Origin: Mycoplana azooxidifex
GTDB lineage: Bacteria; Pseudomonadota; Alphaproteobacteria; Rhizobiales; Rhizobiaceae
Length of the DNA: 64,000 nucleotides
Direction: 5' to 3'
NCBI RefSeq assembly: GCF_014196765.1
Contig: NZ_JACIEE010000004.1
Span: 294,435-358,434, forward strand
The notes beneath the pieces were generated by a model. The model made no database searches. It saw only the letters and a list, made by a program, of their open reading frames with translations, and was not told where the DNA came from. The position numbers were made by a program, and so were the translations under genes. Below, in pieces: positions 1 through 64,000 of the stretch (the stretch's first letter is position 1; each line of letters opens with the position of its first letter).

Positions 1-1
1 C

Positions 2-907
2 GGCTTTCGCGAGCTGATGCGCTGGCAGTTCGGCGGCGGCCGGGCGCGATGGCCGAAGCGCGTGGAAAGTCCCTTTTGCCCGGCCAGGCCCGACGATCGA
101 GTCGATGGCGGCGGCCTGCGTGTCACCATGATCGGCCATGCGTGCCTGCTCATCCAGGTCGCCGGCCTCAACATCCTCACCGACCCCGTCTGGTCGCAGC
201 GTGCCAGCCCATTTTCCTTCGCCGGGCCGAGGCGCGTGGTGGAGCCGGGCGTCCGCTTCGACGACCTGCCCCCGATTGACATCGTTATCGTCACCCACAA
301 CCACTACGACCACCTCGATCTCGCCACTTTGAAGCGGCTGCAGGCGCGTCACGGGCCGCATATCGTCACCCCGCTCGGCAACGACACGATCATCCGCCGC
401 GCGATCCCCGACGCCGGGATTTCGGTCATGGACTGGGGCGACCGGCTTTCGTTCGAAGGGGGGATCACCGTCGATTGCGAGCCCTGCCACCACTGGTCGG
501 CGCGCGGCACGCGCGACCGGCGCATGGCGCTGTGGGCCGCCTTCGTCGTCTCGACGCCTGCCGGGAAGGTCTACCATGTCGGCGACACCGGCTTTCACGA
601 CGGAGCGAATTACCGCGCCGCGAAGGAAAAGCATGGCGGCTTCCGGCTCGCCAACCTCCCCGTCGGCGCCTACGAGCCGCGCTGGTTCATGAAGGCGCAG
701 CACCAGAACCCGGAAGAGGCGGTGGAGGGCATGCTGTTGTGCGGCGCGGCGTTCGCCGCCGGCCATCACTGGGGCACGTTCCAGCTGACCGACGAGGCGA
801 TCGGCGAGCCGCTCGCAGCCCTACACACAGCGCTCGATCGTCGCAGCATCGCTCCTTCGCGCTTCCGGCCGATGCGTTCCGGCGAAGTCTTCGAAGTCCC
901 GGCTTGA
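2..907 (+). CDS. MBL-fold metal-dependent hydrolase, 5' end cut by window edge
   Basis: This is a metallo-beta-lactamase superfamily hydrolase of the UlaG / NAPE-phospholipase D-like branch. The frame is open to the first base of the window, and the residues before the first ATG (position 17) read GFREL, which fits the conserved N-terminal part of this family, so the gene starts outside the window. The metal-binding signature THNHYDHLD (an HxHxDH motif) lies near position 295, GHACLLIQ precedes it, and further metal-site histidines are in HVGDTGFH and AAGHHWGTF. Family members cleave phosphodiester or ester bonds using two metal ions in the cytoplasm; the substrate here cannot be read from sequence. 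The heme oxygenase gene follows 55 bp downstream on the same strand. Confidence 0.85.
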   Translation, partial: GFRELMRWQFGGGRARWPKRVESPFCPARPDDRVDGGGLRVTMIGHACLLIQVAGLNILTDPVWSQRASPFSFAGPRRVVEPGVRFDDLPPIDIVIVTHNHYDHLDLATLKRLQARHGPHIVTPLGNDTIIRRAIPDAGISVMDWGDRLSFEGGITVDCEPCHHWSARGTRDRRMALWAAFVVSTPAGKVYHVGDTGFHDGANYRAAKEKHGGFRLANLPVGAYEPRWFMKAQHQNPEEAVEGMLLCGAAFAAGHHWGTFQLTDEAIGEPLAALHTALDRRSIAPSRFRPMRSGEVFEVPA

Positions 908-962
908 CGAAAGACGCTCACATTTGCTTGATACGATAATTCATGAGTTTTTGGGGAAAGAA

Positions 963-1553
963 ATGCTGACCGAACTGGAAAATCCCGCCGAGGCCACACG
1001 CATCCAGCGCCTGAAGGCGATGACGGAGGCCACGCACGACCGCCTCGACAAGCGGATCATGGCCGCCCAGCCCTTCGCGAGCAAAGAACGCTACGCGCAG
1101 TTTCTCAACGTGCAGCATGGCTTCCACGCCGATGTCGCCCCGCTCTATGCCGCGCCGGAACTGAACCGGCTGCTGCCGGGCCTTGCCGACCGCTGCCGCT
1201 TCAAGGCGATCAAGCAGGACATCCGCGACGTGACGAGCAACGAGCCGGGCGAAATCGCAGGCCGGAACGGCGAGCTCGACCTGCCGACGGCGCTTGGCTG
1301 GGTCTATGTCGCCGAAGGTTCGAACCTCGGCGCCGCGTTCCTGCTGAAGGAAGCGATCAAGCTCGGGCTGTCGGAAGAGGACGGCGCGCGGCATCTCGCC
1401 GGCCATCCGAGCGGTCGCGGCCTGCACTGGCGCAATTTCGTTTCCGCCTACAACACGCTGCCCCTGTCGGAAGAAGACGAGATCAAGGCCGCCGAAGGCG
1501 CCAAGGCCGCCTTCAACCGGGTGCATGGCCTGGTGGAAGAGGCATTTGCCTGA
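963..1553 (+). CDS. Biliverdin-producing heme oxygenase (BphO-like)
   Basis: This 196-residue protein resembles bacterial heme oxygenases of the bacteriophytochrome-associated type, which open heme to biliverdin, CO and iron. Supporting features are an early histidine in ATHDRLD as candidate proximal heme ligand, the central segment LGWVYVAEGSNLGAAFL, and HPSGRGLHWRNF near the C terminus. I chose the ATG at 963 because GGGGAAAG sits just upstream; an in-frame TTG at 924 would add 13 residues but has no ribosome site. No bacteriophytochrome or heme uptake gene is visible nearby, so its role in chromophore synthesis or in iron recovery is open. Confidence 0.75.
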   Translation: MLTELENPAEATRIQRLKAMTEATHDRLDKRIMAAQPFASKERYAQFLNVQHGFHADVAPLYAAPELNRLLPGLADRCRFKAIKQDIRDVTSNEPGEIAGRNGELDLPTALGWVYVAEGSNLGAAFLLKEAIKLGLSEEDGARHLAGHPSGRGLHWRNFVSAYNTLPLSEEDEIKAAEGAKAAFNRVHGLVEEAFA

Positions 1554-1645
1554 AACCCGATAGGCCCGCGTGCCACTGGTAATTTCCCGGCAATTCCGCC
1601 ATATACGCCGGAAGACGGGCATTCGGCGCCCGACGGGATGGCACC

Positions 1646-2554
1646 ATGGCAGACTTTGTCGCATTCGCGAGGATGAACGGGCTTGGCAACAAGATCCTGG
1701 TTGTCGACATGCGCGGCCGCGCCGACCGGGTGACGCCGGAGGCTGCGATCGCGCTCGCCGCGGACGCCGAGACCACCTTCGACCAGATCATGGCGATCCA
1801 CGATCCGAAGGCGGACGGCACCGACGCCTTCATCGACATCCTCAACTGCGACGGCAGCAAGGCCCAGGCCTGCGGCAACGGCACGCGCTGCGTCGTCCAG
1901 GCGCTTGCCGCCGAGACCGGCAAGAAGGCCTTCGCCTTCCAGACCGTCGCCGGCATCCTGAACGCCGTGGAGCACGAGGACGGCACGATCTCCGTCGACA
2001 TGGGCAGGCCCGTCTTCGAGTGGGACAGGATCCCGCTCGCCGAAGAATTCTTCGACACCCGCCGTATCGAGCTGCAGATCGGTCCGATCGACGATCCGGT
2101 GCTGCATTCGCCTTCGGCCATGTCGATGGGCAATCCGCACGCCGTTTTCTGGGTCGATCGCGACGTGATGTCCTACGACCTCGCCCGCTTCGGCCCGCTG
2201 CTCGAAAACCACCCGATCTTCCCCGAGCGCGCCAACATCACGCTCGCCGAAGTCACCTCGCGCTCGTCGATGACGACGCGCACCTGGGAACGCGGCGCCG
2301 GGCTGACGCTCGCCTGCGGCTCGGCCGCCTGCGCTGCCGCCGTCAGCGCTGCCCGCACCGGACGCACGGAGCGCAAGGTCGCCGTCACCGTCGCCAGCAG
2401 CCCGAACCGCGGCACGCTGGACATCGAGTGGCGCGAGAGCGACGACCACGTGATCATGACCGGGCCTGCCGAATGGGAGTGGTCCGGCACCGTCGATCCC
2501 GTAACCGGGACGTGGCGGCGCGACGAAGCCGAAAGCGGAGCGGCCGCGCTTTGA
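1646..2554 (+). CDS. dapF: Diaminopimelate epimerase
   Basis: DapF interconverts LL- and meso-diaminopimelate, the last step before meso-DAP is used for lysine and peptidoglycan. The 302-residue length is slightly above the usual 275-280. Both catalytic cysteines are visible: one in CGNGTRC (about residue 75) and one in LACGSAACA (about residue 224). The N-terminal [10 protein letters not shown] is the standard start of the family. The stop codon overlaps the TTG start of mtaB (TTGA), so the two genes are translationally coupled, an arrangement often seen in rhizobia. Confidence 0.97.
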
Positions 2555-3828
2555 GCGGCGTCGAGGTCATAACCTTCGGCTGCCGTCTCAACACCTACGA
2601 ATCGGAAGTGATGCGCGGCGAGGCCGAGAAGGCGGGGCTGAACAACGCCATCCTCGTCAACACCTGCGCCGTCACCGGCGAGGCCGTGCGCCAGGCCCGC
2701 CAGGCAATCCGCCGCGCCCGCCGCGACAACCCCCATGCCCGCATCATCGTCACCGGCTGCGCCGCGCAGACGGAGAAGGAGACCTTTGCCGGCATGCCGG
2801 AGGTCGATGCCGTGCTCGGCAACGAGGAGAAGTTGAGGAGCGCCTCCTACCGGTCCCTGCCGGATTTCGGCGTCTCGGCGGAAGAGAAGGTCCGCGTCAA
2901 CGACATCATGAGCGTCACCGAGACCGCGCCGCAGATGGTCAAGGCCATCGACGGCCACGTGCGCGCCTTCATCCAGGTACAGAACGGCTGCGACCATCGC
3001 TGCACCTTCTGCATCATCCCCTTCGGCCGCGGCAACTCCCGCTCGGTGCCGATGGGCGCGATCGTCGACCAGGCGCGCAGGCTCGTCGACGGCGGCTACC
3101 ACGAGATCGTGCTGACCGGTGTCGACGCCACCAGCTACGGCGCGGACCTCCCCGGACAGCCGGGCCTCGGACTGCTCGCCAAGACCCTGCTGAAGCAGGT
3201 GCCGGACATCCTCCGGCTCAGGCTCTCCTCCATCGACGGCATCGAGGCGGACAGCCATCTCTTCGACCTGATCGCCGACGAGCCGCGCTTCATGCCGCAC
3301 CTGCACCTGTCCCTGCAGCACGGCGACGACCTGATCCTGAAGCGGATGAAGCGGCGACATTCGCGCCAGGATGCGATCGACTTCTGTCGCAAGGCGCGCG
3401 ACCTTCGACCGGAGATCAGCTTCGGCGCCGACATGATCGCCGGCTTTCCGACCGAGACTGCGGACATGGCGGAGCGGAGCGCGACGCTGGCCGAGGCCTG
3501 CGCCATCGCGCAGTTGCACGTCTTCCCCTACAGCCCGCGGCCCGGTACGCCGGCGGCGCGCATGCCGCAGCTCGACCGCACGCTGGTCAAGGAGCGCGCC
3601 GCGCGCTTGCGAGAAACTGGACAAAAGCTGCAACTGGCCCATCTTTCCGCCATGGCGGGAAGCCGGCAAACGATCCTTGTCGAAAACAACGGACTGGCGC
3701 ATACGGAGAACTTCACGCTGGCCGATGCCGCAGGCCTTGTCCCGCGTGAGCTTGTTTCGGTGATCGTCACCGGCCACAATGGCAAGCACCTGACCGTGCG
3801 GGCAGACCCCGCATCCGTTCGCAACTAG
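2551..3828 (+). CDS. mtaB: tRNA A37 threonylcarbamoyladenosine methylthiotransferase MtaB
   Basis: MtaB is a radical SAM methylthiotransferase that converts t6A37 to ms2t6A37 in tRNAs. The 425-residue protein has the N-terminal MTTase domain with three cluster cysteines ([22 protein letters not shown]), the radical SAM motif CDHRCTFC (about residue 150) and a C-terminal TRAM-like end. The start is a TTG that overlaps the dapF stop codon; GAAAGCGGAG upstream can act as ribosome site, and the protein then begins right at the conserved [10 protein letters not shown] segment. A much longer open frame upstream only runs through the wrong frame of dapF and is not part of the protein. Confidence 0.93.
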
Positions 3829-3840
3829 CGGAAATCATTC

Positions 3841-5493
3841 ATGGCCTTCGGCTTCATCAAGAAAGTCTTCACCTTCGGCAAGGACACCGCGCCCGCGCCG
3901 CAAACGCATGAGGAGGCCGCAAAGCCCGATCCGGCTCCCCTCGTCGAGGAAGCCGGTCTTCCGCAAGCCGCGCCGGTCGATGCCGTGCCCGCACATATCG
4001 AGCCTGCCAGCGGGCATGATCCCTTGCTCGAGGAGGCCGAGGCGGCCAATCCCGAGGCCGCACACCATCGTGAGCCGCAGGTCGACATCTACCCGCTCCC
4101 GCCCGTCATCCACCCGCTCCCGATCGCGCCCGACGAAGTCCTCGAGCAGGAGATCGAGACCGGCGGCGGCCCGGCGCCGGACATGGTCGAGCCTGCCGGG
4201 GAGGTTCCCGGGCAGCCTAATACAGCGCTTACCCCGGAAGAGGAGGCGATCCGCGCCGCCGAACTGGTCAATATCGGCCTCGGCGGCGTCGAGCACGCCC
4301 ATGAGGAGATCGAGGCGGCCGAAGCAGCAGTGAACGCTGCGGCGACCGACGACGACTTCCGGGCGGCCGATGCCGATGCGGAGGCAGCGCTTTCCGAACC
4401 CTCGCCCGTGCCCGCCGACGAACCCGTCGCGCCGTCGGCAAAGCCCAAGGCAAGAAAGACGAAGCCGGCCGAGCCGGACGTCGCCGAAGAAAGCCGCCCC
4501 GAACCGGTGCTGCCGAAGGGCTTCTCCGCGGCCGACCAGAAGCCGAAGGAACAGCCTGCGGCACCCGCGCCCAGGCTCAGCTGGTTCCAGCGCCTGCGCG
4601 CCGGCCTTGCGCGCACCTCCTCGCATCTGACCGGCCAGATCGCCAGCCTCTTCACCAAGCGCAAGCTCGACGATGCGACGCTGCAGGACCTGGAAGACCT
4701 GCTGATCCAGGCCGATCTCGGCGTCGAGACGGCGCTGCGCATCACCGATACGCTCGCCGCCGAGCGCTACGGCAAGGACGTCACCGGCGAGGACGTCGGC
4801 CGCATCATGGCCGGCGAGATCACCAAGGTGCTCGAGCCCGTCGCAAAGCCGCTCGAGCTCGATCTTTCGCACAAGCCGCACGTCATCCTCGTCGTCGGCG
4901 TCAACGGCACGGGCAAGACCACCACGATCGGCAAGCTCGCAGCCAAGCTCTCGGGCGCCGGCCTGAAGGTGATGATGGCCGCCGGCGACACCTTCCGCGC
5001 CGCCGCGATCGAGCAGCTGAAGATCTGGGCCGAGCGCACCGGCTCCGACATCGTCTCCTCCAAGCTCGGCGCCGATGCGGCCGGCCTGGCCTATGAGGCC
5101 TATGAGCAGGCCAGGGAAAAGAAGAGCGATGTCCTCATCGTCGACACCGCCGGCCGCCTGCAGAACAAGGCCGAGCTGATGGCGGAGCTGGAAAAGATCG
5201 TCCGCGTGCTCGGCAAGCTCGATCCGGACGCGCCGCACACCGTGCTCCAGACGCTCGACGCCACGACCGGGCAGAACGCGATGAACCAGGTGGAGATTTT
5301 CCGCAACGTCGCCGGCGTCTCCGGCCTGATCATGACAAAATTGGACGGTACGGCACGCGGCGGCATCCTGGTGGCGATTGCCGCCAAGCACAAGCTGCCG
5401 GTCTATTTCATCGGCGTCGGCGAAGGGATCGACGATCTCGAACCGTTCGAGGCAAAGGATTTCGCGCAGGCGATTGCAGGGGTTGAGGCATGA
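3841..5493 (+). CDS. ftsY: Signal recognition particle receptor FtsY
   Basis: FtsY is the membrane-associated SRP receptor GTPase that docks ribosome-nascent chains with SRP to the translocon. The 550 residues comprise an N-terminal part of about 240 residues rich in Glu, Ala and Pro (the variable A domain), followed by the conserved NG domains. GTPase motifs are clear: [15 protein letters not shown] (about residue 353), DTAGR, and [10 protein letters not shown] near the C terminus. The acidic extension is long compared with E. coli, as is common in alphaproteobacteria. The stop codon overlaps the ATG of yciB by four bases (ATGA). Confidence 0.97.
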
Positions 5494-6143
5494 GCAACGA
5501 CAGGATCATCGAGACGATGGAAGACGCCGGCAAGCCCAAGGTCAACCCGGCCCTGAAGCTGGTGCTGGAGCTCGGCCCGCTCGTCGTCTTCTTCTTCGCC
5601 AATTCGCGCGGCGAATGGCTGGCGGGACAATTCCCGGCCCTTGCCGAGCTCGGCGGCCCGATCTTCATCGCCACGGGCCTGTTCATGGCCGCGACCGCGA
5701 CGGCGCTGATCGTTTCCTGGGTACTGACGCGGACGCTGCCGATGATGCCGCTGGTCTCGGGCATCGTCGTCTTCGTCTTCGGCGCGCTCACGCTATGGCT
5801 GCAGAACGACACCTTCATCAAGATGAAGCCGACCATCGTCAACACCCTGTTCGGCGTCATCCTGCTGGGCGGCCTCGCCTTCGGCAAACCTCTGCTCGGC
5901 TATGTCTTCAATGCCGCCTTCAAGCTGACGGACGAGGGCTGGCGCAAGCTGACGCTGCGCTGGGGCCTGTTCTTCCTGGTGCTCGCGGTCCTCAACGAGG
6001 TCATCTGGCGCCACTTCTCGACGGACTTCTGGGTCGCCTTCAAGGTCTGGGGCACGATGCCGATCACCATCCTCTTCACGCTCGCCCAGATGCCGCTGAT
6101 CATGAAGTATTCGGCCGAACCGGCGGAGAGCAAGACGCCCTGA
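5490..6143 (+). CDS. yciB: Septation protein A / inner membrane protein YciB
   Basis: This 217-residue hydrophobic protein belongs to the YciB/IspZ (intracellular septation protein A) family. It shows the family opening [17 protein letters not shown], several transmembrane segments, and the conserved [20 protein letters not shown] segment near residue 165-185. The family acts in the inner membrane in envelope maintenance and cell division; the molecular activity is unknown. It overlaps ftsY by four bases, so the two are probably cotranscribed. It converges with ccmG, 41 bp away. Confidence 0.92.
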
Positions 6144-6184
6144 GGCAACGAAGGCCACGTTCCATCACCGGGGCCGCTGGACGA

Positions 6185-6808
6185 TCAGCCCGCCTGCACC
6201 GGCGCAGCCAGCGCCTTTTCGATCGCGGGCATCAGGCCGTTGCGCAGGCTGTTCTCGTCGAACGGACCGACCTTCTTGTAGAGGATCGTGCCGTCGGGAC
6301 TGACGAGATAGGACTCCGGAATGCCGTAGACCCCGAAATCGATCGCCATCTTGCCGTTCGGATCCAGCCCGATGGCGGCGAAGGGATTGCCGAGCTCGCC
6401 GAGGAAGCGTAGCGCGTTCTCGGTGCCGTCCTTGTAGTTGACGCCGACGACGTTCAGACGAGGATCCTGCGACAGGGCCATGATGACCGGGTGCTCCTGC
6501 CGGCAGGGCACACACCAGGACGCCCAGAAATTGACGAGGGTCAGCTTGCCCTTCGTCGTCTCGGTACCCAGCGCCGGGATCGCAACGCCGTCGCGCATCG
6601 CCCCTGCCAGGGGTTCCAGATCGCGGAACGGCGCCTTGGTGCCGATCAGCGCCGACGGGATCTCCGAGACATCGCGCCCCGAGCGCAGTTGGAAGAAGAA
6701 GATCGCAGCCAGCGCCACGAAGATCGCGAGCGGTATCAGCGCCAGCAGCACGCGCGTACGCGATCCGGGCGGCTTTTCCGCCGCCTTCTCGTCTGCAGGT
6801 ACGCTCAT
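6185..6808 (-). CDS. ccmG: Cytochrome c biogenesis thiol:disulfide protein CcmG/DsbE (CycY)
   Basis: CcmG is a periplasmic, membrane-anchored thioredoxin-like protein that reduces the CxxCH heme-binding site of apocytochrome c. The 207-residue sequence has a short cytoplasmic N terminus, one transmembrane anchor (about residues 20-40), and the redox motif WASWCVPC around residue 96, followed by the cis-proline region [12 protein letters not shown]. The ATG overlaps the ccmD stop codon (ATGA). It is the last gene of the ccm run read leftwards. Confidence 0.95.
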
Positions 6809-6966
6809 CTCGCCTCTCCGGCAGAGCGACGGCGGATGCCGGAAGCCTCCAGCGTCGCCAGTTCGCGCCGCCGCGCGCGGCCGTCAAGCCAGACCCAGAG
6901 TATGAGGCCGGCAACCGTGGCTAAGGCAGCCGCATAGGCGGCGGCGACATAGGCGGCATGGTTCAT
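6805..6966 (-). CDS. ccmD: Heme exporter protein CcmD (small)
   Basis: This 53-residue gene starts [18 protein letters not shown], then has one transmembrane helix and a basic tail [20 protein letters not shown]. This is the standard layout of CcmD, the small membrane protein that holds CcmC and CcmE together during heme delivery. It overlaps ccmC by four bases at its start and ccmG by four bases at its end (both ATGA), which supports both the reading frame and tight operon coupling. Confidence 0.93.
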
Positions 6967-7778
6967 CGCGGCGCCTCCTCAGGGGCGGCCAGACCGGGGC
7001 CTGCAAGACCGGGGCCACCGGAACCGTGCCCGGCGGAACGCGCGGCCAGCCGCCGCAAGGTCGCCACGCGCCGGCGCAGGATCTCGTTGCGCATCGCAAG
7101 GATGTGCAGGGTGAAGAACAGCAGCGTGAAGGCGATCGCCATGACGACGAGCGGCCGCAGGAATTCCGGGTCGATCGTCGGCCCGTCGAGGCGGATGACG
7201 CTCGCCGGCTGGTGCAGCGTGTTCCACCATTCGACCGAGAACTTGATGATCGGGATGTTCACGAAGCCCACGAGGATCAGGATGGCCCCCACTTTGGCCG
7301 CCCGCGTCGGATCGTCGACCGCGCGGTTCAGCGCAATCAGCCCGAGATACATCAAGAAGAGCACGAACACCGAGGTCAGCCGTGCGTCCCATACCCACCA
7401 GGTGCCCCACATCGGCTTGCCCCACAGCGAGCCGGTGATCAGCGCGATGAAGGTGAAACAGGCGCCGATCGGCGCTGCCGTCTTCGCCGAGACGTCGGCG
7501 AGCGGATGCCGCCAGACGAGCGTTCCGAGCGCCGAGAGCGCCATCACCGAGTAGCACATCATCGACAGCCAGGCGGCGGGTACGTGGATATACATGATCC
7601 GCACCGTCTCGCCCTGCTGGTAGTCGCCGACGGTCGAAAAACAGAGATAGAGGCCGACGGCGAAGAACAGCGCCGTGACCGCCGCCATCCATGGCCAGAC
7701 GGCCGCGCTCAACGCCAGGAACCGGGTCGGATTGGCGAGGTCGGAAAACTTGCGAATGGCCAGGCTCTGTTCGCTCAT
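6963..7778 (-). CDS. ccmC: Heme exporter / heme lyase protein CcmC
   Basis: CcmC attaches heme to the chaperone CcmE on the periplasmic side. The 271 residues contain six predicted transmembrane segments and the tryptophan-rich WWD signature [12 protein letters not shown] (about residues 140-150), with the flanking heme-ligand histidines in YIHVPAAW and WNTLHQPAS. The C-terminal tail is rich in Ala, Gly and Pro and probably not conserved. It is separated from ccmB by 60 bp. Confidence 0.96.
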
Positions 7779-7838
7779 GGGCTCTGTTTACCGCTTTCGC
7801 CCCATCGCTGCAATTGACCGCCATCAATCACATTTGCG

Positions 7839-8498
7839 TCAATCCGTCGATGCGCGGAGTGCCGCGGCGGCGGCGACCGGGCCGATGACGGCAAAGACGA
7901 GCGTCAGCGCGGTCAGAAACAGGAAAGGTGGCAGGAACGGCGCGGGCTCCTGCACCGCGGCATAGACGGCGCTGACGCCGAAGATCAGCACCGGGATGGC
8001 GAGCGGCAGCACGAGAATGGAGACGAGCAGCCCGCCGCGCGGCAGCGCCACGGCGACGGCGGCACCCGCAGCCCCGATGAAGGTGATCGCCGGCGTTCCG
8101 ACGAGAAGCGTCAGCATGGTCGCGGCCATCGCCGGCGCGTCCATGTTCATGAACAGCGCCAGGAGCGGCGAGGCGATCACCAGCGGCAGGCCGGTCGCGA
8201 TCCAGTGCGCCAGGCACTTGACCAGCACCGTCAGCACCAGCGGCGTCTCCTGCATCAGGATGAGGTCGAGCGAACCGTCCTCGCGCTCGGCCTGGAACAG
8301 CCGGTCGAGACCGAGGAGGGAGGCCAGCAGCGCGCCGATCCAAAGGATCGCCGGTCCGATTCGGGCAAGCAGGTTCAGGTCCGGCCCGACGCCGAAGGGG
8401 ATGACGGCGACCACGGTCATGAAGAACAGAACCCCGATCATCGCCCCGCCCCCGGCGCGCACCGAGAGTTTCAGGTCTCGAAGAAGGAGAGCGGTCAT
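7839..8498 (-). CDS. ccmB: Heme exporter protein CcmB
   Basis: CcmB is the membrane subunit of the CcmAB ABC transporter, which with CcmC and CcmD releases holo-CcmE. The 219-residue protein starts MTALLLRDLKLSVRAGGG and contains six hydrophobic segments, matching the family length of about 220. The segment LFQAEREDGSLDLILMQ is a strong CcmB marker. The gene follows ccmA on the same strand but is separated from it by a 244 bp gap filled by a palindromic repeat. Confidence 0.95.
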   Translation of the reverse strand: MTALLLRDLKLSVRAGGGAMIGVLFFMTVVAVIPFGVGPDLNLLARIGPAILWIGALLASLLGLDRLFQAEREDGSLDLILMQETPLVLTVLVKCLAHWIATGLPLVIASPLLALFMNMDAPAMAATMLTLLVGTPAITFIGAAGAAVAVALPRGGLLVSILVLPLAIPVLIFGVSAVYAAVQEPAPFLPPFLFLTALTLVFAVIGPVAAAAALRASTD

Positions 8499-8519
8499 GG
8501 TTGGATACCTCGAATCTGC

Positions 8520-8724
8520 CCCCCCTCTGCCCTGCCGGGCATCTCCCTCTCAAGGGAGGAGATCGGCAAGGCGCGCCGCCATTGGCCGAAACGACTGCTG
8601 CGTCCTGCTGTCAAAACCCGTTGCTTCGTCGTTGCGCCAAACGGATCTGCTGCTTGAGGGCAGAGTGTGGCTGCTATCCGATCTCCCCCCTCGAGGGGGA
8701 GATGCCCGGCAGGGCAGAGGGGGG
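8520..8724. repeat. Rhizobial palindromic intergenic repeat pair (RIME-like)
   Basis: Two 47 bp arms (8520-8566 and 8678-8724) are inverted copies of each other, with 44 of 47 positions identical, and flank a 111 bp centre. Each arm itself holds two palindromes: one built on CTGCCCTGCCGGGCAT and one of the form TCTCCC...GGGAGA. This matches my recollection of the Rhizobium intergenic mosaic element (RIME) class. It lies between ccmA and ccmB inside what is otherwise a compact operon. No open frame of note is present in it. Confidence 0.75.
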
Positions 8725-8742
8725 GTACGGATATCGCCACCC

Positions 8743-9390
8743 TCACGCCCAGGCCTCCACGTTTTCTCCAGCAAAGCCAGCCATGTGCAGTTCCGCCACC
8801 GCACCGAGGCCGAGCGGCTGGTGCGTTGCCGCAATCGCCAGCCCGCCGCGCCCGAGATGCGCCTTCACCAGCCCGGCGAACATCGTCTCGGCTGCCGCAT
8901 CGAGCGCCGCGGTCGGTTCGTCGAGGATCCAGACCGGCCGCCAGGCGACAAGCAGCTTCGCCATCGCCATCCGCCGCTGCTGGCCGGCGGAAAGGTAGCC
9001 GAACGGCAGGTGCACGATGCCGCCGAGGCCGACGGCTTCGGCCGCCGCGTCGATGCCGATACCAGAGCCGCTGGTGGAATCACCGGCAAAGTCCTTCCAG
9101 AAACGCAGGTTTTCCGCAACCGTCAGCTCGCGCTTCATCGCATTGTGGTGGCCGAGATAGTGGCAGGCGGTTGCAACGGTCTCGAACGCCTGCGCCCCCT
9201 CGCCGGTGAGCCTGATCTTGCCGGTTTCCCGGGCAAGCAGGCCGGCCACGACGCGCAGCAATGTCGACTTGCCCGAGCCGTTCGGCCCCTTCACCACCAG
9301 CACCTCGCCGGCCCCGATTTCGAAGGAAATGTCCCGGAAGATCAGGTCTTCGCCCCGTCTTGCACTCAGGCGCTCGGCAACGAGGCGCAT
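8743..9390 (-). CDS. ccmA: Heme exporter ATP-binding protein CcmA
   Basis: CcmA is the ATPase of the CcmAB complex needed to release heme-loaded CcmE. The 215-residue protein has Walker A GPNGSGKST (about residue 37), the ABC signature LSAGQQRR, and Walker B VWILDEPTAALD. I start it at the ATG at 9390 (MRLVAERLSARRG); a longer in-frame version to 9429 adds 13 residues with no family similarity. It is divergent from acnA across a 267 bp gap and is the first gene of the ccm group. Confidence 0.94.
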   Translation of the reverse strand: MRLVAERLSARRGEDLIFRDISFEIGAGEVLVVKGPNGSGKSTLLRVVAGLLARETGKIRLTGEGAQAFETVATACHYLGHHNAMKRELTVAENLRFWKDFAGDSTSGSGIGIDAAAEAVGLGGIVHLPFGYLSAGQQRRMAMAKLLVAWRPVWILDEPTAALDAAAETMFAGLVKAHLGRGGLAIAATHQPLGLGAVAELHMAGFAGENVEAWA

Positions 9391-9469
9391 CCTGTTCACT
9401 TTCCCTCTGCGACCTTGGTCGCACTGCAAAAAAATTCTTCCGATCCATACACCGGTCCTCTGGATCGTT

Positions 9470-9490
9470 CCTTAGAAATTATCTATAAGG
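9470..9490. promoter_or_regulatory. Imperfect palindrome in the ccmA/acnA gap, possible iron-response site
   Basis: A 21 bp imperfect inverted repeat has arms CCTTA and TAAGG around an AT-rich core containing TTAGAA and TCTA. It resembles the iron control element bound by Irr in rhizobia (TTTAGAA, 3 bases, TTCTAAA) but is not a full match. Aconitase is an iron-sulfur enzyme and the ccm genes handle heme, so iron control would make sense. The assignment is inference only. Confidence 0.3.
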
Positions 9491-9657
9491 CCCGCAACAC
9501 GCCAGCGGTCGGCGTGAATTTCATCCTTGCGCCGAACCCGGAATGACTTCCGCGTACGGACAGCGGAAATGGCCGCACCCGCATCCCATACAGCGCTTCT
9601 CAGGCGCACGGGCGTTCGTACGTCAGCTTTTGGCGACCAGACGGAACGGGGTATCCA

Positions 9658-12351
<2,694 letters not shown>

Positions 12352-12377
12352 TTTCGACTGGATTTTCAGTCAACACG

Positions 12378-12408
12378 ATGCCGGGGCGATTGCCCCGGCA
12401 TTTGTTTT
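12378..12408 (+). terminator. Rho-independent terminator of acnA
   Basis: A perfect 10 bp stem (ATGCCGGGGC pairing with GCCCCGGCAT) with a four-base GATT loop is followed by TTGTTTT. It starts 27 bp after the acnA stop codon and ends acnA transcription before the next gene. Confidence 0.9.
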
Positions 12409-12524
12409 GGGAGCATAGTTCCCGCAAGGTAAGCCTCACTCCATCGTGACTTCCTGTTGACTGTGCAAGCGGGTATGACGGTCGCCGACAATGGCACTTC
12501 GCCTGCATTTCTCCGGAACTCCGC

Positions 12525-13301
12525 ATGTCCAGACTGCTCATCATCGGTTGCATTGCGAGCCTGCTGGCAGTCGTTCCGGCTAGCGGCGGCGCTCTTGCGC
12601 AGGAAGCAGCCGCGCAGCAGCCCATGGGCGTCGTCGAACTGTTCACCAGCCAGGGATGCTCGTCCTGCCCGAAGGCCGACAAAGCGCTGGAGACCCTGAT
12701 CCGCGAAGGCAGGGTCGTGGCGCTGGCCTTCCATGTCGACTACTGGAACTACCTTGGCTGGACGGACACGCTGTCGACCAAGGAAAACACCGAGCGCCAG
12801 TATGACTATGCCCGCATGTTCGGGCGCGGCAGCGTCTACACCCCCCAGGCGGTGATCAACGGCCGCGCGCATGTGAACGGCGGGGAATTGGGGCAGATCC
12901 GCAGCCAGATCGAAACGCTCGACGCACAGGGCCGCGGCCTGTCGGTCGACGTATCCGCAGAAATCGTCCAGGACGAGATCCGCATTCGCATCGGCGGCGG
13001 CCACGGCAAGGCCAATGTGTTTGCAGCCTATTTCGACGATCAGCAGGACGTGGACATCAAGGAAGGCGAGAACCGCGGCCGGCGGGTCACCTACTGGCAT
13101 GCGGTGCGCGACATGGAGACAATCGGCATGTGGGAGGGGCAGGAGACCACCCTCGTCCTGCCGGCCAGCATCCTCAACCAGAAAGGCACCGGCGGTTGCG
13201 CCATCCTCGTGCAGCGCATGAAGACGGCCGATACGCCCGGAGCCATTCTCGGCGCGACCGTCGTAAGATCGACGCTGCCGCAGACGGCACGCCGACAGTA
13301 A
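12525..13301 (+). CDS. DUF1223 family secreted thioredoxin-like protein
   Basis: This 258-residue protein has an N-terminal signal peptide (hydrophobic LLIIGCIASLLAVVPA, with likely cleavage after GGALA) and then a DUF1223 domain. The opening VVELFTSQGCSSCPKAD carries a CxxC pair (about residues 46-49) in a thioredoxin-like setting, followed by FHVDYWNYLGW and YTPQAVINGR, all conserved in the family. It probably acts in the periplasm; the reaction is not known. It lies behind acnA, an arrangement I recall from other rhizobia, but the acnA terminator suggests separate transcription. Confidence 0.85.
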   Translation: MSRLLIIGCIASLLAVVPASGGALAQEAAAQQPMGVVELFTSQGCSSCPKADKALETLIREGRVVALAFHVDYWNYLGWTDTLSTKENTERQYDYARMFGRGSVYTPQAVINGRAHVNGGELGQIRSQIETLDAQGRGLSVDVSAEIVQDEIRIRIGGGHGKANVFAAYFDDQQDVDIKEGENRGRRVTYWHAVRDMETIGMWEGQETTLVLPASILNQKGTGGCAILVQRMKTADTPGAILGATVVRSTLPQTARRQ

Positions 13302-13918
13302 CGCATACCCGGGCCTGCCTTGACTGCCTGCCTTCTGGCAGTTCGATGCTGATCTGGAAGATGGGGGGGTCCGGACCGGGCTCTTCGAGGGGCTGGGGCT
13401 TGAGGGTTCGAAGACACGCCGGGCCGGACCTAGACGAAGCTTCCGGCAACGGAATACTGGAGCTTCGACGCATGCCCTGTGACCGACCGATTTCCCGCAC
13501 ATGCAAAGCGGTTCGGCTTCAGGGCAGCGTCGTGACTTTCCTAGAAAAATTGGGCGCGGATTTGTCTGAAATGGGGCAAGCGTGCATTTTGCCGTGCCGT
13601 ACTGGTTAACGGCGTCCCGGATCGGTACAGGTCGTCCGCATTCTCAGGCGTTTGCGCCACATGCGCGGGTGACGATCGATGAGCCTTTCTGTGGAAACCC
13701 GATCGCGAGGTCGTGTTTGCGGGCTTTCATCCGCCTCCGATTCGGCCGGAAAGCCCGCAAATGAGACACGTCGGCGCGACGAAATGTCTGCCTGTTTGCG
13801 ATGCTTTTGCAGGCTTGCGGAGCATTTTCGGTGCCGCGTCGCGGCCTGCAGCGCTTGCAATTCCTTTCAGGTGAGGCACACTGTCATCCAACCGTCATTG
13901 TCGAAGTGCGGAGAACTG
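13302..13918. other. 617 bp gap with no gene recognised
   Basis: I see no convincing protein-coding frame here: the open frames are short, lack ribosome sites and do not resemble known families. A small hairpin (CTGCCTTCTGGCAG, near 13328-13341) follows TTGACT, but no matching -10 is clear. The segment just ahead of 13919 must hold the promoter of the DUF2794 gene. A small RNA cannot be excluded. Confidence 0.4.
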
Positions 13919-14311
13919 ATGACTGATCAACCGGATTTGTCGCCGGGAGAAGCCGTGTCCCAAGGGTCGAGCGTTGTCGACCTGAGGGAGTACCGCAACC
14001 GCAGAGACCCGCTTCCGGTCACCTTCCATCGCAAGGAACTCGACTCCATCCTCCGAATCTACGGCCGCATGGTCGGCGAGGGAGAGTGGCGCGACTACGC
14101 GATCGACCATAGCCACGAGAAGGCGGTGTTCTCGATCTTCAAGCGCTCCGGCGAGATGCCGCTGTTCCGGGTCGAGAAGAACCCGAAGCTCGCATCGCGG
14201 CAGGGCGCCTACAGCGTCATGAACACCCACGGCATGATCCTCAAGCGCGGCCATGACCTCGCCCAGGTGCTGAAGGTGTTCGACAAGGCCCTGAAGCTGA
14301 TCAAGAGCTAG
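13919..14311 (+). CDS. DUF2794 family protein
   Basis: This 130-residue cytoplasmic protein matches the DUF2794 family of alphaproteobacteria, which has no assigned function. Characteristic segments are VTFHRKELDSILRIYGRMV, RDYAIDHSHEKAVFSIF and a C-terminal LAQVLKVFDKALKLI. The ATG at 13919 has GCGGAG about seven bases upstream; the 80 extra codons open upstream in the same frame read as low-complexity sequence and are not part of the gene. It converges with the acetyltransferase gene 9 bp downstream. Confidence 0.85.
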   Translation: MTDQPDLSPGEAVSQGSSVVDLREYRNRRDPLPVTFHRKELDSILRIYGRMVGEGEWRDYAIDHSHEKAVFSIFKRSGEMPLFRVEKNPKLASRQGAYSVMNTHGMILKRGHDLAQVLKVFDKALKLIKS

Positions 14312-14320
14312 ACCGAAGCT

Positions 14321-14875
14321 TCATGCGTCCCTGTTTCCCGGGAAAGAATCAAGCGCCGGATCGCTCAAGGCACCTTCACCGAGTGCGCGCTGCATGATGA
14401 TCGTGTCCAGCCACCGGCCGTGCTTGAAGCCCGTTGCCTTCATCAATCCGCCATGCTCGAAGCCGACCGCGCGGTGCACGGCGACCGAGGCCGGGTGTGC
14501 GCCGCCGATCACCGCGACCATCTGCCGGAAGCCTTGGGCGGTGCAGCGTTCCACCAGTTCCACCAGCAGCGCCTTGCCGACGCCGCGGCCACGGGCCTGC
14601 GGCGACAGATAGATCGAGTCTTCCACCAGCCACCGGTAGGCCGGCCGCGTGCGGAATGCGGAGGCATAGGCATAGCCGAGGATCACCCCGCCCTCGTCCG
14701 TGGCGACGATGTAGGGATAGCCTGCCGACGTAATGGCGGAAAAGCGGGCCTGCATCTCGTCGAGCGCAGGCGGATCGATCTCGTAGGACGCGACGCCGTT
14801 GAGGACGGATTCGCGATAGATCCCGGCAATCTCGGCGATGTCGCCTTCTGCGGCGTTGCGGATGGCAAAGGTCAT
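14321..14875 (-). CDS. GNAT N-acetyltransferase (phosphinothricin acetyltransferase type)
   Basis: This 184-residue enzyme belongs to the GNAT fold and resembles phosphinothricin / methionine sulfone acetyltransferases. It has the family opening IRNAAEGDIAEIAGIYRESVLNGVASYE, the acetyl-CoA loop QARGRGVGKALL (about residues 100-110) and the C-terminal GFEHGGLMKATGFKHGRWLDT. It would transfer an acetyl group from acetyl-CoA to the amino group of a small amino-acid-like compound. The ATG at 14875 begins the conserved domain; a longer frame to 15001 has no similarity. Confidence 0.88.
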   Translation of the reverse strand: MTFAIRNAAEGDIAEIAGIYRESVLNGVASYEIDPPALDEMQARFSAITSAGYPYIVATDEGGVILGYAYASAFRTRPAYRWLVEDSIYLSPQARGRGVGKALLVELVERCTAQGFRQMVAVIGGAHPASVAVHRAVGFEHGGLMKATGFKHGRWLDTIIMQRALGEGALSDPALDSFPGNRDA

Positions 14876-15068
14876 CGATGGGCAACCACTGGCTTGATGA
14901 AAACGGCCCGACCGCTGCGGCACCTGCTCCACACGCGGGGCGTGCATGGCTCGGGCGATCCCCAGGGCTGGATCGTCACCGCATAGCCGCGCACGATCCA
15001 ACCTGCAAGGGTTCTCTCCTCCGAACGAACGGACGCCCGCCCCTGGAGACCCCTGTGACGCCCCTCGG

Positions 15069-18000
15069 CTAGCCGAACACGATCAGCAGGTCCTTTGCAT
15101 CGATCTGGTCGCCGGTCCGCACGAGGACTTCCGCAACGGTGCCGTCCTTCTCCGCATGCAGGGCCGTCTCCATTTTCATAGCCTCGATCGACAGCAGCAC
15201 GTCGCCGGCCTTGATGGACTGGCCGGCAGCGACGGCCACCGTCGACACGACGCCCGGCATGGGCGCCCCGAGCTGGGCGGCATTGCCGGCTTCCGCCTTG
15301 CGGCGGATGGCGCCGGAAGCCCCGCGGTTACGATCGGGGACCTTGATCGGGCGCGGCTGGCCGTTCAGTTCGAAGAACATCTTGACCATGCCCTTCTCGT
15401 CGACCTCGGCCTGCGCCTGGTTGAGGACGACCAGCGTCTTGCCCTTCTCGATGTCGGCGAAGAGCTCCTCGCCCGAGGCGATACCGTAGAAATAGGCATG
15501 CGTCGGCAGCACGCTGACCGGCCCGTAGGTCTCGGCCGCCTGCGCATAGTCGGTGAACACCTTCGGGTACATTAGGTAGGAGGCGAACTCGTAGTCGCTG
15601 ACAGTCCGCTCCAGCTTGGTTTCGATCGCCTTGCGCTCGGCGTCGAGATCGGCATCCGGCAGGAGCGAACCCGGTCGGTCCGTAAAGGCCGCCTCGCCCT
15701 TCAGCACCTTCTCCTGCAGCGCCTTCGGCCATCCGCCCGGCGGCTGGCCGAGATCGCCCTTGAGCATCGAGACGACCGATTCGGGGAACGACACGTCCTT
15801 GGCGGGATCCTCGACGTCGGCCACCGTCAGGTCCTGGCTCACCATCATCAGCGCCATGTCGCCCACGACCTTGGAGGACGGCGTCACCTTGACGATGTCG
15901 CCGAACATGCGGTTGGCGTCGGCATAGGCCTGCGCCACCTCGTGCCAGCGCGTCTCCAGCCCCAGCGAGCGGGCCTGCTCCTTCAGGTTGGTGAACTGTC
16001 CGCCCGGCATCTCGTGCAGGTAGACCTCGGAGGCGGGGCCCTTGAGATCGCTTTCGAACGCGGCGTACTGGTGGCGCACCGCCTCCCAGTAGAACGAGAT
16101 GCGGCGGATCCATTCCGGGTCGAGCCCCGGATCGCGCTCCGACCCGCGCAGCGCCTCGACGATCGAGCCGAGGCAGGGCTGCGAGGTATTGCCCGAAAGG
16201 GCGTCCATCGCCGCATCCACCACGTCGACGCCGCTTTCCACCGCGGCGAGCACGGTCGCAGCCGCGATCCCCGAGGTGTCGTGCGTATGGAAGTGGATCG
16301 GCAGGTCGGTCGCCTCCCGCAGCGCCTTGAACAGCACGCGCGCGGCCGCCGGCTTCAGCAGGCCCGCCATGTCCTTCAGCGCGATGATGTGCGCACCGGC
16401 CTTCTCCAGCTCGGCCGCAAGGGCGGTGTAGTACTTCAGGTCGTATTTCGGCCGGGCCGAGCTCAGGATGTCGCCGGTGTAGCAGATCGCGGCCTCGCAG
16501 ATCTTGTTCTCCTCCACCACCGCGTCCATCGAGACGCGCATGTTCTCCACCCAGTTCAGGCAGTCGAACACGCGGAAGACGTCGATGCCGCCCTTCGCCG
16601 CCTGGCGGACGAAGTACTTCACGACGTTGTCCGGATAGTTCTTGTAGCCGACGCCGTTCGCCCCGCGCAGGAGCATCTGCAGCAGCAGGTTCGGCGCGCC
16701 CTCGCGGACCATGGCGAGACGCTCCCACGGATCCTCCGTGAGGAAACGCATGGAAACGTCGAAGGTCGCCCCGCCCCAGCATTCGAGCGAGAACAGCTGC
16801 GGCAGCGTGCGCGCATAGGTCTCGGCGATGCGGGCGATGTCGTAGGTGCGCATGCGCGTGGCCAGCAGCGACTGGTGCCCGTCGCGCATGGTCGTGTCGG
16901 TCAGGAGCACCTGCTTCTGCGCGCGGACCCATTCGGCGAACTTCTGGGGCCCCAGTTCGTCCAGCTTCTGCTTGGAGCCGGCCGCGATCTTGCCTTCCGA
17001 ATAGGGCACTTCCGGTGCGGCGATGTCCTCGGACGGCATCGGACGGCCCTTCGCCTCGGGATGCCCGTTGACGGTGACGTCGGCCAGGTAGGTGAGAAGC
17101 TTGGTCGCGCGATCCTGGCGCTTCACCTGCGCGAACAGCTCCGGCGTCGAATCGATGAAGCGCGTCGTGTAGCTGTTGTCGCGGAACTGCTGGTGCCCGA
17201 TGATCGCTTCCAGGAAGGTCAGGTTCGTGGCGACGCCGCGGATACGGAACTCGCGCAGCGCACGGTCCATGCGCCGGATCGCCTCCTCGGGCGTCGGCGC
17301 CCAGGCCGTCACCTTTTCCAGAAGCGGATCGTAGTAGCGCGTGATCACCGCACCCGAATAGGCCGTGCCGCCGTCGAGGCGGATGCCGAAGCCGGTGGCG
17401 CCGCGATAGGCGGTGATGCGCCCGTAGTCGGGAATGAAGTTCTGCTCCGGATCCTCGGTCGTGATGCGGCACTGCAGCGCGTTGCCGTTCAGGTGGATGT
17501 CCTGCTGCGTCGGCACGCCCGATTCCGGCGTGCCGATGGCAAAACCGTCGAGGATGTGGATCTGCGCCTTGACGATGTCGATGCCGGTCACCTCTTCGGT
17601 GACGGTGTGCTCGACCTGGATGCGCGGATTGACCTCGATAAAGTAGAACTTCCCGGTATCGACATCCATCAGGTATTCGACCGTGCCGGCCCCGACATAG
17701 TTGGTGGCTCGGGCGATCTTCAGCGAATAGTCGGCAAGCTCCTGGCGCTGCGCCTCCGACAGGTAGGGCGCAGGCGCGCGTTCGACGACCTTCTGGTTGC
17801 GCCGCTGGATAGAGCAGTCGCGCTCGAACAGATGAACGGCGTTGCCATGCGTATCGCCGAGGATCTGGCTTTCGACGTGGCGGGCGCGCTCCACGAGCTT
17901 TTCGAGATAGACTTCGTCCTTGCCGAAGGCCGCCTTCGCCTCGCGCTTGGCCTCGGTGACTTCGCGGGCGAGGTCCTTGGGATCGCGGATCGCGCGCATG

Positions 18001-18524
18001 CCGCGCCCGCCGCCGCCCCACGAGGCCTTCAGCATGACGGGATAGCCGATCTGCTCGGCCATCTTCGCCACTTCCGCCACGTCATCGGGCAAGGGATCGG
18101 TCGCGGGCACGACCGGCACGCCGATCGAGATCGCAAGGTTGCGCGCAGCCACTTTGTTTCCGAGCTGGCGCATCGTATCCGGCCTCGGGCCGATGAAGGT
18201 GATGCCGGCCACGGCGCAGGCTTCGGCGAATTCCGGGCTTTCCGACAGAAGGCCGTAACCCGGGTGGATGGCGTCCGCCCCGGAAAGTTTGGCGACGCGG
18301 ATCACCTCGTCGATCGAGAGGTAGCTCTCTATCGGTCCGAGATCGCGGGCAAGATGCGGCCCGCGGCCGACCTGGTAGCTCTCGTCCGCCTTGAAGCGGT
18401 GCAGCGCCAGTTTGTCCTCCTCGGCCCAGATCGCGACAGTTTTCAGCCCGAGCTCATTGGCCGCGCGGAACACGCGGATCGCGATCTCGGAACGGTTGGC
18501 GACAAGGATCTTGGATATGGGCAA
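15069..18524 (-). CDS. pyc: Pyruvate carboxylase
   Basis: Pyc carboxylates pyruvate to oxaloacetate with ATP and bicarbonate, replenishing the TCA cycle. The 1151-residue chain has the full single-polypeptide layout: biotin carboxylase (ATP-grasp loop GGGGRGMR about residue 170, active-site EVNPRIQVEHTVTEE about residue 300), carboxyltransferase (DTTMRDGHQSLLATRMRT about residue 560), and a C-terminal biotinyl domain with the modified lysine in EAMKMET (about residue 1117). I chose the TTG at 18524 because TTGAGGAG stands at the right distance upstream and the protein then starts with the conserved ISKILVANRSEIAIR. An upstream in-frame start at 18563 adds 13 unrelated residues. Confidence 0.97.
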   Translation of the reverse strand: MPISKILVANRSEIAIRVFRAANELGLKTVAIWAEEDKLALHRFKADESYQVGRGPHLARDLGPIESYLSIDEVIRVAKLSGADAIHPGYGLLSESPEFAEACAVAGITFIGPRPDTMRQLGNKVAARNLAISIGVPVVPATDPLPDDVAEVAKMAEQIGYPVMLKASWGGGGRGMRAIRDPKDLAREVTEAKREAKAAFGKDEVYLEKLVERARHVESQILGDTHGNAVHLFERDCSIQRRNQKVVERAPAPYLSEAQRQELADYSLKIARATNYVGAGTVEYLMDVDTGKFYFIEVNPRIQVEHTVTEEVTGIDIVKAQIHILDGFAIGTPESGVPTQQDIHLNGNALQCRITTEDPEQNFIPDYGRITAYRGATGFGIRLDGGTAYSGAVITRYYDPLLEKVTAWAPTPEEAIRRMDRALREFRIRGVATNLTFLEAIIGHQQFRDNSYTTRFIDSTPELFAQVKRQDRATKLLTYLADVTVNGHPEAKGRPMPSEDIAAPEVPYSEGKIAAGSKQKLDELGPQKFAEWVRAQKQVLLTDTTMRDGHQSLLATRMRTYDIARIAETYARTLPQLFSLECWGGATFDVSMRFLTEDPWERLAMVREGAPNLLLQMLLRGANGVGYKNYPDNVVKYFVRQAAKGGIDVFRVFDCLNWVENMRVSMDAVVEENKICEAAICYTGDILSSARPKYDLKYYTALAAELEKAGAHIIALKDMAGLLKPAAARVLFKALREATDLPIHFHTHDTSGIAAATVLAAVESGVDVVDAAMDALSGNTSQPCLGSIVEALRGSERDPGLDPEWIRRISFYWEAVRHQYAAFESDLKGPASEVYLHEMPGGQFTNLKEQARSLGLETRWHEVAQAYADANRMFGDIVKVTPSSKVVGDMALMMVSQDLTVADVEDPAKDVSFPESVVSMLKGDLGQPPGGWPKALQEKVLKGEAAFTDRPGSLLPDADLDAERKAIETKLERTVSDYEFASYLMYPKVFTDYAQAAETYGPVSVLPTHAYFYGIASGEELFADIEKGKTLVVLNQAQAEVDEKGMVKMFFELNGQPRPIKVPDRNRGASGAIRRKAEAGNAAQLGAPMPGVVSTVAVAAGQSIKAGDVLLSIEAMKMETALHAEKDGTVAEVLVRTGDQIDAKDLLIVFG

Positions 18525-18639
18525 GTCGGACTCCTCAATGACTTGGACACGGGAATGCTGCACCCGCGAAAAGAAACATTAGCGAGTCCCAAACGGAAGT
18601 TCAATTTCCGCCTTGCGCTGCCGCAGACGATTTACGCTG

Positions 18640-19380
18640 TCAGGAAATCAGCCCCAGCCGGAAGGACAGGGCGACCACGTGGTGCCGGTTCTTGGCCTTC
18701 AGTTTCTCCTGGATGCCGTTCATGTACCAGTCGACGGTGTGGTTGGAGATCTTCAGCACGCGGGCGATCTCGTGGGAGGTCATGCCGTCGGCGAGATAGT
18801 TCAGCGCCTCCATCTCCCGGCGTGTCAGGTGAAGGTTGACCTCCGCCGACAGCTCCACCGACTTCTGCGGGTCGGCATGCTGCAGCAGCTTCCAGAAGAG
18901 CTTCTTGGCGACATTCTCGAACAGTCCGATCTCGGCCGGATGCAGGTCCACCGCCTTGCCCCCGACGGTGATGCTTCCGAGCAGGCCGCGGCGTCCGTGA
19001 ACCGGAAACGTATAGCCGTCTTCCAGGCCGTTGTTGCGCGCGTCGACCATCATCCTCTCCATCCGCTTGCGATGGGGATTGGCATGCAGCGCCGTCAGGG
19101 AATCGCGCCAGCGGAAGGCGGAATGGGCGTGGTTGAGGTACTGGACCGTCGGATCGATGACGATGTATTTCTTCCGGGCGTAGATCTCCGGCCACCCTTC
19201 CGGCCAGCGTCCCGCCAGCACCAGGCCCATCACATCCTCGTGAGGCTTCGGCTGGCGCGCCACAACGTAGTAGTCGAAGCCGTAATGATCGAGCAGCCGC
19301 TCGAACTCCGGCAGCAGCTCGTCGGGTACCGATAATTCATCGAGCAGGCCCGTAAACTGGGCCAGAAGATTGATGTTCAT
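18640..19380 (-). CDS. LuxR-family regulator with autoinducer-binding domain (orphan)
   Basis: The 246-residue protein has an N-terminal autoinducer-binding domain and a C-terminal LuxR helix-turn-helix (LTRREMEALNYLADGMTSHEIARVL, about residues 180-205). The residues that line the acyl-homoserine lactone pocket in TraR/LuxR are all present at a constant offset: W63 and Y67 (GWPEIY), D76 and P77 (IDPT) and W91 (FRWRDS). No luxI-type synthase gene lies in the window, so it is an orphan regulator here. It is divergent from ndvA, with 297 bp between. The ATG at 19380 starts the family-like sequence; an upstream frame to 19557 is not supported. Confidence 0.87.
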   Translation of the reverse strand: MNINLLAQFTGLLDELSVPDELLPEFERLLDHYGFDYYVVARQPKPHEDVMGLVLAGRWPEGWPEIYARKKYIVIDPTVQYLNHAHSAFRWRDSLTALHANPHRKRMERMMVDARNNGLEDGYTFPVHGRRGLLGSITVGGKAVDLHPAEIGLFENVAKKLFWKLLQHADPQKSVELSAEVNLHLTRREMEALNYLADGMTSHEIARVLKISNHTVDWYMNGIQEKLKAKNRHHVVALSFRLGLIS

Positions 19381-19677
19381 AATAAAATCGACCGGACACG
19401 CGGCCCCTCCAAAACACTTTGTCACAAAATCGCCCCTGCTCGCAAAACGGGCACGGTGCGGAAAAACACCCGCTGTCGATCCGTTTATCAAGTTGCGCCG
19501 ATTTGGCAACGTACCGTTCAGCGTCCATTCATCGACAAACAAATAGCATTCGGCCATCGCTGAAGATGTGACTGGTGGACAAAACCTCTCAGAGAGGACC
19601 GGTCACAGACCTTGTGTAGGCGTCCATCCCGGAGGATTGACGCGGTGCACAATACAGGACCGCGAAAGGGTTTCGAA

Positions 19678-21435
19678 GTGTCGTTGTTCCAGGTTTACAC
19701 GCGGGCGCTGAGCTATCTCTCCGTATACCGGTTCCGCGTGTCGTCAATCGTCGCAGCAAACGTCGTGCTGGCGGTCATCACCATCGCCGAGCCGGTGCTT
19801 TTCGGCAAGATCATCGACGCCATCTCGTCGAAGGGCGCCGTCACGCCGATGCTCCTGATGTGGGCCGGCTTCGGCGTGTTCAACACGATCGCCTTCGTCC
19901 TGGTGGCGCGCGAGGCCGACCGGCTGGCCCATGGCCGCCGCGCCAGCCTGATCACGGAAGCCTTCGGCCGGATCATCTCCATGCCGCTCTCCTGGCACAG
20001 CCAGCGCGGCACCTCGAACGCGCTGCACACGCTGCTGCGCGCCTGCGAGACCATGTTCGGCCTCTGGCTCGAGTTCATGCGCACCCACCTGGCGACCGCG
20101 ATCGCGCTCGTCCTGCTGGTGCCGACCGCCTTTGTCATGGACTACCGGCTGTCGCTGGTGCTCCTCGTCCTCGGCATCGCCTATGTCATCATCGGCAAGG
20201 TCGTGATGAACAAGACCCGCGGTGGCCAGGCCTCGGTGGAAGGCCACTATCACACGGTCTTCTCGCACGTGTCGGACTCCATCAGTAACGTCTCGGTGGT
20301 CCATAGCTACAACCGCATCGAGGCCGAGACGAAGCAGCTGAAGCAGTTTGCCCAGCAGCTCATCAACGCCCAGTATCCGGTGCTCGACTGGTGGGCGCTC
20401 GCCAGCGCGCTGAACCGCATCGCCTCGACGATCTCCATGATGACGATCCTCGTGATCGGCACCGTCCTCGTCCAGCGCGGCGAACTGCGCGTCGGCGAAG
20501 TTATCGCTTTCATCGGCTTCGCGGGCCTTCTCATCGGCCGCCTGGACCAGATGAAGCAGTTTGCCGAGCAGATCTTCGAGGCGCGCGCCAAGCTGGAGGA
20601 CTTCTTCGTCCTGGAGGATTCCGTCAAGGACCGCGAGGAGCCGGCCGATGCCGGCGAGCTGACCGATGTCCGCGGCAAGGTCGAGTTTCGCGACATCAAC
20701 TTCGACTTCGCCAATGCGACGCAGGGTGTTCGCGACGTCTCGTTCACCGCCGAAGCCGGCCAGACGATCGCGATCGTCGGCCCCACGGGTGCCGGCAAGA
20801 CCACGCTCGTCAACCTGCTGCAGCGCGTCTATGAGCCCAAGAGCGGCCAGATCCTGATCGACGGCGTCGACATCTCCACGGTGACCCGCAAGTCGCTGCG
20901 CCGGTCGATCGCCACCGTCTTCCAGGACGCCGGCCTGCTCAACCGTTCGATCTCCGACAATATCCGTCTCGGCCGCGAGGGCGCCACCGATGACGAGATC
21001 ATGGATGCGGCCGAGGCCGCGGCAGCCGACGACTTCATCCAGTCGCGCCAGGAAGGCTACGACACCCGGGTCGGCGAACGCGGCAACCGCCTGTCCGGCG
21101 GCGAGCGCCAGCGTATCGCGATTGCACGCGCCATCCTCAAGGATGCCCCGATCCTCGTGCTCGACGAGGCGACGAGCGCCCTCGACGTCGAGACCGAGGC
21201 CCGCGTCAAGGCGGCGATCGACAACCTGCGCAAGAACCGCACCACCTTCATCATCGCCCACCGCCTGTCGACGGTGCGCGAGGCGGACAAGGTGCTGTTC
21301 CTCGACCATGGCCGCATCGCGGAGATGGGCACCTTCCACGAGCTCAGCCAGAGCAACGGCCGCTTCGCAGCGCTGCTGCGGGCAAGCGGCATCCTCACCG
21401 ACGAGGACGTCCGCAAGAGCCATACCGCCGCATAA
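19678..21435 (+). CDS. ndvA: Cyclic beta-1,2-glucan ABC exporter NdvA
   Basis: NdvA (ChvA) exports cyclic beta-1,2-glucan across the inner membrane; the glucan is needed for low-osmolarity adaptation and for plant interaction. The 585-residue half-transporter fuses six transmembrane segments (residues about 20-310) to an ATPase domain with Walker A GPTGAGKTT (about residue 368), ABC signature LSGGERQR (about 474) and Walker B ILVLDEATSALD. The start is GTG at 19678 (MSLFQVYTRAL), as in known NdvA, with AAAGGG seven bases upstream. Its substrate is made by NdvB, encoded on the other strand 1.4 kb downstream. Confidence 0.95.
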   Translation: MSLFQVYTRALSYLSVYRFRVSSIVAANVVLAVITIAEPVLFGKIIDAISSKGAVTPMLLMWAGFGVFNTIAFVLVAREADRLAHGRRASLITEAFGRIISMPLSWHSQRGTSNALHTLLRACETMFGLWLEFMRTHLATAIALVLLVPTAFVMDYRLSLVLLVLGIAYVIIGKVVMNKTRGGQASVEGHYHTVFSHVSDSISNVSVVHSYNRIEAETKQLKQFAQQLINAQYPVLDWWALASALNRIASTISMMTILVIGTVLVQRGELRVGEVIAFIGFAGLLIGRLDQMKQFAEQIFEARAKLEDFFVLEDSVKDREEPADAGELTDVRGKVEFRDINFDFANATQGVRDVSFTAEAGQTIAIVGPTGAGKTTLVNLLQRVYEPKSGQILIDGVDISTVTRKSLRRSIATVFQDAGLLNRSISDNIRLGREGATDDEIMDAAEAAAADDFIQSRQEGYDTRVGERGNRLSGGERQRIAIARAILKDAPILVLDEATSALDVETEARVKAAIDNLRKNRTTFIIAHRLSTVREADKVLFLDHGRIAEMGTFHELSQSNGRFAALLRASGILTDEDVRKSHTAA

Positions 21436-21458
21436 GGCTTCCAGCCACCGACGATCAG

Positions 21459-21492
21459 ACGCCGCATTCGGTTTCGAGTGCGGCGTTTTGTT
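21459..21492 (+). terminator. Rho-independent terminator of ndvA
   Basis: A 12 bp stem (ACGCCGCATTCG with CGAGTGCGGCGT, one G-T wobble) closed by a four-base loop is followed by TTTGTTTT. It lies 23 bp after the ndvA stop codon. Confidence 0.88.
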
Positions 21493-21589
21493 TTGCGGCC
21501 CCGCCGCCCCGACCGGTGGCCACCAGGGCGCTTCTCATGCATTCAGCTCCAGGGGGCGGTGTGAGTTCCTCCGAGGCTGCCTGCCGTCT

Positions 21590-22729
21590 CTACGCGGGTT
21601 GCTTGCCGGCCTTGACGGCGATCGGCTTGGACAGTCCGGCCAACCAGTCCAGATAGCGTGCATAGGCGAACAGCAGCCCGATCCCGACCATCACGTAGAC
21701 CGTGCCGACCAGCACGCTCTTGCCCGAAATGAACACCAGCACCTGGCCGATCATCGCCAGGATCGTCCCGAAGATGAAGATCGCCAGGCCATGGCGGCCG
21801 ACCGCCGTCAGCGGATGGTCCGTAGGCAGGGCCAGCCAGCCGGAAAGCGCCGGCACCATCGCCAGGAGATAGGCGAGCGCGAGCACGTGCAGGAGCCGCG
21901 GCGCCGACAGGAAGGTCTTGTCGAAGCCGGTGATCACCACAGGCAGGCCGAACGACGTATCGATCCACCAGAGCGACAGCACGACCCAGACGAGCGAGAC
22001 GGCCAGATAGGCGCAGCACAGGACGACCACTGCCCTGTTCGCCCCCGGCCACGCTCCCCGCCGGGCGCGGCTGCTGGCCGCGAGGCCGATCGCAAACAGG
22101 AACTGCCAGGAGAAGGGATTGAGGAACCAGTAGCCGTCGTCCAGGAGATTGGACGGCGCGATGTTCCAGAGGCCCGCGGCAAGCCACAGCAATCCGGACA
22201 GCGTCAGCATCGCCGCGGGGCTGCGCGCATGCAGCCACAGCATGCCGGGCAGCATCAGCAGGATGACGGCGTACATCGACAGGATATTGTTGTAGCCGAA
22301 CTGATGGCCCAGAAGCACCATGCCGAGCAGCCCCTCCTCGGTCCGGTCGACGACCGCGCGAAGGTTGATCTCCGAAAGGAGGTCGGGCCGTGCGAACCAG
22401 AGCGCCCCGCCGGCGAAGATCGCAAACGTGACCAGACTCGTCATGACGTGGGCGACATAGAGGCTGAAGGCACGCCGCAGGACTCGCACGCTGACGGCGA
22501 GGCGCTTGCCAGGAACGAACGTCGCCCCGAAGGCCAGGCCGGCCGAAATGCCCGAGATCAGCACGAAGGCCTCGGCCGAATCGGAAAAGCCGAAGTTCTT
22601 GTTCGTCAGGTGCTCGAGCAGGTTGCCCGGAACATGGTTGATGAAGATCGCGATCAGCGCCAGAGCGCGCAGAACGTCGATCCGCGTGTCGCGCGCCGGC
22701 TTTGCCACCGGCGTTTCCGCCACGCTCAT
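21590..22729 (-). CDS. opgC: OpgC-family integral membrane succinyltransferase (cyclic glucan modification)
   Basis: This 379-residue, highly hydrophobic protein belongs to the OpgC family, which adds succinyl groups to osmoregulated periplasmic glucans. The opening DTRIDVLRALALIAIFINHVPG, then GFSDSAEAFVLISG and the histidine-containing LLGHQFGYNNILSMYAVILL are family hallmarks, and about ten transmembrane segments follow. I start at the ATG at 22729. Its place between ndvA and ndvB suggests that it modifies the cyclic beta-1,2-glucan made and exported by these two, as reported for OpgC in Rhodobacter; this is inference from context. Confidence 0.87.
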   Translation of the reverse strand: MSVAETPVAKPARDTRIDVLRALALIAIFINHVPGNLLEHLTNKNFGFSDSAEAFVLISGISAGLAFGATFVPGKRLAVSVRVLRRAFSLYVAHVMTSLVTFAIFAGGALWFARPDLLSEINLRAVVDRTEEGLLGMVLLGHQFGYNNILSMYAVILLMLPGMLWLHARSPAAMLTLSGLLWLAAGLWNIAPSNLLDDGYWFLNPFSWQFLFAIGLAASSRARRGAWPGANRAVVVLCCAYLAVSLVWVVLSLWWIDTSFGLPVVITGFDKTFLSAPRLLHVLALAYLLAMVPALSGWLALPTDHPLTAVGRHGLAIFIFGTILAMIGQVLVFISGKSVLVGTVYVMVGIGLLFAYARYLDWLAGLSKPIAVKAGKQPA

Positions 22730-22844
22730 GGTTTGTTCATTCCGTATCAATGCTTGCCTTCCCGAACAGTCGACGTGAAAAGGGGCACGACGGCCCCCGC
22801 GTCACCCGCTGGAACCGACATGCCCCAATGTCTGAAATTCGAGC

Positions 22845-25800
22845 CTAGAGCGAATACTCTTCTTGTGATCTCTTTATGACAGTTTCATTTATCTTCACGT
22901 CGATTTTACCGTCGACTTTGCGTTCGGCACGGATTTCGTGCTTCACGCCGGCAAGCGTGACTGCGGCGGTAAAGCCGGACCAGTGCGAGGGGATCGCCGG
23001 TTCGACCACGAGACGGCCATTCTCCTTGCGGATGCCGAGCACGCCTTCGACTGCGGCCCGGTAGAGCCAGCCGGCAGACCCCGTGTACCAAGTCCAGCCG
23101 CCCCTGCCCTTGCGCTCGCCCTCGCCATAGACGTCGGCTGCGACCACATAGGGCTCGACGCGATAGGTCTCGATCGCCTCCGGCGATTGCCCATGCTTGA
23201 TCGGGTTCAGCATGTTCAGGCAGTTCCAGGCATCGTCCGCCCGGCCCTGCACGGCGAGCGCCATCACCACCCAGGCGGCGGCATGCGTGTACTGGCCGCC
23301 GTTCTCGCGCACCCCCGGCGGATAGGCCTTGATGTAGCCGGGATCCTGCTGGCTGTTCTCAAAAGGCGGTGTGAACAGCTTGATGATCCCCGCCTCGCTG
23401 TCGGCGAGCTCGGCCAGCACCGCATCCATGGCGAGCCGTGCCCGCTCCTTGTCGCCTTCGCCGGAAAGAACGCTCCAAGACTGCGCGATCGAATCGATGC
23501 GGCACTCGGCGTTGCCCTGCGAACCGAGCGGGCTGCCGTCGTCGAAGTAGCCGCGCCGATAATGCGCGCCGTCCCAGCCGGCCGATTCCAGTGCCGCCTT
23601 GAGCGTTTCCAGGTGCTCCAGCCAGACGCGGGCGCGATGGTTGTCGCCGCGCTCGCGGGCAATCGGCGCGAAGGCGCGCAGCGTGCCGGCCAGGAACCAG
23701 CCGAGCCAGACGCTCGTGCCCTTGCCGGCCTCGCCGACACGGTTCATGCCGTCGTTCCAGTCGCCGCCGAGGATCAGCGGCAGGCCGTTCTCGCCCGTCC
23801 GCTGGATGGCGAGATCGAGCGCCCGGGCGCAATGCTCGTAGAGTTCCGCTTCTTCCGTCGAACGGCCGGGCTTGAAGAACGAATCGTGCTGCCCCTCGGC
23901 GAGCGGCGGCCCTTCGATGAAGGTCAGCTTCTCGCTGAGGATCGCATGGTCGCCGGTCGAGCCGCAGTACTGGGTGACCGCATAGGCCAGCCAGACGACG
24001 TCGTCCGAAATCATCGTCCGCACGCCCGCTCCCGTTTCCGGCAGCCACCAATGCTGGACGTCGCCTTCATGGAACTGCCGCGACGCCGCGTTCAGGATTT
24101 GCTTGCGGGCGAGTTCCGGTCGATGCGTCAGGAAGGCCAGCGTGTCCTGCAGCTGGTCGCGGAACCCGTAGGCCCCGCTCGCCTGGTAGAAGGCGGCCCG
24201 GGCCAGCACGCGGCAGCCGAGGCTCTGGTAGGGAAGCCATGTATTGACCATCAGGTTCAGCGCCGGATCGGGCGTCTCGACCTGCAGGGTGCCGGTGAAC
24301 TCGCCCCAGAAGGCGCGCATCTTCTCCAAAGCCTCGTCGATCGATGCCGAGACGGCCTCGCCGGCAAGCGCACTCGCCGCCTCGGCCGTATCGCAGTCAC
24401 CGAGCACGAAGAGGATTTCCTTTTCCTCGCCGGGCTGCAGCTTGAAGTCCGTCACGAGTGCCGCGCACGGCGCCCCGTTGCTTTCCATCGTGCCCGACAG
24501 GCCGGCACCGGTCGAAAGCACCGCCGGCATGACGATGTCGCCCTGGCGGCCGATGAACTCGCGCCGGCTCGTCGTGACGCCGGCAAGCTTGCCGTTCGTG
24601 GCAAAGAAGGCGACACGGCCCGAATAGTCGAGGCTGTAAGGGTTTGTCGCAAGGATCGCCCCGCTCGCCTCATCCTGGCTGCACAGGACGAACGGCGCCG
24701 TCCTGGCCGGATTGTTGCCGAGCACCCATTCGACATAGCCATAGGCCGAAAGGTTGCGCGCCGATTTTCCGGTATTGCGCACGATCAGGCGCGAATACTT
24801 CACCGGACGCTCCGCATCGACCGTCTGCACGAGATCCAGCTCCAGCCCGCCGGACGCGGTCCGGAAGGCGGAATAGCCGAGGCCGTGCCAGGTTTCGAAC
24901 AGGACGGACGGATCGCGCGACAGGCCGGCGAAGGGAACGTGCACCGCACCGCTGTCGCGGTCCTTGACATAGAAGGCCTCGCCCGGGCGGTTGATGACCG
25001 GGTCGTTGGTCCACTGCGTGACCTGGTAGTCGCGCGAATTGCGGCTCCAGGTGAAGGCGCCGCCCTCGGCTGCGACGTGGAAGCCGAAGTGCTCGTTGGC
25101 GATGACGTTGATCCACGGATGCGGGGTCCCCTCGCCGCCGCGGACCTTGACGACATATTCGCGCCGCCCGGCGTCGAAGCCGCCATAGCCGTTCCAGAAG
25201 GCCAGGTCGCCGCCGTCGATCGCCGCAGGCTGCCCCTTGCGCTCGGAAGCGGGGACGGGTGCGGCATGCCGGGCCTCTTCCTCTGCGGGAACGGCCGGCG
25301 TGGCGAAGATCGAGATGGCGCGCTCGATCTGGTCGGACAGCGTTCCGTTGCGCGCGTGGAAGACGGCGCGTGCGGTCGCCAGCAGCGCCTGCCAGGTGGA
25401 TACGTCCATCAGGTCGCGGCGAACCGCAAAGATGTGCTGCCGCATGCCGTCCGACTGGCCGCGCATCCGCAGGTTCTCGCACATCTGCTCGAGCGTGTGC
25501 TGCATGTCCTGTGCATAGGACGAAGCCTTCTCGTTGAGGATGACGAGATCCGCCAGCACGCCGCGATGGCGCAGGTATTCCTGGGCCCGCAGCGCCTCGC
25601 GGGCGATCTCCAGGTCCGCATCGTCGTTGATGCGCAGAACGTAGATCGGGAAGTCGCCCGAAATCGCCAACGGCCACAGCGCCGACTGCGAGGTGAGGCC
25701 CGCCTGGACGGTGGCCGCATCCGCGCGCAGGTGCATGTCGGGATAGACGAGATAGCGGCCGAGCGCCTGGAAGCTCGCCGCCTCCTGCGAGGTGACGCCG

Positions 25801-28800
25801 ATATGGCGCAGATGGACTTGCGAACGGGTCCACGCATGAATGAGCTCGTTGTTGAATGCTTCCGGATGCCGGTAGCGGTCGATCGCCCGATCCAGTTCCT
25901 CACGGTTGGGGGCGGCGATCGTCCAGAAGATCACCTTCACCTTCTTGCCGGCCGGCACGCGGACGACGCGACGCAGCGACACGATCGGATCGAGCGTGAA
26001 TCCATCCGTGCCCGAAAGCTGCGCTCCGGGCTCGAAGGCTGCGGCCGTGGTGAGGCTGCGGCCGCGGCCGATGAAGTTTCGCCGGTCCGTCTCGACTTCC
26101 GTCCGGCGCGAACCGGCATTGTCGACGATCAGGTGCGCCACGCACATGTCGGGATCGCTTGGGCTGCGCTTGTTGCGCGAGATGCGCACGACGTCGCCGC
26201 GTCGGCCGATCTCGGTCTTGAGGAACATGCGCGCGAACAGCGGATGCGCATTGTCTGTATCGTCCGTCGTGACCACCGGCTCCATGTAGGAGGTCACCTC
26301 GATGAAGCGGTCCTCGGCGCCGGTGTTGAGCAGCGTCAGGCGCCGCCCCTCGGCATCGTGCTCCGTCGCGACGATGCACTCCAGTTCGCTCGAAAGCGTC
26401 CCGACGGTCTTGATGAACTCCGCCTTGTCGTCGCTGAACTGGGTCTTCGTCTCTTCACCCTCGGCGCGCTTGGGTTCCACCGTCGTCGACCACCACTCAT
26501 TGGTGGCCGTGTCGCGCAGGAAGACGAAGGTGCCCCAGCGATCTTCCGCCGGATCGGGCTTGAAGCGGGTGACCGACTGGCCGTTCCAGTGCGCGTAGCC
26601 GGAGCCGGTCGCCGTCAGCATGACCGAGTAGTGGCCGTTGGAGAGGAACGCCGCCTCGCGGTCTTGCGATACCGGATCCTCGATCACGCGGACTTCGGGC
26701 CGCAGCAGGTCGGCCTGCGTGCTGCCGACCGTTTCCGGCTCGCGCTTGGTGTTGATGATCGGGATTTCGCGCGGCGCCTTTTCCTGCAGGAGCAGTTCGG
26801 CCGCCTCGATCACCGGGTCGGCATGGAAGCGCGCCCTCAATGCGCCGTTGAACGCGACGTTGGCGACGGCTGCGATCGACATGCCGTGGTGATGGGCCAT
26901 GTAGTTGTGCACGACCGCGCAACGCTTGCCTTCCGGCACGCGCGTCGGCGTGAAATCAACCGCGTCGTGGAAGCCGTAGATGCCGAGCGCGCCGAGCCTG
27001 CGCAGTTCGTTCAGGTTGTCGAGAGCAGCCTTCGGCGCATACTGCGTCGCCAGCAGCGAGGCATAGGGCGCGATGACGGCGTTCTGGCCGAGGCCGCGCT
27101 TCAGGCCCAGCGTGGGCACGCCGAAGTTGGTGTACTGGTAGTTCATGTTGTGGTCGCGGGCGTTGAACGCCGCTTCCGAGATGCCCCACGGCGTGCCGAG
27201 GCGCTGGCCGTGGTTCTGCTGCTCCTTGACGATCAGGTTGTTGGTCTGGTTCAGGATGCCGCCCTGCGGCTCCTGCATCACCAGCGGCGGCATCAGGTAT
27301 TCGAACATCGAGCCGGACCACGAGACGAGCGCGCCGCGCGAACCGATCGGCACGACCGGGCGGCCGAGCTTGTGCCAGTGCTCCGTCGGCAGGTCGCCCT
27401 TGGCGATCGCAAACAGGCTGGTCAGGCGCGCTTCGGAAGCGAGCAGGTCGTAGCAGGCCTCGTCGAGTTCGTTGGTCTCGACCCGGTAGCCGATCGACAG
27501 CAGCCGCCGTTCGGGCCGGAACAGGAAACCGAAGTCCATCGAGAACGCGATGTCGCGGGTGCGGTCGCGCAGCACGACGAGCCGCTGGCGCAACGCCTCG
27601 ATGCTGCCGAGGTCGAACACGCTGTCGGCGATGTGCCCTTCGCAGGTGGCCACCAGCGCGTTCGCCCACTTCATCACTTCCGCGCTCTGCGGGCTCTTGA
27701 TCTCGTGGTCGAGGTTGGCGATCAGCTTGTTGACGTCGCGGGCCAGCACGCCGAGGTTGATCACGCGGATCGAGGCGAACTCGTGCTCGCGCTTGACCGC
27801 GGCAAGCGCGTTGTGGAAGCCGGCGATCTGTTCTTCGAGGAGCCGGCGCAGCGGGCGCACGGTCTTGCGGTCGTCCGGCAGTTCGGCCAGCACTTCCGAC
27901 AGGATCGAGGCTGCATCGCCGATGCCGTCGAGGCTGCCGTGCAGATGCGCCGACGGCGCTTCCGCCCATTCCCGGCAGACGGACGAGACGGCGATGAGAT
28001 GGCCCGCGAGGTTGCCGCTGTCCACCGCCGAGACATAGCGCGGCCCGAGCGTCTCCAGCGTGTTGGTGTGGTACCAGTTGTAGAGGTGGCCGCGGAACTT
28101 CGGCATGCTGTCGATCGTCGAGACCGTCTCCTCGAGGCGGCGCACCGTCTCCTCGAAGCCGATCCAGCCGAAGTCGCGCGCGGAAACCACCGACAGGAGG
28201 TAGACGCCGATATTGGTCGGCGAGGTGCGCTCCGCGAGCACGGGCTGCGGCGTTTCCTGGAAATTGTCGGGCGGCAGGAAGTGCTGCTCGGCGGTGACGA
28301 ATTCCTCGAAATAGCGCCAGGTGCGCCGGGCGATCTTGCGAAGCTCGGTCACGACGCCCTCGGGCACGACCAGCTGATCCTCGGTCTCCGCCGACTGGCT
28401 GACATACCAGGCGATCGCGGGCGAAAGGATCCAGATCACCGCAAAGGGCATGGCGATGAAGGGCAGGCCGGTCTTGGAGAACAGCGCCAGGCCGACTGCG
28501 ACCAGGGCCAGCGCCGGCGCCTGCCACATGTCGACGTAGTAAGACCAGATGCCGCCGCGCGAAGAGCTGTGCACCTGGGCTGCCGTCCGCCATTCCAGCA
28601 TGTGCTTGCGGCTGACGAACATGCGGTAGAGCGAGCGGATCGTCGCATCCGCCATCATCGCCGCCTGGTGGGCGATGAAGACGATGCGCAGTGCCACCTG
28701 CGCGTTGGCCGCCCTGATGTCGGAGAAGATCGTCTGCAGGTGGGCCCGGGCGACAATGTCGCTGCGGCGCGGCACGGCGCCGGTGAACAGCGACAGGGTG

Positions 28801-31334
28801 GGCGCGACGAACAGCAGGAAGATCAGCACCAGCTGCCAGATCAGCGCCTGGCGCGGCTCCATGTAATACCAGCCCATGACCGAGGCGACGAGCCAGCAGA
28901 TGGGGATAAGGCAACGGCGGAGATTGTCGTACATCTTCCAGCGGCCGATCATGGACACCCCGCTCGACGGCCTGAAGATGTAGGGCAGCAACTGCCAGTC
29001 GCCGCGCGCCCAGCGATGCTGGCGCGAGTTCTCGACCTCGTAGCGGATCGGAAAATCCTCGACGAACTCCACGTCGGTGACGAGCGCGCAGCGCGCATAG
29101 GAGCCTTCGAGAAGGTCGTGCGACAAGATCGAGTTTTCCTCGATGCGACCCTTCAGCGCCGCCTCGAAGGCATCGACGTGATAGAGGCCCTTGCCGGTGA
29201 ACGTGCCCTCGTCGGTGAGGTCCTGGTAGACGTCGGAGACGGTGAAGACGTAAGGATCGACGCCCCGGTTCGCCGAGAAGATGCGTTGGAACGTCGACGC
29301 CTCGTCGCCCGTCGTCAACGACGGGGTGACGCGCGGCTGCAGGATGCTGTAGCCGGCGACGACCCGCTGGGTCTCGGGGTCGATCAGCGGGCGATTGATC
29401 GGGTGGAACAGCTTGCCGACGAGATTGGTGGCCGCGTCACGCATCAGGCGCGTGTCCGAATCGAGGGTCAGCACGTACTGGACGTTTTCCGGGACGACGT
29501 TGGCGCCGGGCAGGAAGCTGGTGTCGCCGTCGCCGCGCAGGAGCAGGTTCAGCTCGTGCAGCTTGCCGCGCTTGCGCTCCCAGCCCATCCACACGCCTTC
29601 CTGCGGATTGAACTGCCGGCGGCGATGCAGGAGGTAGAAGCGCGTGCGACCGTCATAGGCATAGCGCGCCGAAAGCAGCGCGATCTCGCGCTTGGCATAT
29701 TCGAGGACGTCGAGATCCTCCGGCGTCTCCTCGACCTTGCTGTCGACCCAGTCGCTGACGAGCGAGAAGTAGATCTCGCCGCGCGGGTTGGCGAGGTAGT
29801 GGACCTCCAGGTTGCGCACCAGTTCGTCGACGTGATCGCGCTTGGAAATCAGGCAGGGGACGGCGACGAGCGTGCGCGCCTCCTCCGGTATCCCCTCGCG
29901 CAGTTCGTAGCCCACCAGTCGGGTCGGCTTCACGCAGAGAGTGACGAGCGTGTTGTAGAGCCCGACGGCACCTTCCGAAGCCGGCACCGCGAACAGGATC
30001 AGCATGATCAGCCAGGCGCCGTCCGGAATGTCCATCTGGTCGAGGAAGTAGTAGACCCCGACCATGGCCAGAAGCGTCAGCAGGATCACCGGCCCGGCAA
30101 TGGCGAACCAGTCGAGCGAGCGGCTGAAGCGGACGATGCGCTGCAGGATGGAGGGACGGTACCCGATCCGCCTTTCCAGGATGTCGCGCTTGTTGCCGAC
30201 CAGGTAGCTGCCGACATTGGCTTCGTGCGCACCGGCGACGTTCCCCGCCGCCATGTCCTCGGCGGTCATGGCCAGCGCCATCTGCGTCACTTCCAGCTCC
30301 GTCTTGCCGGAGCGGCGGGCCATCTTCTCGATCGTGTCGCGATAGGCGTTGCGTGAGCCGAAATCGAGCTCGGTATAGTCCGAGCCCTCGCGCAGCGCCG
30401 CATCGAGGCGGCTGACGCTCTCGACCCAGACCGGCCATTCCGTGTCGTCGATCGTGCGCAGCCCCTTGATCAGGTTGCTCATCGTGACATTGCCGGAGGA
30501 AAGCCGGTTCTGCTCGGCGACGAGGACCTCTTCCAGGTCGGTCCCGCGCGCCTCGATCTGCTTTTCCAGCCACTGGATGGCCGCGCCCGATACCTGCAGC
30601 CCGTCGCGCAGGCGATAGAGCAACTGGGCGACGAAGGTATTGTCGGCGACGAGGTGCTCGATCTCGCGCAGGATGACGATGCTCTTCTCCGCGTCGTTCT
30701 GGCGGATCAGCTCGTCGGCGACCTCGTTGGCCTTGCGGCGCATGCCGCGCGAACGCTCGACACGGCTGGAAATGCGCCGCAGGTTCTCGATCAGGATGAA
30801 GCGGACGATCGACGGCAGCGCCCAGAGTTCGCCGATCTTGAAGGCCTCGGCCTTCTGGAATCCCTCGACGATCGCCGTGAGGCTCTCGCGCGAGACGCTG
30901 CTCTGGGTGTGGGCGACATAGAGCCAGCCGAGCGCCAGCGTCCGCGGGATCTCGACGTCGCCGATCTTCATCGTCGGCAGCTGGCGATAGAAGCGGCGCG
31001 GGAAATCGCGACGCACTTCCTGGATCGCCTCCTCGACCACGTAGTAGTTGTCGAGCAGCCATTCCGCCGCCGGCGTGATCGTCGCCCCCGCTTCGACGTC
31101 GCGGGCCGTCGTCTGGTAGACGCGGAAGATTTCCTTCTCGTTTTCCCGGTGGCGGGCGCGGAAGTCGAACGGCGTGAAGCCCGGCAGCGAATTCGCGCCG
31201 TTCTTCGCCAGGTCCTCACCGCAGGCGCTCAGTTCCTCGAGGGTGAAATAGGTATCCCGGATCGAATCGTTGTAGTCGATCTGCTTGGATTCCGTCTCGC
31301 GCAACGAGGTCTGTGGTCTTTTGTGAAGGGACAT
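22845..31334 (-). CDS. ndvB: Cyclic beta-1,2-glucan synthase NdvB/ChvB
   Basis: NdvB is a giant inner-membrane enzyme that starts, elongates and cyclises beta-1,2-glucan from UDP-glucose. The 2829-residue length is almost exactly that of known NdvB/Cgs proteins. From N to C it shows a cytoplasmic start, a membrane pair near residues 410-470, a GT84-type glycosyltransferase with TLDSDTRLMRD (about 625) and QHRWARGDW (about 775), more membrane segments (about 805-980), a glucoamylase-like region with QTNNLIVKEQQNHGQ (about 1380), and a C-terminal GH94-like phosphorylase domain with GGDWNDGMNRVG (about 2528) that sets chain length. The ATG has only a weak ribosome site. It is the largest gene in the window. 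Confidence 0.97.
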   Translation of the reverse strand: MSLHKRPQTSLRETESKQIDYNDSIRDTYFTLEELSACGEDLAKNGANSLPGFTPFDFRARHRENEKEIFRVYQTTARDVEAGATITPAAEWLLDNYYVVEEAIQEVRRDFPRRFYRQLPTMKIGDVEIPRTLALGWLYVAHTQSSVSRESLTAIVEGFQKAEAFKIGELWALPSIVRFILIENLRRISSRVERSRGMRRKANEVADELIRQNDAEKSIVILREIEHLVADNTFVAQLLYRLRDGLQVSGAAIQWLEKQIEARGTDLEEVLVAEQNRLSSGNVTMSNLIKGLRTIDDTEWPVWVESVSRLDAALREGSDYTELDFGSRNAYRDTIEKMARRSGKTELEVTQMALAMTAEDMAAGNVAGAHEANVGSYLVGNKRDILERRIGYRPSILQRIVRFSRSLDWFAIAGPVILLTLLAMVGVYYFLDQMDIPDGAWLIMLILFAVPASEGAVGLYNTLVTLCVKPTRLVGYELREGIPEEARTLVAVPCLISKRDHVDELVRNLEVHYLANPRGEIYFSLVSDWVDSKVEETPEDLDVLEYAKREIALLSARYAYDGRTRFYLLHRRRQFNPQEGVWMGWERKRGKLHELNLLLRGDGDTSFLPGANVVPENVQYVLTLDSDTRLMRDAATNLVGKLFHPINRPLIDPETQRVVAGYSILQPRVTPSLTTGDEASTFQRIFSANRGVDPYVFTVSDVYQDLTDEGTFTGKGLYHVDAFEAALKGRIEENSILSHDLLEGSYARCALVTDVEFVEDFPIRYEVENSRQHRWARGDWQLLPYIFRPSSGVSMIGRWKMYDNLRRCLIPICWLVASVMGWYYMEPRQALIWQLVLIFLLFVAPTLSLFTGAVPRRSDIVARAHLQTIFSDIRAANAQVALRIVFIAHQAAMMADATIRSLYRMFVSRKHMLEWRTAAQVHSSSRGGIWSYYVDMWQAPALALVAVGLALFSKTGLPFIAMPFAVIWILSPAIAWYVSQSAETEDQLVVPEGVVTELRKIARRTWRYFEEFVTAEQHFLPPDNFQETPQPVLAERTSPTNIGVYLLSVVSARDFGWIGFEETVRRLEETVSTIDSMPKFRGHLYNWYHTNTLETLGPRYVSAVDSGNLAGHLIAVSSVCREWAEAPSAHLHGSLDGIGDAASILSEVLAELPDDRKTVRPLRRLLEEQIAGFHNALAAVKREHEFASIRVINLGVLARDVNKLIANLDHEIKSPQSAEVMKWANALVATCEGHIADSVFDLGSIEALRQRLVVLRDRTRDIAFSMDFGFLFRPERRLLSIGYRVETNELDEACYDLLASEARLTSLFAIAKGDLPTEHWHKLGRPVVPIGSRGALVSWSGSMFEYLMPPLVMQEPQGGILNQTNNLIVKEQQNHGQRLGTPWGISEAAFNARDHNMNYQYTNFGVPTLGLKRGLGQNAVIAPYASLLATQYAPKAALDNLNELRRLGALGIYGFHDAVDFTPTRVPEGKRCAVVHNYMAHHHGMSIAAVANVAFNGALRARFHADPVIEAAELLLQEKAPREIPIINTKREPETVGSTQADLLRPEVRVIEDPVSQDREAAFLSNGHYSVMLTATGSGYAHWNGQSVTRFKPDPAEDRWGTFVFLRDTATNEWWSTTVEPKRAEGEETKTQFSDDKAEFIKTVGTLSSELECIVATEHDAEGRRLTLLNTGAEDRFIEVTSYMEPVVTTDDTDNAHPLFARMFLKTEIGRRGDVVRISRNKRSPSDPDMCVAHLIVDNAGSRRTEVETDRRNFIGRGRSLTTAAAFEPGAQLSGTDGFTLDPIVSLRRVVRVPAGKKVKVIFWTIAAPNREELDRAIDRYRHPEAFNNELIHAWTRSQVHLRHIGVTSQEAASFQALGRYLVYPDMHLRADAATVQAGLTSQSALWPLAISGDFPIYVLRINDDADLEIAREALRAQEYLRHRGVLADLVILNEKASSYAQDMQHTLEQMCENLRMRGQSDGMRQHIFAVRRDLMDVSTWQALLATARAVFHARNGTLSDQIERAISIFATPAVPAEEEARHAAPVPASERKGQPAAIDGGDLAFWNGYGGFDAGRREYVVKVRGGEGTPHPWINVIANEHFGFHVAAEGGAFTWSRNSRDYQVTQWTNDPVINRPGEAFYVKDRDSGAVHVPFAGLSRDPSVLFETWHGLGYSAFRTASGGLELDLVQTVDAERPVKYSRLIVRNTGKSARNLSAYGYVEWVLGNNPARTAPFVLCSQDEASGAILATNPYSLDYSGRVAFFATNGKLAGVTTSRREFIGRQGDIVMPAVLSTGAGLSGTMESNGAPCAALVTDFKLQPGEEKEILFVLGDCDTAEAASALAGEAVSASIDEALEKMRAFWGEFTGTLQVETPDPALNLMVNTWLPYQSLGCRVLARAAFYQASGAYGFRDQLQDTLAFLTHRPELARKQILNAASRQFHEGDVQHWWLPETGAGVRTMISDDVVWLAYAVTQYCGSTGDHAILSEKLTFIEGPPLAEGQHDSFFKPGRSTEEAELYEHCARALDLAIQRTGENGLPLILGGDWNDGMNRVGEAGKGTSVWLGWFLAGTLRAFAPIARERGDNHRARVWLEHLETLKAALESAGWDGAHYRRGYFDDGSPLGSQGNAECRIDSIAQSWSVLSGEGDKERARLAMDAVLAELADSEAGIIKLFTPPFENSQQDPGYIKAYPPGVRENGGQYTHAAAWVVMALAVQGRADDAWNCLNMLNPIKHGQSPEAIETYRVEPYVVAADVYGEGERKGRGGWTWYTGSAGWLYRAAVEGVLGIRKENGRLVVEPAIPSHWSGFTAAVTLAGVKHEIRAERKVDGKIDVKINETVIKRSQEEYSL

Positions 31335-31754
31335 CAGCTTTTTTCTGTTTTGGAGCAGGGTTGGTGGATCCGGCCTCGGCCGGATTTACGTTCGGCAGGC
31401 AGGGATCATCCGAGGGGTCTTGTGCAACAGGACGGCGTCATGCGTTCCTCCGTACGATCCCGCCAGCGGACTCCATGCGCACGGAAATGCGCCCTCGATC
31501 GGCGGGCGACATGTAACGGGCGACAGGGTCTTCTCCCGCTTGGCTGCGTGGCGCATGAAAACGGCTTTCTTTAGCCGCAATGGCAGGCTGTTGCAACAGA
31601 ACTGGACGGCAGGGGCAAGGCGACTCCGACTATATCTAGGCCATCAAATACCGCCATTGCCCTACGCGACCGGCGGTGAACGGGGTCTGAACGCGATGCA
31701 TCCGACAAGGGTTCCACCCCTTTTCCAATTCAGTCGATAACCCGACCGTCCGCG
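31335..31754. other. Upstream region of ndvB, no gene seen
   Basis: About 420 bp between the ndvB start and the promoter of the cobalamin riboswitch hold no convincing gene on either strand. It must contain the leftward ndvB promoter, which I could not place. The short open frames here are arginine- and proline-rich in all readings and look non-coding. Confidence 0.4.
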
Positions 31755-31783
31755 TTGACATCGCCGCCGCCTTCGGGTCAGCT
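31755..31783 (+). promoter_or_regulatory. Candidate promoter for the riboswitch transcript
   Basis: TTGACA at 31755-31760 is a perfect -35 element. Seventeen bases downstream lies TCAGCT, a poor -10, but rhizobial -10 elements are weakly conserved. A transcript from here would begin about where the riboswitch fold begins. Confidence 0.4.
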
Positions 31784-31789
31784 TGGCGC

Positions 31790-31980
31790 ATCAGGGTTCT
31801 TCCGAATCGTTTACGGTCCGGAAGCGAAGAGGGAAGCCGGTGCGATGGTCCTGCCATCTATTCCGGCGCTGCCCCCGCAACTGTAGGCGGTGAGCTGCTG
31901 TCCCCCATGCCACTGGCACGTTTTCCGTGCCGGGAAGGCCGGACAGAAGCGACGACTCGCAAGCCAGGAGACCTGCCCTG
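31790..31980 (+). promoter_or_regulatory. Cobalamin (adenosylcobalamin) riboswitch
   Basis: The conserved elements of the B12 riboswitch occur in order: GGTTCT at the 5' end, AGGGAAGCCGGTG, GCCCCCGCAACTGTA, GCCACTGGCAC, GCCGGGAAGGCC, and the B12 box AGCCAGGAGACCTGCC at 31962-31977. The element reads on the + strand toward a 71-residue open frame and metH. Cobalamin binding usually turns the downstream gene off. A hairpin covering the ribosome site of the small gene lies 91 bp further on, so control is probably at translation. Confidence 0.95.
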
Positions 31981-32070
31981 ATGAACTCGTAACGTCCATG
32001 GGCGGGGTGTCCCACGGGTGCGCTTGCTCCGTGTGAAAGCGGAACTTCAGCTTGCGTGCGTCCGGTCATC

Positions 32071-32088
32071 CCCCAATTCCAATTGGGG
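32071..32088 (+). promoter_or_regulatory. Hairpin that masks the ribosome site of the 71-residue gene
   Basis: CCCCAATT (32071-32078) pairs perfectly with AATTGGGG (32081-32088) around a two-base CC loop. The GGGG arm is also the ribosome-binding site of the ATG at 32096. It is therefore a candidate sequestering stem, the output element of the upstream cobalamin riboswitch. Confidence 0.7.
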
Positions 32089-32095
32089 AAAATAC

Positions 32096-32311
32096 ATGCT
32101 TGTCACCATAGAACAGAACGCTTCGGGCTCCGGAAAGCCGGAATCCGTCTTCATCTCGTGGCTGCTCTGGCAGCCGCGCGGCGCCGACCTGCCGACAGAG
32201 GCCGTTAAGGAACTGAGGAAGCTAGCGCCCTACAGGGACCGCGATCCGGACATCGTCCGGCTCCGCTCGCTGTTTGAGCGACTTGCAGGAAGATCCGGCC
32301 GACCGCACTGA
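32096..32311 (+). CDS. Unknown 71-residue protein under B12 riboswitch control
   Basis: I do not recognise this protein. It starts at ATG 32096 with GGGG eight bases upstream, runs MLVTIEQNASGSGKPES and then a hydrophobic and aromatic stretch VFISWLLWQPRGADLP, followed by a charged helical part (AVKELRKLAPYRDRDPDIVRL; LRSLFERLAG). It has no signal peptide and no cysteine or metal motif, and it is probably cytoplasmic. It is the first gene after the cobalamin riboswitch, and its ribosome site lies in a hairpin, so it is likely made when B12 is scarce. metH follows 79 bp after its stop, behind its own apparent promoter. A role linked to B12 or methionine metabolism is inference. Confidence 0.65.
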   Translation: MLVTIEQNASGSGKPESVFISWLLWQPRGADLPTEAVKELRKLAPYRDRDPDIVRLRSLFERLAGRSGRPH

Positions 32312-32328
32312 TACCGCATAAAGACATA

Positions 32329-32357
32329 TTGACATAAACATATCTTTATGTGATCTC
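32329..32357 (+). promoter_or_regulatory. metH promoter with 20 bp palindromic operator
   Basis: TTGACA at 32329-32334 is followed after 17 bases by GATCTC as a weak -10. The spacer is occupied by the palindrome ACATAAACATATCTTTATGT (32332-32351), with perfect seven-base arms. A degenerate second copy (GCATAAAGACATATTGACAT) overlaps it at 32316-32335. The motif resembles the operator of ArsR-type regulators of the S-adenosylmethionine/homocysteine cycle in alphaproteobacteria, and its position fits repression. Confidence 0.65.
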
Positions 32358-32390
32358 CGATACAGACATGCTGCATCGGAGGGCTTTGCC

Positions 32391-36182
<3,792 letters not shown>

Positions 36183-36273
36183 CGCCGCGCGAGAGCCGGT
36201 GGCTGCAATCGCGCCACTGGCACGAACTTCGCCTATGGACGGCCTTCCGTCCCGCCCGTCCGGCGGATCGCGC

Positions 36274-37035
36274 CTATTCCCCGCGCCCGCGGAACCGCCG
36301 CTGGTAGGCCGGATCGTAGAGCGAACTCTCGCGGAAATCGTCCGCCTCAAGCGACCTTCCGACGAAGATCAGCGCCGTCCGCTCGATCGGCTCCTCGGCC
36401 ACCTTCGCCGCGATGTCGGCGAGCGTGCCGCGCACCACGCGCTCGTCCGGCCAGGAGGCCTTGACGACGATCGCGACGGGGCAGTCGGCGCCATAGAGCG
36501 GCGTCAGTTCCGACACCACCTGGTCGAGCGCATGGATGGCGAGATGGATCGCAAGCGTCGCTCCGGTCGCGCCGAAGCCCTGCAGCGTCTCCCGGTTCGG
36601 CATCGGCGAGGCGCGGCCGGACACGCGCGTCAGCACCAGGCTCTGCGCCACCGCGGGGATCGTCAGTTCGCGCTTCAGCGCCGCCGCGGCCGCTGCAAAC
36701 GACGGCACGCCGGGCGTCAGCGTATAGTCGATGCCGTGCCTCTCCAGCCGGCGGATCTGTTCGGCGACCGCGCTCCAGACGGAAAGATCGCCCGAATGCA
36801 GCCGCGCCACGTCCTCGCCCGCCGCGGCAGCGCGCACATACTCCGCCTCGATCTCGTCGAGCGACATCGGCGCGGTATCGACGATGCGCCCGCCCGGCGG
36901 GCAGTATTGCAGAAGGTCCGGCGATACGATCGAACCGGCATAGAGACAGACCGGGCAGCGGCCGATCAGGTCGCGCCCGCGGACGGTGATCAGGTCGGCG
37001 GCGCCCGGCCCGGCGCCGATGAAGTGGACGGTCAT
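36274..37035 (-). CDS. cobM: Precorrin-4 C11-methyltransferase CobM
   Basis: CobM methylates C11 of precorrin-4 to give precorrin-5 in the aerobic cobalamin pathway. The 253-residue length matches known CobM. SAM-dependent tetrapyrrole methylase motifs are visible: [18 protein letters not shown] at the N terminus, [12 protein letters not shown] (about residue 85) and [14 protein letters not shown] (about 110). The ATG at 37035 has GAGGAAACAG upstream; an upstream extension to 37083 is unsupported. It lies 85 bp downstream of cobL on the same strand and converges with metH. Confidence 0.95.
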
Positions 37036-37120
37036 TCTGTTTCCTCGATCCCTCTGCGATGCCGACCCGGCCGGATCGCGCACAGCCTTGTTCGGACGGC
37101 CGGTCCCTGCCGGCCGTCGG

Positions 37121-38380
37121 TTATTCCTTTGCCGCCTTCGCCCAGCGCCATTGCGTCACCGGCATCGCCGGCCGCCAGCCGGTCATCTGTCCGACGGGTG
37201 CGGCGCGCGCGATGTCGATCCTGGTCAGCGAACCGCCGAGCCGCGCATGGGCGGACAAAAGCACCGCCTCCATCTCCGTCGTCACCGCATTGGCGACCAG
37301 CCGGCCGCCCGGCTTCAGCGCCGCGACCGCGGCCTCGAACACCCCGTCCTCGCTGCCGCCGCCGCCGATGAAGATCGCGTCGGGCTCCGGCAGGTCGGCC
37401 AGCGCTCCGGGCGCCACACCCTCGACCACCGACAGGCCGGGCACGCCGAACTGGCCGGCATTCCGGGCGATCCGCGCCGCCCGTTCGGGCAACGCCTCGA
37501 TCGCGATGGCCCGCAGGGACGGATCGGCCAGCATCCATTCGATGCCGACCGAGCCGGAGCCCGCGCCGATGTCCCACAACAGTTCGCCGCGCCGCGGCGC
37601 CAGCGCCGAAAGCGTCAGCGCCCGCACCTCGCGCTTGGTGATCTGGCCGTCGTGCTCGAACAGCGCGTCGTCGCGCCCCGCCGTGAAAGGCAGGACATGG
37701 GCTCCCGCATCGGCCTCGACCTCCACCGCGCAAACGTTCAGCATGTCGATGCCGTCGAGCGCCGCACTATCTGCCCGATGCGTGCGCACCCGCTCGCGCG
37801 GACCGCCGAGCGCTTCCAGCACCGTCAATGTCGACCGGCCGAATCCGGCTTGCGAAAGCAGCGTCGAGAGCGCCTTCGGCCCGTCGCTGTCGGAGGTCAG
37901 GGCCAGGATGCGGGCGCCGGGATGCAGGTGCGGCCGGATCAGGTCGACCGGCCGGCCGTGCAGGGAAACGCAGACCGTATCCTGCAGCGCCCAGCCCATG
38001 CGCGAGGCGGCGAGACTGAAGGAGGAGGGTGCCGGCAGCACCGTCATCTCTGCGCGCGGGATCGCGCGCGACAGCGTGACGCCCACGCCGAAGAAGTAGG
38101 GGTCGCCCGAAGCCAGCACCACGACCGGCCGGTTCCGCGCGGCCAACACCACCTCGACGGAGCGCTCGAACGGGCTCAGCCAGCTCCGGCGATCGCCGGC
38201 GATCGCCGGGGATGCGAGCTCCAGGTGCCGCGCCCCGCCGAAGACGATCTCCGCCTTCGCAATTGCCGCCTTGGCCGCGTCGGAAAGACCGGCTAGACCA
38301 TCTTCGCCGATCCCGACGATGGTGAGCCACGGGGCTGCGGCAGGCAATGTGGACGGGTCAGGCGTGGACAAGAAACGCAT
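37121..38380 (-). CDS. cobL: Precorrin-6Y C5,15-methyltransferase (decarboxylating) CobL
   Basis: CobL methylates C5 and C15 of precorrin-6B and decarboxylates the C12 acetate side chain, giving precorrin-8. The N-terminal half is a tetrapyrrole methylase ([26 protein letters not shown]). The C-terminal half is a class I SAM methyltransferase ([15 protein letters not shown] about residue 270, [15 protein letters not shown]). The start is uncertain: ATG at 38380 gives 419 residues and overlaps the divergent cobK start, while TTG at 38347 gives 408 residues, nearer the known length of about 413, and would not overlap. No strong ribosome site decides between them. Confidence 0.93.
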
Positions 38381-39134
38381 CCTCATTCTGGGCGGCACCG
38401 CGGAAGCCCGCGAACTTGCGGGCCGGCTGGCGTCGCGCGGCGATTTCGAGGTGACGCTGTCGCTCGCCGGCCGTACCCTCGACCCCGCGCCGCAGCCCGT
38501 CCCGGTCCGCACCGGCGGCTTCGGCGGCGCAGACGGGCTGGCCGGCTATCTGGCCGCGCAGCGCATCGACCTTCTGGTGGACGCCACCCACCCGTTCGCG
38601 CGGCAGATCTCGGCCAATGCCGAGCGCGCGGCCGAACGGACGGCAACGCCGATCCTCCGCCTGCAGCGCCCCGGCTGGCAGCAGGTCGACGGAGACCGCT
38701 GGACCCGCGTGGCGACGCTTGAAGAAGCGGTCTCGGCGCTCGGCGAGGCGCCGATGCGGGTGTTCCTCGCGATCGGCCGGCAGGAGGCGCACCAGTTCAA
38801 CGCCGCCCCGCAGCATGCCTATCTCGTCCGTAGCGTCGATCCTGTCGAGCCGCCGCTGACCGTGCCGCATGTCACCTACCTGCTCGCCCGCGGCCCCTTT
38901 GCCGTCGACGACGAGATCGTGCTGCTGCGCGACCATCGCGTCGACGCGCTCGTCTCCAAGAACAGCGGCGGCGAGGCGACCTATGCGAAGATCGTCGCCG
39001 CCCGTGCACTGCGTCTGCCCGTCATCATGGTCGAGCGCACTGGAAGCCATAGTGTTACCACGGCGGAAACGGTGGACGAGATACTGCCGCTGATCGATCA
39101 TGTCGCCTCCGGCGGCAGGAAGCGCGGCGTGTAG
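38364..39134 (+). CDS. cobK: Precorrin-6A reductase CobK
   Basis: CobK reduces precorrin-6A to precorrin-6B with NADPH. Family motifs are [17 protein letters not shown] at the N terminus, LVDATHPFARQISANA (about residue 75), FLAIGRQEAHQF and the C-terminal LVSKNSGGEATYAKI. I start at GTG 38364, giving 256 residues; GTG 38349 is an alternative, and the longer frame to 38271 lies within cobL. It is the only gene of the cluster on the + strand: its 5' end abuts or overlaps cobL and its 3' end overlaps the 3' end of cobJ by 37 bp. Confidence 0.94.
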   Translation: MDKKRILILGGTAEARELAGRLASRGDFEVTLSLAGRTLDPAPQPVPVRTGGFGGADGLAGYLAAQRIDLLVDATHPFARQISANAERAAERTATPILRLQRPGWQQVDGDRWTRVATLEEAVSALGEAPMRVFLAIGRQEAHQFNAAPQHAYLVRSVDPVEPPLTVPHVTYLLARGPFAVDDEIVLLRDHRVDALVSKNSGGEATYAKIVAARALRLPVIMVERTGSHSVTTAETVDEILPLIDHVASGGRKRGV

Positions 39135-39862
39135 ACGAGATCGGGCCGCCCGTTGCGGGCGATCACCCGCGTCTGCGCTGATCCGATGATGACGCAGGTG
39201 GCCATGTCCGCCCTCCCCGCATCCGCCTCGCCGAGCGGCATCACCAGCATCTGCTCGTCCGGTCGGCCGGCGGCACGACCGAACACCACCGGCGTCTCCG
39301 CCGGCAGTTCCGCGCGCAGGATCTCGAATGCCTTGCCGAGCTGCCAGGGACGGGCCTTGCTGATCGGGTTGTAGAGCGCCGTCACCAGCCCGGCCTCGGC
39401 CACGAGGCGCAGCCGCTTCTCGATCACCGCCCAGGGCTTGAGGTTGTCCGACAGCGAGATCGCGCAGAAATCGTGGCCGAGCGGCGCGCCGATGCGGGCA
39501 GCGACGGCAAGCATCGCGGTCACCCCGGGGACGACGACGAGGTCGACCTCGCGCCATGCGGCAGGTCCCGCATCGATCGCCTCGCAGACGGCAGCCGCCA
39601 TGGCAAAGACGCCCGGATCCCCGCCGGAGACGACGCAGACGTTCACGCCCTCCGCCGCCCGCCGCAGGGCAGCCTGCGCCCGGTTCAGTTCCTCGCGATT
39701 GTCGGAGGCGACCTTCCTCTGGTCCGGCCGCAGCGACAGCCGGTCGATATAGGGGAAATAGCCGAAGAACTCGATCGAGGCCGAGACCGCCCGCGCCGCC
39801 TCCGGCGTCATCTGGTCCGGGTTGCCGGGCCCCGTGCCGACCACATAGAGCGTGCCGCTCAT
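39098..39862 (-). CDS. cobJ: Precorrin-3B C17-methyltransferase CobJ
   Basis: CobJ methylates C17 of precorrin-3B and drives ring contraction to precorrin-4. The 254-residue protein has LYVVGTGPGNPDQMTPEA at the N terminus, VVSGGDPGVFAMA (about residue 78), VVPGVTAMLAVAARIGAPLGHDF (about 110-130) and ALYNPISKARPW, all typical of CobJ/CbiH. Its ATG overlaps the cobI stop codon (ATGA). Its last 37 bp overlap the end of the oppositely oriented cobK. Confidence 0.95.
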   Translation of the reverse strand: MSGTLYVVGTGPGNPDQMTPEAARAVSASIEFFGYFPYIDRLSLRPDQRKVASDNREELNRAQAALRRAAEGVNVCVVSGGDPGVFAMAAAVCEAIDAGPAAWREVDLVVVPGVTAMLAVAARIGAPLGHDFCAISLSDNLKPWAVIEKRLRLVAEAGLVTALYNPISKARPWQLGKAFEILRAELPAETPVVFGRAAGRPDEQMLVMPLGEADAGRADMATCVIIGSAQTRVIARNGRPDLVYTPRFLPPEAT

Positions 39863-40596
39863 GACCTGCCGCTCCAGCCGGGGACGAGTACCAGCGAGAA
39901 GTAAGGCGCGCTGTCATCGAGCTTCTCCGACAGCCGCACCGCCCGGCTTTCCGGCATAGTGCCACGCTCGACATAGATCGCCTCGACGAGCCGGCCGGAA
40001 GCCGAAAGCGCGCGGCGGATCTTCGGCAGGTTGCGCCCGACCTTCATGATGACGGCCGCCTGCGTGTCCGCCAGCCGGCGCGACATCTCGCCTTCGCCCA
40101 TGGTCCCGGGCAGCACCGACAGGACGTCGTCGCCCTGCACGATCGGCAGGCCGGAGAGCGACCAGCAGCCCGACATCGCCGTGATCCCGGGGATCACCTC
40201 GGTCGGAAAGCGATCCGAAAGGCGCACGTGCAGGTGCATGTAGGAGCCGTAGAACATCGGATCGCCTTCCGAGAGGACGGCGACCGTGCGACCGGCCGCC
40301 AGATGCTCGGCGACCGCCGCAGCCGACGCGTCGTAGAAGGCGGTGATCTGGGTCTTGTAGTCGTCGTGCTCCTTGTCGATCTCGACCGTGACCGGATAGT
40401 AGAGCGGCAACTCGACCATGCCGGGCTTCAGGAGCCCCTCGACGATCGCCCGGCCGTTGCCGGACCGGCCGGCCTTGGCGAAGTATGCGAGCACGTCGGC
40501 CTCGCCGATCGCCCGCACGGCCTTCAGCGTCAGCAGTTCGGGATCGCCCGGCCCCGTTCCCACGCCATAGAGGCGTCCTGTCGAAAGCCGGCTCAT
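39859..40596 (-). CDS. cobI: Precorrin-2 C20-methyltransferase CobI
   Basis: CobI methylates C20 of precorrin-2 to precorrin-3A, the first committed step of the cobalamin branch. The 245 residues match the known family length. Motifs include LYGVGTGPGDPELLTLKAV at the N terminus, VLSEGDPMFYGSYMHL (about residue 105) and VIPGITAMSGC. The ATG at 40596 overlaps the cobH stop codon (ATGA); a longer open frame upstream is simply cobH read in another frame. Confidence 0.95.
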   Translation of the reverse strand: MSRLSTGRLYGVGTGPGDPELLTLKAVRAIGEADVLAYFAKAGRSGNGRAIVEGLLKPGMVELPLYYPVTVEIDKEHDDYKTQITAFYDASAAAVAEHLAAGRTVAVLSEGDPMFYGSYMHLHVRLSDRFPTEVIPGITAMSGCWSLSGLPIVQGDDVLSVLPGTMGEGEMSRRLADTQAAVIMKVGRNLPKIRRALSASGRLVEAIYVERGTMPESRAVRLSEKLDDSAPYFSLVLVPGWSGRS

Positions 40597-41225
40597 AGTC
40601 CTGCCCTCGCAAGCGAATTGAGCGCGGCCGCCGTCATCGCGCTGCCGCCCATGCGGCCGCGGACGATGGCATAGGGCACGCCGTAGGAATTTTCCGCCAG
40701 CGCCGCCTTCGATTCCGCCGCGCCGACGAAGCCGACCGGCATGCCGAGGATCGCAGCCGGCCTCGGCGCACCATCGCGCAGGAGTTCGAGCAGGTAGAAC
40801 AGCGCCGTCGGCGCATTGCCGATGGCAACCACCGAGCCGGCCAGCCGCTCCAGCCACAGCCGGATGGCGGCGGCAGAGCGCGAATTGCCAATCTCGCCGG
40901 CGATCTCCGGCGTAAGCGGGTCGCGCAGCGTGCAGATCACCTCGTTGCCCGCCGGCAGCCGTGCCGCCGTCACCCCGCGGGCAACCATCTCCGCATCGCA
41001 GAAGATCGGCGCACCGTCCCTAAGGGCCGCGCGGCCGGCCGAAACCAGGTCCGCCGAGAATTCGATGTGCGCTGCGGCCTCGACCAGCCCGCAGGCATGG
41101 ATCATCCGCACCGCCACGTCCGCCTCGTCCTCCGAAAACCGGGCGAGGTCGGCCTCGGCGCGGATGATCGCAAAGGATTTCTCGTAGATGGCGTTGCCGT
41201 CCTTGATGTAGTCGTAATCTGTCAT
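40593..41225 (-). CDS. cobH: Precorrin-8X methylmutase CobH
   Basis: CobH moves the methyl group from C11 to C12 of precorrin-8X and forms hydrogenobyrinic acid, the end product of this cluster. The protein is 210 residues, as in known CobH. It shows YIKDGNAIYEKSFAIIR near the N terminus, then MIHACGLVEAAAHI with the catalytic histidine (about residue 43), VGNAP-like AIGNAPTALF and a C-terminal RGRMGGSAMTAAALN. It overlaps both cobG (upstream) and cobI (downstream) by four bases. Confidence 0.95.
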   Translation of the reverse strand: MTDYDYIKDGNAIYEKSFAIIRAEADLARFSEDEADVAVRMIHACGLVEAAAHIEFSADLVSAGRAALRDGAPIFCDAEMVARGVTAARLPAGNEVICTLRDPLTPEIAGEIGNSRSAAAIRLWLERLAGSVVAIGNAPTALFYLLELLRDGAPRPAAILGMPVGFVGAAESKAALAENSYGVPYAIVRGRMGGSAMTAAALNSLARAGL

Positions 41226-42613
41226 TGTCTGCCTTGCCGAACGATGTCGGCGATCGCCCCGGCTCCGAGCCGTTCGATCGCCTGCCGCACCGTCTCTCCC
41301 TTCAATCTCTGTTCGCGGACCAGCGTCGCAAGCTTTTCCATGGCCCTGCCGGCGGTTTCCGGCGATAGCGTCGCCAGTTCCGAGTCTTCGCTCCGGCCGC
41401 CGAACACGACCCCGATCCCGTCCATCCGCCCGCACAGCGCGAGCACCGCCGGCATCGGATGCGCGCAACCCTTCGCACATCCGGAGATGTGGACGATCAT
41501 CGACCCGTCCAGCAGGCCCGGCGCGCGCAAGACCAGCTGGTCGGCGACGGCCTTCGTGTCGAAGGTCCCCGAGGCACAGCCGACAGCACCGGCGCAAACG
41601 GCGATCGCGTTGCCGGGCGCGTCCGCGCGCGTCCAGAAACCCGCCCGCTCCGCCAGCGATGCCGCGGCATCCACCGCCCCGGCGGACAGGCCGAGGACCA
41701 GCAGTACCCGATGCGGCGACAGCCGGATCTCGGTCGCGCCGAGACCGGCAAGCCCGCGCATCAGGCGTTCGAGCGTGACGGCATCCGTCGCGCCATAGGG
41801 CAGGCCGACACCCAGCACCGACCGCGTACCGATCGCGTGACGGCCGATCGGCGACGGCGGAAATGCCGGCTGGGCAGGAAAATCTACATCAACTGCCATG
41901 GCGCCAAGTGCGACCCGCAACGCCCCGGCATCCAGATCGCGACCGCGCGCCGCCGTCCCCATTCCGCTCAGCACTCGAAGCAAGACCGCAAGCGCCGGAA
42001 GCGCATCCCTGTCCGCCACGGCTGCCACCGGCCGCCCCGAACGCACGTCGCCACCGACCGAAAGCCGCCAGAACAGGCTCTCTCCCCGACGAACGGCGTC
42101 GAGGCGGATGTCCCCCACCATGTCGGCAAGGTTCAGCCGTCCGCCGCCGTCGACGACGATCGAGAGCTTCGGCGCCAGTCGCAGCATCGAAAGCGGCCCG
42201 GCGATCGCTTGTCGGATCGCAGCCGAAAGCTGTGTCGCATCGGCGATCTCGTCCGGGTCGAGCCCGGAGAGGGCCGGCGTCTCCACCGCAACGCCGCGAT
42301 TGAGATCGATGCCGGCAGCGGCGAGTCCGGCGGCAAGGGGCGCAACCGTCTCGTCCTTCAGGCCGCGAAGCTGCAGGTTGCCGCGGGCGGTGACCTCCAG
42401 CAGGCCGTTGCCGTGCTCTGCGGCCAACCGCGCAATCGAAATGTAGCCGGCAGGGGCAAGCCCCGGGCGCGCCGGGCGCAGCCGCACCAGCAGTCCGTCG
42501 CCGGTCTGCATCGGGGTCGTAAGCGACGGGCAGGCGCCGCGGCGCAGGGTCGGAACCGGCTGTGTCGCAGTGGCCAGGCCTTTTTCAGTCGGCATGGACA
42601 GGGGCGTCATCAT
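41222..42613 (-). CDS. cobG: Precorrin-3B synthase CobG
   Basis: CobG is an oxygen-using monooxygenase with a [4Fe-4S] cluster that converts precorrin-3A to precorrin-3B. The 463-residue protein has the sulfite/nitrite reductase-like half domains and the two cysteine pairs of the cluster: CAGAVGCASGTFDT (about residue 345) and HISGCAKGCAHP (about residue 380). Its presence shows the aerobic version of cobalamin synthesis. The ATG at 42613 overlaps the cobF stop codon (ATGA); ATG 42610 is also possible. Confidence 0.94.
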   Translation of the reverse strand: MMTPLSMPTEKGLATATQPVPTLRRGACPSLTTPMQTGDGLLVRLRPARPGLAPAGYISIARLAAEHGNGLLEVTARGNLQLRGLKDETVAPLAAGLAAAGIDLNRGVAVETPALSGLDPDEIADATQLSAAIRQAIAGPLSMLRLAPKLSIVVDGGGRLNLADMVGDIRLDAVRRGESLFWRLSVGGDVRSGRPVAAVADRDALPALAVLLRVLSGMGTAARGRDLDAGALRVALGAMAVDVDFPAQPAFPPSPIGRHAIGTRSVLGVGLPYGATDAVTLERLMRGLAGLGATEIRLSPHRVLLVLGLSAGAVDAAASLAERAGFWTRADAPGNAIAVCAGAVGCASGTFDTKAVADQLVLRAPGLLDGSMIVHISGCAKGCAHPMPAVLALCGRMDGIGVVFGGRSEDSELATLSPETAGRAMEKLATLVREQRLKGETVRQAIERLGAGAIADIVRQGRQ

Positions 42614-43392
42614 GACTCGCCCTCCCCGGCGTGCCCTGGCGCCCGGCGGATCAGGTAGGTATCCATGATCCAGCCGTGTTCCTGCCGCGCCCGGCCGCGC
42701 ATGTCGGAAATCGTCTCCGCGACGTCGCCGAGCCGGCCGGAGACCGTGATCTCCAGCGGCGTGCCGAGATAGGCGCCCCAATGGATCTCCGCCTCGGGAT
42801 CGGCCACCGAGCGGAACGCCTCGACGCCGTCGAGCATGACGACGACGTCGTCAGCACCCTCCGGCCAGCCCTGCGAGAGCCGGCGCCCGGTAGTGATCTC
42901 CACCGGCAGGCCGATGCGGTTCAACGCGATCTTCCGGCTGGCGCATAACGCCTGGATGCTGGTGATGCCGGGGATCACCTCGAGGTCGAAGGCCACGCGG
43001 CCGCCGCCACGCACGTGCTCGACGATGCGGATCGTGCTGTCGTAGAGCATCGGGTCGCCCCACACGAGCAAGCCGATCGTCTCCTCCGGGCCTGACTGTT
43101 CGAGGATCAGGTCTTCGTAGATCCGCGCGATCGCATGGTGCCAGTCGTCGACGCCGTCGCCGTAGTTGCCGTCCGCGCGCCGCCGGGGCACGGCGTAATC
43201 GTGGATGCGAGTGTTCGGATTGGTGAGGTAGCGCTCGCAGATGTCGCGGCGCATGTCTGCGAGGAAGGCCTTCTCCTCTCCCTTGGTCGGGATCAGCAGC
43301 ACGTCCGCGCGGTTCAGCGCGTTGATCGCCTGAACGGTCATGTGCTCGGGATTGCCAGCGCCTATCCCGATGATCAGAATTGTCCTCGACAC
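42610..43392 (-). CDS. cobF: Precorrin-6A synthase (deacetylating) CobF
   Basis: CobF methylates C1 of precorrin-5 and removes the extruded acetyl unit, giving precorrin-6A. The 260 residues agree with the known length of about 261. Motifs are ILIIGIGAGNPEHMTVQA at the N terminus, GLLVWGDPMLYDSTIRI (about residue 110) and LEVIPGITSIQALCA (about 140). I start at GTG 43392, which has GGGAG six bases upstream; a second GTG two codons earlier is too close to this site. It is the first gene of cobFGHIJ. No cobalamin riboswitch is present in the 133 bp before it. Confidence 0.94.
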   Translation of the reverse strand: MSRTILIIGIGAGNPEHMTVQAINALNRADVLLIPTKGEEKAFLADMRRDICERYLTNPNTRIHDYAVPRRRADGNYGDGVDDWHHAIARIYEDLILEQSGPEETIGLLVWGDPMLYDSTIRIVEHVRGGGRVAFDLEVIPGITSIQALCASRKIALNRIGLPVEITTGRRLSQGWPEGADDVVVMLDGVEAFRSVADPEAEIHWGAYLGTPLEITVSGRLGDVAETISDMRGRARQEHGWIMDTYLIRRAPGHAGEGES

Positions 43393-43525
43393 GTCCACTC
43401 CCCGTGCGGCCAGCGCTCCCGGTTGCGTCCCGACTTGGGTCCCGCACATCCTTCCTAATCCCAAAGCGGCGCGAGGAACAGTGCCCCAGGGACGGCGTCT
43501 GCCGGTCTTTTTGAGACGCATCGTC

Positions 43526-44350
43526 TCAGGCGGCCGCCTGGCGAGCGGTGAAATAGGTGCGCGGCGAGGCCCCGAGCATGCGCTTGAACATGGTGATGAA
43601 GGCCGCAACGCTCTCATAGCCGGCATCGAGCGCCACCGTCGTTACCGGCTCGCCGCGCGCAAGCCGCGGCATGCAGGCGAAGATGCAGGCCTGCTGCCGC
43701 CATGTGGCGAAGCTGACCCCGGTCTCCTCGCGAAACAGGCGGGTGAACGAGCGCCGGCTCATGTTCAGCCGCCCCGCCCAGTCGTCGATCTTGGCGCCGG
43801 GAATCGGGCGGTCGAGAAATTCGCGGCACAGCGCGGCCAGCCGGCCGCTGGCCGGGAACGGCAGGCCCAGCGGCTGCTCCGGCAGCCGGCCGATTTCGTC
43901 GACGAGCAGCGCCATCACCAGATCCTCCCGGCGGCCGTCGTCCTCCTGCCCCTTCAGCCGGATGGCCTCCGCCAGCAGATGGTGGGCGAGCGCGGAGACC
44001 TCCAGCACCGTCGGTGCCGCGGCCGCGGCCCGGCCGACCGGCGAAAGAACGTAGATCGAGCGCATGCTGACGTCGCTGTACATCTCAACCGAGTGCTCGA
44101 GCCCCCGCGGGATCAGGAGCGCATGGCCCGGAGGGATCATCCAGCGCCCGCGCTCGGTCGAAACCACCACGACGCCGGCAAAGACGCAAAGGACCTGCGT
44201 GCGCCGGTGGCTGTGCAGGGGCACGACGTAGCCACTCGGAACCTCGCTGCTGTGCACCAGCACATCCGCATTGGACTGCTCCATCGACAGGAGATTGCGG
44301 GTGTGCGTCTCGTCCAGGACGGACAGCACCGCAGGGTCGAGCTTCTGCAT
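43526..44350 (-). CDS. AraC-family transcriptional regulator with cupin domain
   Basis: This 274-residue regulator has an N-terminal cupin-like sensor domain (SGYVVPLHSHRRTQVL with metal-type histidines, RWMIPPGHALLIPRGLEHS) and a C-terminal AraC DNA-binding domain with two helix-turn-helix motifs (DWAGRLNMSRRSFTRLFREE and VTTVALDAGYESVAAFITMF). It is divergent from an MFS drug exporter gene 121 bp away and probably controls it. The ATG at 44350 is preferred over an in-frame GTG at 44386. A 17 bp perfect-arm palindrome overlaps its stop codon. Confidence 0.88.
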   Translation of the reverse strand: MQKLDPAVLSVLDETHTRNLLSMEQSNADVLVHSSEVPSGYVVPLHSHRRTQVLCVFAGVVVVSTERGRWMIPPGHALLIPRGLEHSVEMYSDVSMRSIYVLSPVGRAAAAAPTVLEVSALAHHLLAEAIRLKGQEDDGRREDLVMALLVDEIGRLPEQPLGLPFPASGRLAALCREFLDRPIPGAKIDDWAGRLNMSRRSFTRLFREETGVSFATWRQQACIFACMPRLARGEPVTTVALDAGYESVAAFITMFKRMLGASPRTYFTARQAAA

Positions 44351-44471
44351 GTTTGGCCCACTTGCGAAAGAAATGGACCACAGCACAAAAGCAGGCAGAG
44401 CGCAACCGCGCTAAGGGACGCTTGAGCCAACACGCAACAATCCAGTCAACACCAGTATCGATCGAGGTCGT

Positions 44472-45668
44472 ATGTCGACGGCAGTTCCCACCGCGCCGAT
44501 GCGCGCCGCACAGACCAGCTTCTCCATCATCGTCGCGGTCAGCGTCTGCCACATGCTGAACGACATCATGCAGTCGCTGCTGACGTCGCTCTATCCGCTC
44601 CTGAAGGACAACTACGCCCTGGACTTCGTCCAGATCGGCCTCCTGACCATGGCCTTCCAGGTCACTGCCTCGCTGCTGCAGCCGGTCGTGGGCCTGGTGA
44701 CGGACCGGTGGCCGATGCCGCTCTCGCTGCCGCTCGGCATGGGCAGCACCTTCTTCGGGCTGATTTTCCTCGCCTACGCCCACTCCTTCCCGGTCTTGGT
44801 GCTGGGCGCCTGCCTGATCGGCTTCGGCTCGGCGGTGTTCCATCCGGAATCCTCGCGCGTCGCGCGGGCCGCTTCCGGTGGCCGCCATGGCCTGGCGCAG
44901 TCGCTGTTCCAGGTCGGCGGCAACACCGGAACGGCCATCGGCCCGCTGCTCGCCGCCTTCATCGTCCTGCCCTTCGGCCAGTCGAGCGTCGCCTGGTTCT
45001 CGGTGATCGCCCTGCTCGGCATGGTGATCCTGGTCTGGGTCGGCCGCTGGTATGCCGGCGAACGCATCCGCACGGCCCATCACGGCCCCGTCAGCCGAAC
45101 ATTGCCCCTGCCGGGTGGCCGTGTCGCCTGGGCCTTGTTCATCCTGGTGCTGCTGACGACGACGAAGAACGTCTACATGTCTTCGATCGGCAGCTACTTC
45201 ACCTTCTACACCATCGAGCGCTTCGGCCTGTCGGTGCAGGAAGCCCAGTTGATGCTGTTCCTCTTCCTCGGCGCGTCCGCCGCCGGCGTCTTTCTCGGCG
45301 GACCGATCGGCGACCGCTTCGGCGCGCGCTTCGTCATCTGGTTCTCGATCCTCGGCGTTATCCCGTTCGCGATGCTCCTGCCCTATGCGGACCTGTTCTG
45401 GACTGGCGTGCTGACCGTCGTCATCGGCCTGATCTTCTCGTCGGCCTTCTCCGCCATCGTCGTCTTCGCGCAGGAGCTCGTCCCCGGTCGCGTCGGCCTG
45501 ATCGCCGGGGTGTTCTTCGGCTTCGCCTTCGGCGCAGGCGGCCTGGGGGCTGCAGCCCTCGGCGTCTTCGCCGACAGCCACGGCATCGCATTCGTCTACC
45601 GGATCTGCTCCTACCTGCCGCTGCTCGGCATCCTCACCGTCTTCCTGCCGCGTATCCCGGCACGCTGA
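44472..45668 (+). CDS. fsr: MFS transporter, fosmidomycin resistance (Fsr) type
   Basis: This 398-residue protein has twelve predicted transmembrane segments and the major facilitator layout. The N-terminal VSVCHMLNDIMQSLLTSLYPLLKDNYALDF, then LTDRWPMPLS-type loop VTDRWPMP, GFGSAVFHPESSRVARAASGG and GGPIGDRFGARFVIW are typical of Fsr proteins, inner-membrane drug/H+ antiporters that confer fosmidomycin resistance in E. coli. The true substrate here is not known. The ATG follows GATCGAGG at good distance. A terminator lies 23 bp after the stop. Confidence 0.9.
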   Translation: MSTAVPTAPMRAAQTSFSIIVAVSVCHMLNDIMQSLLTSLYPLLKDNYALDFVQIGLLTMAFQVTASLLQPVVGLVTDRWPMPLSLPLGMGSTFFGLIFLAYAHSFPVLVLGACLIGFGSAVFHPESSRVARAASGGRHGLAQSLFQVGGNTGTAIGPLLAAFIVLPFGQSSVAWFSVIALLGMVILVWVGRWYAGERIRTAHHGPVSRTLPLPGGRVAWALFILVLLTTTKNVYMSSIGSYFTFYTIERFGLSVQEAQLMLFLFLGASAAGVFLGGPIGDRFGARFVIWFSILGVIPFAMLLPYADLFWTGVLTVVIGLIFSSAFSAIVVFAQELVPGRVGLIAGVFFGFAFGAGGLGAAALGVFADSHGIAFVYRICSYLPLLGILTVFLPRIPAR

Positions 45669-45691
45669 GGACAAGGGAAGCACCGAAAAGG

Positions 45692-45727
45692 AAAGGCCCG
45701 CTTGTCGTAGGACACGCGGGCCTTTTT
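45692..45727 (+). terminator. Rho-independent terminator of the MFS gene
   Basis: A perfect 10 bp stem, AAAGGCCCGC (45692-45701) with GCGGGCCTTT (45716-45725), encloses a 14-base loop and runs into TTTTT. It lies 23 bp after the stop codon of the transporter gene. Confidence 0.88.
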
Positions 45728-45737
45728 CGCCTGGAGT

Positions 45738-45843
45738 GGATAGAGCATATCTCCCGAAAGTGGTGACCGGTTTCGGGATAAAGACATGCGCTAAAGAGCC
45801 TAAAGCGCCAAAAGCGAATCCGAAGGTTCGTGACGCGCTTTAG
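45738..45843. repeat. Probable dispersed rhizobial intergenic repeat
   Basis: The stretch contains GAGCATATCTCCCGAAAGTG, ACCGGTTTCGGGATAAAGAC, ATGCGCTAAAG and inverted arms CTAAAGCGC (45800-45808) and GCGCTTTAG (45835-45843), with an inner CGAA/TTCG hairpin. I recall closely similar units between many genes of Rhizobiaceae. It fills the gap between the MFS terminator and the end of the flavoprotein gene. The assignment is from memory of the motif, not from a search. Confidence 0.55.
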
Positions 45844-45848
45844 CCGGC

Positions 45849-47132
45849 TCAGATGCGCGCCTGCACCAGATGCGCGAGCTGCGCCCCGACCTCGTAGTAG
45901 CCTTCGCGGATCGGGCGGAAGGACTGCGCCATCGGCTCGGTGACCGGCAGCGGCAGGTCGCCCTCGACGATCTCGCCGGCGATATGGCGCGCCAGCACCT
46001 TGCCGAATACCGTTCCGGGCGCAATGCCGCGGCCGTTATAGCCGGAAAAGCCGATGACGTTTTCCGCAAGGCGATGGAACCGCGGCAGGTTGTCGACCGT
46101 CATTCCGATCATCCCGTACCATTCGGCCTCGAATTCGACGCCGTCGATCTCGGGAAACAGCTTCTTCAGCGATCGCCGTGCCCAGGCCTTGTGGATCGCA
46201 GCCCCGGTTCCGCGCAGTGCACCGACACTGCCGAAGACGAGACGACCGAGCTTGTCGAAGCGGAACGAAGACAGTATTTCCGCCGTGTCCCACGCCCCCT
46301 CGCGGCCAGGCAGGATCTTCCTCTGCAGCTCCGGCGACAGCGGCTTCGTCGCGAAATTGAAATAGGGCAGGTGGACGAGTTCGGCGCGCACCTCTGCCCA
46401 GGGCGCGACCGTATAGGCATTGGTGGCGACGATCACCCAGTCCGCCGACACCGAACCCCGGTCGGTCTTGACCGTCCACCGCTTTCCCGTTCGCTCGGCG
46501 CCGACGACGGGGCTTGCGGTATGGACCTGAACGCCCGCCGCGATCGCCGCCTTCGCCAGCCCGCGCACATAGGCGAGCGGCTGGATCGTGCCGGCGCGCA
46601 TGTCGAGCAGGGCACCGGCGTAAGCGTCGGTGCCGACCCGCCGCGCCGTCTCGGCGGCATCGAGCAATGTCACCGGCGCGCCGCGGCGCGCCCATTGCTC
46701 GGCGCGCGTTTCGAGCTCCTCCAGCCCGGACCTGCCGACCGCACAATGCAGCGTGCCGGCCGGATTGATCTCGCAATTGATCGCATGCTTTTCGACCAGT
46801 TCGAAGACGAGCTTCGGCGCATTGCCGAGCAGGTCGAGCAGGCGGTCGCCGTAGAGCTGTCCCAGCACGCCCGGCAGCTCGTCCGGCATGGTCCACATGC
46901 CGGCATTGACGAGCCCGACATTGCGTCCCGAACCGCCGAACCCGATCTCTTTGCCTTCCAGAAGCACCACGCGGCTCCCGCGCTCGGCCAGGTGCAGCGC
47001 TGCGGAAAAGCCGGTGAACCCGCCGCCGACCACCACCACGTCGGCCTCGACCGAGCCGGCAAGGGCATGGGTTTCAGACGCGGGCGGGGCGGTCAGTTCC
47101 CAGAGGCCGTGGGAGCGGGGATCGTTCTGCAT
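45849..47132 (-). CDS. FAD-dependent oxidoreductase, candidate L-pipecolate oxidase (AmaA-like)
   Basis: This 427-residue flavoprotein belongs to the DAO/GlcD amine oxidase fold. It has the FAD-binding VEADVVVVGGGFTGFSAALHLAERG (about residues 28-52), GFGGSGRNVGLVNAG where FAD is often attached or contacted, and a C-terminal VIGFSGYNGRGIAPGTVFGK. Members oxidise secondary or cyclic amines. It lies beside genes for 2-oxoadipate and aminoadipate semialdehyde metabolism, so oxidation of L-pipecolate to piperideine-6-carboxylate is a good guess, but gamma-glutamylputrescine or other amine oxidase roles are possible. It lies downstream of the LysR gene on the same strand. Confidence 0.6.
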   Translation of the reverse strand: MQNDPRSHGLWELTAPPASETHALAGSVEADVVVVGGGFTGFSAALHLAERGSRVVLLEGKEIGFGGSGRNVGLVNAGMWTMPDELPGVLGQLYGDRLLDLLGNAPKLVFELVEKHAINCEINPAGTLHCAVGRSGLEELETRAEQWARRGAPVTLLDAAETARRVGTDAYAGALLDMRAGTIQPLAYVRGLAKAAIAAGVQVHTASPVVGAERTGKRWTVKTDRGSVSADWVIVATNAYTVAPWAEVRAELVHLPYFNFATKPLSPELQRKILPGREGAWDTAEILSSFRFDKLGRLVFGSVGALRGTGAAIHKAWARRSLKKLFPEIDGVEFEAEWYGMIGMTVDNLPRFHRLAENVIGFSGYNGRGIAPGTVFGKVLARHIAGEIVEGDLPLPVTEPMAQSFRPIREGYYEVGAQLAHLVQARI

Positions 47133-47260
47133 CGGGTTTCTTCTTCAATCTGCGTAAAAGGCATTTCCGGATGGCGCCACATTCCGCCATTGCCCGCAAG
47201 GAGGAAAATGCTGTTTCCGCACCGGGTCATTCTGGACGCGAATGAGCCGGTCCCGAAGCC

Positions 47261-48154
47261 TCAATCGACCTGCGTCCCGATCCAGGCCCGGAAGGCCTGG
47301 CTCAGCGAGTTCTCCAGCTTTCCTTCCGGCACGACGAGATAGTAGCTGTTGTCGGTCTGCATCGGCCGGTCGAAGACGACGGCGAGCCGCCCGCTCGCCA
47401 GTTCCTGCTCGATGAGGTAGCGCGGCAGCAGCGCGAATCCGAGCCCGGCCACCGCCGCCTCGATCACCATGGAGAACTGGTCGAAGCGGTGGCCGCGATA
47501 GGCCGTCTCCGTCGCCCCGCCATTCATCTCGAACCATTGCGCCCAGAGCTTCGGCCGGGTCGCCAGGTGCATCAGCGGCGCGCTCTCCAGGTCCTTCGGT
47601 TCCTCCAACTGCCACTGCTGCAGAAGCTCGGGGCTCGCCGCCGGCAGGATCACCTCGCTGCAGAGATAGGAGCAACTGGCGCGCGCCCAGACCGGCTGGC
47701 CGTAGTGGATGGCGAGATCGAAGCTCTCCTCGTCGAAGTCGAAGGGGGCGGAGCGCGAGGCGACGTTGATGACCGTGCCCGGATATTGCGCCAGGAAGGC
47801 CGGCAGGCGCGGCGTCAGCCAGCGGCTGCCGAAGGTCGGCAGCGTCGCGATCGTCAGGCTGTGGTCGGAACGCGCCGCCGACATGGCGCGCAGCATCGTC
47901 TCCTCCGTCTGGTGCAGCAGCTTGCGCACTTCCGGCAGGAACCGGCGGCCATCTTCCGAAAGCACCACGCGCTGGCGCACGCGCTCGAACAGAAGCACGC
48001 CGAGTTGCTCCTCCAGATCCTTGATCTGGCGGCTGACGGCACTCTGGGTGAGGTTCAGCTCGTTGGCGGCCTGGGTGAAGCTGCCATGGCGCGCAGCACA
48101 CTCGAACGCCTGCAGCGTGGTCACATCGGGGATCAGCCTGCGGCTTAACTTCAT
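47261..48154 (-). CDS. LysR-family transcriptional regulator
   Basis: This 297-residue protein has the LysR N-terminal winged helix-turn-helix (TLQAFECAARHGSFTQAANELNLTQSAVSRQIKDLEEQLG, about residues 13-52) and the usual periplasmic-binding-like effector domain; the sequence is closest in style to the GcvA group. It is divergent from hglS and upstream of the AmaA-like flavoprotein, so it probably controls one or both in response to a lysine catabolic intermediate. This regulatory role is inference from position. Confidence 0.88.
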   Translation of the reverse strand: MKLSRRLIPDVTTLQAFECAARHGSFTQAANELNLTQSAVSRQIKDLEEQLGVLLFERVRQRVVLSEDGRRFLPEVRKLLHQTEETMLRAMSAARSDHSLTIATLPTFGSRWLTPRLPAFLAQYPGTVINVASRSAPFDFDEESFDLAIHYGQPVWARASCSYLCSEVILPAASPELLQQWQLEEPKDLESAPLMHLATRPKLWAQWFEMNGGATETAYRGHRFDQFSMVIEAAVAGLGFALLPRYLIEQELASGRLAVVFDRPMQTDNSYYLVVPEGKLENSLSQAFRAWIGTQVD

Positions 48155-48324
48155 TCGGCTCTCGCATCAACCTGTTCAGAACACGCGCGATCAATCGGCA
48201 ATCCGATCCGCTATGATCCGTTTTGAGAATGATCGGGGCCTTGCCCCTTGTAGAGCAATTCCGGGAAGAGTGTGAAGCAGTTTTCCGCCGGGGATTGCGC
48301 AATATCGAGACGGGACGGGCCGCC

Positions 48325-49734
48325 ATGAAAGACAGATCCTACGTTTCCGCCGACGCGATCCGCTCGGATTTCTCCGCCGCCATGTCGGCCATGTATCGTG
48401 ACGAAGTACCCGCCTACGGCACGCTGATGGCGCTCGTCGCCCGCGTCAACGGCGAGACGCTCGCAGCCGACCCGCAGCTGCTGACCCGGCTGGAAGCCAC
48501 CGATTCGCTGGAGCGCATCTCCGAGGAGCGCCACGGCGCGATCCGCCTGGGTACGGCGGAAGAGCTCTCGATGATGCGCCGCGTCTTTTCGGTCATGGGC
48601 ATGTATCCGGTCGGCTACTACGATCTGTCGACTGCCGGCGTGCCGGTCCATTCCACCGCCTTCCGGCCGGTCGGCGACGCGGCGCTGAAACGCAACCCCT
48701 TCCGCGTCTTCACCTCGCTGCTCCGCCTCGACCTGATCGCCGACGAGGCGCTGCGCAACGAGGCAGCAGAGGTTCTGGCCGCCCGCAGGATCTTCACCGA
48801 TCGCGCCGTGGAACTGGTCGGCAAGGCGGAGCGGGACGGCGGCCTCGACGCCGCCGATGCAAAAGCCTTCGTCGGCGAAGTGCTGGAGACCTTCCGCTGG
48901 CACGACCGTGCGATCGTCAGCGCCGGCATGTACCAGCGCCTGCACGACGCCCACCGCCTGATCGCCGATGTCGTCTCCTTCAAGGGCCCGCACATCAACC
49001 ACCTCACGCCGCGCACGCTCGACATCGACAAGGTGCAGGCGCTGATGCCGGAAGAAGGCATCGCGCCCAAGGCCGTCGTCGAGGGGCCGCCGACCCGCAA
49101 GTGCGCAATCCTCCTGCGCCAGACCTCGTTCAAGGCGCTGGATGAGCCGGTCTCCTTCATCGGCGAGGACGGCGCGTGGAAGTCCGGATCGCACACCGCG
49201 CGCTTCGGCGAGATCGAGCAGCGCGGCATCGCGCTAACGCCGAAGGGCCGCGCCCTCTACGACAAGCTCCTGGGCGACACGCGCGCCATCACCCGGCCCG
49301 CCGCCGATGGCTCCAACGCTGCAGAGTACGAGGCGGCACTGGCCAGGGTCTTCGAAGCCTTCCCCGATGACTGGAACGAGATCCGCAAGGCCGGCCTCGG
49401 CTACTTCGCCTATTCGCTGACGGAAAAGGGGCGCATCGCCAAGGCATATGGCCAGGCTGCCGGCTGGGACATCGAGGCGTTGATCGCCTCCGGCCATGTC
49501 CAGTTCGACCCCATCGTCTACGAGGACTTCCTGCCCGTCTCCGCCGCCGGTATCTTCCAGTCCAACCTTGGCGACGACGCAGCGCAGGAATTCGCAGCCA
49601 GCCCCAACCAGGTAATGTTCGAGCGGGACCTCGGCGCGACCGTGCTCGACGAATTCGCCCACTATGCGGGCATCGAAAAGGCCTCTATGGAAGAGTGCCT
49701 CGGCGCAGCCAGCATGGCGGACGCCGCGGAGTGA
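48325..49734 (+). CDS. hglS: 2-oxoadipate dioxygenase/decarboxylase HglS (DUF1338)
   Basis: HglS is an Fe(II)-dependent enzyme that converts 2-oxoadipate and O2 to D-2-hydroxyglutarate with loss of CO2, in lysine breakdown. The 469-residue protein matches the YdcJ/DUF1338 family. Counting from the ATG at 48325, a histidine falls at residue 70 and an arginine at 74 (ERHGAIRLGT), and a histidine at 226 (GPHINH), the same numbers I recall for the metal and substrate ligands of Pseudomonas putida HglS; the third ligand is probably the glutamate in RFGEIEQR (about 296). This also supports the start; the frame open to 48223 adds 34 poorly conserved residues. Confidence 0.9.
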   Translation: MKDRSYVSADAIRSDFSAAMSAMYRDEVPAYGTLMALVARVNGETLAADPQLLTRLEATDSLERISEERHGAIRLGTAEELSMMRRVFSVMGMYPVGYYDLSTAGVPVHSTAFRPVGDAALKRNPFRVFTSLLRLDLIADEALRNEAAEVLAARRIFTDRAVELVGKAERDGGLDAADAKAFVGEVLETFRWHDRAIVSAGMYQRLHDAHRLIADVVSFKGPHINHLTPRTLDIDKVQALMPEEGIAPKAVVEGPPTRKCAILLRQTSFKALDEPVSFIGEDGAWKSGSHTARFGEIEQRGIALTPKGRALYDKLLGDTRAITRPAADGSNAAEYEAALARVFEAFPDDWNEIRKAGLGYFAYSLTEKGRIAKAYGQAAGWDIEALIASGHVQFDPIVYEDFLPVSAAGIFQSNLGDDAAQEFAASPNQVMFERDLGATVLDEFAHYAGIEKASMEECLGAASMADAAE

Positions 49735-49744
49735 CGGTCGGCCG

Positions 49745-51163
49745 ATGATCGAGAGCAAGCACATCGAGGCGCTGCGGCAGTTGCTCGGCGGGAAGGGCCT
49801 CCTCACCGCGCCCGCCGACATGGCCGGCTATGAGACGGGCGCGCGCTACGACAAGGGCCGCGCAGCCTTCGTCGCCCGTCCGGCCTCGACCGCGGAGACC
49901 TCCGCCGTCGTTGCCTATTGCGTGAAGAACGGCATCGCGCTGGTGCCCCAATCCGGCAATACCGGCCTCGTCTCCGGCTCGACCCCCGATGTCACCGGCA
50001 GCCAGGGCATCCTCAGCCTCGACCGTCTGGCCACCCCCTTCGACCTCGACCAGGTCAACCGGACGGTTTCGGCCGGAGCGGGCCTATGCCTATCCGACGT
50101 CAACCGGCGGCTCGAACAGGCCGGCCTGTTCTTCCCGATCGACCTCGGCGCCGATCCCCGCCTCGGCGGCATGATCGCAACGAACACCGGCGGCTCGCGC
50201 TTCCTGCGCTACGGCGACGTTCGCCGCAACGTACTGGGCCTGACCGTGGTTCTCGCCGACGAGGCCGGCACCGTTCTCGACCTTTCCTCGGGCCTGCGCA
50301 AGAACAACACCGGCGTCGACTGGAAGCAGCTCTTCATCGGCACCTCCGGCGCCTTCGGCATCGTCACCGAATGCGTGCTGAACCTCGAGCCCCTGCCGCG
50401 CCAGACCGCCACCGCCTTCCTCGTTCCGTCCTCGACCGACCGTGTGCCTGATCTGCTGGTGGCCATGGAAGACGCGCTTGGCAGCTATCTCTCCGCCTTC
50501 GAGGGCATGTCGAGGAACGCCGTGTCGGCCGCACTCGCCCATGTCCCCGCGCTGCGCAACCCCTTCCAGGGCGGCCTCGTCCCGGACTTCGTCATCCTCG
50601 CCGAGATCTCGCGCACCTCACCGCCGCGCGCGGGCGAGCAGCCGCTCGACGAAGTGCTGGAGGAGGTGCTGTCGGCCATCTGGGAGGGCGAGGACGCACC
50701 GCTCGCCGATGCCTTCGTCGGCCCGCCGCACGAGATGTGGGCGCTGCGCCATGCGCTGTCGGAAGGCGTGAAGCATAGCGGGCGATTGATCGCCTTCGAT
50801 CTTTCCTTCCGCCGGGGTGATATCATGCGCTTCCTCGACCATATGAAGGCGGGGATGCCAGAGCAGTTTTACGGCGTCACGATCTGTGACTTCGGCCATA
50901 TCGGCGACGGCGGCGTGCACTTCAACCTTGTGGTGCCCACCGACGACCCGCGCCTTGCCAATCCCGGCTTCGAGGCGGCGTTGCGCGAATGGGTGTTCAA
51001 GGTCGCGGTCGAGGACTTCGGCGGAAGCTACAGCGCCGAACATGCGATCGGCCGCAAGAACCAGGTCTTCTACGACCGATACACGCCGGACGAGATCCGC
51101 CGGCTGGCTGCAGGGCTGAAGGCGATCACCTCGCCCGGCCCACTCGGCAGCGTCACCTTCTGA
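49745..51163 (+). CDS. FAD-binding D-2-hydroxyglutarate dehydrogenase-like oxidoreductase
   Basis: This 472-residue protein is of the GlcD / D-2-hydroxyacid dehydrogenase family. It has the FAD (PP-loop) segment VPQSGNTGLVSGSTPD (about residues 60-80), LGADPRLGGMIATNTGGSR (about 135) and the C-terminal metal/substrate segment GHIGDGGVHFNLVVP with HAIGRKN. It would oxidise D-2-hydroxyglutarate to 2-oxoglutarate. The gene starts 10 bp after hglS, whose product is D-2-hydroxyglutarate, so the two steps fit directly. The ATG at 49745 is preferred over an overlapping upstream frame. Other D-2-hydroxyacids remain possible substrates. Confidence 0.82.
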   Translation: MIESKHIEALRQLLGGKGLLTAPADMAGYETGARYDKGRAAFVARPASTAETSAVVAYCVKNGIALVPQSGNTGLVSGSTPDVTGSQGILSLDRLATPFDLDQVNRTVSAGAGLCLSDVNRRLEQAGLFFPIDLGADPRLGGMIATNTGGSRFLRYGDVRRNVLGLTVVLADEAGTVLDLSSGLRKNNTGVDWKQLFIGTSGAFGIVTECVLNLEPLPRQTATAFLVPSSTDRVPDLLVAMEDALGSYLSAFEGMSRNAVSAALAHVPALRNPFQGGLVPDFVILAEISRTSPPRAGEQPLDEVLEEVLSAIWEGEDAPLADAFVGPPHEMWALRHALSEGVKHSGRLIAFDLSFRRGDIMRFLDHMKAGMPEQFYGVTICDFGHIGDGGVHFNLVVPTDDPRLANPGFEAALREWVFKVAVEDFGGSYSAEHAIGRKNQVFYDRYTPDEIRRLAAGLKAITSPGPLGSVTF

Positions 51164-51217
51164 GAATATCGGCGGCTCCGCCGCCTGCGAAACACAGTCA
51201 CAATGGAGAACAGGACG

Positions 51218-52741
51218 ATGACCAAGGTCGATGTGAAACAGGAAACCGCGAAGCTTCTCGACAAGCTCGGCGTGCCGGCCTCTGCCTGGCAGAACGGCGA
51301 CATGGCCTCCTTCAGCCCGGTTTCCGGCGAGGAGATCGCCAGGCTGAAGACCCATTCCGCAGCCGATGCCGCAAAGGCGATCGACGCCGCCCATGAAGCC
51401 TTCAAGGTCTGGCGCCTCGTGCCGGCGCCCAGGCGCGGCGAACTCGTCCGCCTGCTCGGCGAGGAACTGCGCGCCGCCAAGGCCGACCTCGGCCGCCTCG
51501 TCTCCATCGAAGCCGGCAAGATCACCTCCGAGGGCCTCGGCGAGGTGCAGGAAATGATCGACATCTGCGATTTCGCCGTCGGTCTCTCCCGCCAGCTCTA
51601 CGGCCTGACGATCGCCACCGAGCGCCCCGGCCACCGCATGATGGAAACCTGGCACCCGCTCGGCGTCGTCGGCATCATCTCCGCCTTCAACTTCCCCGTC
51701 GCCGTCTGGTCGTGGAACGCAGCACTCGCGCTCGTCTGCGGCAACCCGGTCGTCTGGAAGCCCTCGGAGAAGACCCCGCTGACCGCCCTTGCCAGCCAGG
51801 CTATCCTCGAGCGCGCCCTCGCCCGCTTCGGCGACGCGCCGAAGAACCTCTCCCAGGTCCTGATCGGCGACCGCGCCACCGGTGAAGCCCTCGTCGACAA
51901 TCCGAAGGTCGCGCTCGTCTCCGCCACCGGCTCCACCCGCATGGGCAAGGAAGTCGGCCCGCGTCTGGCGAAGCGCTTCGCCCGCTCGATCCTCGAGCTC
52001 GGCGGCAACAATGCCGGCATCGTCTGCCCGTCTGCCGACCTCGACATGGCGCTGCGCGCAATCGCCTTCGGCGCCATGGGCACCGCCGGCCAGCGCTGCA
52101 CCACGCTTCGCCGCCTCTTCGTGCACGACAGCGTCTACGACCAGCTCGTCCCGCGCCTGAGGAAGGCCTATGAGAGCGTCTCCGTCGGCAACCCGCTGGA
52201 AACCACCGCCCTCGTCGGCCCGTTGGTCGACAGGCAGGCCTTCGACAACATGCAAAAGGCGCTGGAGGCGGCCAAAGTCGAGGGCGGCAAGGTCACCGGC
52301 GGCAACCGTGTCGCGGACGCCGGCAAGGACAGCGCCTACTACGTCAAGCCGGCAATCGTCGAAATGCCGAAGCAGGCCGGGCCGGTGCTCGAAGAGACAT
52401 TCGCGCCGATCCTCTACGTCATGAAGTATTCCGACTTCGACAAGGCGCTGGACGACCATAACGCCGTCGCCGCCGGCCTCTCCTCATCGATCTTCACGCT
52501 GGACATGCAGGAATCCGAGCGTTTCCTGTCCGCCGACGGCTCCGACTGCGGCATCGCCAATGTCAACATCGGCACCTCCGGCGCGGAGATCGGCGGCGCT
52601 TTCGGCGGCGAGAAGGAAACCGGCGGCGGCCGCGAATCCGGCTCGGACGCCTGGAAGGCCTACATGCGTCGTGCCACCAACACGGTGAACTACTCCAAGG
52701 CCCTGCCGCTGGCGCAGGGCGTCTCCTTCGACATCGAATAG
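51218..52741 (+). CDS. amaB: L-2-aminoadipate semialdehyde dehydrogenase AmaB (antiquitin, ALDH7)
   Basis: This 507-residue aldehyde dehydrogenase is of the ALDH7 (antiquitin) type, which oxidises 2-aminoadipate 6-semialdehyde (in balance with piperideine-6-carboxylate) to 2-aminoadipate with NAD. It has GIISAFNFPVAVWSWNAALAL (about 150-170), the catalytic glutamate in ILELGGNNAGIV (about 265) and the catalytic cysteine in GTAGQRCTTLRRLF (about 300), the last being characteristic of ALDH7. I start at ATG 51218, preceded by AACAGGA. It lies between the hydroxyglutarate dehydrogenase and aminotransferase genes of the same pathway. Confidence 0.9.
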   Translation: MTKVDVKQETAKLLDKLGVPASAWQNGDMASFSPVSGEEIARLKTHSAADAAKAIDAAHEAFKVWRLVPAPRRGELVRLLGEELRAAKADLGRLVSIEAGKITSEGLGEVQEMIDICDFAVGLSRQLYGLTIATERPGHRMMETWHPLGVVGIISAFNFPVAVWSWNAALALVCGNPVVWKPSEKTPLTALASQAILERALARFGDAPKNLSQVLIGDRATGEALVDNPKVALVSATGSTRMGKEVGPRLAKRFARSILELGGNNAGIVCPSADLDMALRAIAFGAMGTAGQRCTTLRRLFVHDSVYDQLVPRLRKAYESVSVGNPLETTALVGPLVDRQAFDNMQKALEAAKVEGGKVTGGNRVADAGKDSAYYVKPAIVEMPKQAGPVLEETFAPILYVMKYSDFDKALDDHNAVAAGLSSSIFTLDMQESERFLSADGSDCGIANVNIGTSGAEIGGAFGGEKETGGGRESGSDAWKAYMRRATNTVNYSKALPLAQGVSFDIE

Positions 52742-53992
<1,251 letters not shown>

Positions 53993-54244
53993 CGCATCAG
54001 GCGGACGAGGCCACCCTCATCCGCCTGCCACAACTTCTGTCAATCTGGTGGGGCTTGTTTGCCGCAAGCGCGTGACAGCGGTGCCTGCACACAGGCACGC
54101 CGCTCAGATCACGCCCGCCGATGCCGACGCCAGCACCTCGCGGACGGCCTGGCGGAGGCCGCCGACGAGGAGCGCGATCGTCGGATCGTCGTCGATGGAT
54201 GGAATTGGACCAGGCGAAGCCGATTTCCGGCAACGCGCTGCGCG

Positions 54245-54628
54245 TCAGCGAGCCTGCCGGGCCTTGCGGTTGGCGTAACGCCTGTCGCGCTCCGCCTTGC
54301 GGGCGGCTTCGTCCTCGAGCACGCGCGAAATCCGATTGTTCTCGGCAGCTTCGCGCGCCTCGGCTTCAGCGTTTGCCGCAGCCTTGATCGCAGCCTCGCG
54401 CTCGAGCGCTTCGGCCTGCAGGCGCTCGCGCTCCTCGATCTTCGCCCGCTCGCGGTTGGCGCGCCGTTCTTCCCGCGCTGCCGCCAGCGCAATGCGCTCC
54501 GCCTGCCGTGCGAGCCGGGCGGGTTCTCCTGCTTCCTTCGCGGCACGATAGGCCTGAAGCTGGGCAGCCTTTGCTTCCGCAGCGGTGCTGCGGCGGTCGA
54601 GGTGTTCTTTGTCTCTGGTGTTTTTCAA
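54245..54628 (-). CDS. DUF6481-type small charged helical protein
   Basis: This 127-residue protein is almost wholly Ala, Arg, Glu and Lys and is predicted to form one long alpha-helix or coiled coil (AERIALAAAREERRANRERA; EAAIKAAANAEAEAREAAEN). It resembles the DUF6481 family of alphaproteobacteria, of unknown function. The start is a TTG (MKNTRDKEHLDRRSTAAEAKA), with GGAA upstream; there is no in-frame ATG near. It lies downstream of a 73-residue charged protein and a cold-shock gene on the same strand, a grouping I recall in other rhizobia. Confidence 0.7.
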   Translation of the reverse strand: MKNTRDKEHLDRRSTAAEAKAAQLQAYRAAKEAGEPARLARQAERIALAAAREERRANRERAKIEERERLQAEALEREAAIKAAANAEAEAREAAENNRISRVLEDEAARKAERDRRYANRKARQAR

Positions 54629-54664
54629 ATCTGTGTTCCGGTTGATGGGGTTACGGCACGAAGT

Positions 54665-54886
54665 TCAGGGTCTTACGGCGCGCTTCGAAAGGAGAGCGGC
54701 GGTCGCCTTTGCGCGATCCTCCTGCTCCTTGGCAAGGCGGGCTTCCCGCAGCCGCAGGGTCTTCTCGTCACGCGCCTGGACGATCGAATCGTGCTCGTCG
54801 ACTGCGCGATTTCGGGCAAAGAACTGCGATTGCTCCTTGCCGAAGGCGAGTTCGGCCTGCTGCCGTGATTTGCTGTGTGATGACAT
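54665..54886 (-). CDS. Conserved small charged protein, unknown function
   Basis: This 73-residue protein (MSSHSKSRQQAELAFGKEQ then a long charged helix ending ATAALLSKRAVRP) is not assignable to a named family by me. A good ribosome site (GACAGGAA) stands just before the ATG at 54886. It is 36 bp upstream of the DUF6481 gene on the same strand, and both are rich in Ala, Arg, Glu and Lys, so they may be expressed together. A terminator separates it from the cold-shock gene. Confidence 0.65.
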   Translation of the reverse strand: MSSHSKSRQQAELAFGKEQSQFFARNRAVDEHDSIVQARDEKTLRLREARLAKEQEDRAKATAALLSKRAVRP

Positions 54887-54926
54887 GTTCCTGTCTCGAT
54901 TTCAAATGGCTCGACTGGGCGAGCTT

Positions 54927-54955
54927 AAAAAAAAGGCCAGGCAATTTGCCTGACC
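54927..54955 (-). terminator. Rho-independent terminator of the cold-shock gene
   Basis: Read on the minus strand, a 10 bp stem (GGTCAGGCAA with TTGCCTGGCC, one mismatch) is followed by eight T residues. It lies 64 bp after the csp stop codon and before the 73-residue gene. Confidence 0.9.
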
Positions 54956-55018
54956 TCGCTTTGGTTCCGCTTTCGACAGTGCCAGTACATCCGTGGTCAA
55001 GGGAAAGCAGAGACCGAA

Positions 55019-55228
55019 TTAGGCAGCCTGGAGGTTGCAGGCGGACATCTTGCCCGACTTGTTGTCGCGCTCCATGTCGTAGGAGAGTTTCTGGCCTTCG
55101 ACGATTTCGCGCATGCCGGCGCGCTCGACGGCGGAGATGTGGACGAATGCGTCTGGACCGCCGTTGTCAGGCTGGATGAAGCCGAAGCCCTTGGTGGAAT
55201 TGAACCATTTTACAGTGCCAGTGATCAT
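55019..55228 (-). CDS. cspA: Cold-shock protein, CspA family
   Basis: This 69-residue single cold-shock domain protein binds single-stranded RNA and DNA and acts as an RNA chaperone. The RNP1 motif KGFGFIQPD and RNP2 motif AFVHISAV are both intact, after the standard opening GTVKWFNSTKG. The ATG at 55228 has AAAGGG upstream; the in-frame ATG at 55243 contains this ribosome site and is unlikely to be used. The gene has a strong promoter and a leader of about 135 nt (see the promoter entry), as in cold-inducible csp genes. Confidence 0.95.
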   Translation of the reverse strand: MITGTVKWFNSTKGFGFIQPDNGGPDAFVHISAVERAGMREIVEGQKLSYDMERDNKSGKMSACNLQAA

Positions 55229-55371
55229 GATGGACCCTTTCATAGCATATTGAACGACCGCGCGCCGAAGCGCTGCGGATAATGTAGCGATTTTTGAGAG
55301 AAAGGTTCGACCAGGGCGCAGTTGCTAGTTGCGCAAGGAGCAAAGCTCAGCAAGCAAATATCGGTGGACTG

Positions 55372-55400
55372 TAGATAAGGCCGATCCACCCGAATGTCAA
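55372..55400 (-). promoter_or_regulatory. Promoter of the cold-shock gene
   Basis: On the minus strand TTGACA (55400-55395) and TATCTA (55377-55372) are separated by exactly 17 bp. Transcription would start near 55365, leaving a 5' leader of about 135 nt before the csp ATG. Confidence 0.75.
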
Positions 55401-55505
55401 GCTTTTGATTTTTTTGAACGCCGGCGGACTCCAAGCCGATAAATCTCGGAGCGCACGCAGAAATACTTCACAAGACCCCAAATTACATCCCGCCAATAAG
55501 GAATC

Positions 55506-55530
55506 CCGCGCGGAAATTCATTCCGCGCGG
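55506..55530. other. Strong stem-loop downstream of the lysine dehydrogenase gene
   Basis: CCGCGCGGAA (55506-55515) pairs perfectly with TTCCGCGCGG (55521-55530) around a five-base loop. It lies 32 bp after the stop codon of the minus-strand dehydrogenase gene. No T-run follows on that strand, so it is a stem-loop that may end or stabilise the transcript rather than a standard terminator. Confidence 0.6.
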
Positions 55531-55561
55531 CAGTTTTGGGGCATCTGACGATGCCCCGAAC

Positions 55562-56665
55562 TCAGCTTGCGGCGCGGTGGCCGTGGTGCTCCTGCGCATA
55601 GTAGTGCCCGAAGCGGTTGGCGAGGAACGTGTCGAGCGAGATCTCCTCCTGCTTGACGAAACCCTTGGCCCGCAGCGACCCGTCGGCCAGCATGTCGAGC
55701 ACGGCGCAGATCGAGCCGGCCGTGGTGATCTGGATCGCCGAATGCATGCGCCCGGCAATGACGGCGCTGTAGATCTTGTTGGCGTAGGTTTCCTGGATCA
55801 GGCGCCCGTCCTTGCGGCCGGAGACGGTGACGAAGACGATGACGACGTCCTGGGTCGTCGCCGGCAGGGCGTTCTCGAAGATATCCTTCAGTACCTCGCG
55901 GCGGTGGCGCAGGCCGAGGTCGTTGAGCAGCGCCTTCATGATCGCCGCATGGCCGGGATAGCGGATCGTCCGGTAGTTGAGCGTCCGCACCTTGCCCTTC
56001 AGCGTCTCGCACAGCGTCCCGAGGCCGCCGGAGGTATTGAAGGCTTCGTAGGTGACGCCGTCGAGCGAGAATTCCTCGCGCTCCTCCAGCGCCGGCACCT
56101 CGATGAGCGCGCCCTCGACGATCGCCTCGCACGGCTCGATGTACTCGTTGATGACGCCGTCCGTGCTCCAGGTGAGATTGTAGTTCAACGCGTTCGAGGG
56201 ATACTGCGGCAGCGCGCCGACGCGCATGCGCACGCTCTCCAGCGTGTCGAAACGGCTGGCCAGATCGTTGGCGACGATCGAGATGAAGCCCGGCGCCAGT
56301 CCGCATTGCGGGATGAAGGCGGTCTTTGCCGTCTCGGCGATGCGCTTGACCTGCCGGGTCGATTCGACGTCTTCGGTCAGGTCGAGATAGTGGATGCCGG
56401 CAGCCGCCGCCGCCTCGGCGATGGCGACCGTCAGATGATAGGGCGCAGCACTGAGGACCGCGAAGCGGCCGGTGAGCAGCGCGACCAGTGCCTTTGCATC
56501 GCCGATGTCGACCACGGCGGTGGTGACGGCCTTGTGCTCCTCGATGGACAGAAGCTGTTCGGCGGAACGGTCGGCCACCGTGACCCTGTAATCTCCGCTG
56601 TGCGCCAGCAGGCGCGTAATGGTGGAGCCGATCTTTCCCGCACCGATGACGACGATATCTTTCAT
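55562..56665 (-). CDS. lysDH: L-lysine 6-dehydrogenase (saccharopine dehydrogenase family)
   Basis: This 367-residue NAD(P)-dependent enzyme has the Rossmann motif VVIGAGKIGSTITRLL at its start and the saccharopine dehydrogenase family segments AAPYHLTVAIAEAAAAAGIHYLDL, QCGLAPGFISIVANDLA and GGLGTLCETL. The length fits L-lysine 6-dehydrogenase, known from Agrobacterium, which converts L-lysine to aminoadipate semialdehyde and ammonia; this spontaneously forms piperideine-6-carboxylate, the AmaB substrate. The ATG at 56665 has GGGGAA eight bases upstream. It is divergent from an Lrp/AsnC regulator, and the rest of the lysine route is 2-10 kb to the left. A different carbonyl-amine dehydrogenase role is possible. 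Confidence 0.82.
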   Translation of the reverse strand: MKDIVVIGAGKIGSTITRLLAHSGDYRVTVADRSAEQLLSIEEHKAVTTAVVDIGDAKALVALLTGRFAVLSAAPYHLTVAIAEAAAAAGIHYLDLTEDVESTRQVKRIAETAKTAFIPQCGLAPGFISIVANDLASRFDTLESVRMRVGALPQYPSNALNYNLTWSTDGVINEYIEPCEAIVEGALIEVPALEEREEFSLDGVTYEAFNTSGGLGTLCETLKGKVRTLNYRTIRYPGHAAIMKALLNDLGLRHRREVLKDIFENALPATTQDVVIVFVTVSGRKDGRLIQETYANKIYSAVIAGRMHSAIQITTAGSICAVLDMLADGSLRAKGFVKQEEISLDTFLANRFGHYYAQEHHGHRAAS

Positions 56666-56735
56666 TTTGTTTTTCCCCGCAGGCTGAAATTTCCCTTCGA
56701 TTCTGCGCGTGATTCCTGTCGATTCACAGCTGCGG

Positions 56736-56754
56736 ATGTGGCATATTGCAACAT
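56736..56754. promoter_or_regulatory. Candidate Lrp/AsnC operator between lysDH and its regulator
   Basis: ATGTGGCATATTGCAACAT is a 19 bp inverted repeat with 14 of 19 symmetric positions. It lies in the 114 bp gap between the divergent lysDH and Lrp-type genes, the usual place and size for an operator of a local Lrp/AsnC regulator. Confidence 0.5.
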
Positions 56755-56779
56755 CGATATCGGCGGAATGACGAGAGAA

Positions 56780-57220
56780 ATGGTCACAACGACGTTGAGC
56801 CCCAAGGATCGGGAACTGCTGGCCATCCTCAGCGAGAACGCCCGGGAGCAGACGTCGGCGATCGCCCGCCGCCTTGGCCTGTCGCGCACGACGGTGCAGG
56901 CCAGGATCGAGCGGCTGGAACGCGACGGCGTGATCACCGGCTACGGCGTGCGGGTGTCGGACGAATACGAAGGCGGCATGGTGAAGGCGCACGTCCTCAT
57001 CACCATCGCGCCGAAGACGCTTTCGCGCATCACCGGCGAACTCCACGCGATCTCCGAGGTGCGCGCCCTGCATTCGGTCTCGGGATCGTTCGACCTGATT
57101 GCGATCGTCGCCGCAGCCTCGATCGCCGAACTCGACCATCTGATCGACCGGATCGGGGAAATCGACGGCGTCGAGCGCACCCTCTCCTCCATCATCCTGT
57201 CGACGCGCATCAGCCGTTAG
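56780..57220 (+). CDS. Lrp/AsnC-family transcriptional regulator
   Basis: This 146-residue protein has the N-terminal helix-turn-helix (SPKDRELLAILSENAREQTSAIARRLGLSRTTVQARIERLERDGVITGY) and the C-terminal RAM ligand-binding domain (VRALHSVSGSFDLIAIVAAASIAELDHLIDRIGEIDGVERT). It is divergent from lysDH and probably senses lysine or a related amino acid to control it. ATG 56780 follows GAGAGA at a better distance than the in-frame ATG at 56768. It converges with the D-amino acid dehydrogenase gene. Confidence 0.92.
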   Translation: MVTTTLSPKDRELLAILSENAREQTSAIARRLGLSRTTVQARIERLERDGVITGYGVRVSDEYEGGMVKAHVLITIAPKTLSRITGELHAISEVRALHSVSGSFDLIAIVAAASIAELDHLIDRIGEIDGVERTLSSIILSTRISR

Positions 57221-57250
57221 CCGCACAATGAAATGGCGGGCTTAGCTGCC

Positions 57251-58504
57251 CTATGCCAGGAACCGGTCCGCGCGATACGGGGCAAGGTCCACGATCGTCT
57301 TCTCGCCGAGCATGCTTTCCGCCAGCGCCCGTCCCGTCACCGGCCCGAGCGTCATGCCGTGATGGGCGTGGCCGAAGGCGAACCACAGCCCGGCATGGCG
57401 CGGCGCCTTGCCGATAATCGGCATCATGTCCGGCGTGCAGGGCCGCGCGCCCATCCACGGCTCCTCGTCGCGACGTTCGGCGAGCGGAAAGAACTCGCGC
57501 GCCACCCGTTCCGCCCGGCGAAGCTGCACCGGCGTCTTGCGCGCATCGCGCTTGGCGAATTCCGCACCCGTCGTCAGGCGGATGCCGCGGTTCATCGGCG
57601 CCAGGAAGTAGCCGCGTTCGGCGTCGAGCACCCAGTTGTTGAGTCGCGCGCCCTCTGCCGCGCCATAGTGCATGTGGTAGCCGCGCTTGACCGCGAGCGG
57701 GAAGTGATAGCCGAACTTGCGCGTCACGGTATCGGCCCAGGGCCCGAGGGCGACGACGACGTCGGTCGCTTCGAGCGGCCCCTCGGGCGTCGCGATCCGC
57801 CAGCCTTCGCCCTCCAGCACATGCTCGATGGTCGCCGCGTCGCCGGCCTTCAGCGTCCCGCCCAGCGACTGGAAATACTGCACGTAGGCCTTCAGCAGAC
57901 CGCCCGGATCGAGGATCGACCAGGGATCGGTCCAGCGCAGGCCGCCCGTCAACTCGGCGCGGATATGCGGCTCCAGCCGCTTCATCTCTTCGGTGGTGAA
58001 TTTCTGGTGGTTGACGCCGAACTTCGCCGAAAGCTGTTCGGCCTCGGCGTAAGCCGCGTCACGCACCTTCTCAGTGCGGAACACCTTCATCCAGCCGTCC
58101 TTGCGGATCAGCGCCTCGGCGCCCGAGGCCTTGATGAGGTCCGCGTGCTCGGTGACCGAATTCTCGATCAGCGGCGCATAGAGATGGGCGATCCGCTGGT
58201 GCTGCGTGAACCCCGAATGCCACCAGTAGCGCAGAAGGAACGGAACCAGCCCCGGAAGCGCCGACAGATGGTAGTGCGCATCGATCGTGTTGTTCAGGGC
58301 ATAGCGGAACAGCGCCCCGAAATCATGCGGGAAGCCGTAGGGAAAGACGCCTTCGCGCTGGATCAGCCCGGCATTGCCGTAGGACGTCTCCTCGGCCGGC
58401 CCGCGGCGATCGACGAGCACGACCGACTTCCCCCGCCGCGCCAGATGGATCGCCGTCGAGATGCCGACGACGCCCGCGCCCAGAACGATGACATCCGTTT
58501 TCAT
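57251..58504 (-). CDS. D-amino acid dehydrogenase family FAD oxidoreductase (DadA-like)
   Basis: This 417-residue flavoprotein has the dinucleotide motif DVIVLGAGVVGISTAIHLARRG at its start, TSYGNAGLI (about residue 42) and the C-terminal GFGHAHHGMTLGP-like stretch FAFGHAHHGMTLGPVTG, all typical of DadA. DadA enzymes are membrane-bound and oxidise D-amino acids to 2-oxo acids, passing electrons to the quinone pool. The ATG at 58504 begins the FAD motif. It lies next to lysine catabolic genes, so D-lysine or another D-amino acid is conceivable, but the substrate cannot be read. A dehydrogenase gene lies 81 bp upstream on the same strand. Confidence 0.85.
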   Translation of the reverse strand: MKTDVIVLGAGVVGISTAIHLARRGKSVVLVDRRGPAEETSYGNAGLIQREGVFPYGFPHDFGALFRYALNNTIDAHYHLSALPGLVPFLLRYWWHSGFTQHQRIAHLYAPLIENSVTEHADLIKASGAEALIRKDGWMKVFRTEKVRDAAYAEAEQLSAKFGVNHQKFTTEEMKRLEPHIRAELTGGLRWTDPWSILDPGGLLKAYVQYFQSLGGTLKAGDAATIEHVLEGEGWRIATPEGPLEATDVVVALGPWADTVTRKFGYHFPLAVKRGYHMHYGAAEGARLNNWVLDAERGYFLAPMNRGIRLTTGAEFAKRDARKTPVQLRRAERVAREFFPLAERRDEEPWMGARPCTPDMMPIIGKAPRHAGLWFAFGHAHHGMTLGPVTGRALAESMLGEKTIVDLAPYRADRFLA

Positions 58505-58585
58505 GGAAAAGGCCCCGAATTCACGCTTGCATGCCGCGATCAATGCATGCCCCGCGGCCCGAGGCAAGGCGCAGGCTTCGCATCG

Positions 58586-59353
58586 TCAGACGGATGTGCT
58601 CATGCCGCCATCGACATAGAGCGTGTGGCCGTTGACGAAGGAAGACGCGTCGCCGGCGAGGAAGACGGCGGCCCCGACGAGTTCGCCGACCTCGCCCCAG
58701 CGGCCGGCCGGCGTTCGCTTTTCCAGCCAGGCGGTGAAGTCTGGGTCCTCGACCAGCGCCTGGTTCAGCGGCGTCTTGAAATAGCCCGGCGCGATCGCGT
58801 TGATCTGCAGCCCGTATTTCGCCCAGTCGGCGCTCATGCCGCGGGTGAGGTTGCGCACCGCCCCCTTCGTCGCCGTATAGGGCGCGATCCCGGTGCGCGC
58901 GAGTTCGCTCTGCACCGAAGCAATGTTGATGATCTTGCCGCGCCCGCGCGCGATCATTGGACGGGCCACGGCTCGGGAAACATGGAAGACGCTGGAAACG
59001 TTGGTCCTCAGCAGTTCGTCCCACTTTTCGGTCGGATAATCCTCCAGCGGCGCGCGGAACTGCATGCCGGCATTGTTGACCAGGATGTCGATCGGCCCGG
59101 TCTCCGCCTCGATGACGGCGACCATCTGCGCCGCTGCCGCACCGTCGGTGACGTCGAAGGGAGCCGCCTGCGCGCTGTACCCCTTGTCGCGCAGCGCACG
59201 CACCGCGCCCGCGAGCTTCTCCGCCGAGCGGCCGTTGACGAGCACGCTGGCGCCATGAGCCGCAAGGCCCTCGGCGATCGCGAAGCCGATGCCCTGCCCC
59301 GAGCCGGTCACCAGCGCCCGGCGGCCCGCAAGATCAAACAATGGAAATGCCAT
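58586..59353 (-). CDS. Short-chain dehydrogenase/reductase (gluconate 5-dehydrogenase-like)
   Basis: This 255-residue SDR has the NAD(P) motif TGSGQGIG (about residue 18), NNAG (about 92), the catalytic serine in ASVQSE and the YTATK tyrosine-lysine pair (about 157-161), followed by IAPGYFKTPLN. It resembles gluconate 5-dehydrogenases (IdnO), but SDR substrates are hard to predict. GGGGGG lies ten bases before ATG 59353 and almost touches the other in-frame ATG at 59362, so I prefer 59353. It probably shares a transcript with the DadA-like gene downstream. Confidence 0.87.
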   Translation of the reverse strand: MAFPLFDLAGRRALVTGSGQGIGFAIAEGLAAHGASVLVNGRSAEKLAGAVRALRDKGYSAQAAPFDVTDGAAAAQMVAVIEAETGPIDILVNNAGMQFRAPLEDYPTEKWDELLRTNVSSVFHVSRAVARPMIARGRGKIINIASVQSELARTGIAPYTATKGAVRNLTRGMSADWAKYGLQINAIAPGYFKTPLNQALVEDPDFTAWLEKRTPAGRWGEVGELVGAAVFLAGDASSFVNGHTLYVDGGMSTSV

Positions 59354-59511
59354 GCTGTTCATTCCCCCCGATGCATTCCGGCCGATCCCGACGGCAGCTT
59401 GCCAAAATCGGAACCGTGCGCTGCCGAATGGATCACGCGGCAGACGAAATTACCAGTACGCTGCCGTCATATGCATCCGATGCGACCGCAACGAGGGACA
59501 GGAGGACGAGC

Positions 59512-60228
59512 ATGCTGTTCGGCAAGGTCAGCGAACTCTGGCGCTACCCGGTCAGTTCGCTGGCCGGCGAGAGGCTAGAGGCGGCGGAGCTCGACGAGAC
59601 CGGCATCGTGCGGGACCGGCTCTGGGGCGTGTTCGATGCGGACGAAGCCGTCGCCGGCCCGGAGAGCGAGAAGCGCTGGCGACCCGTCCCGGCATTGCGC
59701 GCGCGGCTGGAAGGCAAGACGATCGCGGTCGGCCAGGGTGATATCTGGCACAGCCTTCCCTCCAGCGAAGCCGATGCCCTCGCCAGCCGTCACCTGGGCT
59801 TCCCCGTCCGTTTCCAGCCGTTCCGTCCGGGCGTGCCTGTCGAGCAGGCAGGTGCGCCCCGCTACGAGCGTAGCCCGCTGCATATCCTCACCACCGCCTC
59901 GATGGCCCGCCTGCGCGAGATCCTGCCCGCAGCGATCATCGACACCCCACGGTTCCGGCCTAACATCGTCATCGAGACGGGCGCGGAACATACTGGCTTT
60001 GCCGAGCAGGAACTGATCGGCCGCATGCTGTCGATAGGAGGCGCACGCATCGCCGTCATCGAGCCGTGCAAGCGCTGCGCCTTCACCGCCCTCGGACAGC
60101 CAGACCTGCCCTTCGACAAGGATGTGCTGCATGCGATCGCCCGCCATGGCGACGGCGGTTTCGGCGTGCTGGCGAAGGTGCTGGAGCCCGCGCCGATCGC
60201 GCTTGCCGATGCGGTGAGGATCGTCTGA
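59512..60228 (+). CDS. MOSC domain protein
   Basis: This 238-residue protein has the MOSC N-terminal beta-barrel part (GKVSELWRYPVSSLAGERLEAAEL) and the MOSC domain proper (PRFRPNIVIETG, IGRMLSIGGARIAVIEPCKRC). The cysteine in EPCKRCAF (about residue 187) is where molybdenum cofactor or sulfur is bound in this family (MOCO sulfurase C-terminal type, as in YcbX and mARC). It may reduce N-hydroxylated compounds or handle a sulfur-carrier step. The ATG at 59512 has a strong site, CAGGAGG. It converges with the GntR gene. Confidence 0.87.
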   Translation: MLFGKVSELWRYPVSSLAGERLEAAELDETGIVRDRLWGVFDADEAVAGPESEKRWRPVPALRARLEGKTIAVGQGDIWHSLPSSEADALASRHLGFPVRFQPFRPGVPVEQAGAPRYERSPLHILTTASMARLREILPAAIIDTPRFRPNIVIETGAEHTGFAEQELIGRMLSIGGARIAVIEPCKRCAFTALGQPDLPFDKDVLHAIARHGDGGFGVLAKVLEPAPIALADAVRIV

Positions 60229-60246
60229 CGCAGGCCCGCCCGGAGC

Positions 60247-60942
60247 TTACTGCCCGGCCAGCCGAAGCAGGTTTTCGATCGCCGCCCGCTCGAAACCGCC
60301 GATCCCCTCGCAGATGTCGGCATTGATCGCGGACGCCACCGCATCCTCGTCGCGCTTGCGCAAGGCGGCGATCGCCTCCTGGTGCCGGTCGACAAAATAG
60401 AGCTGCGCCACATGCGCCATGGCGATGCCGAGGAAGGGACCGAGTTGCAGCCACACGCTTTCCACCATCGGCATGATGATCTGGTCGGGATTGGCGGTGT
60501 AGAGCGTGCGATGGAATTCCTGGTTCAGCAGCAGCGCCGTGGCGTTGTCCTTCTGCGCGATCGCCTCGTCCTGCGCCTTGTCGATCGCCACCAGCCGGTC
60601 GATCTGCTTCTCGGTGATATGGCCGACGGCACGGCGCGCGGCATGCTGCTCGAGCGTGGAGCGGAGCGCGATCAATTCGCCGAACCTCTCGGCGGTCATC
60701 TTCGGCACCATGATGCGCCGGTTGTCCAGCACCTTCAGCGCGCCCTCGGAGGAGAGCCGGCGCAGCGCCTCGCGCACCGGCGTGGGACTGCTCTCCATTG
60801 CCTCGGCGATGCCGCGAATGGTCAGCGATTCCCCGGGGCGAATGGAACCGACCATGATCGCCTGCCGCAGCCGGCGGTGCGCGTATTCATGGGTCGTCAT
60901 GCCTTCGGGCCGGTCGAGCGGCTCCAGTTTCAAAACTGCCAA
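60247..60942 (-). CDS. GntR-family regulator (FadR/FCD subfamily)
   Basis: This 231-residue regulator has the GntR winged helix (YAHRRLRQAIMVGSIRPGESLTIRGIAEAMESSPTPVREALRRL) and an FCD ligand-binding domain with metal-type histidines (NQEFHRTLY; VDRHQEAIAAL). I place the start at TTG 60942 because AGGAGGGGA sits directly upstream; a frame open to 60993 would bury this ribosome site. It is divergent from the glutamine synthetase-like gene, and a TGTGATCACA palindrome lies between, so it probably controls polyamine use and its own gene. Confidence 0.9.
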   Translation of the reverse strand: MAVLKLEPLDRPEGMTTHEYAHRRLRQAIMVGSIRPGESLTIRGIAEAMESSPTPVREALRRLSSEGALKVLDNRRIMVPKMTAERFGELIALRSTLEQHAARRAVGHITEKQIDRLVAIDKAQDEAIAQKDNATALLLNQEFHRTLYTANPDQIIMPMVESVWLQLGPFLGIAMAHVAQLYFVDRHQEAIAALRKRDEDAVASAINADICEGIGGFERAAIENLLRLAGQ

Positions 60943-61049
60943 AGTCCCCTCCTGGCCGGCCAGAACGCGGCCGATGCCGATTCGAGTCCCCACTCCGCTC
61001 CGCTCTTACCAGCTTGACCGGAAACAAGAAAGTGTGCATATTTTCAAAA

Positions 61050-61059
61050 TGTGATCACA
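61050..61059. promoter_or_regulatory. Palindromic operator between gntR and puuA-like genes
   Basis: TGTGATCACA is a perfect 10 bp palindrome in an AT-rich setting 49 bp before the puuA-like ATG. A second TGTGAT half-site follows at about 61070. GntR/FadR-type regulators bind short palindromes of this sort. Confidence 0.55.
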
Positions 61060-61108
61060 AAAATCAATATGTGATACTGAATAATTTTGAGAAGAATTCG
61101 AGGGGTTC

Positions 61109-62458
61109 ATGTCTGATTCCGAGGCGCACGACTGGCTGGCAAACGCCGATTCCGTCGAGAGCATCCAGGCCGTTGTCTGCGATCTGAACGGTATCCTTCG
61201 CGGCAAGCGCGTGCCGATCGGGCAGGCCAAGAAGGTGCTCGAAGGCGGCATCCGCATGCCGCTGTCCATCGTCGGCGTCGACGTCTGGGGCGAGGACATC
61301 GTCGGCTCGTCGCAGGTCTTCGCCAGCGGCGACATGGACGGCATCTGCAGTCCGACCGGGCGCGGCGCCCTGCCGGTCACCTGGACGCTCAAACCCAGCG
61401 CAGTCGTGCCGCTCTGGCTGTTCAAGGAGACGGGCGAGCCCTTCCTGGCCGATCCGCGCCAGGCGCTCGCCCATATCGTCCGCCAGTACCACGAGCTCGG
61501 CCTCAGGCCCGTCGTCGCCTCCGAGATGGAGTTCTACCTGATCGATTCGGAGCCAGACCACGCCGAGCCGCCGATCTCGCCCTATACCGGCAAGCGGCTC
61601 GATTCCGACGCGATCCTGTCGATCGACGAACTCGACGACTTCGGCCAGTTCTTCTCCGACGTCTACGCCGAGTGCGAGCGCCAGAACGTGCCGGCGGACT
61701 CCGCCGTCGCCGAAAACGGCATCGGCCAGTTCGAGATCAACCTGATGCACACCGACGACCCACTCAAGGCGGCCGACGACGCGCTGTTCTTCAAGCGCAT
61801 CATCAAGGGCGTGGCGCGCAAGCACGGCTTTGCCGCCACCTTCATGGCCAAGCCCTACGGCCTGCGTTCAGGCAGCGGCATGCACGTCCATTTCAGCCTC
61901 ATCGACGAGAACGACCGCAACGTCTTCGACGACGGTACCGAACTCGGGTCCGACATCATGCGCCATGCGGTTGCCGGGCTCACCCGCGGCATGGCCGAGA
62001 CGACGCTGCTCTTCGCCCCCCACTACAATTCCTACCGCCGCCTGCGGCCGGACACGCACGCCCCCACATCGATCACCTGGGGTTACGAGAACCGCACGGC
62101 AGCCATCCGCATTCCCGGCGGCAACACCGCCGCGCGACGCATCGAGCACCGCGTCGCCGGCGCCGACGCCAACCCCTACCTCGTCATGGCGGGCATCCTG
62201 GGAGCGGCCCTGACCGGCATCCGCAACAAGTGGGATCCGCCGGCACCCGTCACCGGCCGCGCCTACCAGGCCAAGGCCGCGCGCATTCCCAGCGAATGGG
62301 GCTCGGCGGTCACCGCCTTCGAGAACGGCCCGATCGTCTCGGAGATCTTCGATCCCGATTTCCGTTCCATGCTGATCGCCTGCAAACGGCAGGAGATCGC
62401 CGGCTTCGCCGAACAGGTGACCGATTTCGAATTCAGCGCCTACCTGGAAATCGTCTGA
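61109..62458 (+). CDS. puuA: Glutamine synthetase family, gamma-glutamylputrescine synthetase (PuuA-like)
   Basis: This 449-residue enzyme belongs to the GS-like ligases that join glutamate to amines such as putrescine with ATP. It has VVASEMEFYLID (metal-binding glutamate, about residue 140), NGIGQFEINLMHTDDPLKAADD (about 205), the histidine of GSGMHVHFSL (about 260) and NTAARRIEHRVAGADANPYL (about 340). It lacks the adenylylation tyrosine region of ordinary GS. The next gene, a flavin oxidase, begins on its stop codon (TGATG), which is the puuA-puuB layout. The exact amine used is not certain. Confidence 0.85.
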   Translation: MSDSEAHDWLANADSVESIQAVVCDLNGILRGKRVPIGQAKKVLEGGIRMPLSIVGVDVWGEDIVGSSQVFASGDMDGICSPTGRGALPVTWTLKPSAVVPLWLFKETGEPFLADPRQALAHIVRQYHELGLRPVVASEMEFYLIDSEPDHAEPPISPYTGKRLDSDAILSIDELDDFGQFFSDVYAECERQNVPADSAVAENGIGQFEINLMHTDDPLKAADDALFFKRIIKGVARKHGFAATFMAKPYGLRSGSGMHVHFSLIDENDRNVFDDGTELGSDIMRHAVAGLTRGMAETTLLFAPHYNSYRRLRPDTHAPTSITWGYENRTAAIRIPGGNTAARRIEHRVAGADANPYLVMAGILGAALTGIRNKWDPPAPVTGRAYQAKAARIPSEWGSAVTAFENGPIVSEIFDPDFRSMLIACKRQEIAGFAEQVTDFEFSAYLEIV

Positions 62459-63780
62459 TGCTCGACATTGCCTCCAAGTCCGCACGATCCTACGCCGGCG
62501 ACGGCAGCTACCCCGGCAGCTACTATGCCGCCTCCCGCAACATCATCCGCACGCCGAAGGTGCTCGAGGGCGATGTCGAGGCGGACGTCGCCGTGCTCGG
62601 TGCCGGCTATTCCGGCCTGTCGACGGCCATCCACCTCGCCGAGAAGGGCTACAAGGTCGTCGTCGTCGAGGGGGCCGGGGTCGGCTGGGGCGCTTCCGGG
62701 CGCAACGGCGGCCAGGTCGTCAACGGCCTGAACGCCAGCCTCGAAACGATCAGGCGCCGCTACGGCGAGGAGGCCGGCGCCTTCGTCGGCGCTCTCGTGC
62801 AGGAGGGCGGCCGCATCATCCGCCGCATCGTCGGCCAGTACGGCATCGAATGCGACCTGAAGGACGGCAATATCTACGCCGCCTACACGGCAGCGCACAT
62901 GAAAGACCTCGAGCACAAGAAGGCCCTGTGGAAGGGCTACGGCATGGACGACCACGAACTCCTCGACCGGGAGGCCATCCGCAAGCTCGTCAACACCGAC
63001 GCCTATGTCGGCGGCATGCTCGACCGCACCGGCGGCCACATGCATCCGCTCAATCTCGTCCTCGGCGAGGCCGCGGCATTGGAGACGCTCGGCGGCGTGA
63101 TCTACGAGCAGTCCCCCGTGACGAGAGTCGAACACGAGGCCGAGCGGCCGGTGATCCACACCGCGAAGGGCCGGGTGACGGCGAATGTCGCCGTCCTTTG
63201 CGGCAACGCCTATCTCGGCGACGTGGTCCCCAAGCTCGTCTCCCGCGTCATGCCGGTCTCCACCCAGATGATCGCCACCGAACCACTCGGCACTGAACGC
63301 GCCGACGCGTTGATCCCGAGCGACATGTGCGTCGAGGACGTGCGCTACATTCTCGACTATTTCCGCCTGTCGGCGGACAAGCGCATGATCTTCGGCGGCG
63401 GCACCGTCTACGGCGGCACCGACCCGGCCGACGTGCGCGCCAAGCTGAAGCCGAACCTGGAAAAGGTGTTTCCGTCGCTGAAGGGCGTGAAGATCGACTA
63501 CGCCTGGAGCGGCAACTTCGCGCTGTCCTTCTCGCGCGTGCCGCAGATGGGCAAGATCGGCAAAAACACCTATTTCGCCCATGGCTACAGCGGTCACGGC
63601 GTCACCGGATCGCACCTCTTCGGCAAGATCCTGAGCGAGGCGATCCACGGCGACCTCAGCCGGTTCAGCCAGTTCGAAAGGCTGCCCTGGATTCCCTTCC
63701 CCGGCGGCCGCACCTTCCGCGCCCAGTATTCGACCATCGGCTCCTGGTGGTACCAGTTCAAGGACGCCTTCGGCCTCTGA
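62458..63780 (+). CDS. puuB: Gamma-glutamylputrescine oxidase-type flavoprotein (PuuB-like)
   Basis: This 440-residue FAD oxidase has the FAD motif VAVLGAGYSGLSTAIHLAEKG (about residues 42-62), GWGASGRNGGQVVNG (about 78-92) and a C-terminal YFAHGYSGHGVTGSHLFGK. It matches PuuB, which oxidises gamma-glutamylputrescine to the aldehyde with release of ammonia and hydrogen peroxide. Its ATG overlaps the puuA stop by one base, so the frame open further upstream is not coding. A two-way terminator follows between it and purU. Confidence 0.87.
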   Translation: MLDIASKSARSYAGDGSYPGSYYAASRNIIRTPKVLEGDVEADVAVLGAGYSGLSTAIHLAEKGYKVVVVEGAGVGWGASGRNGGQVVNGLNASLETIRRRYGEEAGAFVGALVQEGGRIIRRIVGQYGIECDLKDGNIYAAYTAAHMKDLEHKKALWKGYGMDDHELLDREAIRKLVNTDAYVGGMLDRTGGHMHPLNLVLGEAAALETLGGVIYEQSPVTRVEHEAERPVIHTAKGRVTANVAVLCGNAYLGDVVPKLVSRVMPVSTQMIATEPLGTERADALIPSDMCVEDVRYILDYFRLSADKRMIFGGGTVYGGTDPADVRAKLKPNLEKVFPSLKGVKIDYAWSGNFALSFSRVPQMGKIGKNTYFAHGYSGHGVTGSHLFGKILSEAIHGDLSRFSQFERLPWIPFPGGRTFRAQYSTIGSWWYQFKDAFGL

Positions 63781-63820
63781 AGCCGGCGGCGATGGCGCGA
63801 CCGCGCATCGGGCCTGAAAG

Positions 63821-63855
63821 CGAAAGGCCGGCGGAAACCCTCCGCCGGCCTTTCG
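63821..63855. terminator. Bidirectional hairpin terminator between puuB and purU
   Basis: CGAAAGGCCGGCGGA (63821-63835) pairs perfectly with TCCGCCGGCCTTTCG (63841-63855) around a five-base loop. The arms carry AAA on one side and TTT on the other, so the element can serve both converging genes. Confidence 0.8.
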
Positions 63856-63877
63856 CCCGTTCGGTCTGCTGCCGTCC

Positions 63878-64000
63878 TCAGCCCATGCGCTCGGACTTGT
63901 AGGAGCCCGGGCTCGCCGGGAAGACGATCGTCTTGTTGCCGTTCATGAATACGCGGTGGTGGATATGGGCGTGCACGGCACGGGCCAGCACCTGGCTCTC
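63878..64000 (-). CDS. purU: Formyltetrahydrofolate deformylase PurU, 3' end only
   Basis: Only the last 40 residues lie in the window; the rest is beyond the right edge. They read VLARAVHAHIHHRVFMNG, then NKTIVF and a tail ending SYKSERMG. This is the conserved C terminus of PurU, which hydrolyses 10-formyltetrahydrofolate to formate and tetrahydrofolate. The stop codon is at 63878-63880. The terminator between it and puuB lies just downstream. Confidence 0.85.
   Translation of the reverse strand, partial: ESQVLARAVHAHIHHRVFMNGNKTIVFPASPGSYKSERMG

Follow-up and report, generated by a model that had tools for sequence, protein, structure and literature searches.

A small protein family behind cobalamin riboswitches in Rhizobiaceae and its possible role when B12 is scarce

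Cobalamin (B12) riboswitches are known chiefly for the cis control of enzyme, transporter and synthesis genes, and the established targets of the RF00174 regulon include metE, nrdAB, btuB and the cob genes. In the window, a stretch of 64,000 nucleotides of Mycoplana azooxidifex DNA, one such riboswitch raises a different question. The RNA element, its presumed OFF-switch logic and the neighbouring genes are those of the known regulon, but what it controls is a small protein that has not been described and carries no recognised enzyme or transporter domain. What is this protein, and does it belong to the B12-dependent methionine synthase gene, metH, that follows it? An earlier note had proposed a complete cobalamin riboswitch at 31790-31980, a hairpin hiding the ribosome site of an unassigned 71-codon gene (32096-32311), and metH directly behind that gene. 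The present analysis bears out all of these features, which are laid out as follows.

31777..31994, forward strand: cobalamin riboswitch aptamer RF00174 (cmscan, 133.6 bits against a gathering score of 31.5, model positions 1-189)
31999..32014, forward strand: P13-like hairpin UGGG-CGGGGUGU-CCCA, invariant in 18/18 close leaders
32004..32072, forward strand: putative anti-sequestor, GGGGUG (32004-32009) with CAUCCC (32067-32072), 6/6 pairs possible in 18/18 leaders
32071..32088, forward strand: putative sequestor hairpin CCCCAAU/AUUGGGG over the ribosome site GGGGA, 7 pairs without mismatch in 18/18 leaders
32096..32311, forward strand: 71-codon small-protein gene of an undescribed family (exact frame, homologs, purifying selection)
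32332..32351, no strand assigned: predicted SahR-type palindromic operator ACATAAACATATCTTTATGT between the small gene and metH, conserved in 18/18 loci
32355..32381, forward strand: hairpin in the metH leader containing the ribosome site GGAGG, with covariation
32391..36182, forward strand: metH, B12-dependent methionine synthase (TIGR02082, 1738 bits, cut-off 1010.85)

Elsewhere in the window, on the reverse strand, are a match to the alphaproteobacterial sRNA ar35 (RF02346, 54926-55059, 52.7 bits) and a 2829-codon frame (22845-31334) that resembles, by eye, a cyclic beta-glucan synthase.

The first matter to settle is whether the small frame encodes a protein. With one genome scanned per species, close homologs of 56-93% identity turned up at 16 loci, belonging to Rhizobium, Shinella and an unclassified isolate; one more, on a Shinella replicon, came from a plasmid search, giving 17 close loci in total. 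A metH-like start, as read from the sequence, follows the small gene in 18/18 close loci, and the frame has 71 codons in 17 of 18 loci (window included) and 70 in R. alarense. Among 16 sequences, mean pN was 0.196 against a pS of 0.468 in frame, the relation was reversed (pN > pS) in both shifted frames, and, of the 71 codons, 61 varied at the third position, 34 at the first and 28 at the second. Judged by these substitution patterns, the small gene is a genuine coding gene under purifying selection. That the frame arose by chance, or is a relic decaying in the riboswitch leader, is hardly credible: the frame is small, and the gene tables of Shinella sp. PSBB067 and S. meliloti p_3, which are incomplete, show no gene at the matching place, but purifying selection and a signature shared across the family contradict this reading, and a chance frame was rejected on pN/pS and third-position variation. 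The earlier note had looked to a lack of homologs with conserved codons, or to unrelated genes behind the riboswitch in relatives, as signs of a chance frame. The 17 close loci with pN below pS speak against the first; as to the second, the following genes do vary, yet the small gene itself is kept.

How widespread is the protein, and does it resemble anything known? A single-sequence search found a match in 42 of 297 genomes of the GTDB family, and profile A1, built from protein matches that were not selected for riboswitches, found one in 76 of 394 family genomes and 29 of 109 genera, leaving 318 of the 394 sampled genomes without a profile match, so that most lack a recognisable member. Beyond the family, the same profile matched in 8 of 347 genomes of an order sample and 3 of 289 of a class sample (the own genome is included in each of these counts). 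When distant members served as plasmid queries, one gave five records and two gave none. The family signature is PE-x-[VI]-F-x2-WL-x3-P...AA, and the most conserved residues over 80-83 members are W (99%), A36 (99%), L59 (96%), L23 (94%), E16 (93%), P27 (92%), F19 (91%) and P15 (90%). An AlphaFold2 model from 17 sequences predicts three helices (14-24, 32-46 and 51-65) with a mean pLDDT of 76.3 and a pTM of 0.63; pLDDT is 82-91 over residues 21-60, and confidence is low at residues 1-11 and 68-71. A Pfam and NCBIfam scan of 27 members gave no meaningful match (best 0.021 for one member in Pfam and 0.044 for three members in NCBIfam), a profile search of PDB sequences reached a best E of 0.17, taken as chance, and structure comparison found nothing significant by Foldseek (best E 2.1) or VIA (best Z 3.1, rmsd 4.4, 62 aligned). 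No relative was found in the viral contigs searched. Among the records inspected, the small gene is unannotated or called hypothetical, and among the open-access PMC matches listed, no title or abstract start concerns it.

Whether the conserved protein always follows a B12 riboswitch, as the earlier note had asked, can be answered from its neighbourhoods. In the close loci the riboswitch occupies the same place, about 100 bases upstream, in 17/17. A further 75 neighbourhoods in 68 genomes comprise the profile matches down to about E 3e-9; they leave out the seven closest-type genomes (G000, G263, G054, G145, G075, G157 and G011), which are close to the window and to loci L038-L053. In 74 of the 75, the sequence upstream holds a cobalamin riboswitch on the strand of the small gene; the neighbourhoods are related by descent, so that these counts are not independent events. 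Seventy were found by motif search, L130 and L142 by cmscan, and L158 and L160 at about 5 kb upstream (L173, L174). The first riboswitch motif was too narrow and was replaced, and the result was then checked by cmscan and by a covariance model built here, which placed a riboswitch within the fetched stretch in 72 of 75; the motif gave 0 matches in the same sequences read backwards. The one exception, L060, shows no riboswitch in the 2,558 bases upstream, where its contig ends. Four further plasmid matches (L177-L180) have the riboswitch too. Because the riboswitch is nearly always present while the companion genes vary, the constant is B12 control, not metH or any one enzyme.

Among weaker and more distant members the association thins without vanishing. 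Nine weaker matches (about E 1e-7 to 1e-3) include five with a riboswitch upstream (L182, L184, L185, L186, L189), and none was found at L181, L183, L187 and L188; a class match in G980 (E 1.4e-4) stands directly behind a riboswitch. An extended profile, A5, some of whose source sequences were already known to follow riboswitches, found 19 loci (L191-L209, read with short flanks); in five of them a motif match places a riboswitch upstream. For ten places, from other families within the order and class, longer flanks were fetched, and a riboswitch lies upstream on the same strand in seven (L210-L215, L217); the three without one are L216 (a 4.6 kb contig), L218 (a partial motif) and L219 (a match inside an 892-codon frame). 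No riboswitch was found at the distant, motif-bearing L176 (G883) either. In L215 (G421), the riboswitch is about 3 kb upstream, and three frames between resemble ABC metal transporters by eye.

The companion genes, sorted by hand labels over the 75 neighbourhoods, fall into several unit types. The commonest is riboswitch-gbcA-gbcB-small gene (37/75, with L060 included by its gbcAB), followed by 26/75 in which no intact enzyme gene stands between the riboswitch and the small gene, 9/75 of the order riboswitch-nrdA-nrdB-small gene (nrdB confirmed in 9/9) and 3/75 with btu genes between the two; the btu neighbours include btuB/F/C. GbcA and GbcB are no more than GbcAB-like, the L057 proteins reaching 520.6 bits (cut-off 670) and 386.7 bits (cut-off 500). 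Of the 26, 14 are followed by metH, three by cobF or btuB, two by a second Rieske gene and six by no evident gene, and one has a gbcAB remnant. In the own genome, L005 (C2:338846) is a riboswitch-gbcA-like unit, yet the profile detects no further copy of the small gene in that genome. In L150 (G040), a frame resembling a copper ATPase by eye follows riboswitch-nrdAB-small gene.

The small gene is tightly coupled to some of these enzymes. An in-frame start is present in 34 of the 35 gbc-type loci examined, and, taking the start closest to the gbcB stop, 18 of the 34 overlap the stop by 4 nt, 15 begin 0-6 nt behind it and one begins 28 bases before it; in the nrd type, 3-67 nt separate the end of the nrdB match from the profile match, and in annotated Phyllobacterium records the small gene overlaps nrdB. 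Long open frames in some profile matches had suggested a fusion to GbcB, which was rejected, gbcB having its own stop in the 35 gbc loci examined (L060, L147 and L157 lie outside this check). Such a third cistron, overlapping or abutting gbcB, set close behind nrdB and found before the Rieske gene in L119 and L121, might encode an accessory subunit or maturation factor of the iron/oxygen enzymes that replace B12 enzymes (NrdAB, GbcAB-like, the second Rieske protein), made in step with them. We regard this as unlikely, since 26 of 75 neighbourhoods have a riboswitch and small gene with no intact enzyme gene in between, and since the small gene stays open where those enzymes are remnants.

These remnants are instructive. 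L147 retains residues 1-41 of gbcA joined directly to the final 44 of gbcB; at the L177 locus, on Sinorhizobium meliloti RCAM1115 plasmid p_3, two short nrdA pieces precede the last 53 residues of nrdB, and only two cobF pieces lie behind the small gene; and L136 retains a possible nrdB tail (a weak 12-residue match, E 0.002, that failed an E 1e-3 threshold in another search). All three loci keep an open small frame, and their riboswitches score above the threshold set by Rfam. The L177 plasmid is typed as conjugative. On the best tree, the context labels need 16 changes, against a minimum of 6 and a mean of 40 after shuffling, and metH, nrd and cob types are mixed in one starred clade, in a tree of 67 columns with many forks unresolved. 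Because the gene is kept where nrdAB or gbcAB has decayed and its contexts change often, the evidence argues for a function that is not tied to one neighbouring enzyme. On the other hand, six genomes carry several copies beside particular enzymes (three copies in G290), and these copies, together with the gbcB overlap, suggest enzyme-specific partners, against an enzyme-independent role.

How would B12 control such a gene? In the window, the sequence 3' of the aptamer runs UGGGCGGGGUGUCCCA (31999-32014), a variable stretch, CAUCCCCCAAUU..AAUUGGGGA and the ATG at 32096. In the putative sequestor hairpin, CCCCAAT (32071-32077) can pair with ATTGGGG (32082-32088) over GGGGA, and the hairpin ends 7 bases 5' of the ATG. 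The P13 loop (GGGG, 32004-32007) is complementary to the L5 loop (CCCCC, 31872-31876), both being invariant in 18/18 close leaders, and we infer that the two form a kissing-loop pair. The anti-sequestor pairing uses the same P13 loop and is mutually exclusive with both P13 and the sequestor; it is part of the MFE fold of the leader, and an 8-bp helix beside it is paired in 96.5% of cells over the 18 close leaders. The anti-sequestor would represent the ON state and the sequestor hairpin the OFF state, and, by analogy with established cobalamin riboswitches, the bound state would be the OFF state. With B12 bound, L13 (GGGG) would kiss L5 (CCCCC) and bar the anti-sequestor GGGGUG:CAUCCC, whereupon the CCCC/GGGG hairpin would mask the ribosome site and turn translation off; with B12 absent, the ribosome site would be free.

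Since the pairs are invariant in the 18 close leaders, covariation cannot judge the sequestor, P13 or the anti-sequestor, and the free fold of the leader alone has no extra stability over shuffles (z 0.17). Among 13 more distant leaders, in which no intact enzyme gene separates the riboswitch from the small gene, the P13 sequence ACGGGCGGGGTGTCCCG is identical in nine, and CCCC...GGGG stands directly 5' of the small gene's start in eight (L055, L056, L058, L063, L070, L074, L113, L114); the remaining five have a shorter complement (L061, L117), a hairpin before the remnant frame (L136) or none (L135, L141). Translational control is favoured because a terminator-like sequence, looked for in the window leader, was not found. 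The proposal of the earlier note that the small protein is made when B12 is scarce gains support from this anatomy, with the ribosome site lying in the expression platform, and from its conservation. Across the 29 contigs (5.88 Mb) of the own genome there are seven cobalamin riboswitches; behind the other six, four genes were resolved by eye, namely metE, an nrdE-like gene, a FecCD-type permease and a gbcA-like gene.

Does the small gene's riboswitch also govern metH in the window? The predicted SahR-type operator would open a new control region between the two genes. Sites of this type number five in the own genome at up to 2 mismatches, with 0 in a reversed-pattern control, and adjoin metH, metF, metK, a homocysteine-methyltransferase-like gene and metE (5' of the metE riboswitch), genes that were named by eye; all five sites lie beside methionine/SAM-cycle genes, with which metH shares the palindromic operator. 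A SahR motif upstream of metH in rhizobia is described in the available parts of two reports (PMC8877191, PMC4239095), and the predicted window site fits that regulon. As far as those parts describe it (PMC4239095, PMC8877191), the operator type is shared, but here it stands 3' of the small gene, not 5'. A consensus promoter scan of 31600-32400 found none, and the metH promoter would be placed from the operator alone; metH in the window is probably transcribed mainly from its own SahR-controlled promoter. The hairpin in the metH leader, a possible second layer of metH control, has changes on both sides in 5 of 11 pairs and is paired in 93.4% of cells over 18 aligned loci; its 16 both-side-change cells compare with 5.4 in shuffles (0/500 as high), it carries one mismatch in the window itself, and it has no Rfam match at gathering score. 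Close behind metH, frames at 36274-39862 resemble cobM, cobL, cobK and cobJ by eye.

The earlier note had suggested that the small protein may help MetH, save B12 or act as a regulator; a special tie to MetH is not supported as stated. The family also occurs behind nrdAB, gbcAB-like genes, cobF or btuB/F/C, or alone, and of the 75 neighbourhoods 28 have metH within 5 kb, the other 47 having none in the fetched 5 kb. A dedicated MetH partner, holding or reactivating apo-MetH or handing over scarce B12, would be consistent with the several arrangements in which metH appears (behind the small gene, before the riboswitch, or behind cobF) and with the metH seen by eye beside the distant L214 and L217. 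The 47 neighbourhoods and the operator of the window metH weigh against it, and we consider it rather unlikely. As a frequent neighbour, MetH may still be named, tentatively and with some doubt, as the first candidate target. Co-occurrence with NrdJ was uninformative as a clue to the target, TIGR02504 being matched in 288 of 297 family genomes (262 above cut-off).

A further alternative is that translation of the frame, and not its product, sets the downstream gene in cis, as in the upstream open reading frames (uORFs) of the mycobacterial metE and ppe2 riboswitches. These M. tuberculosis uORFs are the nearest precedent found for a short frame under a B12 switch, and the part of the report available (PMC11260477) describes, as here, a ribosome site masked by the riboswitch and 4-nt stop/start overlaps. 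The position between riboswitch and metH in 18/18 close loci would suit such a role. The M. tuberculosis frames act in cis, according to the same portion of that report (PMC11260477), whereas here the protein sequence is conserved, with a predicted folded core, and the downstream gene is not fixed: the small gene stands behind gbcB or nrdB as well as before metH, cobF or btuB, without a fixed position upstream of one gene. For example, Phyllobacterium zundukense has riboswitch-nrdA-nrdB-WP_100003604.1-metH, and Phyllobacterium sp. 628 has riboswitch-nrdA-nrdB-small gene-cobF-metH. At six loci (L057, L059, L065, L067, L071, L073), the gene that follows either lies on the opposite strand or is preceded by a riboswitch of its own, and in the window the SahR operator intervenes before metH. 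A cis-acting uORF is therefore, on these points, very unlikely.

If the product itself acts, what might it touch? Many divergent members have an arginine-rich C-terminal tail, as do four of the six single-gene units, and such members perhaps bind nucleic acid. A nucleic-acid-binding regulator, its arginine-rich tail touching RNA or DNA, is nonetheless an improbable description of the family, the window protein ending in GRSGRPH, which is not arginine-rich, and the gbc, nrd and metH types having a mean tail charge of only 0.4 to 1.3. A trans-acting adaptor or regulator is the most likely reading of the conserved sequence and its contexts: a small, three-helix cytosolic protein, as modelled, that would act by binding another protein. 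Small alphaproteobacterial proteins with a DUF1127 domain offer a parallel, since they act on nutrient metabolism through protein-protein interaction according to the accessible portion of one study (PMC12501420); for the present protein, such action is proposed. DUF1127 is not among the five Pfam families reported when 27 members were scanned with E values up to 1, and that portion of the study contains no B12 link. The available parts of PMC3766115, PMC2881028 and PMC10117765 do not mention the small protein.

Taken together, the sequence comparisons make it probable that the 71-residue protein is a B12-scarcity factor under riboswitch control that acts in trans. It would tune metabolism while the B12-independent MetE, NrdAB/NrdEF and GbcAB-like enzymes replace B12-dependent ones. 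A bolder version, to which we give somewhat less than an even chance, is that these proteins form an undescribed alphaproteobacterial family of riboswitch-born effectors, which would carry the B12-scarcity signal in trans to targets without riboswitches, for example by keeping apo-B12 enzymes inactive, or by degrading them, as B12-free isozymes replace them. The probabilities given to the alternatives overlap with this explanation and with each other, as the readings are not exclusive. Some of these riboswitch units may already stand in the comparative study of B12 regulation that Rodionov and colleagues reportedly published in 2003. If the proposal is true, a small protein that stands behind a B12 switch and outlasts its neighbouring enzymes would add a protein arm to the B12-scarcity response, and this is directly testable in the soil and root-nodule bacteria in which the gene occurs.
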